From Acridotheres tristis (Eukaryota > Chordata > Aves > Passeriformes > Sturnidae), in assembly GCA_037013685.1 (NCBI GenBank), contig CM072899.1:630479-694478 (forward strand): 64,000 nt of DNA, written 5' to 3'. The notes beneath the pieces are model-generated. The model searched no databases and was not told the origin of the DNA. It saw only the letters and a list, made by a program, of their open reading frames with translations. Positions 1 to 64,000 of the stretch are shown here, piece after piece; the stretch's first letter is position 1; the number at the start of each line of letters is the position of its first letter. Made by a program: the position numbers and the translations under genes.

Positions 1-1232
1 ACAAACTTAAAAATTAAAAAAATAATTTAAAAACAAAATAATTCCAAAAATCAAAAGAAAAATTAAAAATTTTGAAAAATTAATAATTTTTTTTTAATTT
101 ACAAAAAATGGAAAAAAATTAAGAATTTAAAATTTAAGAGACAATTGAACAATTTTTAAAAAATTAAAAAATAAAAATACAAAAAAAGTAAAAAAATTAA
201 AAACCAAAACCAAAAACAAATTGAAAAATTAAAATAAAAAAATAAAAAATAAACAAAATTAAAAATTTAAAAGTTAAAAAATTGAAAAAAAATTTAAAAA
301 TTTAAAAATTTAAAAAAATTTTTAAAAAATTTCAAGATTTACAGAAATATTTGAAAAGAAAAATTCAAAAGAAATTTAAAAAAAATAATTTAAAAATAAA
401 AAAAATTAAAATCAGAAGAAAAATTTTAAAATTTGAAAAATTAATGCTTTTTTTATATTTACAAAAAATGGAAAAATTTGAAAAACTTAAAAAATTTAAA
501 ATTTAAGAGACAATTAAATAATTTTTAAAAAATTAAAAATTTAAAATCCAAAAAAGTAAAAACATTAAAAAAGAAAACAAAAACAAATTTAAAAATTAAA
601 ATGAAAAAATCAAAAATAAAATTAAAAATTGAAAAGTAAAAAAATTTTTAAAAATTTTAAAAATTTTAAAAATTTTAAAAAATTCAAGATTTACATAAAT
701 ATTTGAAAATAAAAAACCAAAATAAAAATTTAAAAAATAAATAAATTAATTAAAAAATTCATAGATTTTTTTTAATTACGAAATTAAAAAAGTAAAAAGA
801 GAAAAAATAATGTAAAAATTTTAATATTTTTTAAATTCAACGAAGTACAAACATTTTAAAAATGACAAAATGTAAAATAATTCACAAAATAAACAAACTT
901 AAAATTTAAAAAATAATTTTAAAAATAAAAAAAATTAAAATCAAATGAAAAATAAAAACTTATGAAAAATTAATATTTTTTTAAAATTTACAAAAAATGG
1001 AAACATTTGAAAAATTTAAAATTTAAGAGACAATTAAACAATTTTTAAAAAATTAAAAAATTAAAATGCAAAATAGTAAAAAAATTACAAAACAAATCCA
1101 AAAACAAATTTAAAAATTAAAATTAAAAAAACAAAAATAAACAAAATTAAAAATTCAAAAGTAAAAAAATGTAAAAAAAATACAAAAAAAACTTTAAAGA
1201 AATTTTAACCATTTAAATAAAAAATTAAAAAA
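1..1232. repeat. A/T-only low-complexity block with ~370-520 bp internal periodicity
   Basis: Almost no G or C for 1.2 kb. An anchor string AATTTAAGAGACAATT recurs at about 131, 500 and 1020, each time preceded by ACAAAAAATGGAAA and followed by a similar A/T context. The block is therefore a diverged tandem array rather than random A/T. No gene is visible. Confidence 0.8.
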
Positions 1233-1259
1233 AGGTCGAGAGATCAGGATCCCTGAAAT

Positions 1260-1530
1260 CAGCGATCGATCGCCGATCTAATCGATCGGCAGGCGCGATC
1301 AATCGATCGCCGATCTAATCGATCGGCAGGCGCGATCAATCGATCGCCGAGCTAATCGATCGGCAGGCATTGGCAATCGATCGCCGAGCTAATAGATCGG
1401 CAGGCATTGGCAATCGATCGCCGAGCTAATCGATCGGCAGGCATTGGCAATCGATCGCCGAGCTCATAGATCGGCAGGCATTGGCAATCGATGGCTGAGC
1501 TAATCGATCCCCAGGCATTGGCAATCAATT
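1260..1530. repeat. 37-bp tandem repeat rich in ATCGATCG palindromes
   Basis: About seven units, each with CAATCGATCGCCGAGC then TAATCGATCGGCAGGC and a variable ATTGG or GCGAT link. Each unit is a near inverted repeat (GATCGCC versus GGCGATC-like arms). It abuts the A/T block on one side and ordinary bird-like sequence on the other. Confidence 0.9.
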
Positions 1531-2850
1531 AGAATTTTTAATACATTAATAATGTACCATATTGTATGAGCGCCATGTGGTGTCTGGGGTGTGAGTGTTT
1601 GTGATGTGTCACTTATCAATAATGTGACACTGAATGGGCAGATGGCATCTCCCACAGCACTTCATTAACAGCATTTAGTGACCAGCACAAGGTCACTAAT
1701 GAATTCATTTCAATTATTTAATTTTTAATTATTTAATTGTGTGCCGGGGGTTGTTTCCCACACCCAGCAAACCCTTGTGCTGCCCATGCAGGGGGGCAAT
1801 GCTGCTCACAACCATTTTTAAGGCTGAACCCGGGGCAAAGAAGAATTAAACTTTGCTGTCAGCGGGACAAACCACCATGTCCCCTCCACGTGCAGCCCCT
1901 CCCCAGCACTCCTGGCGCTCCCCAAACTGCCACCCCCGAACTCCTCTGTGCCTTTAGAGTGCGAGTGGCAGCCGGATGTGCCAGGGCAGGTGAGGGGAGT
2001 ACCTGTGCTGGCAGGGAAGGACGCTGCTGGCACTGCCACCCTGCTGCCTCTGGCAGTGCTGGCTGTGAAAGGTTCCTCGTGAAGCACACACAGACTCTGT
2101 GCCCTGTCAGTGCCCAGGCTGCTGCGTGATTTACTGCCATTGTGCTAATTAGCTCCTACCAATTACTGCACACCCGTGTTCAAAGCCCTGCGCAATAAGC
2201 AGAAGTCACTCCCATTTAGCCCAATTGCAAAAGATTCATTAAAAAATGAATAGAAACCCCCATAAATAAAACCTAACCAACAAACTTACCCTTATTGGTG
2301 TTGTGCCGAACACTGCCCTGGGTCAGGGCTGGGCTGTCATCCTGCCATGGGCCAGGCACGGTGACACCCAGCTGTGCCCAGCTGTGCCCAGCTGTGCATG
2401 GGGACACCTGCTGGGACTGGGCAGGGCTTCCCTGAAGTTCAGCTTCCCTGAACAGCCCTCGGTCAATAGCGAGGGTGTCATAAACCAGAAATTGCTAATG
2501 AGTCAGTGTGATCTTTGCCTTCCTGAGGGAAAGCTTTTTCCTTTCGTGTGGGAAGGGGAAGTTATTTTCTGGGTGCTGCTGAGCGTGCCAGGGAAAAGAA
2601 ACCGAAACCAGGCTGGGGCAGTGCAGGTGAGCCGAGCCCGAGGGCACGTCCTGGCACAGCTCCTGCTGCCAGAGGTGCTGGAAGGGCGGCAGAGGTGCCC
2701 GGGAGCCACACACCTGCCAGGACTGCCAGGTCCTGCCCTGGAGTGCTCGTTCTGCTGCGGGCAGCGCCGAGCTGTGAGTTCCTCGCTGCAGCGTGGGGAT
2801 TGCTGGCAGGGGGAAACGGGCGTGGGGGCAAAAGGGGCTGGGTATTATAT
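1531..2850. other. unique intergenic sequence, no gene seen
   Basis: Mixed-composition 3' flank of LMCD1. Short open frames overlap on both strands without recognisable domains or splice-supported exons. Confidence 0.6.
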
Positions 2851-4348
2851 AGGAACATGTGAGCGCTCAGGATGTCAATGTTCATTCAGGAACATGTGAG
2901 TGCTCAGTGTGTCAATGTTCATTCAGGAACATGTGAGTGCTCAGTGTGTCAATGTTCAGGAACATGTGAGTGCTCAGGATGTCAATGTTCAATCAGGAAC
3001 ATGTGAGTGCTCAGGATGTCAATGTTCAATCAGGAACATGTGAGTGCTCAGGATGTCAATGTTCAATCAGGAACATGTGAGCGCTCAGGATGTCAATGTT
3101 CATTCAGGAACATGTGAGCGCTCAGGATGTCAATGTTCGTTCAGGAACATGTGAGTGCTCAGTGTGTCAATGTTCATTCAGGAACATGTGAGTGCTCAGT
3201 GTGTCAATGTTCAGGAACATGTGAGCGCTCAGGATGTCAATGTTCAGGAACATGTGAGTGCTCAGTGTGTCAATGTTCAGGAACATGTGAGTGCTCAGGA
3301 TGTCAATGTCCAGGAACATGTGAGTGCTCAGTGTGTCAACGTCCAGGAACATGTGAGCGCTCAGGATGTCAATGTTCAGGAACATGTGAGTGCCCAGGAT
3401 GTCAATGTTCAGGAACATGTGAGTGCTCAGGATGTCAATGTTCATTCAGGAACATGTGAGTGCCCAGGATGTCAATGTCCAGGAACATGTGAGTGCTCAG
3501 TGTGTCAACGTCCAGGAACATGTGAGTGCTCAGGATGTCAATGTTCATTCAGGAACATGTGAGTGCTCAGTGTGTCAATGTTCATTCAGGAACATGTGAG
3601 TGCTCAGGATGTCAATGTTCAGGAACATGTGAGTGCTCAGGATGTCAATGTTCAGGAACATGTGAGTGCTCAGGATGTCAATGTTCAGGAACATGTGAGC
3701 GCTCAGGATGTCAATGTTCAGGAACATGTGAGTGCTCAGGATGTCAATGTTCAGGAACATGTAAGTGCTCAGGATGTCAATGTTCAGGAACATGTGAGTG
3801 CTCAGTGTGTCAATGTTCAGGAACATGTGAGTGCTCAGGATGTCAATGTTCAGGAACATGTGAGTGCTCAGTGTGTCAATGTTCAGGAACATGTGAGCGC
3901 TCAGGATGTCAATGTTCAGGAATATGTGAGTGCTCAGGATGTCAATGTTCAGGAACATGTGAGCGCTCAGTGTGTCAATGTTCAGGAACATGTGAGTGCT
4001 CAGGATGTCAATGTTCAGGAACATGTGAGCGCTCAGGATGTCAATGTTCAGGAACATGTGAGCGCTCAGGATGTCAATGTTCAGGAACATGTGAGTGCTC
4101 AGGATGTCAATGTTCATTCAGGAACATGTGAGTGCTCAGGATGTCAATGTTCAGGAACATGTGAGCGCTCAGGATGTCAATGTTCAGGAACATGTGAGCG
4201 CTCAGGATGTCAATGTTCATTCAGGAACATGTGAGTGCTCAGTGTGTCAATGTTCAGGAACATGTGAGTGCTCAGTGTGTCAATGTTCAGGAACATGTGA
4301 GTGCTCAGGATGTCAATGTCCAGGAACATGCGTGTGCTCTGTGTGAGC
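2851..4348. repeat. 33-bp minisatellite, ~43 copies
   Basis: Unit starts AGGAACATGTGAGTGCTCAG and continues GATGTCAATGTTC. Variants carry GTGT for GGAT, GCGCT for GTGCT, and a 4-bp ATTC insertion giving 37-bp units. Because 33 is divisible by 3, several frames stay open and give spurious Cys-rich 11-residue repeats. No gene is implied. Confidence 0.97.
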
Positions 4349-4517
4349 ACTGGCGGAGGTCAGGGCTGTTGGGAGCCTGTGTTCAGCTTGGATCCAGGAC
4401 GGGCCACCAGCCGCGTCCCTGTTTCTGACTGTGGAATTCTCCTGCGGTTGTGGGGTCCAGCACAATGCGCTGTCCTCCAGCACACCTGCCCTCCCCACTG
4501 CTGCTGCCGGGTCCTGG

Positions 4518-4740
4518 TGGATGGGGGATGCCCGGGGGGTACCGGGACAGAGCCCCAGGGATGCCCGGCGGGATGGGGGATGCCCGGGGGGTACCGGGGT
4601 AACTCCCCAGGGATGCCCGGTGGGACGGGGGATGCTCGGGGGGTACCGGGACAGAGCCCCAGGGATGCCCGGCGGGATGAGGGATGCTCGGGGGGTACCG
4701 GGACAGAGCCCCAGGGATGCCCGGTGGGATGGGGGATGCT
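4518..4740. repeat. 52-bp minisatellite, ~4 copies
   Basis: Each unit holds GGGGGATGC, GGGGGGTACCGGGACAGAG and CCCCAGGGATGCCCGG. Copies differ by single bases (CCCGG or CTCGG). The array is G-rich on the plus strand. Confidence 0.9.
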
Positions 4741-6030
4741 CTTGGACTGGCTGTGGGTGTGGAACAGCTCCAGGCACTGCTCAGTGCTCCATGGTTTCCT
4801 CCCAGCACAGCAGGGAAAGCTCCCAGTGCTCAGGTGCAGGGCACAGAGACCTCCCTGGCCCCAGGGGGGGTGACCCAGGTGGGGACACGTGGGGAGGAAG
4901 GGGACCCACCTGTGCCCACCTGTGCCCAGCCAGCCTCTGCCCCTGCCCTGTTCCACCTCCCACATCACACACACATTTCTCTGCCTAGCACAGCTCTTGA
5001 AAAGAAGGGGGGACAGCAAATGAGACAGCACCACAAATATTGGCAGTTTCAGAGCAGTTAAGCTCTGAAAAACTCCAGCCTGAAAAACGGGGATGTGGCC
5101 TCTGCCCAGTCAGTGGCTCTTTCTCTGTAGGGAGGCTCTGCCCTCCCTCTCTCCCACCCCTGCTCCTGGTTGGGGTGGCACAGGGGGAGCAGGTGAAGGA
5201 CTTTTGTGTCCAAAAATACTTAATTTAAAGCTGTCAGTTGTATTTAGAACAACTTTACAGAACGCTTGAGTTTAAATTGGAGGTGGCTGCTCACACAGGA
5301 GGCAAAAATCCCCTGTGCTCACCTGGCCTGGCCATGGGAGGACATGAAGGGCTTTGTCCTTTGCAGCCCCACAGGTTAAAATCCTGTCCTTGCTGGGGGC
5401 AGGATCATCTCACGCCTACCCTGAATTTCAGCTCTAATACAACAATAAAGGCTCCCATATGTTTTGAGCTGTTTGATGCATTAATTTCACGCTTTTGCTC
5501 CCGACACTGGAGAGGCACAGGATTTTGTTAAGCTGTTTAATTGCAGTAAATTTCTTCAGCAGACACTATTTTATGAGCTGCAGAAATACCTGCAAGGCTT
5601 GAGCAGGTGCCAGCAGTCCCAAAGGCCTGAGGTGAGTAAGAGTGTTCTGGAACAGGGACTTGTGTGAATTACACTTTACAGATCACAAAAGCAGAACGTG
5701 CTGCACTGGGCATCCCCTGTCCACAGCCCCCTGCAGCTCTCCTGGAGCCCCTTGGGGCTCTGGAAGGCATCTGTGGGGTGTCCCTGGGGTCTGTCACTGT
5801 GCATGAAGTGAATTGACCCCTCCTGTCACAGAGGGTGCCCCAGCCCTGCCCTCACAGCCCCCGGAAGTGGGGCTGGCAGAGCAGAGGGTCAGTCCAGTGC
5901 TGCCCCCAAAATCCCTCCTGTCCCCCGAGCCTCTGCTCTGACATTTGCCCAAGCTCCCACCCGCATTCCTCTGCCAAGAACCACCTCTGCCACTGCCACC
6001 CTCTGAGGCCTGGCTGCATTTTAACCCTGC
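4741..6030. other. unique intergenic sequence, no gene seen
   Basis: Nothing recognisable. The region lies beyond the likely LMCD1 3' end. A gene convergent with LMCD1 (SSUH2 in mammals) could begin further left, but no exon of it is visible here. Confidence 0.5.
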
Positions 6031-6032
6031 CC

Positions 6033-6250
6033 AGACTGGATCCCAGCACAGCCGTGGGTCTGTCCCAGTGTCCCAGTCCAGCTGTGGGTCTGTCCCAGTG
6101 TCCCAGCACAGCCTTGGGTCTGTCCCAGTGTCCCAGTCCAGCCGTGGGTCTGTCCCAGTGTCCCAGTCCAGCTGAGGGTCTGTCCCAGTGTCCCAGTCCA
6201 GCCGTGGGTCTGTCCCAGTGTCCCAGCACAGCCGTGGGTCTGTCCCACTC
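6033..6250. repeat. 30-bp minisatellite, ~7 copies
   Basis: Unit is TGTCCCAGTGTCCCAGTCCA plus GCTGTGGGTC, alternating GTCCAGC and GCACAGC forms. The period is exactly 30 bp. Confidence 0.95.
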
Positions 6251-6725
6251 CCCAGGTGTGCAGTGGGGCCCCAGGCAGGTGCAGAGCTCACCTGCTCAGC
6301 CCTGCAGCACCTCCAGCTCCACCCAACCCTCACTCCGAGTTATCCCAACACAAGGGAGCAAACACCCCCCAAAGAGAGCAGAGAGAGCCCCCAGCCCTGT
6401 GAGCTCCTTGGACACTCACCTTGGAGAGGAAACACTGCAGTTCCCTGGCAAATCCCATCTCTGAGTGTAAGAGAGCAGACTGAGCACAGACCCTGCCAGC
6501 CTGGAGCACCCGATGTTTTCAGTGGGTATCAAAGAATGCAGGGAGCAGGTATGACCTGCGGGGACCCAGGCCAGGTCCTGGGATAGCAGCAGACCCGAGG
6601 GGCAGTGGGAGAGCTGGGACAAGGAGCAGGGCAGGGCCCAGGGAAGGAGCTGCTGGCTCCAGGGGAAGGTCCTTGGCACCTGGCAGGGTCACTGAAGAAT
6701 TGCAGGGAAAAAGTGACACTGCAGT

Positions 6726-6769
<44 letters not shown>

Positions 6770-7417
6770 CTGTTTTCCACAAAATTCTTTCCATTCCAGC
6801 TGCAGGGCAGCAGCTCCATGGGCTGAGTCAGCCAGAGCCGTGCCTGCCCCTGTCACCAGGGTGAGCCCCTTGCCCTCTGTGCCCACTCCTTGGGTTTGCA
6901 GCGTTCACAGGACAAAGCCCCAGCTGCAATTTTATATCATTTGCTTTCAGCAAGCTGATCAAATTCCTCAAACCCACTGCCTTGGCACAGTGGCAGCAGC
7001 CTGCAAGCCTAATTCCAGCCAGGATTTAAAAACCACAAACACCCCTTGTTTTTGACCACAACTGTAGGTTTAGTACACCAGAAGTTACTGTTGAGATGTG
7101 TTATTCCCAAAGGACTATTGCAGGACCTTAGTCATAAGAAGGTTGGACAGGGTTGATAAAAACCAGCACAGCCCAGCCCCTCCCGTGCAGCTCCTCCTGC
7201 CAGGTGCCCCGTGCCCCTCCCCCGGGGCACAAGGGCTCCTGTCACATCCAAGGGGACCCCAAGGAAACGCTTCCCTCGGGCTGTGCTGGGTGCAAGGGGA
7301 CACGGAGCTGCTTGCAAGTGAATAGTCAGACTCTTAAATTGTTTAACCTTCCCCATCTCCTGTATTCCCAAATGCCCCCAGTCCTGGAGGGACCCTGGGG
7401 AGCCCAAGGGCCCCTGC
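6251..7417. other. LMCD1 3' UTR and flank, boundaries unknown
   Basis: The sequence immediately below the TGA should be LMCD1 3' UTR. The end cannot be fixed because no clear minus-strand AATAAA is present. A (CA)n microsatellite lies inside. Confidence 0.4.
6727..6765. repeat. (CA)n microsatellite, ~19 dinucleotides
   Basis: Uninterrupted ACACAC tract. Confidence 0.98.
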
Positions 7418-7573
7418 TCAGACCCGGCTCTGGCTGCAGGTGGTGCACAGGAGGCTGGCATTGGCCAGGGCAAAGGGTTTGCCCAGCAGCAGCGTCTCAC
7501 ACTCCAGGCAGGCAAAGTGCTTGTTGTGCCAGGCCAGCCCTTCCACCTGCTGGTAGTCCTCCGAGAAGATGAT
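7418..7573 (-). CDS. LMCD1: LMCD1 last coding exon: LIM2 and stop
   Basis: It encodes residues 294-344 and a TGA stop. It starts [20 protein letters not shown] directly after the CDE of the previous exon, as in the family. LIM2 ligands are C288, C291, H309, H312, C315, C318, C336 and C339, so all eight are intact. The tail after the last Cys is five residues (SQSRV). The acceptor is TGTCCTGTAG, whose pyrimidine tract is a (CTGT)n microsatellite. The 3' UTR must continue below 7418. I see no canonical AATAAA on the minus strand close by; weak variants exist near 6930 (TATAAA) and 5537 (ATTAAA). Confidence 0.93.
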
Positions 7574-10500
7574 CTACAGGACAGACAGACAGACAGACAG
7601 ACAAGTGCTTATTTCCAGCACCTCACCGAGCTGGAGCGTGGCAGAGCAGGGAGAACTGACCCCACACCTCCCACCGAGCCCATCAGCCATGGGGGTCAGC
7701 GATGGGCACATGAAATAATGAAATAATCCCAGGATGGTGTGGGTTGGAAGGGACCTGTAAAGAAAGGGACCCTGGCACAGGGGTGGTCACAGGGGCTCTG
7801 GTCCCTCCATACCCTGGCACAGGGGGTCCCGGGGGTCCCAGCTGTCAGTCCCCCCGGGGGTCCCAGCTGTCAGTCCCTCCGGGGGTCCCAGCTGTCAGTC
7901 CCCCGGGGGTCCCAGCTGTCAGTCCCTCCGGGGGTCCCAGGTGTCAGTCCCCGCGGGGGTCCCAGGTGTCAGTCCCCCGGGGGTCCCAGGTGTCAGTCCC
8001 CGCGGGGGTCCCAGGTGTCAGTCCCCCCGGGGGTCCCAGCTGTCAGTCCCTCCGGGGGTCCCAGGTGTCAGTCCCTCCGGGGGTCCCAGGTGTCAGTCCC
8101 CCCGGGGGTCCCAGCTGTCAGTCCCTCCGGGGGTCCCAGCTGTCAGTCCCCCCGGGGGTCCCAGCTGTCAGTCCCTCCGTACCTCGTCGCAGCCGGCGCA
8201 GCGGGGCCGCAGGCTCTCGCAGTAGTGCCGCCCACACCAGGCTGCCCCGCTCTTCCAGAAGTAGATGAGGTCCACCAGGGGCTCGGAGCAGCGGCAGCAC
8301 ACGAAGCAGCCCGGGTGCCACTGCCGCGAGTAACCGGCACGGTCGGCGTAGACCACGGGACAGTCCCCGGGCACGGGCTGCTGGCACGAGTCACAGCGCT
8401 GGGGACACACAGGGACAGGGACGGCGGTCAGCGTGGGGATGGACACTGGGGATGGGCACACAGGGGATGGGCACACAGGGGATGGGCACACAGGGGATGG
8501 GCACAGGGGATGGGCACAGGGGATGGACACACAGGGGATGGGCACACAGGGGATGGGCACACAGGGGATGGACACAGGGGATGGGCACACAGGGGATGGG
8601 CACAGGGGATGGGCACACAGGGGATGGACACACAGGGGATGGACACAGGGGATGGGCACACAGGGGATGGGCACAGGGGATGGGCACACAGGGGATGGGC
8701 ACAGGGGATGGACACACAGGGGATGGGCACACAGGGGATGGGCACAGGGGATGGGCACACAGGGGATGGGCACACAGGGGATGGGCACACAGGGGATGGA
8801 CACACAGGGGATGGACACAGGGGATGGGCACACAGGGGATGGGCACACAGGGGATGGGCACACAGGGGATGGGCACAGGGGATGGGCACAGGGGATGGGC
8901 ACAGGGGATGGGCACACTGGGGATGGGCACTGGGGATGGGCACAGGGGATGGGCACAGGGGATGGGCACACTGGGGATGGGCACTGGGGATGGGCACAGG
9001 GGATGGGCACAGGGGGCTGGGGCAGTGCTGGACTCTGCTCTTCACACCCACTGCATTTCCTCCTCCTCCTCCCTCCCGTTACACAGCACAGCCACGGGAC
9101 ATCTGCACCCCCAGGTGTTTTCCTGTGTTTGCTCACTCATCTCCCAGCACCCCGCGTTTCCCCATGGCCTCCTCCCTCCTCAGCTGTGTTCTCAGCGAGT
9201 GCCCCATGCCCTGGCTGCTGGGCACTGCCCGTTTGCCCAGGAAATCCAGGCTCACAGGATGTTTGCTGGCCTGGCTGCCCTGAGAGCTGAAAGGGGATCC
9301 GTGTGCTGCCACTGCTCCTTCCAGCACCACGCAGGGCTTCAGACACATCTCCAAGCACTGCCAGCCCCACGCCAGGGACAGGGGAAGGCCAGCACGGGGC
9401 AGGGGCTGTGGCAGCTCTGCTCTGTGTGGCACAGAACACAGCAGCTGTGGAGGCGGAGCCCTCGGGGACAGAAGGGACACCGAGCAGTTCTGCACCCAGC
9501 ACACCCCACTGAGGCCCCCAGTGCCCCCCTGAGGCACCAGATTTGGGGTCAGCCCCAGAGCCAGACCCTGCAGCTGCCTCTGCCCCATCAGCCCCAAGAA
9601 GCCACAGCCCCAGCAGCCCAGCCCTGCTTATCTTGCAGGATCGAAAGCAAGAACAAACACGGCAGTTTCCAACCCTCAGCTCAAGTTTCTTGGCAACAAG
9701 AACTGCTAAAAAACAACTCATTTTGCTGTTTCTTTCTATGGAAATTATTCACAGGGAAAAACTATTCACAGGGCTTTTCCCGAGCATTGTATAAGCCCAT
9801 ATCCTGCTATTTACACACTACAAAGAAGTGATTCTTCAAATTTGAGGTGGGATTACAGCTTGCTGCTCCTTTTACATCTCCATCATGCAGGCAGAGGAAT
9901 GGAGACTTTATTAGCTGAATTTCCAGAGGTCTTGGCCAAAAACGTGCCTTGTTCTCTTAAACTTTCCCACCCTGCTCATCCCCAGCTCCTGTTCTGCAGT
10001 GCCAGCTCCAGGGCAGGAGCTCCCAGACACCACTCTGAGCACTCCCTGCATTGCTGGCCTCGGGAACAACGACCCCAAGTTTGGATCAATTGCCTCGGGA
10101 TTTGATTTGATTCCAGGACAGTGACAGCAGAGGAGTTCCCAGTTCTGGGGGGATTAAGGATTCTGTGCTCTGTGGAGAAGTCTCAACTTGTGGGAGAGAC
10201 TTGCAGCAGGGATGTGCAGGAACACGAGGGATGTGCAGGAACACGAGGGATGTGCAGGAACACGAGGGATGTGCAGGAACTCGAGGGATGTGCAGGAACA
10301 CGAGGGATGTGCAGGAACTCGAGGGATGTGCAGGAACACGAGGGATGTGCAGGAACTCGAGGGATGTGCAGGAACTCGAGGGATGTGCAGGAACTCGAGG
10401 GATGTGCAGGAACACGAGGGATGTGCAGGAACACGAGGGATGTGCAGGAACACGAGGGATGTGCAGGAACACGAGGGATGTGCAGGAACTCGAGGGATGT

Positions 10501-13500
10501 GCAGGAACACGAGGGATGTGCAGGAACTCGAGGGATGTGCAGGAACACGAGGGATGTGCTCAGCAGGGCCAGGGGCCCCAGCCCTCCCTGCTCTGCCATC
10601 CCTGGGCTGTCCCAGAGGATCTGCCACTGCTGGGAAAGCTGCTCCATTTTTCAGCTGCTGCCTTGAGAGAAATGATGCTTCAAACTAAGGAGAATAACAT
10701 CACAGTTATGTATTTATTTATTTGAAAGGACAAACTCGCAGTTCAAGTAAACCCTCATTGCTAGGGAGGGTTTACTAGCAGTAAGTCATTGCTAGGATGA
10801 CTTATTGATATGTTTAAAGAAAACCTTCCTTTTTTGGCTATTTTTTATCTTAAAATTCAGTGTTTTGTTGCAATAGTGAAGATCTTTACTGTCACTGGAT
10901 TTGAAGTCAGAAGTACATTAAGAGACCATGGCAGAGGGGAGACATTACCCAATATGGCCTGAAAATGAAAACTGCTCTTTACATGTACAACCTCAGGGCA
11001 GGAATGGCAGGAAAGAATCTCCTCTTAAAAACATTTGGACATTATTTGCTTTTCCAGCTTTAAATCCTCTGCTGCAAGTCACCCTCACAAGGACCAGGAC
11101 AAGGTATTTCCACTCACCATATTTCATAATAAGCATCTGTTCAGCAGCCACTCCAGGCAGTGCTGGGGGAATATAAATCTAAAAGGGTGTTGAGGAATCT
11201 CAGCCATTCCTGTGGAAATGCATTTCTATGCCCAGGGACCCAGGGCAGCTGTTTGCATTTCCCCAGAGCAATTACAGCCCTGGGAACTCTATCTCCATGT
11301 CCACAGCTCTGTGGTAACTGCCCAGAGCTTCACCTCCTGCCGTTTGGGGTCTTCCTGGGTAAGAAGCCCACCTGGAAATATTGACTGGCATCTGGAAAAG
11401 ACCTCCAAGACCATCCAGTTCAGCTTTCAACTGGGTATCACCAGACACACTGCCTGTACCATCCAGGGACGTGTCATGTCCAACCTCTCAGAGCTGCCAA
11501 GAGCCCAGAGCTCAAACCAGCTCCCACAGGGAGCATTCCCTGACCCTGGTGGCTCAGCATGGCCTCTGCTGCAGAGAAAGGGAGATGAAGCAGAGGAGAA
11601 CACCCTCATCAGCCCTGCCAGAGGGACCCTTGTGCTCAGCAGGGCTGCCTGGAGCAGAGAGCCCCTGCAGGCTCTCACACTGCTGCTCCAAAGCATCACA
11701 GTGGACTGGGCAGCTGCAGCAGGCATGGAGAATGCCCTGGGAGCAGGATGGGGATGAGGCACAGGCCACCCTGCTGGTGATGTGACTGACTCTATTCCCA
11801 GTGACTCCCTGAGCCCAGAGCAGCCCTGCCCTATCCTATCCTATCCTATCCTATCCTATCCTATCCTATCCTATCCTATCCTATCCTATCCTATCCTATC
11901 CTATCCTATCCTATCCTATCCTATCCTAGCCTAGCCTAGCCTAGCCTAGCCTAGCCTAGCCTAGCCTAGCCTAGCCTATCCTATCCTATCCTATCCTAAC
12001 CCTTATCCTATCCATCTCCTATATCCCATCCTATATCTTATCCTATCCTATCCAATCTCCCATCCCAGCACATCCCATCATCCCATCCCATCCCATTATC
12101 CCATCATCCCATTATCCCATTATCCCATCCTCCCAGCCCACACTCACGTAGTTCCCTGTTCCCGTTGTGCTCTCCAGGGCCCCGTTGGGTGACTCTGGGG
12201 CTCCTCTGGCCTCCGTGTTCTTGTCCTGGGGCTTCTCCTCCTCCTTCCCGGCGCCGCCCTGGCCGGGCAGTGCCACCTCCCCGACTCCCAGCGCCTCAGC
12301 CTTGTACTTCCTGACGAACTCCTCCATCAGGGGCTGCTCTCCCTCGCCGAGCCCGCGGCACTGGGCCGGGTCCTGGTCGTGCAGGGGGAGCTGCCGGGCC
12401 AGGCGGCGCCGGCGATGCCACGCGCCCTCGGTGCCAGCCACGGGCTGCAGCTCCGGGGGCACCAGCTCCATGTACTGCATGGCCTGCAAGGGAAACAGGG
12501 CACAGCTCTATGTACTGTGTGAGAAACAGGGCACAGCTCCATGGACTGCATGGCCTGCAAGGGAAACAGGGCACAGCTCCATGGACTGTGTGAGACACAG
12601 GGCACAGCTCCATGGCCTGCAAGGGAAACAGGGCACAGCTCTATGTACTGTGTGAGAAACAGGGCACAGCTCTATGTACTGTGTGAGAAACAGGGCACAG
12701 CTCTATGTACTGTGTGAGACACAGAGCACAGCTCCATGGACTGTGTGAGAAACAGAGCACAGCTCCATGGACTGCATGGCCTGCAAGGGAAACAGGGCAC
12801 AGCTCTATATACTGTGTGAGAAACAGAGCACAGCTCCATGGACTGCATGGCCTGCAAGGGAAACAGGGCACAGCTCTATATACTGTGTGAGACACAGGGC
12901 ACAGCTCCATGGACTGCATGGCCTGTGTGAGAAACAGGGCACAGCTCCATGGCCTGTGTGAGAAACAGGGCACAGCTCCATGGCCTGTGTGAGAAACAGG
13001 GCACAGCTCCATGGCCTGCAAGGGAAACAGGGCACAGCTCCATGGCCTGCAAGGGAAACAGAGCACAGCTCCATGGCCTGTGTGAGAAACAGAGCACAGC
13101 TCCATGGCCTGCATGGCCTGCAAGGGAAACAGAGCACAGCTCTATATACTGTGTGAGAAACAGGGCACAGCTCCATGGCCTGCATGAGACACAGGACACA
13201 GGAAAAATTCAGTAGCAGTTGGGTCTGTGACACTGTCAGCCACCAATTCCACCTGACAGCTGATTTCACAGCACAGGGAAGGTGTTTGGTCACTGATGCC
13301 CCATGACACAGAAAGGAAACGCCCAGAAACCGCCCAAAATGAAGTCTGTGACTTAACTGCCACTAACTCAAGAGCAGAGCAAAGCCCTGAGCCTCAGGCT
13401 GGCTCAGTGCTCGTGGGCCATGGCTGCACAGTTCCTGCACAGTTAATGCAGTTCCTGCACATTTAACTTCTCCTGGCTGGGAACAGGGGAAGGGAGTTTC

Positions 13501-16500
13501 CCACTCCACATTTTCCTATTGTAGTGTGAGGGGTGCCAGGGCAGCACTTGGCTCCCTGCCATTCCCTGGCACACCATCATCCAGCTGCACTGCTTTTGCT
13601 TCTTACTGGGTCAGCACTCAAACACTCCATCCTAAAGAACTTAGCAAAGAGACTGAACTGTTTGTGCCACATTGGCTGTTTCAGGCTGGGCTTTCCAACA
13701 CAGCACTGAACTCCTCAGGAAAAACCTCCACGTCACTTCCACCTCTGAGCCACAGAGCAGCGGGGCCAGCGGAATTCCTGACAGGAAATTTGGATCAGCA
13801 GCAGATAATGATTCAGGGGGAGCAGGGTTTCTTCCCCACGTCTGGGGGTGCAGGTTAAAATCACTCACACTGGGATATCAGACATCAGCCCTGGGTACCT
13901 CCTGTGCAAAGGTGGGGCTCATGTCCGGGTTCCTGGGAAGGTTGGTGCCCTGTGGGAAGGTGCTGCCTGGGGAGCTGTGGGGTGCTGGGGCAGTGATCTG
14001 GTGCACAAATGGCTTTCACAGGGGTGAGGAATCCTAAAGGGAATGACAGGAGAGACAAGAATTGCCTGACTGCTCCTCCCAGGCTCACACAGGCACTGCC
14101 CCACAAATGGACAGGAATGAACTGAACTCGGTGCTGTGGGACCAGCACGGGCTCCTGCAGAGCAGAAACCTGCTGGGATCTCAGTGGGAAAATCCTAAAT
14201 CCACTGATGTGCCAGGATTAAAGAACACTGACACCAGAGCAAGGGGCCAGCACGGGCACCTGGAGCCTCCTGCTCTGCTCCAGGATCTCCATTCCCCATA
14301 CAAAGCTCTGTGCTGAGAGACAGGAAAGCAAAGTCTCTTTTAAAGGCTTTTTCAAAAGCTTTTTTTAAGGCTTCCTTAAAGCCTGCTCAGGGGCAGGTTT
14401 CAGGATCTGCCCAGACATGCAGTGGGGTTTCACTCCCTGACCAAGAAAATGCTTAAAGTCATAACTGCAGATGTCATAAAAATGTGTCCAGGGAAAAGTT
14501 TAGGGGGGAGAAAAAATCCAACCTGACACCAAAAACTGCCATGAATAAGAAGAAAAAGTTGCTACATCTGCTGCTATCCCTTATTGGCTTGGCCAATGCT
14601 TCACTGTGTTGCCTGAGTGCAGGAAATTTGGAGGAAGAGCATTTCAGTTTTCACTGGTCACTGCTGGATCTTAGGGCTGTTTTATCATCTGCTCTTTTCA
14701 CTCTCCCCAAGGACCCGAGTATCTGCTTCATGACTTCTGCAGGCACAGCTTAAAACAAGAACATGCCCTGAACTTCCTCCTATTATTGACCATCCACTTC
14801 AGCAAAACAAGGTGAAAAGCCATCCAAGTTTCCAGGCTGCCTTCAGGAGGAAAGCCCTGGAGCAAGGCACTTGTGCTTTGACAGCTCTTTGGCCCAAATC
14901 CCTTTGAAACCATCCCGAGAGTGGCTGACATCCAGCACTTCTCAAAGTTTGTCAAGTTCATCTGCAAGCCAGGATTTATCAAGGTTGTCTCCAAAGCTCC
15001 TGCTTGTTGTTTACTTGAACCAGGATCTACTCCAGCCTCTCCAGGCACTATAAAGAGATCAAAAACTTCCATAAAGTTTTTGAAACTCCTCCATCAGGAG
15101 GGTGGGACTGGGCTGGGGGCTTAGTTTTGAATCCAGCTCTTGGTGCAGGACCAAGCTCCCCATGGGGAGGAGAGGGGAGAGGAGGGGAGGGGAAGGACCT
15201 CGGTGAAGCATCCCCAGCACACAGCTCAGCCTCACCCAGCCTGTCCAAGGCCCTCAGGGCAATTGAAGGCTTTTAAGCTGAATTAACCTCTCTGGCTCTG
15301 GGGGCTGTGGCTGTACTTTCACATCTGTATCCCAAATTCTTCTTTTAAAAGGTCTGGTTGCATTTTCAGCAGCTTTCAGCTATTTGTATCAACAGCTTGC
15401 AGCTATTTGTTTCATCTGAGGAGCAGAAGCTCTTCAGTGCCCACTCGTGACAGTGGAATACAGAACATTTTATACCACAGCTCAGTGAAAAGCCAGCTAA
15501 ATGCTTTCCCGCAAGAAATGCTCTGCTGGCTCCCACTCCCACGTGCCAAAAACCACTTCCACCCCTTCCCACACAGCTGGTCCAGATGGAAACCAGGCAC
15601 AGCACGGGGGTGGAGCTGGGCTGGGGGCTTGGTTTTGGATCCAGCCCTTGGAATGGGGCCACACTCCCTCTCTCACCTTTTTACCCTGAGTTCTCTTTAG
15701 AACAGATTTTTTATCTGGACCGGATTACGCTTAAACTGTAAGGAAGAAGTTCCCAGCTCCAGAGCTGGGTATGAGCTGGGTGTGGTGGAGCAGGAGGGGC
15801 AGGCAGGAGCCCCCCACTCCTGCTCCTGGGGCAGGATGCTCCTCCAGGCTGCCGGCACAGGGATGGGCTGCTGCTCTCCATCAAAGGGAGTGGGGGGGAC
15901 CCCAGGAAGGGGCCTCTGAGCCACAGCCCAGGGAAGGAGCCCTCCAGCAGCACAGGGATGCTCTCTGAGAGCAGGAGAGGAGGAGCCCTGAGGCACAACC
16001 ACCCAGCTGCCACCAGAAGCCAAACCCCTTCCTGCTGCTCTGCCTGCCCCGAGGGCAGCAGGAGTCGTGCTGACCTCCAGCCCGGGGCTTTGGAGCAGGC
16101 ATGGGCTGCACAGGCCAGCAGGGATGGGATCTCTCCTCAGCCAAGCTTTTATTGCAGATGAGCTCCACCAAAAGAGTGAGCTCTCTAGTTGTAAAATCCA
16201 TTTAGACTTCTCCTAGAAATGTAAACAAACCTATAAAACCCGAAGGCATTCCATCCCCCTCTCCCACCTGCCTTGCTCACTGACACAGTTTTCCAAAACA
16301 CGGTGTGCTCTGTGCATTTCTGCTCCGTGAGGCAAACCAGTGTGGACACACTGTTAGAGATCGAGGAAAATTACAGCCTGCAAAAGCATTCTCAAGCTGG
16401 AACTTCCCCTACTCTCTCAACTTCTTTCCCAAGCTGATAACGTGTCAGCTTCGGTGAGGGGAATTACTCCTAGAATGATAATCTGGTCAAAACAAAACAG

Positions 16501-19500
16501 AATTCATAATAAAGAATAACACCTAGTGGAGGCTGTGGGACTCGTTCTGGAATCTTGTCCCACGGGCGTTTTTCTCAATTACCCAATGAGCTACTGTTGT
16601 ATCTCAGCTCTGCAAAACATACTATAAAAGTGCAAACCATACTATAAAAGTGCAAATCATACTATTAAAGTGCAAACCATGCTCTTCATAAAGGCCTTTT
16701 CCCTGAAGAGGTCTGTGCGTGTTGCTGCCCTCGCTCTCTGTCTAGCACAGCGACCACAAGCCGGGATTGACATTTTTTCCGCAATAACCCCATTGCAGAG
16801 CAGGGCTCCCGAGTTGTGTGTGTGACCTTACCAGCTTCTGGGTGAGCCCGGGGGGCGCCCACTCGTAGGTGACGGTGTCGAAGGTGGGGTCCTTGCCCGA
16901 GATGTTGGGGTTGGTGACGATCATGCGGTTCCTCTTGTAGAGGCGGGCGCCGTCGCCGCCCTTGAGGCGGGCGGTGAGGGAGGAGTAGCGCGACCCCGCG
17001 AGCAGCTGGCCCAGCTTGCGGTCCTCGTCCAGCTCCGAGCTCAGCCCGTGCTCCTCCTGGCTGCACCTGCACGACTTGCACATCTTCCTGTGCCGGGAGA
17101 CACAGCTCTGTCAGTCAGCCGCGCTGGGCTGTGTCAGTCAGCCGCGCTGGGCTCTGTCAGTCAGCCGTGCTGGGCTGTGTCAGCCGTGCTGGGCTGTGTC
17201 AGTCAGCCGTGCTGGGCTCTGTCAGTCAGCCGTGCTGGGCTGTGTCAGTCAGCCGCGCTGGGCTCTGTCAGTCAGCCGCGCTGGGCTCTGTCAGTCAGCC
17301 GCGCTGGGCTGTGTCAGTCAGCCGTGCTGGGCTGTGTCAGTCAGCCGTGCTGGGCTCTGTCAGTCAGCCGCGCTGGGCTCTGTCAGTCAGCCGCGCTGGG
17401 CTGTGTCAGTCAGCCGTGCTGGGCTGTGTCAGTCAGCTGTGCTGGGCTCTGTCAGTCAGCCGTGCTGGGCTCTGTCAGCCGTGCTGGGCTGTGTCAGTCA
17501 GCCGCGCTGGGCTGTGTCAGTCAGCCGTGCTGGGCTCTGTCAGCCGTGCTGGGCTCTGTCAGTCAGCCGCGCTGGGCTCTGTCAGTCAGCCGCGCTGGGC
17601 TCTGTCAGTCAGCCGCGCTGGGCTGTGTCAGTCAGCCGTGCTGGGCTCTGTCAGCCGTGCTGGGCTCTGTCAGTCAGCCGCGCTGGGCTGTGTCAGTCAG
17701 CCGCGCTGGGCTGTGTCAGTCAGCCGCGCTGGGCTGTGTCAGTCAGCCGCGCTGGGCTCTGTCAGCCGTGCTGGGCTCTGTCAGTCAGCCGTGCTGGGCT
17801 CTGTCAGTCAGCCGCGCTGGGCTCTGTCAGTCAGCCGCGCTGGGCTGTGTCAGTCAGCCGCGCTGGGCTGTGTCAGTCAGCCGTGCTGGGCTGTGTCAGT
17901 CAGCCGCGCTGGGCTGTGTCAGTCAGCCGCGCTGGGCTGTGTCAGTCAGCCGTGCTGGGCTCTGTCAGTCAGCCGCGCTGGGCTGTGTCAGTCAGCCGCG
18001 CTGGGCTGTGTCAGTCAGCCGCGCTGGGCTCTGTCAGTCAGCCGTGCTGGGCTCTGTCAGTCAGCCGCGCTGGGCTGTGTCAGTCAGCCGCGCTGGGCTC
18101 TGTCAGTCAGCCGTGCTGGGCTCTGTCAGCCGCGCTGGGCTCTGTCAGCCGTGCTGGGCTCTGTCAGTCAGCCACGCTGGGCTCTGTCAGTCAGCTGTAC
18201 TGGGCTCTGTCAGCCGTGCTGGGCTCTGTCAGCCGTGCTGGGCTCTGTCAGTCAGCCGCGCTGGGCTCTGTCAGTCAGCCGCGCTGGGCTCTGTCAGTCA
18301 GCCGTGCTGGGCTGTGTCAGTCAGCCGCGCTGGGCTCTGTCAGTCAGCCGCGCTGGGCTCAGGCACTGCTGCTGGTCGGGGGTTTTGGGGTCCCTTTGGG
18401 GTCCCTGAGGCTGCTCCTGCAGCTCTCAGTGATGGAGCACGGTCCCCAGCCTTGCCCAGATGGAATTGTGGCTCGTGGGGAGCTCTCAGACCAGCGGGGT
18501 ACAGAGACCAGCCCATGCAGAAAGGCACAAATCCATGGTTTATTCTATGGAGGCATCCTGTCTGCACATACCCACGGCTGTTGTTTTACTGGGGGTTTAT
18601 GTCTTCTGGGGGTTTTACAATTTGCACCAATTACCAAGGGAATTCTACTTTCTAACCAATCCCTGAGGGATTTCACATTCACAGCTGGCCTATGGATACT
18701 AAAAGAAAATGAACCACTAATATTGGAGATAGATAAGAGGGTCTACCAAGAGGGAGAAGCTAAATTCCTTTTGTATTCATCATTTCACAAGCCATTACTT
18801 ATCTCTAAGCTATGGTTTTCCATGAGGATGCAGGGAAACTTTCTTCTATGTTTTCTGCTCCCTCCACAATGCAGCACTGCAGTCCTGGGTTGTGAGACTG
18901 TGCCAGGGCTCCTGGCACAGCCCAGAGGCTCAGGGTGGGATGGGTTGGGCTGGGAGAGACCTTAAATCCACCCAGTGCCACCCCTGCCATGGCAGGGACA
19001 CCTCCCACTGTCCCAAACCTGTGGACACACACATTTAGAGATCCGGGGAATTACAGCTTGGCAATTCCTTCCAGGCCTGGATTTCTCCTGACTCTCAGCT
19101 CCATTCCCAGGCTGCCAAGCTGACTGCAGCTTCAGTTAGGGAGGAGTCTCCCAGGGTGACAACACGGTGACAAACAGAGTGGAATTCATCACCAACATTA
19201 ACCCCTGGTGTCTTTGCCGTGGGACACATCCTGAGGTGCTGTCCCAGGGATGTTTTTCCCAATTGTCCCATGAGCTCCTGTCCTGTCCTGGCTGCACTGA
19301 CACACTTTAAATCCGGGCTGTCTGTACAATAAATTGGCCTTTTTTCCCCAAAGAGCTCCGTGTGTGTTGCTGTCCTTTCTCTCTCTTTGCAGTGACCACA
19401 CAAACCCCAATGTCCAGCCTGGCCTTGGGCACTGCCAGGGATCCCAGCCCAGCTGCTCTGGGCACCCTGTGCCAGCCCTGCCCACCCTGCCAGGGAACAA

Positions 19501-20390
19501 TTCCTGCCCAAAATCCCATCCATCCCTGCACCCTGGCAGTGGGAAGCCATTCCCTGTGTCCTGGCACTACAAAATCTGCTGCTTCCCCTGAACTCTGCAA
19601 ACCCCTTCAAGCATCACTAGACTGGAGATTAGTTCTCCTCACCAGATTCCAACAGACCAGCACCAGCCTTGCCTATTAAAAAATCTTCACATGCCATTAA
19701 AAAAGTGACTGCTGGAAGGAACTGATGCTTAATTGAGTGTAATTTGAACTATAATAGGTATAAATCACCCAGACAAGTGTCTAAGGACACTCTGGTGGCC
19801 AGCACTGCCATCAAACACTAATAGCAAAAGGGGCAAAGTAACTCTGACACAGCCCCGAGGATTTCAGCAGCATCTTGGAGTCAGAATGATCCAACCAGCC
19901 TTTAATGGAGTCAATTAAAACAAATGGCTGCTTCCACCAAATGAGTGCTTTCAAATTTGGACTTCACACAGCTGAGGTATCCCAAGTGGGAGCTGAAGGC
20001 ATCCAAGGCATTCCAGCTGCAGCAGCACAGCTGGAGCACAGCCTCCTCCACCAGAGCTCCCCAGGAACAGAGGGGAGCCCAGGGTTTGTGAGGCAGCCTA
20101 GAGGGCACTAATTCTCTTTAATTACTGATATCTGGGTGTCTGCACTCCATTTGGGAGCCCTTCTGTTATCCTGCTGGGGCAGGGAGCAGACCCTGCCCTG
20201 GGACTGACCTGGGCTGCTCCCTCCAGCTGCTGATACCAGGGGCTGTGTACCCGAATTTGTGTTTTGAAGAGGAAAACTGAGCACATTTGAGTCGGGATGC
20301 AGGACAGGAGCAAGGTTACCTCCAGGAGTGTGGCTCGAAGCCCGTGCACAGCCCTCTGCAGCGCAGACAAGGAACTCCTCTCCCCGACAT
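7418..20390 (-). CDS. LMCD1: LMCD1 coding region, join of five exons (344 aa)
   Basis: LIM and cysteine-rich domains 1 (dyxin) is known as a muscle-enriched transcriptional co-regulator that binds GATA6 and acts in calcineurin/NFAT hypertrophy signalling, at Z-discs and in the nucleus. On the minus strand the exons join as 20390-20320, 17087-16832, 12483-12148, 8398-8183 and 7573-7418. All four introns are GT-AG; one is phase 2 and three are phase 0. The product has a Cys-rich N-terminus (C8, C11, C15, then C27, C30, C32), a PET domain at about residues 80-190, an acidic low-complexity linker at about 190-221, LIM1 at 223-279 and LIM2 at 288-339. The family is usually about 365 residues, so this model is short by about 20 N-terminal residues, which may come from an unseen coding exon 1 or be absent. 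PET plus two LIM domains excludes testin (three LIM) and prickle (three LIM). I am confident of the identity and less sure of the start. Confidence 0.93.
7576..7603. repeat. (ACAG)n microsatellite forming a pyrimidine tract
   Basis: Seven ACAG units on the plus strand, so CTGTCTGT on the LMCD1 sense strand, running straight into the CTGTAG acceptor of the last exon. Confidence 0.95.
7725..7770 (-). mobile_element. truncated CR1-type retroposon tail
   Basis: AATCCCAGGATGGTGTGGG followed by TTGGAAGGGACCTGTAAAG matches the antisense of the avian CR1 3' end. Only about 45 bp remains. It lies in the short intron before the last LMCD1 exon. Confidence 0.7.
7820..8180. repeat. 25-27 bp minisatellite abutting the LIM1 exon donor
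   Basis: About 14 units of GGGGGTCCCAGCTGTCAGTC followed by CCTCC or CCCCC, with AGGTGTCAG variants. The last unit stops 2 bp from the donor GT of exon 8183-8398, at intron position +5. The array fills over half of the 609-bp intron. On the sense strand each unit has G-runs and a CTGAC. Confidence 0.95.
8183..8398 (-). CDS. LMCD1: LMCD1 exon: LIM1 and first two ligands of LIM2
   Basis: It encodes residues 222-293 (72 codons, phase 0 both ends). LIM1 zinc ligands follow the family spacing: C223, C226, H249, C252 for the first zinc and C255, C258, C276, H279 for the second. The highly conserved [10 protein letters not shown] and [13 protein letters not shown] segments are present. C288 and C291 open LIM2. 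The acceptor is GTGTCCCCAG before CGC; the donor is GAG followed by GTACGG. Minisatellites lie on both sides: one begins at intron position +5 on the donor side and the other about 35 bp upstream of the acceptor. Confidence 0.96.
8434..9013. repeat. 13-15 bp minisatellite upstream of the LIM1 exon
   Basis: About 40 units of GGGGATGGGCACACA (15 bp) or GGGGATGGGCACA (13 bp), with GGATGGACACA and CACTGGGG variants. It begins about 35 bp upstream of the LIM1 acceptor, just beyond a CGCTGACC branch-point-like motif at about 8424-8431 (sense strand). Confidence 0.97.
9020..10205. other. LMCD1 intron, unique sequence
   Basis: Part of the intron between exons 12148-12483 and 8183-8398. Nothing further is recognised. 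Confidence 0.6.
10208..10557. repeat. 19-bp minisatellite, ~18 copies
   Basis: Unit GGGATGTGCAGGAACACGA, alternating with an AACTCGA form that creates CTCGAG in some copies. Essentially free of indels; only the AC/TC position varies. Intronic in LMCD1. Confidence 0.97.
10560..11825. other. LMCD1 intron, mostly unique sequence
   Basis: Intronic. Holds an old CR1-like fragment near 11390-11475 and otherwise nothing recognised. Confidence 0.6.
11390..11475 (-). mobile_element. diverged CR1-type fragment
   Basis: TCTGGAAAAGACCTCCAAGA then CCATCCAGTTCAGCTTTCAA resembles an internal part of the antisense CR1 3' region. Diverged, so the assignment is tentative. Confidence 0.4.
11828..12135. repeat. 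pentanucleotide array TATCC / TAGCC / TATCC, degenerating to CCCAT
   Basis: About 21 CCTAT units, then about 10 CCTAG units, then CCTAT again, then irregular CATCC/CCCATTAT sequence that runs to within about 15 bp of the donor of exon 12148-12483. Confidence 0.95.
12148..12483 (-). CDS. LMCD1: LMCD1 exon: rest of PET domain and acidic linker
   Basis: It encodes residues 110-221 (112 codons, phase 0 at both ends). It begins [20 protein letters not shown], continues through the PET core with [14 protein letters not shown] and the conserved [15 protein letters not shown], then an acidic Glu/Lys/Pro/Thr-rich linker ending TGTGNY. The acceptor is TTTCCCTTGCAG before GCC; the donor is TAC followed by GTGAGTG. 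The immediately upstream intron is a minisatellite built from copies of this acceptor and the first 21 exon bases. The downstream intron starts about 15-30 bp before a degenerate CCTAT-type array. Confidence 0.95.
12484..13190. repeat. minisatellite made of LMCD1 splice-acceptor copies, ~21 units
   Basis: Sense (minus) strand units read CTGTTTCCCTTGCAG then GCCATGCAGTCCATGGAGCTG and TGCC. This matches the true junction (15 intron and 21 exon bases) with one substitution (TCC for TAC). A second unit type replaces CCCTTGCAG by TCACACAG. Counting CACAGCTC on the plus strand gives about 21 copies; spacing varies from about 28 to 50 bp. The array starts at the real acceptor itself. Confidence 0.95.
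13191..16340. other. LMCD1 intron, unique sequence
   Basis: Intron between the PET exons. One weak internal duplication is visible: about 55 bp at 15100-15160 (GGGCTGGGGGCTTAGTTTTG) resembles 15610-15670 (GGGCTGGGGGCTTGGTTTTG). No exon or RNA gene seen. Confidence 0.55.
16341..16760 (+). mobile_element. dispersed repeat copy 1, probable solo LTR
   Basis: Homologous end to end with 19020-19400: shared TTAGAGATC, GGAATTACAGC-like opening, AGAATTCAT, CCAATGAGCT and a closing GTGTGTTGCTGCC-like stretch before GACCACA. Size (about 400 bp) and the TATA-like and polyadenylation-like motifs fit an avian endogenous retroviral LTR. It has no coding sequence. A 20-bp segment with ACTATAAAAGTGCAAA is present three times at about 16617-16680. 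Confidence 0.6.
16832..17087 (-). CDS. LMCD1: LMCD1 exon: Cys-rich region and start of PET domain
   Basis: It encodes residues 25-109 after one base that completes Arg24. It begins [13 protein letters not shown], continues with the conserved [20 protein letters not shown] segment, then the PET opening with [21 protein letters not shown], and ends TQKL before the donor GTAAGG. The acceptor is CCGGCACAG before GAAG. The exon is very GC-rich in third positions. Its acceptor lies about 20 bp from a 1.25-kb tandem array (17100-18362), and an LTR-like repeat ends about 70 bp beyond its donor. Confidence 0.95.
17100..18362. repeat. 23-bp minisatellite upstream of the PET exon, ~55 units
   Basis: Plus unit CTGTCAGTCAGCCGCGCTGG plus GCT, with GTGTC, GCCGTG and shorter 19-bp forms lacking one GTCA. 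On the LMCD1 sense strand every full unit carries CTGACTGAC. The nearest copy puts its A about 23 nt upstream of the exon, which is normal branch-point distance. Confidence 0.97.
18363..18929. other. LMCD1 intron, unique sequence
   Basis: No feature recognised; moderate A/T in the second half. Confidence 0.5.
18930..19018 (-). mobile_element. CR1-type retroposon tail
   Basis: GGGTTGGGCTGGGAGAGACC, then CTTAAATCCACCCAGTGCC and CCATGGCAGGGACACCTCCC follow the antisense of the avian CR1 3' end. It directly abuts the LTR-like copy at 19020. Confidence 0.85.
19020..19400 (+). mobile_element. dispersed repeat copy 2, probable solo LTR
   Basis: Diverged relative of 16341-16760, starting TGTGGACACAC and TTTAGAGATC, with AGTGGAATTCATCA, CAATTGTCCCATGAGCTCC, ACAATAAATTGGCC and GTGTGTTGCTGTCC in the same order as copy 1. 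No coding remnant. Confidence 0.6.
19401..20319. other. LMCD1 intron, unique sequence
   Basis: Nothing recognised between the LTR-like copy and the first coding exon. Confidence 0.5.
20320..20390 (-). CDS. LMCD1: LMCD1 first recognised coding exon (Cys-rich N-terminus)
   Basis: The exon encodes residues 1-23 plus two bases of Arg24, including [16 protein letters not shown], the conserved Cys-rich opening of LMCD1. The acceptor is TTTTCCAG directly before ATG; the donor is GGAG followed by GTAACC. The two spare bases AG join to G of the next exon to rebuild Arg24. The ATG is the very first triplet of the exon, so it may be the true start (after a noncoding exon 1) or an internal Met following an upstream coding exon that ends in phase 0. 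No tandem array touches this exon, unlike the downstream ones. Confidence 0.85.
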
Positions 20391-22735
20391 CTGGAAAAGA
20401 GCAGGACACAGCTGGAAAGGCTTCATCCTCAGAGGCCACTGAGACAGCACTGAGAGTGTACAGTGTCCTTCAGACTTCACTCCTGGTGTCCCAAGAAGCC
20501 TCAAATCCCCCATCTGACCACGTCCAGGCATCCCTGCTCCAGGTTTATTTAGGGATGCTTGGGATGAAGGTTTTCCCTTCAAAGTGAAGGAGAATGGGGG
20601 GCCTGGCACACCAAACCCAGGGAACATGTCCCCACACTGGCCAGACACCTTCCCTCACCCACAGAGACCCCAGGGCTCATTTAAAGGCAATTCTGACCCG
20701 GTTTATGGAGTTCATACACTGCACATGGATCTGGAAGTCCCAAGGTCAGGAGGAGGCAGAGGTGTGCTGCCATAACCTGATGCTAAACTTGCTACACTTG
20801 GAGCTCGTTGGTCTTTCTCCAAGTGTCCTTTGGGGATGTGGCACGTTTCCATGCCTCTGGCACTGGGAGTTTGGGGTGGTTTCCAGGGTGAACAGGAAAT
20901 ACAGCAGGGAAATGCTCTGGGGAGCAGAGTGGAGGGACATGGGGGCTGTGGTTGTGCTGCACTTCTTGCTGCTCACTGCAAGCAGACCAAAGTCACCCAT
21001 CCATGGGTGTTCATTGCTGCAGAGACATCCAAACAACCCCCCTAACAACAGGAGAAAGGTGAGCAAAAACCCACACCAGGAGCCCACAACACTGGAAAAT
21101 AAACCTGTTTACAGCCTGCCCCATGGATTTATCAAACATGGCTCTTTGGAGGTGAGGAATGCAGCAGGGTATGGCAGGAGACACAAACAGTGCTGCACGG
21201 ACCTGGGGCACCCTGGGCTCTCCTCTGATGCTCAAACCCATTCTGCAGCTCTCAGGAGCAAAAGGTTATTTGGTGGCACTCAGGAAAGATATTTCACTTA
21301 CTTGGAAAACATGATGTTGCTAACAAGTTCAAAGTTTTTATAAACAGATGCTCTAGAAATGAGCAGATGTTTGCCTGCCAGTTTTAAGGTACATGACAGG
21401 CCTTTATAAGCCTTTTTTTCTTGCCCTGAACTACTGAGTCTCCACACAAGGCTGCTCATCGTGGAGAAACCCAGCCCAAGGTAGGAAATGGTTCATTTCA
21501 GCTCCCTTTGCCCCACGACTGCTGTTTTATTTCTGCCTCACCCTTCACCTGGAATTTCCATCTCAATTTTCACCTGCAGTTTGTCCCAATATTTTGAAGC
21601 CAATGAAATGACCTTTCACCCGCAGAGTTCATAAAAAGACATCTCCCAGCCCCAAAGGGTGCCCAGCAAGCCCAGACCCCTCTGGGCCAGCACCTCCTGA
21701 GGTTGTGAAAGCCCAGGCAGCCTCTGCTTGGAGGAGAGTCCCTCCTCACTCCATCCCTGTGCAGGGCCAAACACAACAGGCACCCGGTCCCTGCATGAGA
21801 GGCTTCTCCTCCTGCTCTGCTGCAGCTCCTCACTTCGGCATAAAAGGAGATTTCTTATTAAAAATTATGCAAGACACTGCAAAACCCTCAATCCCAGTAA
21901 GATAATGTGAAACAAATGCTGTGACTATCCCAGGCTCCACCTATGCCCCAGCCCATCCGATAACTGCAACTGAACTTTGGCACCACTTTAAAATAAAGAG
22001 TTTGGAGGTGTTTGTAATGCTTTAGAAAAATGCCCAAAACCCCAAACCAGGCCTGTGTCCACAAACTGGTTGAAGAAAAGCAAATCCTGCTCACCAGGAC
22101 TAGATAGACACTCCTTGCGAGATTCCTGTTTTGGCTTTCTGTGCCTCACAGCATTCTTGCTGCTAGAGGAAAGAAAGCAAGTCAGGGCAGAGGAAATTCT
22201 TGGGTAGTGAAATGATAGGAAATCAAGGCTGTTCTACCCACAAAAACATTGCTGAGCAGTGTCAGGAGCACACCAGTAATGCCATGGTTTGCTGTTACAC
22301 CGGCCAAGGCAGGGCCATGGTTCACTGAGCAGCTGGAAAACAGAGCCTGGAGTGACAAGGGACAAGGAAAGGACCCAAACATGGCTCCAGCCTGGGTTAG
22401 AGCTGGAGGACTCCTCTGGAAAGGAGCACTGAGCTGTCCTGGCAGGTCTGGTGAGATGGAGCCTGGCCAGGAGCTGTGAGCAGCTCAGGCTCTGTTTGCT
22501 GCCCAGCTGAGGCTCCACAAGGGTCTCTGCTCTGTCACTTCTGGCCAGCCCAGCACACCCTGGCCAGGGACCCTTTGCCAAAGGCTCCACTGGAAGCAGT
22601 GTGACAGCTGGGTTTGGTGCAGGGACTGTGCAGAACCTGTAAAACCCAGGCCTGAAATCGTGTTCAGAGTTTTAGTGAACTTGGCCAGTGGGGTGGTCAA
22701 TCCAGGAGCATCAAGGACCCAGCACAGATCAAATC
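20391..22735. other. LMCD1 5' intron, unique sequence
   Basis: Long intron between the putative noncoding exon and the first coding exon. A 249-codon plus-strand frame at 20594-21343 has no recognisable domain and is probably chance. Confidence 0.5.
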
Positions 22736-23175
22736 CTATATCCCACATCCCAGCACACATCCCATCCCATATCCCATATCCCATATCCCAGCACACATCC
22801 CATCCCATATCCTACATCCCAGTACACATCCCATATCCCATATCCCAGTACACATCCCATCCCATATCCCATATCCCATATCCCAGCACACATCACATCC
22901 CATATCCCATATCCCAGCACACATCCCATATCCTACATCCCAGCACACATCCCATCCCATATCCTACATCCCAGCACACATCCCATCCCATATCCTACAT
23001 CCCAGTACACATCCCACATCCCAGCACACATCACATATCCAACATCCCAGTACACATCCCATCCCATATCCTACATCCCAGTACACATCCCATATCCCAG
23101 CACACATCCCATATCCTACATCCCAGTACACATCCCATCCCATCCCAGATCCCATCCCACATCCCACATGCCCCC
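22736..23175. repeat. CATCCCATATCC-type minisatellite
   Basis: Irregular units built from CACATCCCATCCCATATCC, CCATATCCCA and AGCACA or AGTACA links, about 20-40 bp each. Pyrimidine-rich on the plus strand. Confidence 0.93.
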
Positions 23176-23928
23176 TCCCACCCCACGTGTCCCCCCAGCC
23201 CAGCACAGTCAGGGCACACTCTGCTCTCCCCAGTGCCATGCTCGGTGTCACACGAGTGTCACCGGGGCAGGTGAAGGTGTCCCATGGCACTCATCCCTCC
23301 TGGCACTGCTGCCTGGGTCAGCCGGGGCTCTGCAGCCCCAGAAGGGCTTTGGGGACACAGTGGCAGTGCCACAGGCCCAGAGGGGACTGGCAAAGGGGGC
23401 CCTGCTGCTGCCACTGAGGCTCCAGGATCCCGAAAGCATTGATTGCACAACACCCTATTTGGAGACTGCAAACGGTGCTGGAGACACGTAACTACCTCAA
23501 GTATGTTTTCCCCTCCTTTTTAGGGAGGGAAGAGGAAAAGCTGGTTTCCAAAAAGTTACTCCAAGTTCACAACAGCCCTTCAGAGCCCGGGTCCTCGTTT
23601 CACCTCTCCCCAGTGGCCACGACAGGCTCCATCCAAACCCTCCCTGCAGCCTCAGCATCTGATACCCTGCCCTAAATCACAGGACACAGCTCCAGGCAGG
23701 CCGAGGGACCCAAGAACCCTTTGGGGGCTTCCTCCAGCTGCAATGAGTTTGGAAGATTTACAACCAGCTCTGAAACAGACCCATGAACAAAGGAGCAGGG
23801 AAAAGCCACACAATATTCACATGGGTGGGACCAGACTGCTCAGCACAATTGCTGAGGGACAGGGACGGATAGCAGATCATTTGTTGTCATTATTTGACTA
23901 TAATAGAGCTAAGCTTGCACAATAACAG

Positions 23929-24016
23929 CGGGCTAGCTCCAGCTTCCTTAAAGATTTGGGGCTAGCTTAAACTTCCTTAAGGACTTGGGGTCAGCTCCAA
24001 CCTCCTTATGGATTTC
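23929..24016. repeat. 29-30 bp triplicate
   Basis: Three diverged units with GGGCTAGCTCCAGCTTCCTT, GGGCTAGCTTAAACTTCCTT and GGGTCAGCTCCAACCTCCTT, at offsets 30 and 29. Confidence 0.85.
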
Positions 24017-24144
24017 CAACAACAGGAGAGTGCAAGGCTTTAGAGCCAACACAAGAGGTGTCTGTGCCAGCAAGGGGAATGCTGCATGCTCCAGGTCACA
24101 TTTGGCATTTGGCTAAATTCCTCTTTTTCTGCTGATGACCAGCA

Positions 24145-24195
24145 AAGAGAATGGTTTGGGTTGCAAGGGTTGAAGTTCAACATCCTCCCTGACTG
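24145..24195 (-). mobile_element. possible diverged CR1 tail
   Basis: AGAATGGTTTGGGTTGCAAG is close to the antisense CR1 3' end, after which similarity fades. Confidence 0.45.
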
Positions 24196-27100
24196 CACCT
24201 AGCATCTGCTGAGGTGCAGCCTCAGGTGTGCTCAGAAGCAGCTCCCAGAGCTGGCACAGAACAGCCCAAACATCCCCTGGAGCTCCTGCACGAGGGCTCA
24301 GCTCGGGGGGGACTCCTGGGGCTGTTCTGGATTTCAGGAGAGGTTCCTGACAACAACTGCAAGGGGAATAAATCTGAGCAAGGCAAGCCCTTAGAAGGGC
24401 ATTAACCAATAAACACATTCACTACTGCAGTTCTGAGAACAGCAAAGGGATGTTTGGATTTGTTTTCTTCTCATTTTCATAGAAAACACCCATTGTAATC
24501 ACGACCTGCAAGCAATTTGTTTCCGTGCCAGATTCCAAGCAGGCGTTATCCCAATTACCACACTCACAGGAAAAAAATTCCCTTCCAAAAGGTTGCCTTT
24601 CATCTCACATTCTCTCTATTGGATTTATTTAAAGCATCAATGAATGGGTTGATATCATCTGGAATACTGGAAGCACTTATTGTATTAAACTTTGCAGAGT
24701 GAGAAGTTTGCTGCCTTTTATTTTAGCGACATAAAGACCAGGTAAAGGCCCTGATACTGGAGGAAACTATTTCAACAGAGCTGCCAGATCCCAGCTTACA
24801 GGATGACAGAGCTCAAACAACCAGGGCCTCTGCAAATATCTCCCTCTTCCAAGAGCACATAGCTGGCAGCATTCCTTTCTTCACCAACAATGTGTGAATT
24901 AACGATAAGAGAAGGGCAAATGCTGAAAAAACAGATTTTTTCACAAGCCAGACAGTGCTTCAGATACTTGGACTTAATTATAAATCCAAACCAAGATGTG
25001 AGGGAGTGTCTGGAATGGGAAGAACCCCCCTCCCCAAACTTCATGAAGCAGCAGATGTGCAGAGTGCAGAGCCCCAGGTGAGGGGCTCAGGGTGACCCCC
25101 AGAACCAGCTGGGTCCTGCCCATCTCCCACACGAGGAGAAGGTTCTGGATGCCTCTGGGAATGGGGGGCCCTCACTACAGGGACAGGATGCACTGACAGA
25201 GCTGCTTCCATCAGGTTCCCACACAACAACTGATTTAGGACTAAATATCTTCTCAGCAGCAGGAGAAGGAAACAGGAGGAAGCTCAGGTGGGCAGAGGGG
25301 CAGGGCCATGCCTGGGTCGCCCTCCCTGTCCCCCATCCCTGTCCTGCAGCCCCTCTGTGCCAGCCCAGATTCACAAGCCCAGCACAAGCTGGAGAATTCA
25401 GTGAGGTGGTTTTGAGCAGAGCATTTGCAGGTCAGAAGGAGCAGGGGGACAAGCCCAGTGAATGCTGTGGCTGGTGATGCCCTGGGCCCAAGGCAGCAGC
25501 TGTGGCTGTGCCACCCCAAACACCGGCAGGACACAGGCAACCATCGTGGTGCTTTGGGGAAAATTCACCTGCCTGTGTTCATCTGAGGTAACCAAACATG
25601 GAGCCAGTGCTGGGGGCAGGTGAGATGGTCAGAGTGTGGGGAATCAGGCTGGGAGCAGCATTAGGAAACCCCAGCTCTCCAAAAACTGCAAATAGCTGCC
25701 TGGAAATATTCCCCTTTCTCTGAGCCCCATCTCTAAATGGAACAGTAGCTCCAAGATGGGACATCTGAGTACTGCCTTTCCTGGATGGCTGAAATACAGA
25801 ATTTCCTTCTTTAAAAAAAGGAGAAAAACCCCAGCCTAAACAAGCACTCCAGACACTGTCTCTCTGCAGGATCAGAGGGATTTTGTAATTTGTAAATCGC
25901 ATTTTATTGGACTCAGCTTAGCTCTGAGTCCAAGTCCCAAAATAAAGTCTTTAACCCCTGTGCTGCTTTTGGATTCCACATCTATAAACACTTGCCCAGA
26001 GCAGGTTTCTCCATTTAGATCCAATCTGCTTCCTGCCCTGGGCACAAGGACACTGCTCTGTCCCATCAGGACAATCCAGCTTTGGGCAGTCACAGCCACC
26101 ACCCGAGGCCACCAGCCACGTGTGACCTGTGCAGCACTGGGACCCAGCTCCTCGTGCTCCATCTGCAGGGACAGCAGCTCCACAACGAAACTGAGCTTCT
26201 GCCCCAGGTTCTACAGCCAGAAATGAGGAGCATGAGAGCCCTGCAAGGGACACACAGCTCCCAGGCTGTGACTGTTCTGAGAGCTGTGGTCCAGCCCCAC
26301 AGAGCCGGGGTGAAGCTGGTTTTTATAGCCCTGGCTGTTCACACAAGGGAGCAGCAGCACCTTGCAGGGACTCAGGCACAGCCCCTCACTCAGCATCCCC
26401 ATCCCCAGCCACCCAAAGTGCTCCCAGAGCTCTGGGACACGACAGAGCCCTCTCAGATGTGTCCCCACAGAGATTCTCTGGGCAGAACTCTCTGAAATGT
26501 GGGAGCTGAGCATCCTTCCCACAGAGGCAGGCTGCAGGAGCAGCCCAGGCACCCTGCACACCCTGGCCAAGGCACCCAGGCTATGAGAACATGAACACAA
26601 AGCTGAGCTTCCAGCTGGGATGGGAAGCTTCTAAAAGCTCCAAGGTTTTGGACTTCACCAGTGCAAGCTCCCAGTGCCAACCAGCACTGCCACCACACCT
26701 GCAGGAACCTGCAGAGGGCTCTGCAAGCAGCCAGGCACTTTGCTGATGAACAGGGAGCTCCTGCCTCTCCCTGAGGCACCAAGACCCCCAGAGCACCCCC
26801 TGGAGCCCATTTATCCCTGGAACAGCAGCGCTCCTCTGCCGTCCTGCAGGACGCTTTGGATGGTTCCAAGTCCCATGCTGAAGAACCGAAGAAAGAAAAA
26901 GTTAAAGAACTCAAATTTGTATTAACTGAGTAAACTTTACCTTGGCTCTGATGGGTGCTTTTAGCTTCGTGGGTTATTCTGCTCTGACAAGAAGGGGCCG
27001 GGTTTAGTGAGAACAGAACACAAGCCCCAGGGCCGGCCTGGCCAGCTGGGCTCGCTCCAGCGCTCGCGCCATGCCAGCCATCGCCTTCTCCCTGCTTTGA

Positions 27101-28451
27101 GCTTCAACTCCCCACTCAGGATTTCATCCAAACAAGCCCTGTGCCAAACAGAATGCTGTCCCACTCATGCTGCTTTAATTTCCTCAGAAAGAATCCCAGA
27201 ATACACTAGGCAAGACATCAACAATAATTAAACCCAACGGTGATTGAAAATCAAATTTTCAGGGCCTCGCAACAAGCTCTAATGAGTTCCAGACTCGCCT
27301 TCCCCGACTTGCTCAGACTGGCTGTGTGACACTGCCAAGCTAAATTAAAATTTGACAGTATTCCACAGCGTGCCCAGAAAAAGTGCCCGCCTTAGGATCC
27401 AGGAAATTAAACAGCCGTCTACTGCAGACACCCTTTTCTGTTTGGACGTCGATTATTCAGACACTGATACAGGGTCTGTATTATTCTTTTTCCTTGTTTT
27501 CATTATGTCATTTCATATCCCTTTTGAAGTACAAACTAGCTGGGATGTGTCTTTTCAGCCTGCAGTGTTGGGGTTAGAGGAGCAGGCAGCAGAGCTGTGC
27601 AGGGCCTGGGCATCCCCCTGCCCAGCAGAACTGCACCTTCCACTCACAGCCTGTGCTACTGCCTCAGATTAAAGTGACATTAAAGGTGACACCTTTGCCC
27701 TTCCACCGACGAGAGCTGAGTGTCCAGCTGCACATTTTGGGAAGGCTCTGATGGTTCCTGCATTCACAAGCCTTTTGGGGGGGCACTGGGAGCCTTCTGA
27801 CACAGCACTGGGAGCCCTCCCTGCTGCATCCCCTGCAGATGATGCATGAGAAGCTCCTGGGAGATGCCTCCAGTGCAGAAACAGCTTCAGCAGGGCTGAT
27901 CCCACAGCAGGGATTTGCTCAGCCCTCCCTGCTGTCCAAATCCAGCCCTGCTCCTGCTTCCCCCCCGAGGGACCCCAGCCTGGGGCTGCTGGCAGGAGCT
28001 CAGCCCTGCTCAGACCCCCCTTCTCCAGACAAGGCAGGAACCGAGCTGCTCAGCAGCCCTGCCTGTCCACAGCACACAGGCTCAGTTTTCACTCCTGGGG
28101 GATCCATCCCCACCCAGTGCCTGGCAGGAGCTCCCCGAGGGCTCCAGCTGGCACCCAAAGGTGGGTGTGCCTGAGCTATCAGCAGCACGGATCTGCTGGC
28201 AGGGGACACACTGCTCTGAGTCCCTGGGGTGACACACCAGGAGGAGCGTCCAGCAGGTCCCACCAAACCCTGGCCATGTCCTGCCGGGACAGGGCCACCC
28301 TGCAGTGCCACACTGGGGTGTTGTCCTTGTCAGCAAGCACTGACAGTGTCCCCATGCTGGGCAACAGGGCCAGTGGAGAGGGAAGTCCTCAGTCCCAGCT
28401 CAAAGCTTGGTGTATTGCAGGGGGAGCGGGGCAGGAGATACTGAGGAGCAC

Positions 28452-28738
28452 AGCCCACCCTGGGTCACCCAGCCTGTGTCACCCACCCTGGGTCACCCAG
28501 CCTGTGTCACCCACCCTGGGTCACCCAGCCTGTGTCACCCAGCCTGGGTCACCCAGCCTGGGTCACCCACCCTGGGTCACCCAGCCTGGGTCACCCAGCC
28601 TGTGTCACCCAGCCTGTGTCACCCAGCCTGTGTCACCCACCCTGGGTCACCCAGCCGGGGTCACCCAGCCTGTGTCACCCACCCTGTGTCACCCACCCTG
28701 GGTCACCCACCCTGGGTCACCCACCCTGGGTCACCCAG
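28452..28738. repeat. 15-bp minisatellite, ~19 copies
   Basis: Unit TGGGTCACCCAGCC with TGTGTCACCCACC variants. GGGTCACCC is itself a 9-bp near-palindrome, so the array is a ladder of small hairpins. Confidence 0.96.
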
Positions 28739-29540
28739 CAGCTCCTGCTGCCAAACTCCAGCCTCTGCCCGGCCACCCTGCAAGGAACAGCAGTGTCAGG
28801 AAAAGCTGGGGAGCAGCAGCTTTCCTCGGGATCCAGCAGCGGCTCAGTTCAGACCTAAGGGACAGAAGGTGCCACACCTCAGCCAGGGTGACCTTCCCAT
28901 CCTGACCGCAGCACAGGGCAGGGTCCGAGGTGCCCCAGGGTGGTCCCAGGGCACAGCCTGGGCACTGCCCAGCGAGGCGGGGTCACTCCAGGCTGACACG
29001 GGATGCTGAACTCATCCCCAAAACACGCGGTGACAAAGGTGCAGAGAGCAAGGTCAGGAGAGCAGCTGCTGCCATTCCACACGCCTTTATCAGAATCCCT
29101 TCCATAGCCCAGTGCCATGCCAGAGCGCTCGCTGCGGGAACAGCCGGGGTGTATTGGAGCAAACACTTCCCAGGGGGTCTGGGAGGGGACAGGCGATGTC
29201 CCCAATCGCTCAGGAGTGCGGCTGAGCTGAGCTGAGCTGCGCTGCACACGAGTTAATCCGGACAGCAAAAGCTCTGGGAATTCTGCACCGCAATGGGCAC
29301 CAAGGCGGGCACAGCGCTGGGCTGGGCAGTGCCAGCGCGGCTCGGGGGCTGCAGCACGGCCCGAATGCGGAAAGGCAGGAGGAGGAAGTGCCTGAGGGAT
29401 GGATGGGCTCCGTCCCCTCCCGGCCCCCAGCTCTGCGAGGGCAGGAGAACCAGGAGGTGAGGGATATTGGGAAAAAAACCCCAAATCCCGGCGCTCTCAG
29501 CCCCGCGGTGCTCGGGGCGCACCCGCCGCTCCCGGCCGGA
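28739..29540. other. intronic sequence leading into the CpG island
   Basis: GC rises gradually. A short GAGCTGAGCTGAGCTG run lies at about 29224. No exon seen. Confidence 0.5.
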
Positions 29541-29547
29541 CCCGGGG

Positions 29548-29768
29548 ATCGCTCCCGGTGTCCCCCGGGCTGTACCGGGACAGGGACCGGGATCGCTCCC
29601 GGTGTCCCCAGGGCTGTACCGGGACAGGGACCGGGATCGCTCCCGGTGTCCCCAGGGCTGTACCGGGACAGGGACCGGGATCGCTCCCGGTGTCCCCAGG
29701 GCTGTACCGGGACAGGGACCGGGATCGCTCCCGGTGTCCCCAGGGCTGTACCGGGACAGCGATCGGGA
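29548..29768. repeat. 44-bp CpG-rich minisatellite, ~5 copies
   Basis: Unit contains ATCGCTCCCGGTGTCCC, CAGGGCTGTACCGGGACAGG and GACCGGG. Copies are nearly identical and lie inside the CpG island downstream of the putative start. Confidence 0.95.
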
Positions 29769-29813
29769 TAATTCCCTCTGTCCCGGGACTATCCCGCTAT
29801 CCCGGTGTCCGAG

Positions 29814-29905
29814 GGCTGTCCCAGCACACGGACCATTCCCGCTGTGCTGTCCCAGCACACGGACCATTCCCGCTGTGCTGTCCCAGCACACGGACCATTC
29901 CCGCT
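29814..29905. repeat. 31-bp triplicate
   Basis: Three near-identical copies of CTGTCCCAGCACACGGACC plus ATTCCCGCTGTG. Confidence 0.95.
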
Positions 29906-29983
29906 GTCCCGGTGTTCCCAGGGCTGGGATCATTCCCCCTATCCCAGGACCATCCCCGCTGTCCCCAGGCTGTCCCAGCACAC

Positions 29984-30034
29984 GGACCGACCGACCGACC
30001 GTCCGTCCGTCCGTCCGTCCGTCCGCCCGCCCGC
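29984..30034. repeat. GACC to GTCC tetranucleotide stretch
   Basis: ACCGACCGACCGACC followed by GTCCGTCC units and CGCCCGCCCG, ending at the downstream tandem donor. Confidence 0.95.
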
Positions 30035-30040
30035 ACTCAC

Positions 30041-30115
30041 CTCCTCCCGCTCGCACTCACCTCCTCCCGCTCCGCCGCTCCCGCGCCGCCGCCGCCGCTC
30101 GCGCTCCACGAGTGC
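30041..30115 (-). other. LMCD1: putative noncoding first exon of LMCD1 with tandem donors
   Basis: Two consensus donors, both GGGAGGAG followed by GTGAGTGCG, lie exactly 20 bp apart on the minus strand, ending the exon at 30061 or 30041. They result from a 20-bp tandem duplication. The exon body is GCC/GCG-rich, inside the CpG island and just downstream of CCAAT boxes. The upper edge (transcription start) is a guess. A minus-strand ATG overlapping the CCAAT box at 30124 reads open to the donor, but would join the 20390 exon out of frame. Confidence 0.45.
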
Positions 30116-30260
30116 CGCCTTTCATTGGCGCGCGCCGCGGCCGCGCGCCGCTCTCAGCCAATCCGGAGCCGCCCCGAAACTCCCCCGGCCAATGGCGTGC
30201 GGGGGGGGGGAGCGCGCGGGAGGCGCGTGCCCGCGGCGGGGATGGGACATGGGAAAGGGG
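30116..30260. promoter_or_regulatory. CpG-island core promoter with three CCAAT boxes
   Basis: Very GC- and CpG-rich sequence with no TATA box. CCAAT boxes occur at 30124-30128 (minus orientation), 30158-30162 and 30189-30193 (both plus orientation), and a GCGGCCGC sits near 30138. Mixed CCAAT orientation and a G-run at 30201-30210 suit a bidirectional housekeeping-type promoter. It is the only such island in the window and lies 9.7 kb upstream of the first coding LMCD1 exon, so it is the natural candidate LMCD1 promoter. A divergent plus-strand noncoding transcript is possible but has no direct sequence support. Confidence 0.6.
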
Positions 30261-30439
30261 GAGCGGGACCGGGATAGGGACCAGGGATGGGGGACATGGA
30301 AAAGCGGGACCAGGACTGGGACCGGGATAGGGACGGGGGAAATGGGCTCAGAGAGGGCACGGGAAAGGGGGACATGGAAGAGCGGGACCGGAACAGGGAG
30401 CCGGGTAGAGTGAATGGCCTCAGAGAGGGCACGGGGAGA

Positions 30440-30610
30440 GGGGACACTGCCGGGGAATTGTTCCCTGTGAGGAACAACTGGAAGTGTCCAAGGCCAGGTT
30501 CGACCAGGCTTTCAATAACCTGGCGTAGTGGAAGGTGTCCCTGCGCACGGCAGGGAGGATGGAACAGAGTAAATGCCATCCTTGTCAATGATCAAACCAT
30601 CCTGGCATTC
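30440..30610 (+). mobile_element. CR1-type retroposon tail
   Basis: ACAACTGGAAGTGTCCAAGG, CCAGGTTCGACCAGGCTTTC, AACCTGGCGTAGTGGAAGGT and GTCCCTGC follow the sense 3' region of avian CR1 in order. Truncated before the terminal octamer repeats. Confidence 0.88.
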
Positions 30611-31640
30611 TATGCTAGGACAGCACAGTCCCTGGGGCGTTAAAAAAGAGGCAAAGAGGCAAAGAGGAATGGTGTTTGTGGGATTTGTGAGCGTTCCTGC
30701 CCCACAGCAGCAGTGCCCGAGCGGGCTGCGGGGTCAGGGGCGGCGCTGATGGTTCGGGGGTACCCAAGCCCTGTCAGCCCCTGGCTGGGGTGCGGCGAGC
30801 GGGCAGCCCTGCGGCCAAGCTGCCTCTTGTGGCTGTCCTTCTGTCCCTCTGTCCCGCAGTCCCTCTGTCCCCTCTGTCCCTCTGCCCCACTGTTCCACCA
30901 TCCTCCCACCCCAGGCTCTGACACCAAGCACAGGGAAATGGATTTCCGAATCAGACAGGAATGTGCTGGGGCAGTTTATCACAGCGGACAGACACGGAAT
31001 GTTTTTAGCAGAAGAAACTGTCCAAAACCATGTTTTTCTTGTTATTTCAATGGATGCTGAGCACTGAATAACAATCTATTGCCTTTTGTATTTTGGGGTT
31101 TTTTTTTTACATGGATTGGTGAGGTCTTTACTGCTTTAGCAAACATTCCTGCCTGCTCCAACAAACATTCCTGCCTGCTCCTGCTGCGGCCAAGAGGTCC
31201 AGCACAAAGCCCCTTTGTGCAGGTGAGGAGAGAGGGCTCCACATGCTCCCAGCTCACTCTCCTGGTTCCCCATTTCCCACTGATCCCAGCCATTCTCCCT
31301 TCATTGTGCCTGAGTCCAGGAAAAACCCTGAAATAACAGAAACCAGGATCCAGCTGCTTGTTATGAACTGTAATCTAGGAGCACAAGCCCAGCTCAGAGC
31401 TGAATTGCTTCCTTAGAACTGCAGTCTGGAAAGAAAATTCCTACACTCTTGTTGATTTAATTTCTCCCTTGTTGGTACATTTTTTTTTCCCTGAAATTTC
31501 TCTCAGCATTCCTGCAGAGAAAGGGAACAGGCAAACAGATATCCCAGGGTCATATGGACCTTGATATGCCTTTCCAAATGAAGGAATAGAATTTACAGCA
31601 GCCCTGTGGAAAGGGGGAAAGGGAAATGAGTGAACAGCAG
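30611..31640. other. intergenic, no gene seen
   Basis: Unique sequence upstream of the LMCD1 island. A C/T-rich TCCCTCTGTCC run lies near 30840-30890. Confidence 0.5.
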
Positions 31641-31649
31641 CAAGAGCCG

Positions 31650-31912
31650 GGGCAGGGCGAGCTGGGGCAGGGAATTCTGCACTCAGAACCCCGGGGACAA
31701 CAATCCATGGGATCCTGTGGCCCCGGGCACTGGCAGGGAAATCTGCACTCAGAATCCCTGGGACAACAATCCATGGGATCCTGTGGACATGGGCACTGGC
31801 AGGGAATTCTGCACTCAGAATCCCTGGGACAACAATCCATGGGATCCTGTGGACCCAGGCAATGACAGGGAATTCTGCACTCAGAATCCCGGGGACAACA
31901 ATCCATGGGATT
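31650..31912. repeat. 66-bp minisatellite, ~4 copies
   Basis: Unit contains GGCAGGGAATTCTGCACTCA, GAATCCCTGGGACAACAATC and CATGGGATCCTGTGG. Spacing is 66 bp (31731 to 31797). GAATTC and GGATCC occur in most copies. Confidence 0.95.
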
Positions 31913-32929
31913 CTGCCCCCAGACCCAGCCCGGGAGAAGGGATTTGTCCTCTTGGGGAGAGAGGATGGGAAGGAGCACAGGAGGTGAGGCTGGCTGGGTA
32001 CAGCAAAGACACCAAAGGCTCTGGGGACTGGCAGCCCCTGCAGAGAGCAGGAATGTGCCCCTGAGTGAATGTCTGAACATTTTTAGAAGAGGTATTTGAA
32101 CATCCTCAAAAAAAATCTGGGTTAAAAAGCAATGGCAGAAATTCTGGAGAGATAAAGTCCCTGCAGGGAGGGCGTTTGGACCTGACCTTCCAGAAGCATT
32201 TTGGGAGTGAGCAGAGAGAACAAACAGCACAGGGATATTGTTTTTCAGGCTCACCAAGGGCTTGGCAGCCCCGGGAAAGGTTTGACATGGCAATGGGGTG
32301 ACATTATCTGCCATCCCAAGGCACACACGCACGTGGCCACCTGGGACATAGGAAAGAACTCACCGAGGGACTGCAGGGCGCCAGGGGCACGGGGTGACAG
32401 GCCAGCAGCCAGCAGGAGCAGGGACACTGCCACGCTGCCACCCTCTGTGGCAGGTCCCCATGGTCTCCAGGCTCACAGGGACTGAGCTCATGCCTTGGGT
32501 GAGTGTGGAGGGAAGGTTTTCTGGGGGGGGCTGACTGCACCTAGCAGGGAGATGTGACGTGTAAGAGTGACAGATTTGGGTGGGGGTTTGTTTGTTGGGT
32601 TGAGTTTTAGCAGCAGTTGCAGAGCTGTGCCCCCACAGCTCTGGGTGCTGAGCAGCCAAGGCTCCCCAGCAGCATAAACCCGACACTGGAATAAGAGTTA
32701 GAACCCTTCTAGATGCTTCCATTGGCAATAAAACCACATCTGGAACAGCTGTAATTAATGATAGCACAAATAAATCATGGTAGTGACACAGGCAGAGTGA
32801 GAAGCACGCCACACCAAGGGCGGGTTATTCCTGATGGGGGGAGCTCCTGCCATGGCAATTGCAGCCAAACTGGACAGGGACTGGTTTAGTTCCCAGGTTT
32901 GTGAACGGGGCAGCCTGGAAATACACGGG
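31913..32929. other. intergenic, no gene seen
   Basis: No recognisable feature. Confidence 0.5.
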
Positions 32930-33233
32930 GACAGAGAACCACAAACATCCCCACAGGGACAGACACCTGTGAACATCCCCACAGGTACAGACACCTGTGA
33001 ACATCCCCACAGGTACAGAGAACCACAAACATCCCCACAGGGACAGAGAACCACGAACATCCTCACAGGTACAGACACCTGTGAACATCCCCACAGGTAC
33101 AGACACCTGTGAACATCCTCACAGGTACAGACACCTGTGAACATCCTCACAGGGACAGAGAACCACAAACATCCCCACAGGGACAGAGAACCACGAACAT
33201 CCTCACAGGTACAGACACCTGTGAACATCCCCG
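32930..33233. repeat. 28-bp minisatellite, two interleaved unit types, ~11 copies
   Basis: Units ACAGACACCTGTGAACATCC and ACAGAGAACCACAAACATCC, each followed by CCACAGGT or CCACAGGG. The two types form runs rather than a strict alternation. Confidence 0.95.
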
Positions 33234-33295
33234 AGGATGAAATGTGCTGCAGTGTCCTGGCAGAGTGGGGCAGCCGGGGAGAGGGGGAGAGGTGA

Positions 33296-33492
33296 GCTTC
33301 AGGACAGGTGAGTTCCAGGACAGGTGCAAGTGAGCTCCAGGACAGTGAGCTCCAGGACAGGGACAGGTGAGCTCCAGGACAGGGACAGGTGAGTTCCAGG
33401 ACAGGGACAGGTGAGTTCCAGGACAGTGAGCTCCAGGACAGGTGAGCTTCAGGACAGGTGAGTTCCAGGACAGGTGCAGATGAGCTCCAGGC
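33296..33492. repeat. short GAGCTCCAGGACAG repeat
   Basis: Units of 14-22 bp built from GTGAGCTCCAGGACAG or GTGAGTTCCAGGACAG with optional GGACAG. About 11 copies. Confidence 0.93.
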
Positions 33493-33769
33493 GCCCTGAG
33501 CTGTGGCAGGGTTGCCAGCAGGGGATCACTGCCGAGCAGCCAGGCTGGGCTAAGCTTAGCTCAGGGTTAGGAAGAGCCAGAACCGTGCTGTGACTAAACA
33601 CAGCGAGCCCTGCAGGGGCTGACACGCGGGCAGAGATTGGGGCATCACGGGCTCCGTTATGAGAATCTGCGAGTTCAGCTCCCTGCTGAGTCACCGGCAG
33701 CTTTTATCAGCACGAAACCATCCCTGCACAGGGGCCACCAGACCTGGGGCTGTGCTGAGCTCTGGGACA

Positions 33770-34280
33770 GCAGCCTGGCCCTGGGGACAGCAGTGTGGGT
33801 TTGGGGACAGCAGTGTGGCTTTAGGGACAGCAGTGTGGCTTTAGGGACAGCAGTGTGGGTTAGGGACAGCAGTGTGGGTTAGGGACAGCAGCCTGGCCCT
33901 GGGGACAGCAGTGTGGGTTTGGGGACAGCAGTGTGGCTTTAGGGACAGCAGTGTGGCCCTGGGGACAGCAGTGTGGCTTTAGGGACAGCAGTGTGGCTTT
34001 AGGGACAGCAGGGTGGCTCAGGGACAGCAGGGTGGCTCAGTGACAGCAGTGTGGCCCTGGGGACAGCAGTGTGGCTCAGGGACAGCAGTGTGGCTTTAGG
34101 GACAGCAGTGTGGGTTAGGGACAGCAGTGTGGGTTTGGGGACAGCAGTGTGGGTTTGGGGACAGCAGTGTGGCTCAGGGACAGCTGTGTGGCTCAGGGAC
34201 AGCAGTGTGGGTTTGGGGACAGCAGTGTGGCTTTAGGGACAGCAGTGTGGCTTTAGGGACAGCAGTGTGGCTCAGGGACT
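33770..34280. repeat. ~19-21 bp GGGGACAGCAGTGTGG minisatellite, ~26 copies
   Basis: Core GGGACAGCAGTGTGG with link variants GTTTG, CTTTA, CCCTG, GTTA and CTCA. Link types are intermixed. Confidence 0.96.
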
Positions 34281-35135
34281 GCAAACTCTGCCGTGTTTTC
34301 TAGGGAGACGATCTGAGGTATTACATTCTTGGCTAATTTTCAATTTTTCTCTTTTGTATAAACATAAAGGGATAAATGAAGTAGAAAATACGGCTCTGCA
34401 GCTGCTTCCACTTAAGTGTTTTCCTCTTTCATGAATGCAGTAGTAGAGCTACAGATTTGGTTGAAATATTTTGGAAGAAATTTTCATCTCCTGGATCCCC
34501 AGGTGGAGCAGAGCAATCAAAGGGAAATGACAGGAAAATAAATGGAAAAAACGAATCAAAAAGGCAGACAAAGGCCAGTTAAACCCAGGCAGCTCCTCTT
34601 CTATTAAATATTGAAAAAGATAACCTAAATTTTTGTATGTGCTGCTTTTGCCTGTGGTTGATTTACAGAGATACGGGATTGAAGCAGGAAGGAAAGAAAA
34701 CACTGCATCAAGCCTAAGGAATATTTGATGGTGACACACACACTGTGTTTTTTCACTGGTCGTGATCAAATGAGTCATCCCGTTTGTAGTCCAAAATAGA
34801 TTCAGTGATGTAGATTAAAAAATGAACCAGCAATACGTGTGGTTTTGAGCACAGCTGTTACGGGAGGGCTTTCCTAATTTGGCCATATCCACGCTGGCTC
34901 TTCCCCCCAAAGTTACGCACTCGGTTTCATCATCAAAATCATTGGTAGTGAGTAAAGGATTTGAAATCACGGCTCAGCCGCGGGCTCGCAGCTCTGGGAG
35001 CCTGGCTGGACAGCGAGACGTGACACACACGGTTCATGGAGAGAGCAGTGACCATCCTGCCTTTTCATTCCGGGCCACGGACTCCCTGTACCCCTGTACA
35101 GCCCTGCCTGTGCTGTGCTGCTCAGGGGAGCTCCT
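34281..35135. other. intergenic, A/T-richer unique sequence
   Basis: 34320-34900 is lower in GC and free of repeats. No gene seen. Confidence 0.5.
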
Positions 35136-35139
35136 GGGA

Positions 35140-35950
35140 CACGGCTGGCACAGCCAGCTCCTGTGCTGGGTGCCACGGGTGCCATGGGTGCCATGGGTGC
35201 CATGGGGCTGGTCTGGCACAGCCAGCTCCTGTGCTGGGTGCCATGGGTGCCATGGGTGCCATGGGTGCCATGGGTGCCATGGGGCTGGCCTGGCACAGCC
35301 AGCTCCTGTGCTGGGTGCCATGGGTGCCATGGGTGCCATGGGGCTGGACTGGCACAGCCAGCTCCTGTGCTGGGTGCCACGGGTGCCATGGGTGCCATGG
35401 GTGCCATGGGTGCCATGGGTGCCATGGGGCTGGTCTGGCACAGCCAGCTCCTGTGCTGGGTGCCATGGGTGCCATGGGTGCCATGGGTGCCATGGGTGCC
35501 ATGGGGCTGGTCTGGCACAGCCAGCTCCTGTGCTGGGTGCCATGGGTGCCATGGGTGCCATGGGTGCCATGGGTGCCATGGGGCTGGTCTGGCACAGCCA
35601 GCTCCTGTGCTGGGTGCCATGGGTGCCATGGGTGCCATGGGTGCCATGGGTGCCATGGGGCTGGCCTGGCACAGCCAGCTCCTGTGCTGGGTGCCATGGG
35701 TGCCATGGGTGCCATGGGTGCCATGGGGCTGGTCTGGCACAGCCAGCTCCTGTGCTGGGTGCCATGGGTGCCATGGGTGCCATGGGTGCCATGGGTGCCA
35801 TGGGGCTGGCCTGGCACAGCCAGCTCCTGTGCTGGGTGCCATGGGTGCCATGGGGCTGGCCTGGCACAGCCAGCTCCTGTGCTGGGTGCCATGGGTGCCA
35901 CGGGTGCCATGGGTGCCATGGGGCTGGTCTGGCACAGCCAGCTCCTGTGG
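35140..35950. repeat. two-level repeat: 9-bp GTGCCATGG inside a larger unit
   Basis: Eleven or so blocks each begin CTGGCACAGCCAGCTCCTGT, then GCTGG, then two to six copies of GTGCCATGG (CACGG variants), then GGCTGG. The block length varies only by the number of 9-mers. CCATGG recurs throughout. Confidence 0.97.
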
Positions 35951-35954
35951 AATA

Positions 35955-36252
35955 GGAGGATGCAGGTGCTGGAGCAGAGGGGATGCTGAGGGTGGTGATG
36001 AGGATGATGAAGATGAGGAAGGTGCTGGAGCAGAGGGGATGGTGAGGGTGGTGATGAGGATGAAGATGAGGAAGGTGCTGGAGCAGAGGGGATGGTGAGG
36101 GTGGTGATGAGGATGATGAAGATGAGGAAGGTGCTGGAGCAGAGGGGATGGTGAGGGTGGTGATGAGGATGATGAAGATGAGGAAGGTGCTGGAGCAGAG
36201 GGGATGCTGAGGGTGGTGATGAGGATGATGAAGATGAGGAAGGTGCTGAGGG
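35955..36252. repeat. ~54-57 bp purine-rich minisatellite, ~5 copies
   Basis: Unit contains GTGCTGGAGCAGAGGGGATG, GTGAGGGTGGTGATGAGG and ATGATGAAGATGAGGAAG. Almost pure purine plus T on the plus strand. Confidence 0.95.
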
Positions 36253-36895
36253 TGCAGGGCAGACCAAGCCCAGCTGTTGCAGATGTGAGCTCGGGATCCA
36301 GCTGTGCTGCTGGAGCTGCAGTGCAGCTCTGCTGGGCTCAGGGTTTGTCCTGGGGCTGTAAATCCTGCAGCCCACAAATGGCAGAGTCCTGCTGCCTTAT
36401 TGGGATTGAAAATACAGGTAATAAACCATGGCCAAGTGCCTGTGACACCTCTGTGTCTGTGTCAGGGTCTTGGAGTTGTCTTTGAAGACTGAAATGTTTT
36501 GACATTAGGAACTTTACTACCAGGGAGAAATCTTAGAAATGCAAGAATGCAAAAGGAACAAAAGTAGTTTTGCAGATGGTTGCAGTTAAAAAATAGAACC
36601 ATTAGCGAAGGAGGACTGACCTTATCTGATGCTCCTCTTCAGGATCTGGCATGTAGTTTTATGGATTAAACTGTTTTTCTTTTTGACACTAAGAGCCCTC
36701 TTTTAACTTTCCAAAAGGCACATCTGAAAACAGCTCAGGAATCTCAAAGAGCAAAAGGGTCAAAACCAAAGATTCCTCTTCTGCAAAGTGTCCTCTCCAT
36801 TGAAACTTGGCCACAAAGGTCTCTCTCCCAGCTCCAAACCTTCTTTTGGAAGAAATTACCAGTTTTACAAACAGAGCAGTCCTGCCTGCCCCCAC
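36253..36895. other. intergenic, no gene seen
   Basis: No recognisable feature. Confidence 0.5.
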
Positions 36896-36897
36896 CC

Positions 36898-37062
36898 TGG
36901 GATGGAGCAGGATGGAGAAGGGTGGGCAAAGCCAGGATGGAGCAGGATGGAGCAGGATGGAGCAGGGTGGGCAGGGATGGAGCAGGATGGACAAAGCCAG
37001 GATGGAGCAGGATGGAGAAGGGTGGGCAAGGATGGAGAAGGGTGGGCAGGGATGGAGGATTT
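36898..37062. repeat. GGATGGAGCA repeat
   Basis: Irregular units of 10-20 bp: GGATGGAGCA, GGATGGAGAAGGGTGGGCA and AAGCCA links. Confidence 0.9.
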
Positions 37063-37809
37063 CTCTCCATAGCCTCCCTGAGGACAACATGGATATTCAT
37101 ATTTCCCACTTGCTGATTGTTTTGCTGCTGCTTGCAGTGAGTAACAAAGGTGCCTCACCTGGGCATTGCCCACGTGGTGCCAGGGGCCATGGGAGCAATC
37201 TGCTGCTGCATGGGAACAGGTTCAGGAGCTGCTTTGAAAAGGCTGCCAGATCAGCCCCATAATTCACTGCAGAAGGACCCATTGTGGTTTGATAGGAGGT
37301 GTCCTGTTTCCTTAAATTAATGATACACTGCAGGGCTCAACATATATTTAAATTGCCATTTACTGTAGTAATAAATATTAATCATCCTCTAAAAGAAGAA
37401 ACGGGCCATTGTCAGAAGGAAGTAAAGGAACATTTTATGTTACCCCAGGCTGTCTTGTTTCTGCAGGGACACAAGAAAAATTGTGTTTATCATCTGGTAT
37501 TTCAACAGAAAAACACTGTAGGGCCTCTCTAAATCCATCCAGCTTAACTGGCTGCTCACAAGTTCAAAAAACAGCTATGGATTTGAAAGAAAGCATTTAT
37601 TTCTTGATAGTTTAGCTACAGTTTATCAAATGTTCTTGCAAGCTGGAGGAGCACGTGGGGATGAAGGGCCCTGCTGTGCCACGGGGCTGTGCTCAGCTGT
37701 GACAGTGACAGCACCCAGGGGACACTTCCATTATTAACTCAAGTGGTTGTAAGGGCATGGAAAGGTTTCACCCTGAGATGAGCTCGTGTGCCCAAAATGT
37801 GAGCCCAGC

Positions 37810-37810
<1 letters not shown>
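37063..37810. other. intergenic, no gene seen
   Basis: A/T-rich in the middle (37300-37620). No gene recognised. Confidence 0.5.
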
Positions 37811-40000
<2,190 letters not shown>

Positions 40001-40003
40001 CTG

Positions 40004-40503
40004 ATCACAGCAAAACGGGAAATGAGAGATCACAGCAAAACGGGAAATGAGAGATCACAGCAAAACGGGAAATGAGAGATCACAGCAAAACGGGAAATGA
40101 GAGATCACAACAAAATGGGAAATGAGAGATCACAACAAAACGGGAAATGAGAGATCACAGCAAAATGGGAAATGAGAGATCACAGCAAAACGGGAAATGA
40201 GAGATCACAACAAAATGAGAAATGAGAGATCACAACAAAAAGGGAAATGAGAGATCACAGCAAAATGAGAAATGAGAGATCACAGCAAAACGGGAAATGA
40301 GAGATCACAGCAAAACGGGAAATGAGAGATCACAGCAAAATGGGAAATGAGAGATCACAACAAAATGAGAAATGAGAGATCACAACAAAATGGGAAATGA
40401 GAGATCACAACAAAATGAGAAATGAGAGATCACAACAAAATGGGAAATGAGAGATCACAACAAAATGAGAAATGAGAGATCACAACAAAATGAGAAATGA
40501 GAG
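40004..40503. repeat. 25-bp minisatellite, ~20 copies
   Basis: Unit GGGAAATGAGAGATCACAGC plus AAAAC or AAAAT. Two linked variable sites (CAGC/CAAC and CGGG/TGGG/TGAG) give a variant code along the array. No indels seen. Confidence 0.97.
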
Positions 40504-40780
40504 TGCTGCAGCTGATACTGGGCCCAGCTCAGACTGTTCTGGATGGTGGCCACAGCCAATATCTCACCTGCAGCTGGCACAGGGCAGGGAACAGGGGGCA
40601 AAGGGGAGCCCCCAACACCTCTGTCATGGTGAGGGCATCAGCTGTGTGTGGTGCCCACGCTGCAGGAAGGGAGCCTAAAGGAGATTTTATGGCTCACAGC
40701 ATGAGCTGGGTTATCAACTGGAGCAGGTGATGTTGGATATTGAACTTCTGGAGTAAGGGGAAAAACTGGGGAAGGAAAAA

Positions 40781-41003
40781 AGGAAAGGAAAGGAAAGGAA
40801 AGGAAAGGAAAGGAAAGGAAAGGAAAGGAAAGGAAAGGAAAGGAAAGGAAAGGAAAGGAAAGGAAAGGAAAGGAAAGGAAAGGAAAGGAAAGGAAAGGAA
40901 AGGAAAGGAAAGGAAAGGAAAGGAAAGGAAAGGAAAGGAAAGGAAAGGAAAGGAAAGGAAAGGAAAGGAAAGGAAAGGAAAGGAAAGGAAAGGAAAGGAA
41001 AGA
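40781..41003. repeat. (GGAAA)n pure homopurine array, ~44 copies
   Basis: Uninterrupted GGAAA pentamers, with no pyrimidine on the plus strand, ending at GACAGACAGG. Confidence 0.99.
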
Positions 41004-41965
41004 CAGACAGGCTGGCAGTCGCTGGCTGTGCCCACCGTGTGTGTGCCCATCCATCTCAGCCTCACACACACATTCCCTGCCTGGGTTTGGAATGTGGCTC
41101 TTGGCCACAGAGGAAGCAGATTTACAGCTCTGAGCTCCATAGCAGCGTGTGGAGGTAAATCTGGGCAGTGGAATTTCCTTGTAGCTGTCATTGTAAAGAT
41201 TTCACACAGCACTGCTCCAGCAGAATTATTTATCTCTATAATCACACCAACAAGAGAGGAAACAGAGTTATGTAAGGGCCGGGGATGGGTTTGCATCTGA
41301 GAACAGGAGGGTGCAGATCCAGGTCCTGGCACTGGACAGGGCACAGCACACACACATTCCATTGCCACCTTGCCCAGTGGGCAACAGGAGCCACGGCTGG
41401 GAGCAAGGGATGAGGGGAGGCCTGAAGGAATGAGCTTCAACAGCCCAGGACTCAGGGAAGTGGAGTTTGCCATTTCCAGGCAGGAACATTTGTTTTCTAG
41501 AGGTGATAAAGCAGTAAAATAAGTGACTTTGCCAACCTTACTGCTACAGCTTGACCATTATTCTAATTCCTTTAGAGAATGAATCTTCTGGCTTTCAGTG
41601 AATTCTGGTCTTTTGGGTTGAATTAGGGAACCAATAAATGGTCATTAAATTAAGGATACTCCTAAGTTACTAAATACAAGAAAACGGGACCAGGGAACCC
41701 AGCCGTGCTCTGTAAGGAATATTCTCACCTGCCAGGGAAGTAACAATACAGTTCTGTAAACAGTGAGGAAGAAAATTTGGGAATGTCTCAGCTGAAGGGA
41801 CTCTTGGACAGGAATTGGTGCTGTAGTGCATTCCCAATAAAATGGGAAACTCCTGCTCCAAGCAGGGCTCTGGGCATTGGGGGACCTTGGGGCTTTGGGC
41901 AATTCAGCTGAAACTGGAAAATCAGCTGAAAATGCCAGCTGGAGCAGGGCTGGGAGCTGCAGGGG
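41004..41965. other. intergenic, no gene seen
   Basis: No recognisable feature. Confidence 0.5.
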
Positions 41966-41968
41966 TGG

Positions 41969-42034
41969 CACAGTGACAGTGACAGTGACAGTGGCAGTGA
42001 CAGTGACAGTGACAGTGGCAGTGACAGTGACAGT
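41969..42034. repeat. GTGACA hexamer repeat, ~11 copies
   Basis: CAGTGACAGTGACAGTGGCA pattern with GTGGCA at regular intervals. Confidence 0.95.
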
Positions 42035-43870
42035 CACCCATGGGTGCTGCTGGGGTCCCATCCCCAGGGAGCTGCAGCCAGGGGGGTGCCGGGATTCCAG
42101 CCCCCCCTGAAGTGTGGGGCACTGGGGCTGGGGCTCCTTTCCCACAGAGGGAAGGCAGAGCTTTCCCCGAGCCCTGGGGCTTTGGGAAGGGGTCACTGAC
42201 CTCCCTCGTGCTTGTAATTGCTGCATTGTGAGGAGTAAGGAGCTGTGCAGCCTGAGGGACAGAAAAAAGGCAAGCAAACAAACTCGAGTGTAAGTTAGAG
42301 CTACCCAGGGATTTTTCTAACTCAGTTCTGGCCCCAGTCAGGGTTTTATGTGTCTCTTTCCTGCAAGCAGCCAATAAAAACAGGCCTGGCTGTGGAAACT
42401 GCCTCCCCCATCACTCAGAGACCCGGAGCCCTTGGAGGGACGCTGGTGCCAATTAGCAGCAGACCCTGCACACACAGAACCCTTCAGAGCTGCCCAGTCA
42501 CACAGCGCTGGCCATGAACATCGTTATTTTTAACCATTCACTCAGTGCCTAGAGCTGATTGCAGCTTGGAGGGATGCTGGAGATCCTGCAGGGATGCTGC
42601 TGCTGGGGAGGAACATCCCATCACACAGAGCTCATCCCTGAGTGCTCCTGCTGGGAATCCCAGCCCAGCCCCACCCTGAACCCAAAGACAAAATTGCCTT
42701 TTTGAACGTTCCCTGCAGCCCCTGCGTGCCGTATTTGCAAAGCAGTGTCTGCATAACTCATTGCTGTGGAAAGAGTCATCAGGATGATGTATTGAAACCC
42801 AGCCATCTCCATTATGGTATGCCATGTATGTTTTTAGAAGCTATTTTTAAAATTAATAGTACTCTGTAATGCTGATAAAGTAGAAAGCATTTATAATTTG
42901 TTGCACTCCCAACCTCTTTCTAAGCCCACATTAGTTCACTTTCCACTCGACTGGAGGACAATTTTTTTAAAGATATGATGGTTTGGAATTTGTTAATAGT
43001 GTATTAAGGGAAAAAACCCTTTGTTATTTAATGAGTACATCGCTCTGAAGTGTCCTATAAAAGCTGTTGTGCTTCCTTCCCACCCCTGATTTACGTCTCA
43101 ATATTTCATGGCAGCGTTCCCAGCTCCCTGCCACAGGAACACTCCTCCCTGTGCCAGCTCCGTGCTGTGACAAGGCCTGGGTGAGCTTTGGTGACATGGC
43201 CCAGCGAGCCCTGGCTGCTCCCTGTGCCAGGAGGAGCCCAGCACGTGGGTGGGAATGTCAGGGTGGGTTTAACCCTGCTGTGGAGCTTCGGGACAGAGCC
43301 CTTGGCAGGACACTGCATTTATCCATAGGAATGGACATTCATGCACAGACTTCTCTCATTCATTAGGCTCAAAAGCTCTGCATTTCCAACAAACTGAGAT
43401 TCTGAAGGCTCAAAAGCCCTGCATTTCCAACAAACAGATTCTGGTGGTATCCTCTGGCTTTCTCCTTTGATCAGGCATCTCCTTCTCTCCAAAATGGGCT
43501 CTCCTGGCAATGTCCCCCTTTCCTGCAGGAAAGCCTTGCAGGAGCCCAGGTGAGCTGTGCCTGCTCCTGTCCCCTGTGCTGTCCCCAGGGCCCTGCTGTG
43601 TGCCTGGTGCCTCACCCAGCCACTCTGCCCCATCCCTGCAGGCTCTCAGCTCCTCTCCTAGCAGGGGTCACCAGCAGCTGGAGCAGCAGAACCATGGATC
43701 ACCGGGATGGTTTGAGGTTTAAGGGACCCTAAAGCCCTCCTGGTTCCATCCCCTGCCCCAGACAGGAACTCCTTCCCCTGGAGCAGGAGCTCAGAGCTGC
43801 CTCCAGCCTGGCTGGGAGCCTGGCAGGGATGGGAGCACCTTGGTGGGAGAGCTCTGCTCCCTGGAGAGGG
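42035..43870. other. intergenic, unique; possible conserved noncoding stretch
   Basis: 42700-43080 is A/T-rich and repeat-free, unlike its surroundings. 43363-43440 holds a 41-bp direct duplication around GGCTCAAAAGC and GCATTTCCAACAAAC. No gene seen. Confidence 0.45.
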
Positions 43871-45962
<2,092 letters not shown>

Positions 45963-47250
45963 CCTGGGGCTGCCTGAGCCCTGTGCTGGCCCCTCAGGCT
46001 GCTGCCGGCCCTGGGGCAGCTCAGCTCTGCCAGGAGGGCGAGCCTTGGGCCGGTGGCAAAGGCCGTGCCCAGGGATGTGACACCTGGCACCAGGCACAGC
46101 CAGAGCCCTCCTGATCTCTGCTGTGCCAGAGCCACACCGGGCAGGACACACACTGGGGCATAAACAGAGCCGATCAAAATTATTAATGGTGTTTTTCTAA
46201 CCTTTTTAACGAGGAGATGCTCACTTCCAACAGCACCGCCAGTGTTGGCATCCTTGAATTTTTTTCTTTCCAAAGAGGTTTAATTGAGGTAGGTATAAAT
46301 AGCATATCAGTAAACAAGACCTTTTGGCTCTGTGAATCATGTCTAAAATATTTGAAGGCCTCCACAGCCTCTCTAATGGTGAAGAATGTGCTCATTAGGC
46401 TGGTCCAGATGCATTCTGCAACCCGGAGAGAAGCTCAGTGTGCAGCAGATAAATCACAGCAGGGTTAATGTTCCTGGTGCAGACACCGGCACTCCGAGCT
46501 CTGGCACCCCCCACGAGGACCTTGGCACGTGTGGCTCTTTGGCCTCCCAGATTTTCAGAGTTTCACCCCAAAATGGTTTTGACACGAGAATCCCAAGACC
46601 CGAGTTTATTTCATTCCATTGACTTCACTCCCTGCCTCAGAGAATTCCAGAATGACTCCAAAAATCCCATAAACAACCATGCACTAAAACCAAAATGGAC
46701 ACTGGGAAAAAGAGCAACTTTTGTTCTGAGTTTACTTTCCCGGGAATTTTTCAGCCCAGCATTTACATGACAAACATCTCCAGTTAATCGTGCTGGGGTG
46801 ATGTAAGTGAATGCTCCCATCGTCCCCAGGAATGCATTTTATTTTCCTTCAGTAATCTCCATGGCATTAATTACATCTGGTTCAGGGTATGTGGAAGTGT
46901 TTGCAGCATCAGAAACTTTATTTTTAAAGTCACACTAGACCTGCAAACATGCACAGACGTGGATTCACACCTACCCCATCCCACATGGCCTCCACAATTA
47001 TAGAACGGGCTGGAAAGCTGCAGTGCAGAAGCAAACACCAAATGCCTGTGAGGTGAAGGGCGTAGAGACTTGTTTTGACCTGAATAACAAAACTGAAATG
47101 CCCAGGTCTAAAAATATCCAAGAATATTCTTAGGCCCCAGATTCTTCAAATTTCCTAAAAATGCAAATATGGGGATTGGGACTTTTCTTATCTCGTCTGA
47201 CACCACTTGGAAATAGAATTTGTTGCATTTATAGCCTGCTTTTATCTGAG
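45963..47250. other. intergenic, unique; possible conserved noncoding stretch
   Basis: 46170-46470 is repeat-free and less GC-rich. No gene recognised. Confidence 0.45.
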
Positions 47251-47252
47251 AA

Positions 47253-47478
47253 TAGTATAGAATACTAAAATATAGAATATTATCATATAGAATATTTTAA
47301 TATAGAATATTATCATATAGAATATTATCATATAGAATGTTATCATATAGAATATTATCATATAGAATATTATCATATAGAATATTATCATATAGAATGT
47401 TGTCATATAGAATAGTATCATATAGAATATTGTCATATAGAATATTATAATATAGAATATGATCATAAAGAATATTAT
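47253..47478. repeat. 15-bp A/T-rich minisatellite, ~15 copies
   Basis: Unit ATAGAATATTATCAT with TTGTCAT, TTTTAAT and AGTATCAT variants. It is the only A/T-rich minisatellite in the right two-thirds of the window. Confidence 0.96.
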
Positions 47479-47714
47479 AGCCTATCTTTAATCTGAGTTT
47501 CAAAGAGTTTCTGCTGATCTTAATTAAAACTTGGACGTGGAGCTCTGTAAAGTTTAGAACTCTTGCTCCACTTCGTTTAAGAAAAGAGGAGGAAGGAAGG
47601 CTGGCAGCAGCAGGAGGGCAGAGCCAGCTGGGCTCAGCTGGGCAGCCAGCTTGGGAACTGCCTCCAGCCCCAGTGCCAGCCTGGAGGGAGCAGGGCTTGG
47701 CAAGGCCCAGCCCA

Positions 47715-48332
47715 GCCCTGGGCTCAGTCTGGGCTCAGTCTGGGCTCAGTCCGGGCTCAGCCTGGGCTCAGCCTGGGCTCAGTCTGGGCTCAGCCTGGGC
47801 TCAGTCCGGGCTCAGTCCGGGCTCAGCATGGGCTCAGCCTGGGCTCAGTCCGGGCTCAGCCTGGGCTCAGTCTGGGCTCAGTCCGGGCTCAGTCCGGGCT
47901 CAGCCTGGGCTCAGCCTGGGCTCAGCCTGGGCTCAGTCTGGGCTCAGCCTGGGCTCAGCCTGGGCTCAGCCTGGGCTCAGTCTGGGCTCAGCCTGGGCTC
48001 AGTCTGGGCTCAGTCCGGGCTCAGTCCGGGCTCAGCCTGGGCTCAGTCTGGGCTCAGCCTGGGCTCAGTCTGGGCTCAGTCTGGGCTCAGTCTGGGCTCA
48101 GTCTGGGCTCAGCCTGGGCTCAGTCTGGGCTCAGTCTGGGCTCAGTCTGGGCTCAGTCCGGGCTCAGCCCGGGCTCAGTCCGGGCTCAGTCTGGGCTCAG
48201 TCCGGGCTCAGTCCGGGCTCAGTCCGGGCTCAGCCTGGGCTCAGTCTGGGCTCAGCCTGGGCTCAGTCTGGGCTCAGTCTGGGCTCAGTCTGGGCTCAGC
48301 CTGGGCTCAGTCTGGGCTCAGTCTGGGCTCAG
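47715..48332. repeat. 11-bp minisatellite, ~56 copies
   Basis: Units CTGGGCTCAGT, CTGGGCTCAGC and CCGGGCTCAGT with no length variation: the array length is a near-exact multiple of 11. Confidence 0.98.
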
Positions 48333-49015
48333 AGGATGCTCCCCTGGCTGCTGCCTCCAGGGCCCCTGAGGGTCACACACACAACAGCAACAGCAAATGA
48401 ATTTTGTAGAGCTTCCCTCTCTGTCTCAGGGCAGTTGAATTATCCCAGCTGATATTTTATCACTCCTGCTGGGGATTTAATGGAATAAAACTGAGCTCAT
48501 GCGTGCCATGGGGTGTGGCCTTTCGGGGTCAGGAGTTTGGGGGGTGATTTTTTGTGGACATTTCCATCCTTGTGCATCTCCCCCCTGTGGGGCAGTAAAT
48601 ACACACAGACTGGGGGGGCTGGGGGAGGTCTGCAGGGTCAGGGCTGGACACTGGTCAGTGGCAAAGGAATTCCCAGGCCATAAATATTCCCCGTTATTTT
48701 CAAGCCATCAGTCTCTGTCCTGCCCCAAACCCATGCGAGGGGTCCTGGCTGTGCTCAGGAAATGCACCCCGAGTTGTCAGGGGTGTAAAATGTGCTGAGC
48801 TCACCCCCCTCTGCTCCTGTCAGCAATTAGAGCCCATAAACATCTCAGGCATAATGAGTGGATTTATTATGGTTATCTTAGTGCTGAGTAAACTCCGAGA
48901 TAAGAAACACAAAGATGGGCCATAAACTTAAACTGCTCATTAAATTATTATCTTCGAAGTGTTTTATAGGCTGAGGAGAACAGCAGCAGCTCCCAAAAAT
49001 CGAATCCCTCAGAGA
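48333..49015. other. intergenic, no gene seen
   Basis: No recognisable feature. Confidence 0.5.
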
Positions 49016-49017
49016 AG

Positions 49018-49116
49018 AACCTGGTGTAGAGGAAGGTGTCTCTGCCCAGAGGAGGGGATTGGGACTGGGGGGTCTTTGAGGTCCTTTCCAACCCAAACCC
49101 TGCCAGGATTCGTGAC
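49018..49116 (+). mobile_element. CR1-type retroposon tail
   Basis: CTGGTGTAGAGGAAGGTGTC, TCTGCCCA, then TTTGAGGTCCTTTCCAACCC and GTGACTCTGTGA follow the sense CR1 3' end. Confidence 0.88.
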
Positions 49117-49129
49117 TCTGTGAAAGAAA

Positions 49130-49200
49130 GATTTAATGGTTGGGCTCGATGATCCTAGAGGTCTTTTCCCACCCAAATAATTCTGTGATTCTGTGACAGA
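49130..49200 (+). mobile_element. second CR1-type tail, tandem to the first
   Basis: GGTTGGGCTCGATGATCCTA, GAGGTCTTTTCCCACCC and ATTCTGTGATTCTGTGA end in the ATTCTGTG octamer repeats typical of the CR1 terminus. Confidence 0.88.
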
Positions 49201-50330
49201 ATCAAGCACAGGCTGCACTCAGAACACATGAAAAGGTCACACATGAGCTAAGGTTTGTTTGTTCATAAATCCCAGCTTATATTTGCAGTCAGGAGTTCCC
49301 AGGCTGAGATTCTCTTTTGGGAAAAGCAGAAAGATTGAAACCCCCTCTTGACCGTGTCCTATTGCCCCGGGGTCTAATCGCTGGTGACAATGTCCCCAGG
49401 GCCAAGCCCAGCCCCAGGCTGCAGGGTGGTGCTGAGCTCTGCAGGAGAGCTGGCTGCCCTCAATTTAACTACAGAAAGGTGAATTCTGATGAATTGCAGC
49501 ATTTCTGAGGCTGTGGGACTGGGCAAGCATTAGATTGTTGCTGTGGTGACCTCTGAGTGCCTTTACCTGGGCACCATTAAATGCACATCTTCAGGTGCCA
49601 CTTCTAAAACACATCAAAATGTTCTTTATTCCTGCTGCCCATTTCCAGGCACTGCCCCGGGCCGTGCTGGGAAAGTTCCCATATTCCAATGGATCTCATC
49701 CCTTCTCTTGTCTAATCACCACTCCCCTGACCAGCACAGCAGTAACAATTCACCTCAGCTATTTGTGAAGGAGCAGGCTCTGTAAACCTGCCTCTCTCTG
49801 CTGACTCTGCTGCAGCCACACGGATTCACTCCAGCTCTGGAGCTGCTGTGCTCGTTTTTTAAACGGGACCTTTTTCTGTATAGGTGTGACATCTGTGAAG
49901 GTCACAGATATGTCTGTGTGACAATATGAAAGGAGACAGTACAGGGAGATATTGTTCATCCAAACCCCAGACAGTTCATTCCCGTTGATGCAGAGAAATT
50001 CCCAGAGCTGCCACTCGTGTCCCTGTGCCCCGGAGCAGCTCCATCACGGGCAGCCATCGGCTGTAAATGTGAGAGCTCCTTCATCCCTGGATAATTCTGC
50101 TGGAATGGTCAGCAAAGCGCAGCTTTGTTCCGAAGCCCGGCGCTGCCCTCTGTCATTTGGTCTCGGGGCTGTCAGAGCCTCTCGCTGCGTTTGTTCTGAT
50201 TTCAGCAGAGCTGCGGTTCTGCGATCCGGAGCAAACAGAGCTGGGGCTGATGTTCAAAATACGGAAATTTCATCTTCCTGCAACCCATGGCGGTGCCCTG
50301 GAGAGCCCTGGAGGCAGAGTGCCCCGGTCC
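49201..50330. other. intergenic, no gene seen
   Basis: No recognisable feature. Confidence 0.5.
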
Positions 50331-50332
50331 TG

Positions 50333-50520
50333 CTGTGGGGATGGTGTGGGGATGGTGTGGGGATGGGGATGGTGAGGGGATGGTGAGGGGATGCTGTGAG
50401 GATGCTGTGAGGATGCTGTGAGGATGCTCTGAGGATGCTCTGAGGATGATCTGAGGATGCTCTGAGGATGCTCTGATGATGATCTGAGGATGCTCTGAGG
50501 ATGCTCTGAGGATGGGGATG
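50333..50520. repeat. 11-12 bp GAGGATGCTCT minisatellite
   Basis: GGGGATGGTGT units pass into GAGGATGCTGT and then GAGGATGCTCT/GATGATCTGA units. About 16 copies. Confidence 0.94.
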
Positions 50521-50844
50521 TCCTGTCCGGCTGGCTGAGCGCACCCAGCCCCTGCCCAGCCCCGCAGCAGCGAAGGAATGCCGAGCAGCAGGAATGCCGA
50601 GATTCACTGGGCTGCTTTGGGGAAGGCGGCACTCGCCACCTACGGAGCCATGCGGGAAATGCAGGGACAGCCCAGGGACAGCCCGGGCTCCATCCCGGGA
50701 AATGACATTTCCCCCTCAGGCACAGGATCACACAAAACCACTGAGGCTGGAAAAGCGCTCCCAGCCCCGCCAGTCCCAGCTCTGCCCCATCCCCACCCTG
50801 TCCCCAGCCCAGAGCTCCGAGTGGCACCTCCAGGAATTCCTGGG

Positions 50845-50962
50845 ACACTCCAGGGATGGGGACATCTGGCTGGGAGCAGCCTGGGACAGTGGAAGGTGTC
50901 CCTGCCCTGGCAGGGGTGGCACCGGGTGGGATTTAACCATTCTCTGGTTCTGTGATCACTGA
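50845..50962 (+). mobile_element. CR1-type retroposon tail
   Basis: CTCCAGGGATGGGGACATCT, CCTGGGACAGTGGAAGGTGT, CCCTGCCCTGGCAGGGGTGG and TTCTGTGATCACTG follow the sense CR1 3' end. Confidence 0.85.
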
Positions 50963-52960
50963 AAATTCCAGGTGAGGACATGACAGCAAGGAGTTTATTC
51001 CTGTGGCAGAGCTCAACTCCAGACTCAGCCCAGCAGCACCTCAAGCACCAGCACAGCGAACCCACAAGAAATTTATTCAATACATCCTGCCTCATCTTCT
51101 TGTCACAAATTGCCAGTATTCACTATTCAGTTCATCACGAAGTAATTTTTGGCAGACAATTCTTGATCCGAAGTTCATTTGTAGCCCATCTTCAGAATTA
51201 ATTTCTTTTTGTTAGACACATTAATGGCATATTACTGGTAATGCTTCTAATGAGGCTTCCAGCATGAGCACTCACATCTGCAATCTGAAATAGGGTTTAT
51301 GAAAATATTCCCCACTAGGTTAAAATTGATTTACAAAAGAATGTCCAAGCAAATTGCTAAATATTCACGAGCTCTGGGCATGTGAAAGCATTCACCTGAA
51401 CAAATGTGAAAACAACCGAAGATTTTGGGGATCCATTTCTCCTCCCTGCGTGGGTTTCCCTTTCTCCCTTTGGAAAATCCATCCCTCCTCCTCCTCCCTC
51501 TGCTCCCAAGAACATTCTGAGCTACACACAATCTCTCAGCAGACTCACTATTAAACGCTTTTAAACTTTATCTCCAATTCTCATTAAAACTTGCCTGCAT
51601 TGATGTTTTAGCTGTTCTGTCAGAGACGTTGCCCTCTCTGTGTTAAACACAGAGTTAATGAGCAGCTCTGCTTCTGTATTGACCCTTCTTCACTTTCCTT
51701 TGGTTCAAAATCAGAATCGATAATCTCTGATCAAGAACATGGAGTTATTTAAAAAAATCCTGTCTCTGGAATGAAAAGTTAACGTTGGATTTCGCAGTGA
51801 AACATCAATTATTTGGGAAGGAAAAGCTCCTCGGGGCAGGGGCCCATCCAAGGTCCATGAACCCCGTCCATGAGGAGGGAATTCTGCTCCTCCAGCCCCT
51901 CCTGGAGGAGCTGCAGGGGCAGGTCCAGCAGCCTCCAGGCACTGCTCCCCTCCCGCGCAGTGACACAGATGGAGCTGCAGGCTCTGCTGGCAAATGCAAA
52001 AGGAAGCTGTTCTTCCACCACTTCACATCTGCAAATACTGTAAAATGGCCTTTGCAAATATTTTCCTAGTTGCTGAACAAATTTAGAGCTCGAAACATTA
52101 AAGGGAAGGAAGGAAGAAAGGATGGGATGAAGGGAGGGTGATACTGGCACTGGAAACTTTCCCATGTTTCTTTGAACACGGTTACTTCCAGGTTTTAATT
52201 TGCCACATGGAAAGGTGGCAAATCAGCCGTTCTGGGCTTTGTGGCTTTTTCATCCTTTCACTGCAAATTAAGGATATGATTGTTTACATCTTTGTGTCAC
52301 TTTGTTTTGATCAGTAGTATTAATTTGTGCATTCTTGACACGGGATTTTGCAGGCCAGGAAGAGGAGAGGCCAACAATACCCTCGGTGAACAAACAGAAT
52401 TTCCCTGCCTGCCCAGCACAGGAAAAGCTCACGTCACTCCCAGCGTGTCCTGTCACTGCCTGTCCTTGGCAAAGCCCCTCTCCCTTCGCAGGGGTGTGAT
52501 GGTCTCACCTAAACCAGCAGTGGAAATTTTCCTGGTGTCGGTTCCTTTTCTTCCAGGGCACATAAATCCCATTTCCTTAGAGAATGTCCAAGTGGAACAG
52601 CAGGGACAGAGGCGAGCAGAGCTGCTCCCAAAGCCCTGCCTTCCTGAAAACACCCGAGCCCAGGCGGGAGCCGAGGGGGGATGGATTGCTCACATTTATG
52701 GCTGCAGACACCACGGAGGTGAGAAAGAGCCAGGCGGGCTCGTGTGGAGATGGGATCTGTGTTGGGAACACCTGAACAGAGCCAATCTGATCTTTTATTA
52801 AAAGTATTAATGGATCCAATCTCTATTGAATGTAACATCAATAATTAGCTCTGGACAGGAGCCCTGGCTCTCCCCAGCAGCTCTGAGCTGTGACACACGG
52901 GGGGGTCTGCTCCTGCCCTGGGGCTTGGCAAGGGCTCTGCTCACACCACGGGCCCCACTT
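50963..52960. other. intergenic, A/T-richer, no gene seen
   Basis: 51050-51780 is markedly lower in GC and free of tandem repeats. No gene recognised. Confidence 0.5.
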
Positions 52961-52962
52961 GG

Positions 52963-53410
52963 GATCTGGGAACTGGGATTTGGGATCTGGGATCTGGGAT
53001 TTGGGAATTGGGAATTTGGGAATTGGGAATTGGGATTTGGGAATTTGGGAATTGGGAATTTGGGATTTGGGAATTGGAAATTGGGATTTGGGATTTGGGA
53101 TTTGGGAATTGGGAATTCGGAATTTGGGATTTGGGAATTGGGAACTGGGATTTGGGATTTGGGAATTTGGGATTTGGGAATTGGGAATTTGGGAATTGGG
53201 ATTTGGGATTTGGGAATTGGGAATTTGGGAATTGGGAATTTGGGATTTGGGATTTGGGAATTGGGGATTTGGGAAATTGGGATTTGGGAATTTGGGATTT
53301 GGGATTTGGGATTTGGGATTTGGGAATTTGGGATTTGGGATTTGGGAATTGGGATTTGGGAATTTGGGATTTGGGATTTGGGAATTGGGAATTTGGGATT
53401 TGGGAATTGC
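52963..53410. repeat. heptamer GGGATTT/GGGAATT array, ~62 units
   Basis: Units GGGATTT, GGGAATT and GGGAATTT, with a few GATCTGG and AACTGGG. A GGG triplet occurs every 7-8 nt along the plus strand for about 450 bp. Confidence 0.98.
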
Positions 53411-54440
53411 TGGCCCTGTGGATGCTCTCTGCCTCCCCAGGCTCTGCAATGCCCCCAGCACACCTGACCAAGGATTTTGGGATTTTGGCTCTTGCATTTG
53501 TTATTGGCCTCCTTGTCAGACTGCAGCCCTCACAGGCAGGACTTGTTTATGCCACATTTTGTATTTATTTATTCTCACTACATGTTCAATGCTAATAACA
53601 GGGACCTTGAGGACAGACTCTGTTGGTTCTTGTTCCCTGCTCACATTTCAATGTCTCCTCTTAGGCATTATCTAAATTAATTCTTTATTCTTTATCCAGC
53701 TGTGATCAGGGATGTTTCATGAGGAAACCCTGGAGCAATGACCTGAGTCCTTTTTAAATCAATGAGAAACCTCCCAGAGAATTAGACCTGAGCTAATCTC
53801 TGCATGAACTCCCTGCACAGCCTTAGCCACAATTAGGGCTTGATTTACAGCCTGAGGTGTTTCACCTCCTTGTGTGGCTGCTCAGACACGGCCTTGCTCC
53901 TTGCACAGACACAAAATGCAGGATTTTCGACACTGAAATATCTGAAAATCTTTGTCCAATTCGGGGTTTATTTTTTTATACTCACCATTTACCACCTCTT
54001 ACAGTATACAAACACTTCAAGCACGCAGATACTCAGAATTCTTAACTAAATTGCACGAGTGTAAATATTTTTATTGCTCCATTGGAACATGCAGGCTTGC
54101 CACAGATCTTTAGTACTGAAGCACAGTTTTCCAGGCAGCTCCTAGGAAGGGTATGCAAGGAAATCTTGTCTCTAAATCTACATTTGAGAAGGGAATTTCC
54201 CTTTTATTTTGTGTGGCAGAGGAAACTGAGGGTGTCAACCAAGGAAACGGAGGAAATCAATCAACTACTGCACAAACCAACCTCTGAAAAGAAACAGAAA
54301 ATCAAACAAATCCACGAAATGAAGATGTCCCAGTTCAAAGTCTTGGCCAGAGCCGTTTGCTGGAGGTTTCCCAGCAGCAGCGACGCTGTGTGGGCTGGGA
54401 CAGACACAGAACTTCTCTCTGAACGTGTGACCAGGGCTGG
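53411..54440. other. intergenic, A/T-richer, no gene seen
   Basis: A 161-codon plus-strand frame at 54082-54567 has no recognisable domain and ends in a tandem repeat. Probably chance. Confidence 0.5.
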
Positions 54441-54443
54441 CCT

Positions 54444-54556
54444 CGTCCCCGGGGACACCCCTGGGACACCCCTGGGACACCCCTGGGACACCCCTGGGGA
54501 CACCCTTGGGACACCCCGGGGACACCCCTGGGACACCCCGGGGACACCCCGGGGCT
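54444..54556. repeat. CCCCTGGGACA 11-12 bp repeat
   Basis: About 10 units of GGGACACCCCT or GGGGACACCCC. The unit is close to self-complementary. Confidence 0.95.
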
Positions 54557-54733
54557 GCTCCTGCTGAGTTCTGGAAATGCAGAAGCAGGGGCAGGGGAGG
54601 AGCCCGAGCAGGGTCTGTGCTGGCAGCTCGGGGGAAATGTTGTTTCAGGAAGGGAGGAACCACACGGAGCTCTAAACCCCTGCGTGTGCATTGGCTCTGC
54701 TCTTTCCTGCAGCTTTTGGGCTGGATTTTCCCA

Positions 54734-54768
54734 GTATTCCCAATATTCCCAATATTCCCAATATTCCC
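54734..54768. repeat. 10-bp TATTCCCAA repeat, 3.5 copies
   Basis: Short perfect run of AATATTCCCA. Confidence 0.9.
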
Positions 54769-54916
54769 CGTGCTGCCACTGTGCTTCCTTTGCAATAATG
54801 AGTTTATTTTTTCCATTTGCTAAGAATGAGGGGGTCCTGCAGAACCCAAATCCCTCCAATGTCTCCATCTCCTCCTTGCCTGCAAGGCAGGGTCGGAAAT
54901 CCCTGAGTTCTGCAGC

Positions 54917-55405
54917 CGGTCCCGGTGCAGGGTTGGAATTCCCGGTGTTTTCCTGACCCTGTCCCGGTTCAGGGTTGGGATTCCCTGATTTCCTGGCCCT
55001 GTCCCGGTTCAGGGTTGGAATTCCCTGATTTCCTGACCCTGTCCCGGTGCAGGGTTGGGATTCCCTGATTTCCTGACCCTGTCCCGGTTCAGGGTTGGGA
55101 TTCCCTGATTTCCTGACCCTGTCCCGGTTCAGGGTTGGAATTCCCGGTGTTTTCCTGACCCTGTCCCGGTTCAGGGTTGGGATTCCCTGATTTCCTGACC
55201 CCGTCCCGGTTCAGGGTTGGAACTCCCTTAGTTCCGGAGCCGGTTCCAGTTCAGGGTTGGAATTCCCGGTGTCCCAGAGCCGGTCCCGGTGCATGGATGG
55301 AGTTCCCGGTGTCCTGGAGCTGGTTCTAGTGCGGGGTTGGAATTCCCGGTGTTCCAGTCCCGGATTCGGTACCGGGATGGAATTCCCGGTGTTTTCCAGA
55401 GCCGG
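54917..55405. repeat. ~40-bp minisatellite, ~11 copies
   Basis: Unit contains CCCTGTCCCGGTTCAGGGTT, GGGATTCCCTGATTTCCTGA, with a GGAATTCCCGGTGTTTTCC variant. Variants increase towards the right end. Confidence 0.94.
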
Positions 55406-55427
55406 TCCTGGTCCCGGTGCTGCCCGG

Positions 55428-55735
55428 TCCCCAGCTGGTCCCACCGGGTGGCACTGGCCGTGTCCTGTCCCCAGCTGGCCCCAGTGGGTGGCACTGGCCG
55501 TGTCCTGTCCCAGCTGGCCCCAGTGGGTGGCAGTGGCCGTGTCCTGTCCCCAGCTGGCCCCAGTGGGTGGCACTGGCCATGTCCTGTCCCAGCTGGCCCC
55601 AGTGGGTGGCAGTGGCCGTGTCCTGTCCCAGCTGGCCCCAGTGGGTGGCACTGGCCGTGTCCTGTCCCCAGCTGGCCCCAGTGGGTGGCAGTGGCCGTGT
55701 CCTGTCCCCAGCTGGCCCCAGTGGGTGGCACTGTG
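55428..55735. repeat. 40-41 bp minisatellite, ~8 copies
   Basis: Unit contains CAGCTGGCCCCAGTGGGTGG, CACTGGCCGTGTCCTGTCCC. An extra C after TGTCCC gives the 41-bp form. It follows the previous array after only about 20 bp. Confidence 0.95.
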
Positions 55736-57380
55736 ACAAAACTTTCGGTCCGAGCGCTCCCAGCGCCGCCGCTGCCCGCACCGGCAGGAATTCCAGAAAT
55801 TCCAGGAACTCCAACGTCAGGGATCCCCAGAGTCAGGAAAACGGGCTGGCTCTGTGGGGAGGCACCGGTGTCGAATGGGGCCGAGGATGCTGTAAAGGAT
55901 ATTTTGGATATTTTAGATTTCCCCGCTGTTTCCCCTCTATAGAGAGCCCTCAGTGCTGGCCCGTCAGACCCTGCGGGGCTGCAGGGTGACCGTGAAGCCC
56001 AGGCTGTGTTTATGAACAAACCTCGTCACTCCATGGACAAGTGTGGGACAGGCTTTGTCTGCAAAGGCAGGGAGGGACAGGCTGAGTTCCACAAACCTTC
56101 CTGTCCCCAGCGGAGGGAAGGGAAATGTGCGAGGAGCAGCTCCGACCATCACTGCCCCTTCCAGCCCCGCTCTCGCTCTGCATTTCTCAGCGCTGAAAGC
56201 GAACCCGTTTGTTCCGGAATGCGAATCCTCTTCTAAAAGCCGTCGTGTTAACGAGAGAGGTGAAATTCTGTGAAATTCTGTGAAATTCACGGTCAGGGCA
56301 GCAGGGAGGTGAATGTCGGGGCTGGGACAGCATCTCTCACTCACAGCATCCCGGGGGCTGCACATGATGCCCTGCAGCAGCTCTGGGAGCCCAAATAAAA
56401 TAACAGCTGGTCCAGGGCACGCTAAAAACTCCATTTTAATTCCAGATCTGCTCTCCCCTAAAGCCACTGGGCTGATTCGCCTCCCAGAGTTGAACTAAGC
56501 CCTTTTAACTTCTGGTCCTTTGGAAAGAAAAGGGAAATGAATTATGATGGTTTTTCTCAGCACCTCCTGTAGAGACCAGGCTCAGACGTGCCCAGGTATC
56601 TGCCTGGCACACGGGCAGCGTGCTGGGCTTCAGAGGGCACAGCCTGATCACAAACACTGCCCCGGCCTTCTGTGGGACACCTGGCAATTCCAGATGTGTT
56701 ACAAGGCCTCATCCTCTGAGCAAACCTGGATAGATTTGGGAACCTGAGGAGTGGCAGTTGAGGACAACCCCCAGCCCTGCTCACTGTGCTCACAGAGCCC
56801 CAGGAACAGAAATGCTGATAGAAATAATCGGTTTGTGCCATCGGTGTGAGGTGCTCAAGGCTCAGGTATTTGACAATACTTGGATGCTTTCTTGGAAGCT
56901 GCAAGTTGAACCTCCCAGGTCAGGGATGCAAAAGCTCCACAAAGGCAGAAGAACACAAAGTTGTGTCAGAAACACAAAACTCTCTCAGGGCTTTGAGGGG
57001 AACTTGCACATTGCTCTGTGCTGCCAGTCACAGTGTGCATGAAAGGAGATGGAGGATGAGAGGGACAGAGTTGTCTAGGAAGAGATGGGAGGGGGAAGAA
57101 AAGAAAAAAACTGTGAGAAGCAGGACAGAATAGGAATTATATAAGCAAAACAGGCAGGAAATGACAAGAATGAAGAAAAGGCTGCAAAGTTTCTGTTTAA
57201 ATCTACTTTTATTGCTGGTGGCTCACAGAAGGCACAGTTAAGGTGGATGCAAATCCCCCCACCCTGCCTGAACGATTCCCAGCTATGAAGAACAACCTGC
57301 AAACCCAGCAGCAGAGTGTCCCTTGGCCACCAGAGTGACCCTTCTGCTTCCAGAGCATTTCCCTGCTGAGCATGGGCAGG
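55736..57380. other. intergenic, no gene seen
   Basis: A minor 11-bp TGAAATTCTG triplicate lies at 56261-56288. No gene recognised. Confidence 0.5.
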
Positions 57381-57384
57381 GGAG

Positions 57385-57905
57385 ACACTGGGGTGGCACT
57401 GGGAGCCTGCCAGGGACACCCTCTGTCACCTCAGGGCCACTGGGGTGGCACTGGGAGCCTGCCAGGGACACCCTCTGTCACCTCAGGGCCAGTGGGGTGG
57501 CACTGGGAGCCTGCCAGGGACACCCTCTGTCACCTCAGAGCACTGGGGTGGCACTGGGAGCCTGCCAGGGACACCCTCTGTCACCTCAGGGCCAGTGGGG
57601 TGGCACTGGGAGCCTGCCAGGGACACCCCCTGTCACCTCAGGGCCACTGGGGTGGCACTGGGAGCCTGCCAGGGACACCCCCTGTCACCTCAGAGCACTG
57701 GGGTGGCACTGGGAGCCTGCCAGGGACACCCCCTGTCACCTCAGGGCCAGTGGGGTGGCACTGGGAGCCTGCCAGGGACACCCTCTGTCACCTCAGGGCC
57801 AGTGGGGTGGCACTGGGAGCCTGCCAGGGACACCCCCTGTCACCTCAGGGCCAGTGGGGTGGCACTGGGAGCCTGCCAGGGACACCCCCTGTCACCTGAG
57901 CACTG
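57385..57905. repeat. 50-52 bp minisatellite, 10 copies
   Basis: Unit contains GGGGTGGCACTGGGAGCCTG, CCAGGGACACCCTCTGTCAC and CTCAGGGCCA. Two copies have the shorter CAGAGCACT link. Copies are otherwise nearly identical. Confidence 0.96.
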
Positions 57906-60170
57906 CTCAGTGCTGCCAGCACCTCCAGCAGCGCTGCTGTGTCCCTGCAGGCAGCAAACCAAGGAATTTGCCTTTCCTGGCCCTTTCCCTCCCTGGCTCG
58001 TTGTTCCAGTGCCCGAGGCCATGCACGGGCTGTGCTGCTGTGCTGCCTTTGAGCCAATGTAAAATCATCTTCTCGTGTCCTTTCACATCTCACAGCTTGT
58101 GAATGTCCCCAGCCCTGCTCTGGAGAGCAGCACATCCTTCACCTCTGTGTTTTCAGCGCTGAGACGCCTCGTTCTGCTTCGGGGGGTTTTGCCAGGGGCC
58201 TCTCCAGGGAGGAATTTCCACTCTTGTTCCTGCAAACCGCAGGGGCAGCACTGCACAATCAGAGCCTGAGCTCAGAGCGAGGACACAGCAGCAGCAGAGG
58301 AGAGCTTAGCCCCGTTCCCACCTAAGGAGCACACTTTGCCTGGCTCTGCTGGAATCCCAGGGGTTTCCAAAAGACCGTGCAGGTGTTGGGTGCCAGGCTG
58401 GACCCAGTGCCCGGGGCAGGGATCTGCTGGCACACACGGACAGGGCACAGCTCAGGGAGGGCACAGGGCCACAGAAAAGCTTCCCAAAGGTTCCCTTACA
58501 CCCCCAGTGATAGCTGTGCTTTCAGATTGGAGGGAAAGAGACCCATGAGATATATTTGAGTTGGTTTTGTAATTTTTAATCATTTTTTTTCTCTTATACT
58601 TGTCCTTATCCACCTTCTATGAAGGTCTTAAAATGGCACCTACACCCTGAGCTGGTACAACTGTGAGGAACAGAACAGAACAGAAGAGAAACATCTTGGA
58701 AGGCTGAAAGAAGATGTCCATGTGATAATGTGTGATAATGCTGTACATTATCTGATTCCAGCACTGTGTAACTGCACACCTGGCTGTGTCCTGAGGTGTT
58801 CTGCCCCCAGACCTGTGCCTGCTGAGCAGGGCAGAGCAGGGCAGATTTAAAGGTATTTATTTCAGCAAGTTACTTGTGTGTGAGCACACTTTGGGGGACA
58901 GTTACTCACAAGGCTTTCAAAGGACTCCAAAGGCTGCAGTCACTTGAACCCTGGTGAAATTCAGTAGCTGCTGGTTCTTTCTGAGTTTGAAGTCAAACAA
59001 AGCTTGAACTTGTCTTCACATTTTCTCTCCCCTGTTGTTTAAAATGTGCCAGCTGTGTTTGACCTTGTGGATCATAAACCCTCCTGGGCTGATGTGACTC
59101 TGCAGCACATCCAGCACTGCCCCCAAATCTGCTGCTGTTTGCTGCACTTTGTACCCAGGAATATTTTAATCCCTTCCTCCAGAGAGCCCTGTGCCCCCCG
59201 GATCCTCAGTGTGGGCAGTGCCAAAGCTGCCTGAGACTCTGAGCTTCATTTGGAGACCTGTGAAGTGCCTGGAAAAGCTTTCACTGGTGACAATGGGATT
59301 GGGACAAATTTGGATCCAAAGATCCATGAAAGAACGCTGAGATAAAAATCATTGTGTGTTTGTGACCTGAGCCCCGTTCCACCCCTGCAGGGCAGCTCCC
59401 CATCCCTGAGCCCTGAACTCAGCAGCTCATTTGTTCCATTCCTGTGAGTCAAAGAAATGAATAAACACATCTCACACTTCACCCATCTCCTGTTCTGGGT
59501 TTGGATCCTCGTGGTGTGCAGATGTGTGGTTAGAAAACAACAGGAATGTTCTCCTCCCACTGTGGGATTTTCCAATGACACCTGAGTGTGAAAGCAAAAG
59601 AAATGTTAATTATGAAAATCTTTTTAATGATCTCAATAAATTATCCAGGTATTTCAGTGCCCATTTCTACTCCTTGTGATTCAGAGCCGGGTGGGAGATG
59701 AGCAGTTCACGTTCAGTTCAGCTGGTGGCAGATCCTCTGCAGGAGCAGGACCAGGGGCTGATGAGATGAGGCTTTTTGCATGCAAATGTTTATCTTCATC
59801 TCATTATCTCCAAAACTCTGGAGTGCAGGAGCTGGGCAGGTGCTCAGCACCAACAGAGCTGTTGGCAGCACATCCTGACAGGTCCCAGGCACGTGAAATG
59901 TGGAGACGTGGCTTCATTTGCTGCAGACGGCTCAGGATTTATGGATGGATTTATTTATGGCTGTGCCACTGCACTGCTGGTGATCATTGCCCGTTCTCCT
60001 GCACAGGGAGGGGAGTGGGGATTTGAAATAAACCTGGGGAGCAATAACAGCGAAATTTTTCCTCCAGAACTGCTCTTTCCTGAGGCAATGGGGGCTGAAA
60101 GGCATCCCGTGTCCCCTGCAGGTCACCGTGCCCTGCTCCCTGCCAGCGCTGCCATCCCCCTGCAGAGCAG
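57906..60170. other. intergenic, no gene seen
   Basis: No recognisable feature. Confidence 0.5.
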
Positions 60171-60173
60171 CCC

Positions 60174-60778
60174 AGGACATCACTGCTGGACCATGGGCAT
60201 CACTGCTGGGTCATGGACATCACTGCTGGACCATGGACATCACTGCTGGGTCATGGGCATCACTGCTGGGCCATGGGCATCACTGCTGGGCCATGGGCAT
60301 CACTGCTGGGCCATGGACATCACTGCTGGGTCATGGGCATCACTGCTGGGCCATGGGCATCACTGCTGGGTCATGGACATCACTGCTGGGCCATGGGCAT
60401 CACTGCTGGGTCATGGACATCACTGCTGGGTCATGGACATCACTGCTGGACCATGGACATCACTGCTGGGCCATGGGCATCACTGCTGGGTCATGGGCAT
60501 CACTGCTGGGTCATGGACATCACTGCTGGGTCATGGGCATCACTGCTGGGTCATGGGCATCACTGCTGGACCATGGACATCACTGCTGGGCCATGGGCAT
60601 CACTGCTGGGTCATGGACATCACTGCTGGACCATGGACATCACTGCTGGGCCATGGACATCACTGCTGGGTCATGGGCATCACTGCTGGGTCATGGACAT
60701 CACTGCTGGGTCATGGACATCACTGCTGGGTCATGGGCATCACTGCTGGGTCATGGGCATCACTGCTGGGCCCTGGAG
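60174..60778. repeat. 20-bp minisatellite, 30 copies, no indels
   Basis: Unit CACTGCTGGGTCATGGGCAT. Only GGT/GGC/GAC and GGGC/GGAC sites vary. The phase holds for 600 bp without a single insertion or deletion. Confidence 0.99.
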
Positions 60779-63700
60779 GACATTTCCTGCCCGGGAGCAG
60801 TGCCTGTCACTGCTGTCACCAATGAACTCCTCCTCAGAACCGAGGATGAGGAGTCAGCTGAGCCCGGAGTGTGCGAGCCCCGGGCACAGCTCCGCCCTCA
60901 GGGCTTGTGCTGTGCGGGAGCCCAACGGCAAAGGCAGCAAAAGGCAGAACTGCTGCTCTTCTACAAGGATTTCCATGGCTTCTGTGTTAATTGGGAGCTC
61001 CCAGCCTTTCGATTTCTCAGCGCTGTAACAACTCTTGGCTTTGATAACCTTTTGGCTTTGGATAACAACTTCAGATTGTTCTGTGCAGAGAACTCTGTGT
61101 GTTATCCATTAGCAAATGGGAGTTCTTGAAGCTTTTTTTTTTTTTTTTTTTTAATTTTCAGGCTCACAAGAAAAATGGCTTTTTAAATTTTATTTTTTTA
61201 AGCTATGTCTCTCAGTTTCAGACAAGGTCTATCATCTGTCATCCCCAAAACCACCAGGTTTGAATTACCTCAGTGCCTTGTGTTCACCCTGCCTGCCTCA
61301 CCTGTGCTGCCCCTGCCCCTCCCTGCAGCTGGAGCTGCTCAGTGGGGCTGTCCTCAGCTGTGTGGGAGCCCAGGCTGGGATAAAACCCAGCCCCAAACAC
61401 AGCCCCAGCCCCAAAGGCAGCCCCAGCCCTGCTTTCCTCTTTTTGGGAGCTGCTTCTGCCTTCCTGGGAGCGACTGGGGTGGCCAAAGCTGCAGCCTGAG
61501 CGTGGAGGAGCCGAGCAGAGCCAGGTGGGAGCTTGGGGGGCTTTGGGCTTGTGGGGTTTGGGGTTTTTTGGTGGGTGCTGGGCACCCAAACCCCCAGGCT
61601 GAGCCCTGGTGGAGAGCTCTGTGCCCTGCCCAGGCTGGTGGCAAAGGGTGGATGTGGTGATGCCCCGGCACAGAGTTTGTCCAGGTGTGGTTTTACCCTG
61701 GACGAGGCACCTTTTCCAAACAGGGTCATTGTGCAGAGAAATGAACTCATAGCTGAGTGAGCCAGGGCAGCCAGAATGCTTCCTGAATGAACTGTGGCCT
61801 TCCCTGCAAGGCTTTTGGGAGCTAAGGGCAGCTTGGGGCTGCTTGTAACACCCACAGGGACAAGGAAGCCACATCTTTCTACAGGTTAAATTCTGCAAGA
61901 ATTAATTGATTATTTGGGAGTTGAATCTCTGCCTGCACCTAGAAAATGAGAGGACAAAGGCGAGTTCGGTGTGATGGGAATTAAGATCTTGGCGAGCAGC
62001 AGTTTTTTCTTGTTGTTTTCTTAGCCTGTAGAAGAGCCTCAGAAAAGATGAAGAATTGGGGAAGAGTCACAGATATCTGAGTTCTCATTCCCAGTGCTTG
62101 GAAGGCCCCAGGGAGAAGTAATTGGAAAGTACTTAAGATCATATTGTTATAAGGCAGCCACATTTTGCTTTAGAATTGCAGTGCAATAATCTTCTTTACT
62201 GATGGGGAGAAGCTCGCTGAGTTTAAGGAGTGCTGATGAAGGGCTCTGTTTTCAGTGGAGAGGATGATGATGATAATGTTGTCTGTATGGAATATTCCAG
62301 AGCACTGCTGCAGAATTCCAGCCCCCAGGAAAAGCCCTTCAGGTGCAGAAGGAGCTGTGACAAATCCTGGCTGTGCCTGCAGGGGAGGGGATGTGATCAG
62401 CACAGTGTGGGGTCTGCTGCAGAATAAATCCCGTCCCTGTGGTGGCCTCTGTGAGGAGTGAGGGGATCCCAGAGTCGCTGTGTGCTGTGCCTCGGTGCCC
62501 AGCAGGAATTCTGGGGCTCTGGTGCCCAGGAGGACTCCGGGTTTGGGGGTCCCGAGGGTCCTCCTGCCTTCAGTGCTCAGCATCTGCCCCACGATTCTCC
62601 AGTGCTGGGTGCTCAGGGGGATTCCCACCCACAGAGCATCCCTGGGATGGGATTCCCACCTCCCTGAGCTCCTTTCCAGCTTTGTTCCTCTGATTCCACG
62701 ATGCCACCTGCACATTTTATGGTGTTTCCTTACTCTTGCATTTCCATGGCATTTTTGTTAAGTTACCTTTCCTTGTGGTTGGTGTCACAAGAGTCTCCAT
62801 GGAAGGTGACAGAAAATGTCTGTCTTTTTTTTTTTTTTTCATGTTATGTGATGTCAGACTCCCAGCAGATGTAAAGGAAGGCAAGGGGATAATTGCATAC
62901 CAGGAGTGTGTAGGCTGAGCACAGAAAGGTCGTGGTTTACACGATGGGAGAGCAGAGCTGCTCCTGCTGTGGAGCTTGAGAGGCTTTGTGGTTTCCTCAG
63001 ACATTCTGTGTTCTGCTGTGAATTCTCCAAGCACTGAAGCCAATTAACTCATTACCAAGTTTGATAAATGATGAGACTGCTCACACGTGGTTTTTAAACA
63101 CCTGTGCCACGTGTCTGGGCCAATCACACCTTTGTGAAGGTTTCCATGAGCAGATCTTGCTCCGTTTTGCACAGTTCTGTTTTCATCTGTTCACTGTTCC
63201 ATTGCCACTCCCGGGTCATTAGTGAAGTGACACCCGAGGGGGCAGAGAGAAATCAAATGACAGTGTAGGTGATGTCTGACATTAGCCAAATGTCAGCCTT
63301 TCTGATGGAGGCATCAAAATTAATCTGAAAATGTTATCCCATTTTAGTCATTTTCCTGGGAGATTGAGACTCCGAGAGGCAGGCTGATGACATTTTGATT
63401 ATAGTCTCAAATTGCAAAGACCTTGCAGAACACACCTCTCACGTAATTAAAACCTGCTGTCACCTTGATCTTTATTATATTTCTCCATGTCCTGGCAGGT
63501 CTCTCGAGTTGTGTGTGCTATTGATCCTTGTTGTCTGAACAAATTCAACGTGTCAATATTGCTCAGAAGAGCAAATGGCTCCTGTGTTTTGTATTTAAGG
63601 GTAAAGATGGGGGGGGAAAGCAGCAGAGTATCAAGTACTGGGTGCAAGAAGGTGAATTTAAATCGTGGCTCCCAAAGAGCTTTGAGGTGAATTCCATGCA

Positions 63701-64000
63701 GGGTGATTCCAGAGGGCATCCCTGGAGCTCTGCCTAGGACCAGGTGTGCTGTTTGTAGGGGCAGCACCCTCTGACACCCACACACAGGGAGTTCATTTAT
63801 TTACCCAATTCCAACCATTTCAGAGCATTTTTGGTTCTGCCATCTGTCCTAAGCAGTAAAGCCTCCTGCCCGAGTGTGCTAAAGTGGCATTTTTATGGTG
63901 ACAGGGAATAAAGGGAGTTTTACCCCGGCTCTGTGGCACCTCTGGGTGGCTGTGATGGAGTGGAGGGGATGGGGGGCACGTTTGCAGGGCAGGGATGTTC
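60779..64000. other. intergenic, no gene seen
   Basis: Contains T-runs at 61133-61153 and 62826-62840 and a repeat-free stretch at about 63240-63480 that could be conserved noncoding sequence. No gene recognised. Confidence 0.5.

Follow-up and report, generated by a model that had tools for sequence, protein, structure and literature searches.

How the splicing machinery settles on a single acceptor among a row of near-identical copies is the question raised by this locus, which lies in a 64-kb songbird window (the window being the whole stretch of 64,000 nucleotides that was analysed). The minus-strand muscle gene in the window is LMCD1, as the preliminary description had named it; it was located with human LMCD1 as bait, and its identity is borne out by database proteins named LMCD1. 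Exons E2 to E6 jointly read as 344 residues, and no LMCD1 exon earlier than E2 was identified in the 64-kb window. The features are as follows.

20390-20320, minus strand: LMCD1 exon E2
16832..17087, minus strand: LMCD1 exon E3, phase 0, the upstream splicing partner of E4
12506..13201, minus strand: 21 decoy copies of 31 or 40 bp
12520..12520, minus strand: candidate branch-point A of the true acceptor, a motif match in CTCAC 37 nt before the exon
12466..12505, minus strand: copy 22, the functional acceptor CTGTGCCCTGTTTCCCTTGCAG plus GCCATGCAGTACATGGAG of E4
12463..12465, minus strand: CTG after the last copy, equal to the first three bases of the unit
12148..12483, minus strand: LMCD1 exon E4, 336 nt
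8398-8183, minus strand: LMCD1 exon E5
7573-7418, minus strand: LMCD1 exon E6

The LMCD1 protein of Leucopsar rothschildi (P0022) shows zero differences from the window over E2-E4 and E6. The window would thus belong to a starling near the Bali myna, perhaps of a different species or from a different individual. E5 (8183-8398) is intact in the window, while the P0022 model has intron 4 sequence in its place (matching 11825-11592 with 2 internal differences and mismatches at the edges), and this replacement is likely a gene-model fault. In addition, the E6 acceptor tract (7574-7605) is a short GTCT repeat.

LMCD1 intron 3 is closed by a minisatellite of 22 head-to-tail copies (13201-12466), 16 of them 31 bp and six of them 40 bp long, and every copy joins 22 bases of intron tail to 9 or 18 bases of exon start, the exon half of copy 22 being the first 18 nt of E4 itself (12483-12466). 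Compared with this true copy, each 31-bp copy shows one 9-bp loss in the exon half together with 0-7 other differences. The intron halves of the decoys end in CCCTTGCAG in 7 of 21 cases, as at the true site, in CTCACACAG in 13 and in CTCATGCAG in one, which is the far-end copy of the array. A minisatellite made of the LMCD1 acceptor and exon start had been proposed from the first inspection, and this is confirmed by the 21-mer CTGTTTCCCTTGCAGGCCATG, which occurs nine times in the 64-kb window at up to 3 mismatches (eight times exactly), always inside the array or at the true junction, as compared with a maximum of 0 in 100 shuffles. Furthermore, the true 36-mer, described as repeating with one change, does match the array at 35 of 36 positions, and the best match elsewhere in the window reaches 23 of 36. 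The array is real and far beyond chance. The count of about 21 acceptor-like sequences holds as well, with 21 decoys and the true site. An array does lie at 12484..13190, but its limits had to be moved, to 13201 at the far end and, with the last copy running into the exon, to 12466 at the other; the exon share, put at seven codons, is six codons plus a CTG common to both ends; and the supposed 4-base link is most simply intron tail, as the unit re-phases gap-free into 22 plus 9 or 18 bases.

Judged by local sequence, the decoy-site problem that the preliminary description anticipated does exist. An AG is present in all 21 decoys, and over 20 intron and 3 exon bases, the stretch evaluated by common 3' splice-site models, five of the decoys are identical to the true site and two more are one base off. 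Scoring of each AG with such a model had been suggested; with a simple frequency table as weight matrix in place of a splice-site tool, the true site and the seven CCCTTGCAG decoys all reach 12.87 bits, another 11 decoys lie 3.1 to 5.4 bits lower and the remaining three more than 6 bits lower. The candidate branch-point CTCAC of the true acceptor sits in the neighbouring decoy copy, and YTNAY at -37, the same motif at the same distance, is kept in six of the seven CCCTTGCAG decoys. Since five decoys equal the true site over the scored stretch and six have the branch-point motif, the choice between them would have to come from position or exon context. Read from the sequence, AGs follow 5, 12 and 14 bases past the candidate branch-point A, which places them within about 12-15 nt of the branch point, a zone where, according to PMC1431707, AGs can be bypassed.

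What would follow from the use of a decoy can be read from its junction with E3. Among the 59 AGs of the region 13300-12483, the 21 repeat acceptors were analysed for stops, and all 21 lead to a premature stop, which is reached inside the array part in 17 cases and in frame-shifted E4 in four. Every one of these stops precedes the last junction by 367 nt or more, so that by the 50-nt rule for targets of nonsense-mediated decay (NMD) the decoy products are NMD targets. The exon would measure 407 to 970 nt from the CCCTTGCAG decoys, as opposed to 336 nt from the true acceptor. Decoy use, if there is any, would thus extend the exon, introduce a premature stop and end in NMD. Because every decoy carries such a stop, it is unlikely that the decoys add protein isoforms, which speaks against protein being made from the alternative exon starts envisaged at the outset. 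In line with this, a protein search with residues 107-267 of the isoform from decoy 13117, one of the 21 decoy isoforms and one whose array part reads in a shifting frame, gave a single match at E = 0.56 among 492 candidates.

We consider it probable that the array is a neutral minisatellite born from the exon boundary, of the kind known as mirages in amphioxus, which is tolerated while the true acceptor is the one mainly used, by way of exon definition. The array would then have no positive role. Both introns flanking E4 are long (4348 and 3749 nt), so E4 would be defined first and the acceptor nearest its donor favoured, with the lariat probably forming at CTCAC in the neighbouring decoy copy. 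According to PMC9225289, the splice sites that lie nearest to each other across the exon are preferred where the flanking introns are long, and the general preference for the upstream of two acceptors at least 20 nt apart is significantly reduced there. This same general preference means that appreciable use of the decoys may occur.

The alternative that retains most weight, albeit an unlikely one, is a splicing rheostat, in which the decoys divert part of the LMCD1 pre-mRNA to NMD and the number of copies determines how much is spliced productively. In its favour, seven decoys equal the true site by the frequency matrix and five are identical to it over 23 bases, and stops well ahead of the last junction in all 21 as well as the upstream preference described in PMC9225289 are in agreement with it. 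However, the universal stops follow simply from the TAYATAG units and from unit lengths that are 1 mod 3, the search with one array-read isoform returned nothing convincing (although NMD products are not expected there anyway), and both the amphioxus mirages and the human duplication 844ins68 are reported to splice normally, in PMC3087553 and PMC2630376, respectively. A further variant, equally doubtful, holds that the functional acceptor is a rolling member of the minisatellite, replaced in concert with the other copies, and that copy number tunes the loss of LMCD1 to NMD. If true, the acceptor VNTR would be a heritable expression dial in starlings.

It is improbable, and rather more so than the rheostat, that the array was mis-sized or even made by the assembler. 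Tandem arrays are often mis-sized, and the start of E4 is absent from 6 of 21 passerine LMCD1 clusters (best 120 of 479 relatives), which may mean gaps. On the other hand, seven kinds of intron half and seven kinds of exon half occur among the 22 copies, in irregular order and with no copied block. The copy number could nevertheless be wrong even if the array is real.

The missing E4 starts set passerines apart from other birds, 0 of 23 clusters of which lack them (Fisher p 0.0077; best 120 of 479), with bird groups assigned from names and nameless proteins, such as P0019, left out. Arrays or gaps are possibly present at the E4 boundary in other songbirds. However, later parts of E4 also drop out in passerine clusters (p 0.019 and 0.042; best 120 of 479), and so does E5 (5 of 21 passerine as compared with 2 of 23 other bird clusters; best 120 of 479), which counts against arrays as the cause of the missing starts. 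In the LMCD1 model of Calcarius (P0114), the sequence picks up again at LQPVAG, a short way into E4. An exact 24-mer gave 0 matches in viral_contigs, a set that is uninformative on birds.

The direction of growth is indicated by the exon. Of the 120 LMCD1 relatives listed (best 120 of 479), 109 carry QKLxxxYM across the E3/E4 junction, sharks among them. The exon edge thus predates any array in birds, and the array derives from the boundary. Growth outward from the exon boundary had been one of the two origins first considered, and it is upheld by an edge conserved in jawed vertebrates whose codons the array carries. Six arrays, one of them in intron 4 and the others beside LMCD1 exons, were assessed for exon-likeness. 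The intron 3 array aligns to exon bases 1-27 with a score of 42, whereas its 200 shuffles reach 26 at most; an exon origin was rejected for the other five of the six arrays tested in or beside LMCD1 introns, as their scores fall within the shuffles.

A boundary duplication with CTG microhomology would most simply account for the array. The exon after copy 22 runs CTG GTG and the unit starts with CTG TG, a 3-bp microhomology, and the intron half of the far-end copy plus the true exon 18-mer make exactly 40 bp, so an array can start from one tandem duplication of 40 bp without any linker. The founding step would have been a tandem duplication of 40 bp, from intron -22 to exon +18, helped by the microhomology of the CTG at 12463..12465, and amplification to 22 copies and 9-bp losses in the exon half would have come later. 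Derivation of a TGCCC link from exonic GTGCCC minus one base was set aside for the gap-free model of 22 + 18 bases; a somewhat longer exon contribution, with TGCCC from GTGCCC, is possible in view of the alignment that reaches exon base 27. The functional acceptor would behave like one more member of the array. Five decoys share its intron half exactly, while the far-end copy departs from it at 4 positions. This pattern is compatible with turnover within the array, and with an acceptor that has been homogenised with the array copies or that is their source, as far as sequence comparison can suggest. The far-end copy could be diverged rather than ancestral.

An array that arose independently in the intron, with an exon edge either replaced by array sequence or similar to it by chance, is very improbable. 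Tandem repeats occupy 28.9% of the 64-kb window (57 merged arrays), so arrays beside exons are to be expected, but such an origin is at odds with an edge that encodes a motif conserved to sharks among the relatives listed, with the 35/36 identity of the true 36-mer to the array, and with the lack of any exon match above shuffles in the other five arrays tested. An excess of tandem repeats around the LMCD1 splice sites was also considered and rejected: five of nine sites have an array within 50 bp (rotation mean 3.35, p = 0.23), and significance was not reached in any of the 12 pairings of setting with distance (lowest p 0.18). Among the neighbouring repeats, a 23-bp array of 56 copies (17105-18360) ends 17 bp from the E3 acceptor and contains 103 CTGAC motifs, of which the final two stand at -28 and -24 relative to that acceptor, so that E3 may draw its branch point from inside a minisatellite. 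A 25-bp array (7828-8179) starts 3 bp off the E5 donor and has 14 CTGAC motifs and no GT, and a tandem repeat with 348 GCTCTG copies lies at 43873-45960.

Equally improbable is the proposal that RNA structure masks the decoys while exposing the true acceptor. The array RNA does fold better than shuffles (z -4.36, 20 shuffles), but by its predicted probability of being unpaired the true site ranks midway among the eight CCCTTGCAG sites under one setting and last under two, so that folding does not single it out as a discriminator would. The probabilities are window-averaged and approximate, and one of them is slightly negative.

The preferred reading, a tolerated array with exon definition, can be set against several known systems. 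Literature searches made without the gene name LMCD1 found no bird acceptor minisatellite of this kind. In humans, the 6-16/IFI6 minisatellite is reported to have repeats that supply several splice donors at an exon boundary, and the 31-bp VNTR of CBS reportedly does likewise; those repeats are donor copies, whereas the repeats of the LMCD1 array carry the acceptor side. The human CBS duplication 844ins68 has two copies and is polymorphic in people, as opposed to the 22 copies seen here. Romano, in 2002, reportedly explained its splicing by G-runs and hnRNP proteins, an explanation that would not carry over to the LMCD1 array, as GGG is absent from 13194-12484. In 844ins68, the more distal site is strongly favoured according to PMC2630376, which writes "donor" for the intron 7/exon 8 site.

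The closest parallel is provided by the mirages of amphioxus, described in PMC3087553 as boundary-spanning tandem repeats, many copies of which have AG/GT signals, with the globins BflGb6 and BflGb9 and Adh3 as examples. BflGb6 has the same geometry as the LMCD1 array, combining the 3' end of an intron with the 5' part of exon 2, but in 6 or 3 copies of 150-160 bp instead of 22 copies of 31 or 40 bp, and the Adh3 units range from 10 to 72 bp. RT-PCR suggested that the mirages do not interfere with splicing (PMC3087553). The repeats of the LMCD1 array run head-to-tail over the intron-exon boundary and keep their splice signals, with an AG in 21 of 21 decoys and the true 23-mer in five. The array thus has the build of a mirage but lies outside the cephalochordates, for which the term was introduced: its host is a bird, a difference of taxon and not of structure. 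Boundary repeats are already known in amphioxus and humans, and the LMCD1 array is an unusually long case in a bird. It extends boundary-spanning acceptor repeats from amphioxus and a two-copy human duplication to 22 copies in a bird, and offers a natural test of how the spliceosome picks one acceptor from a near-identical row.
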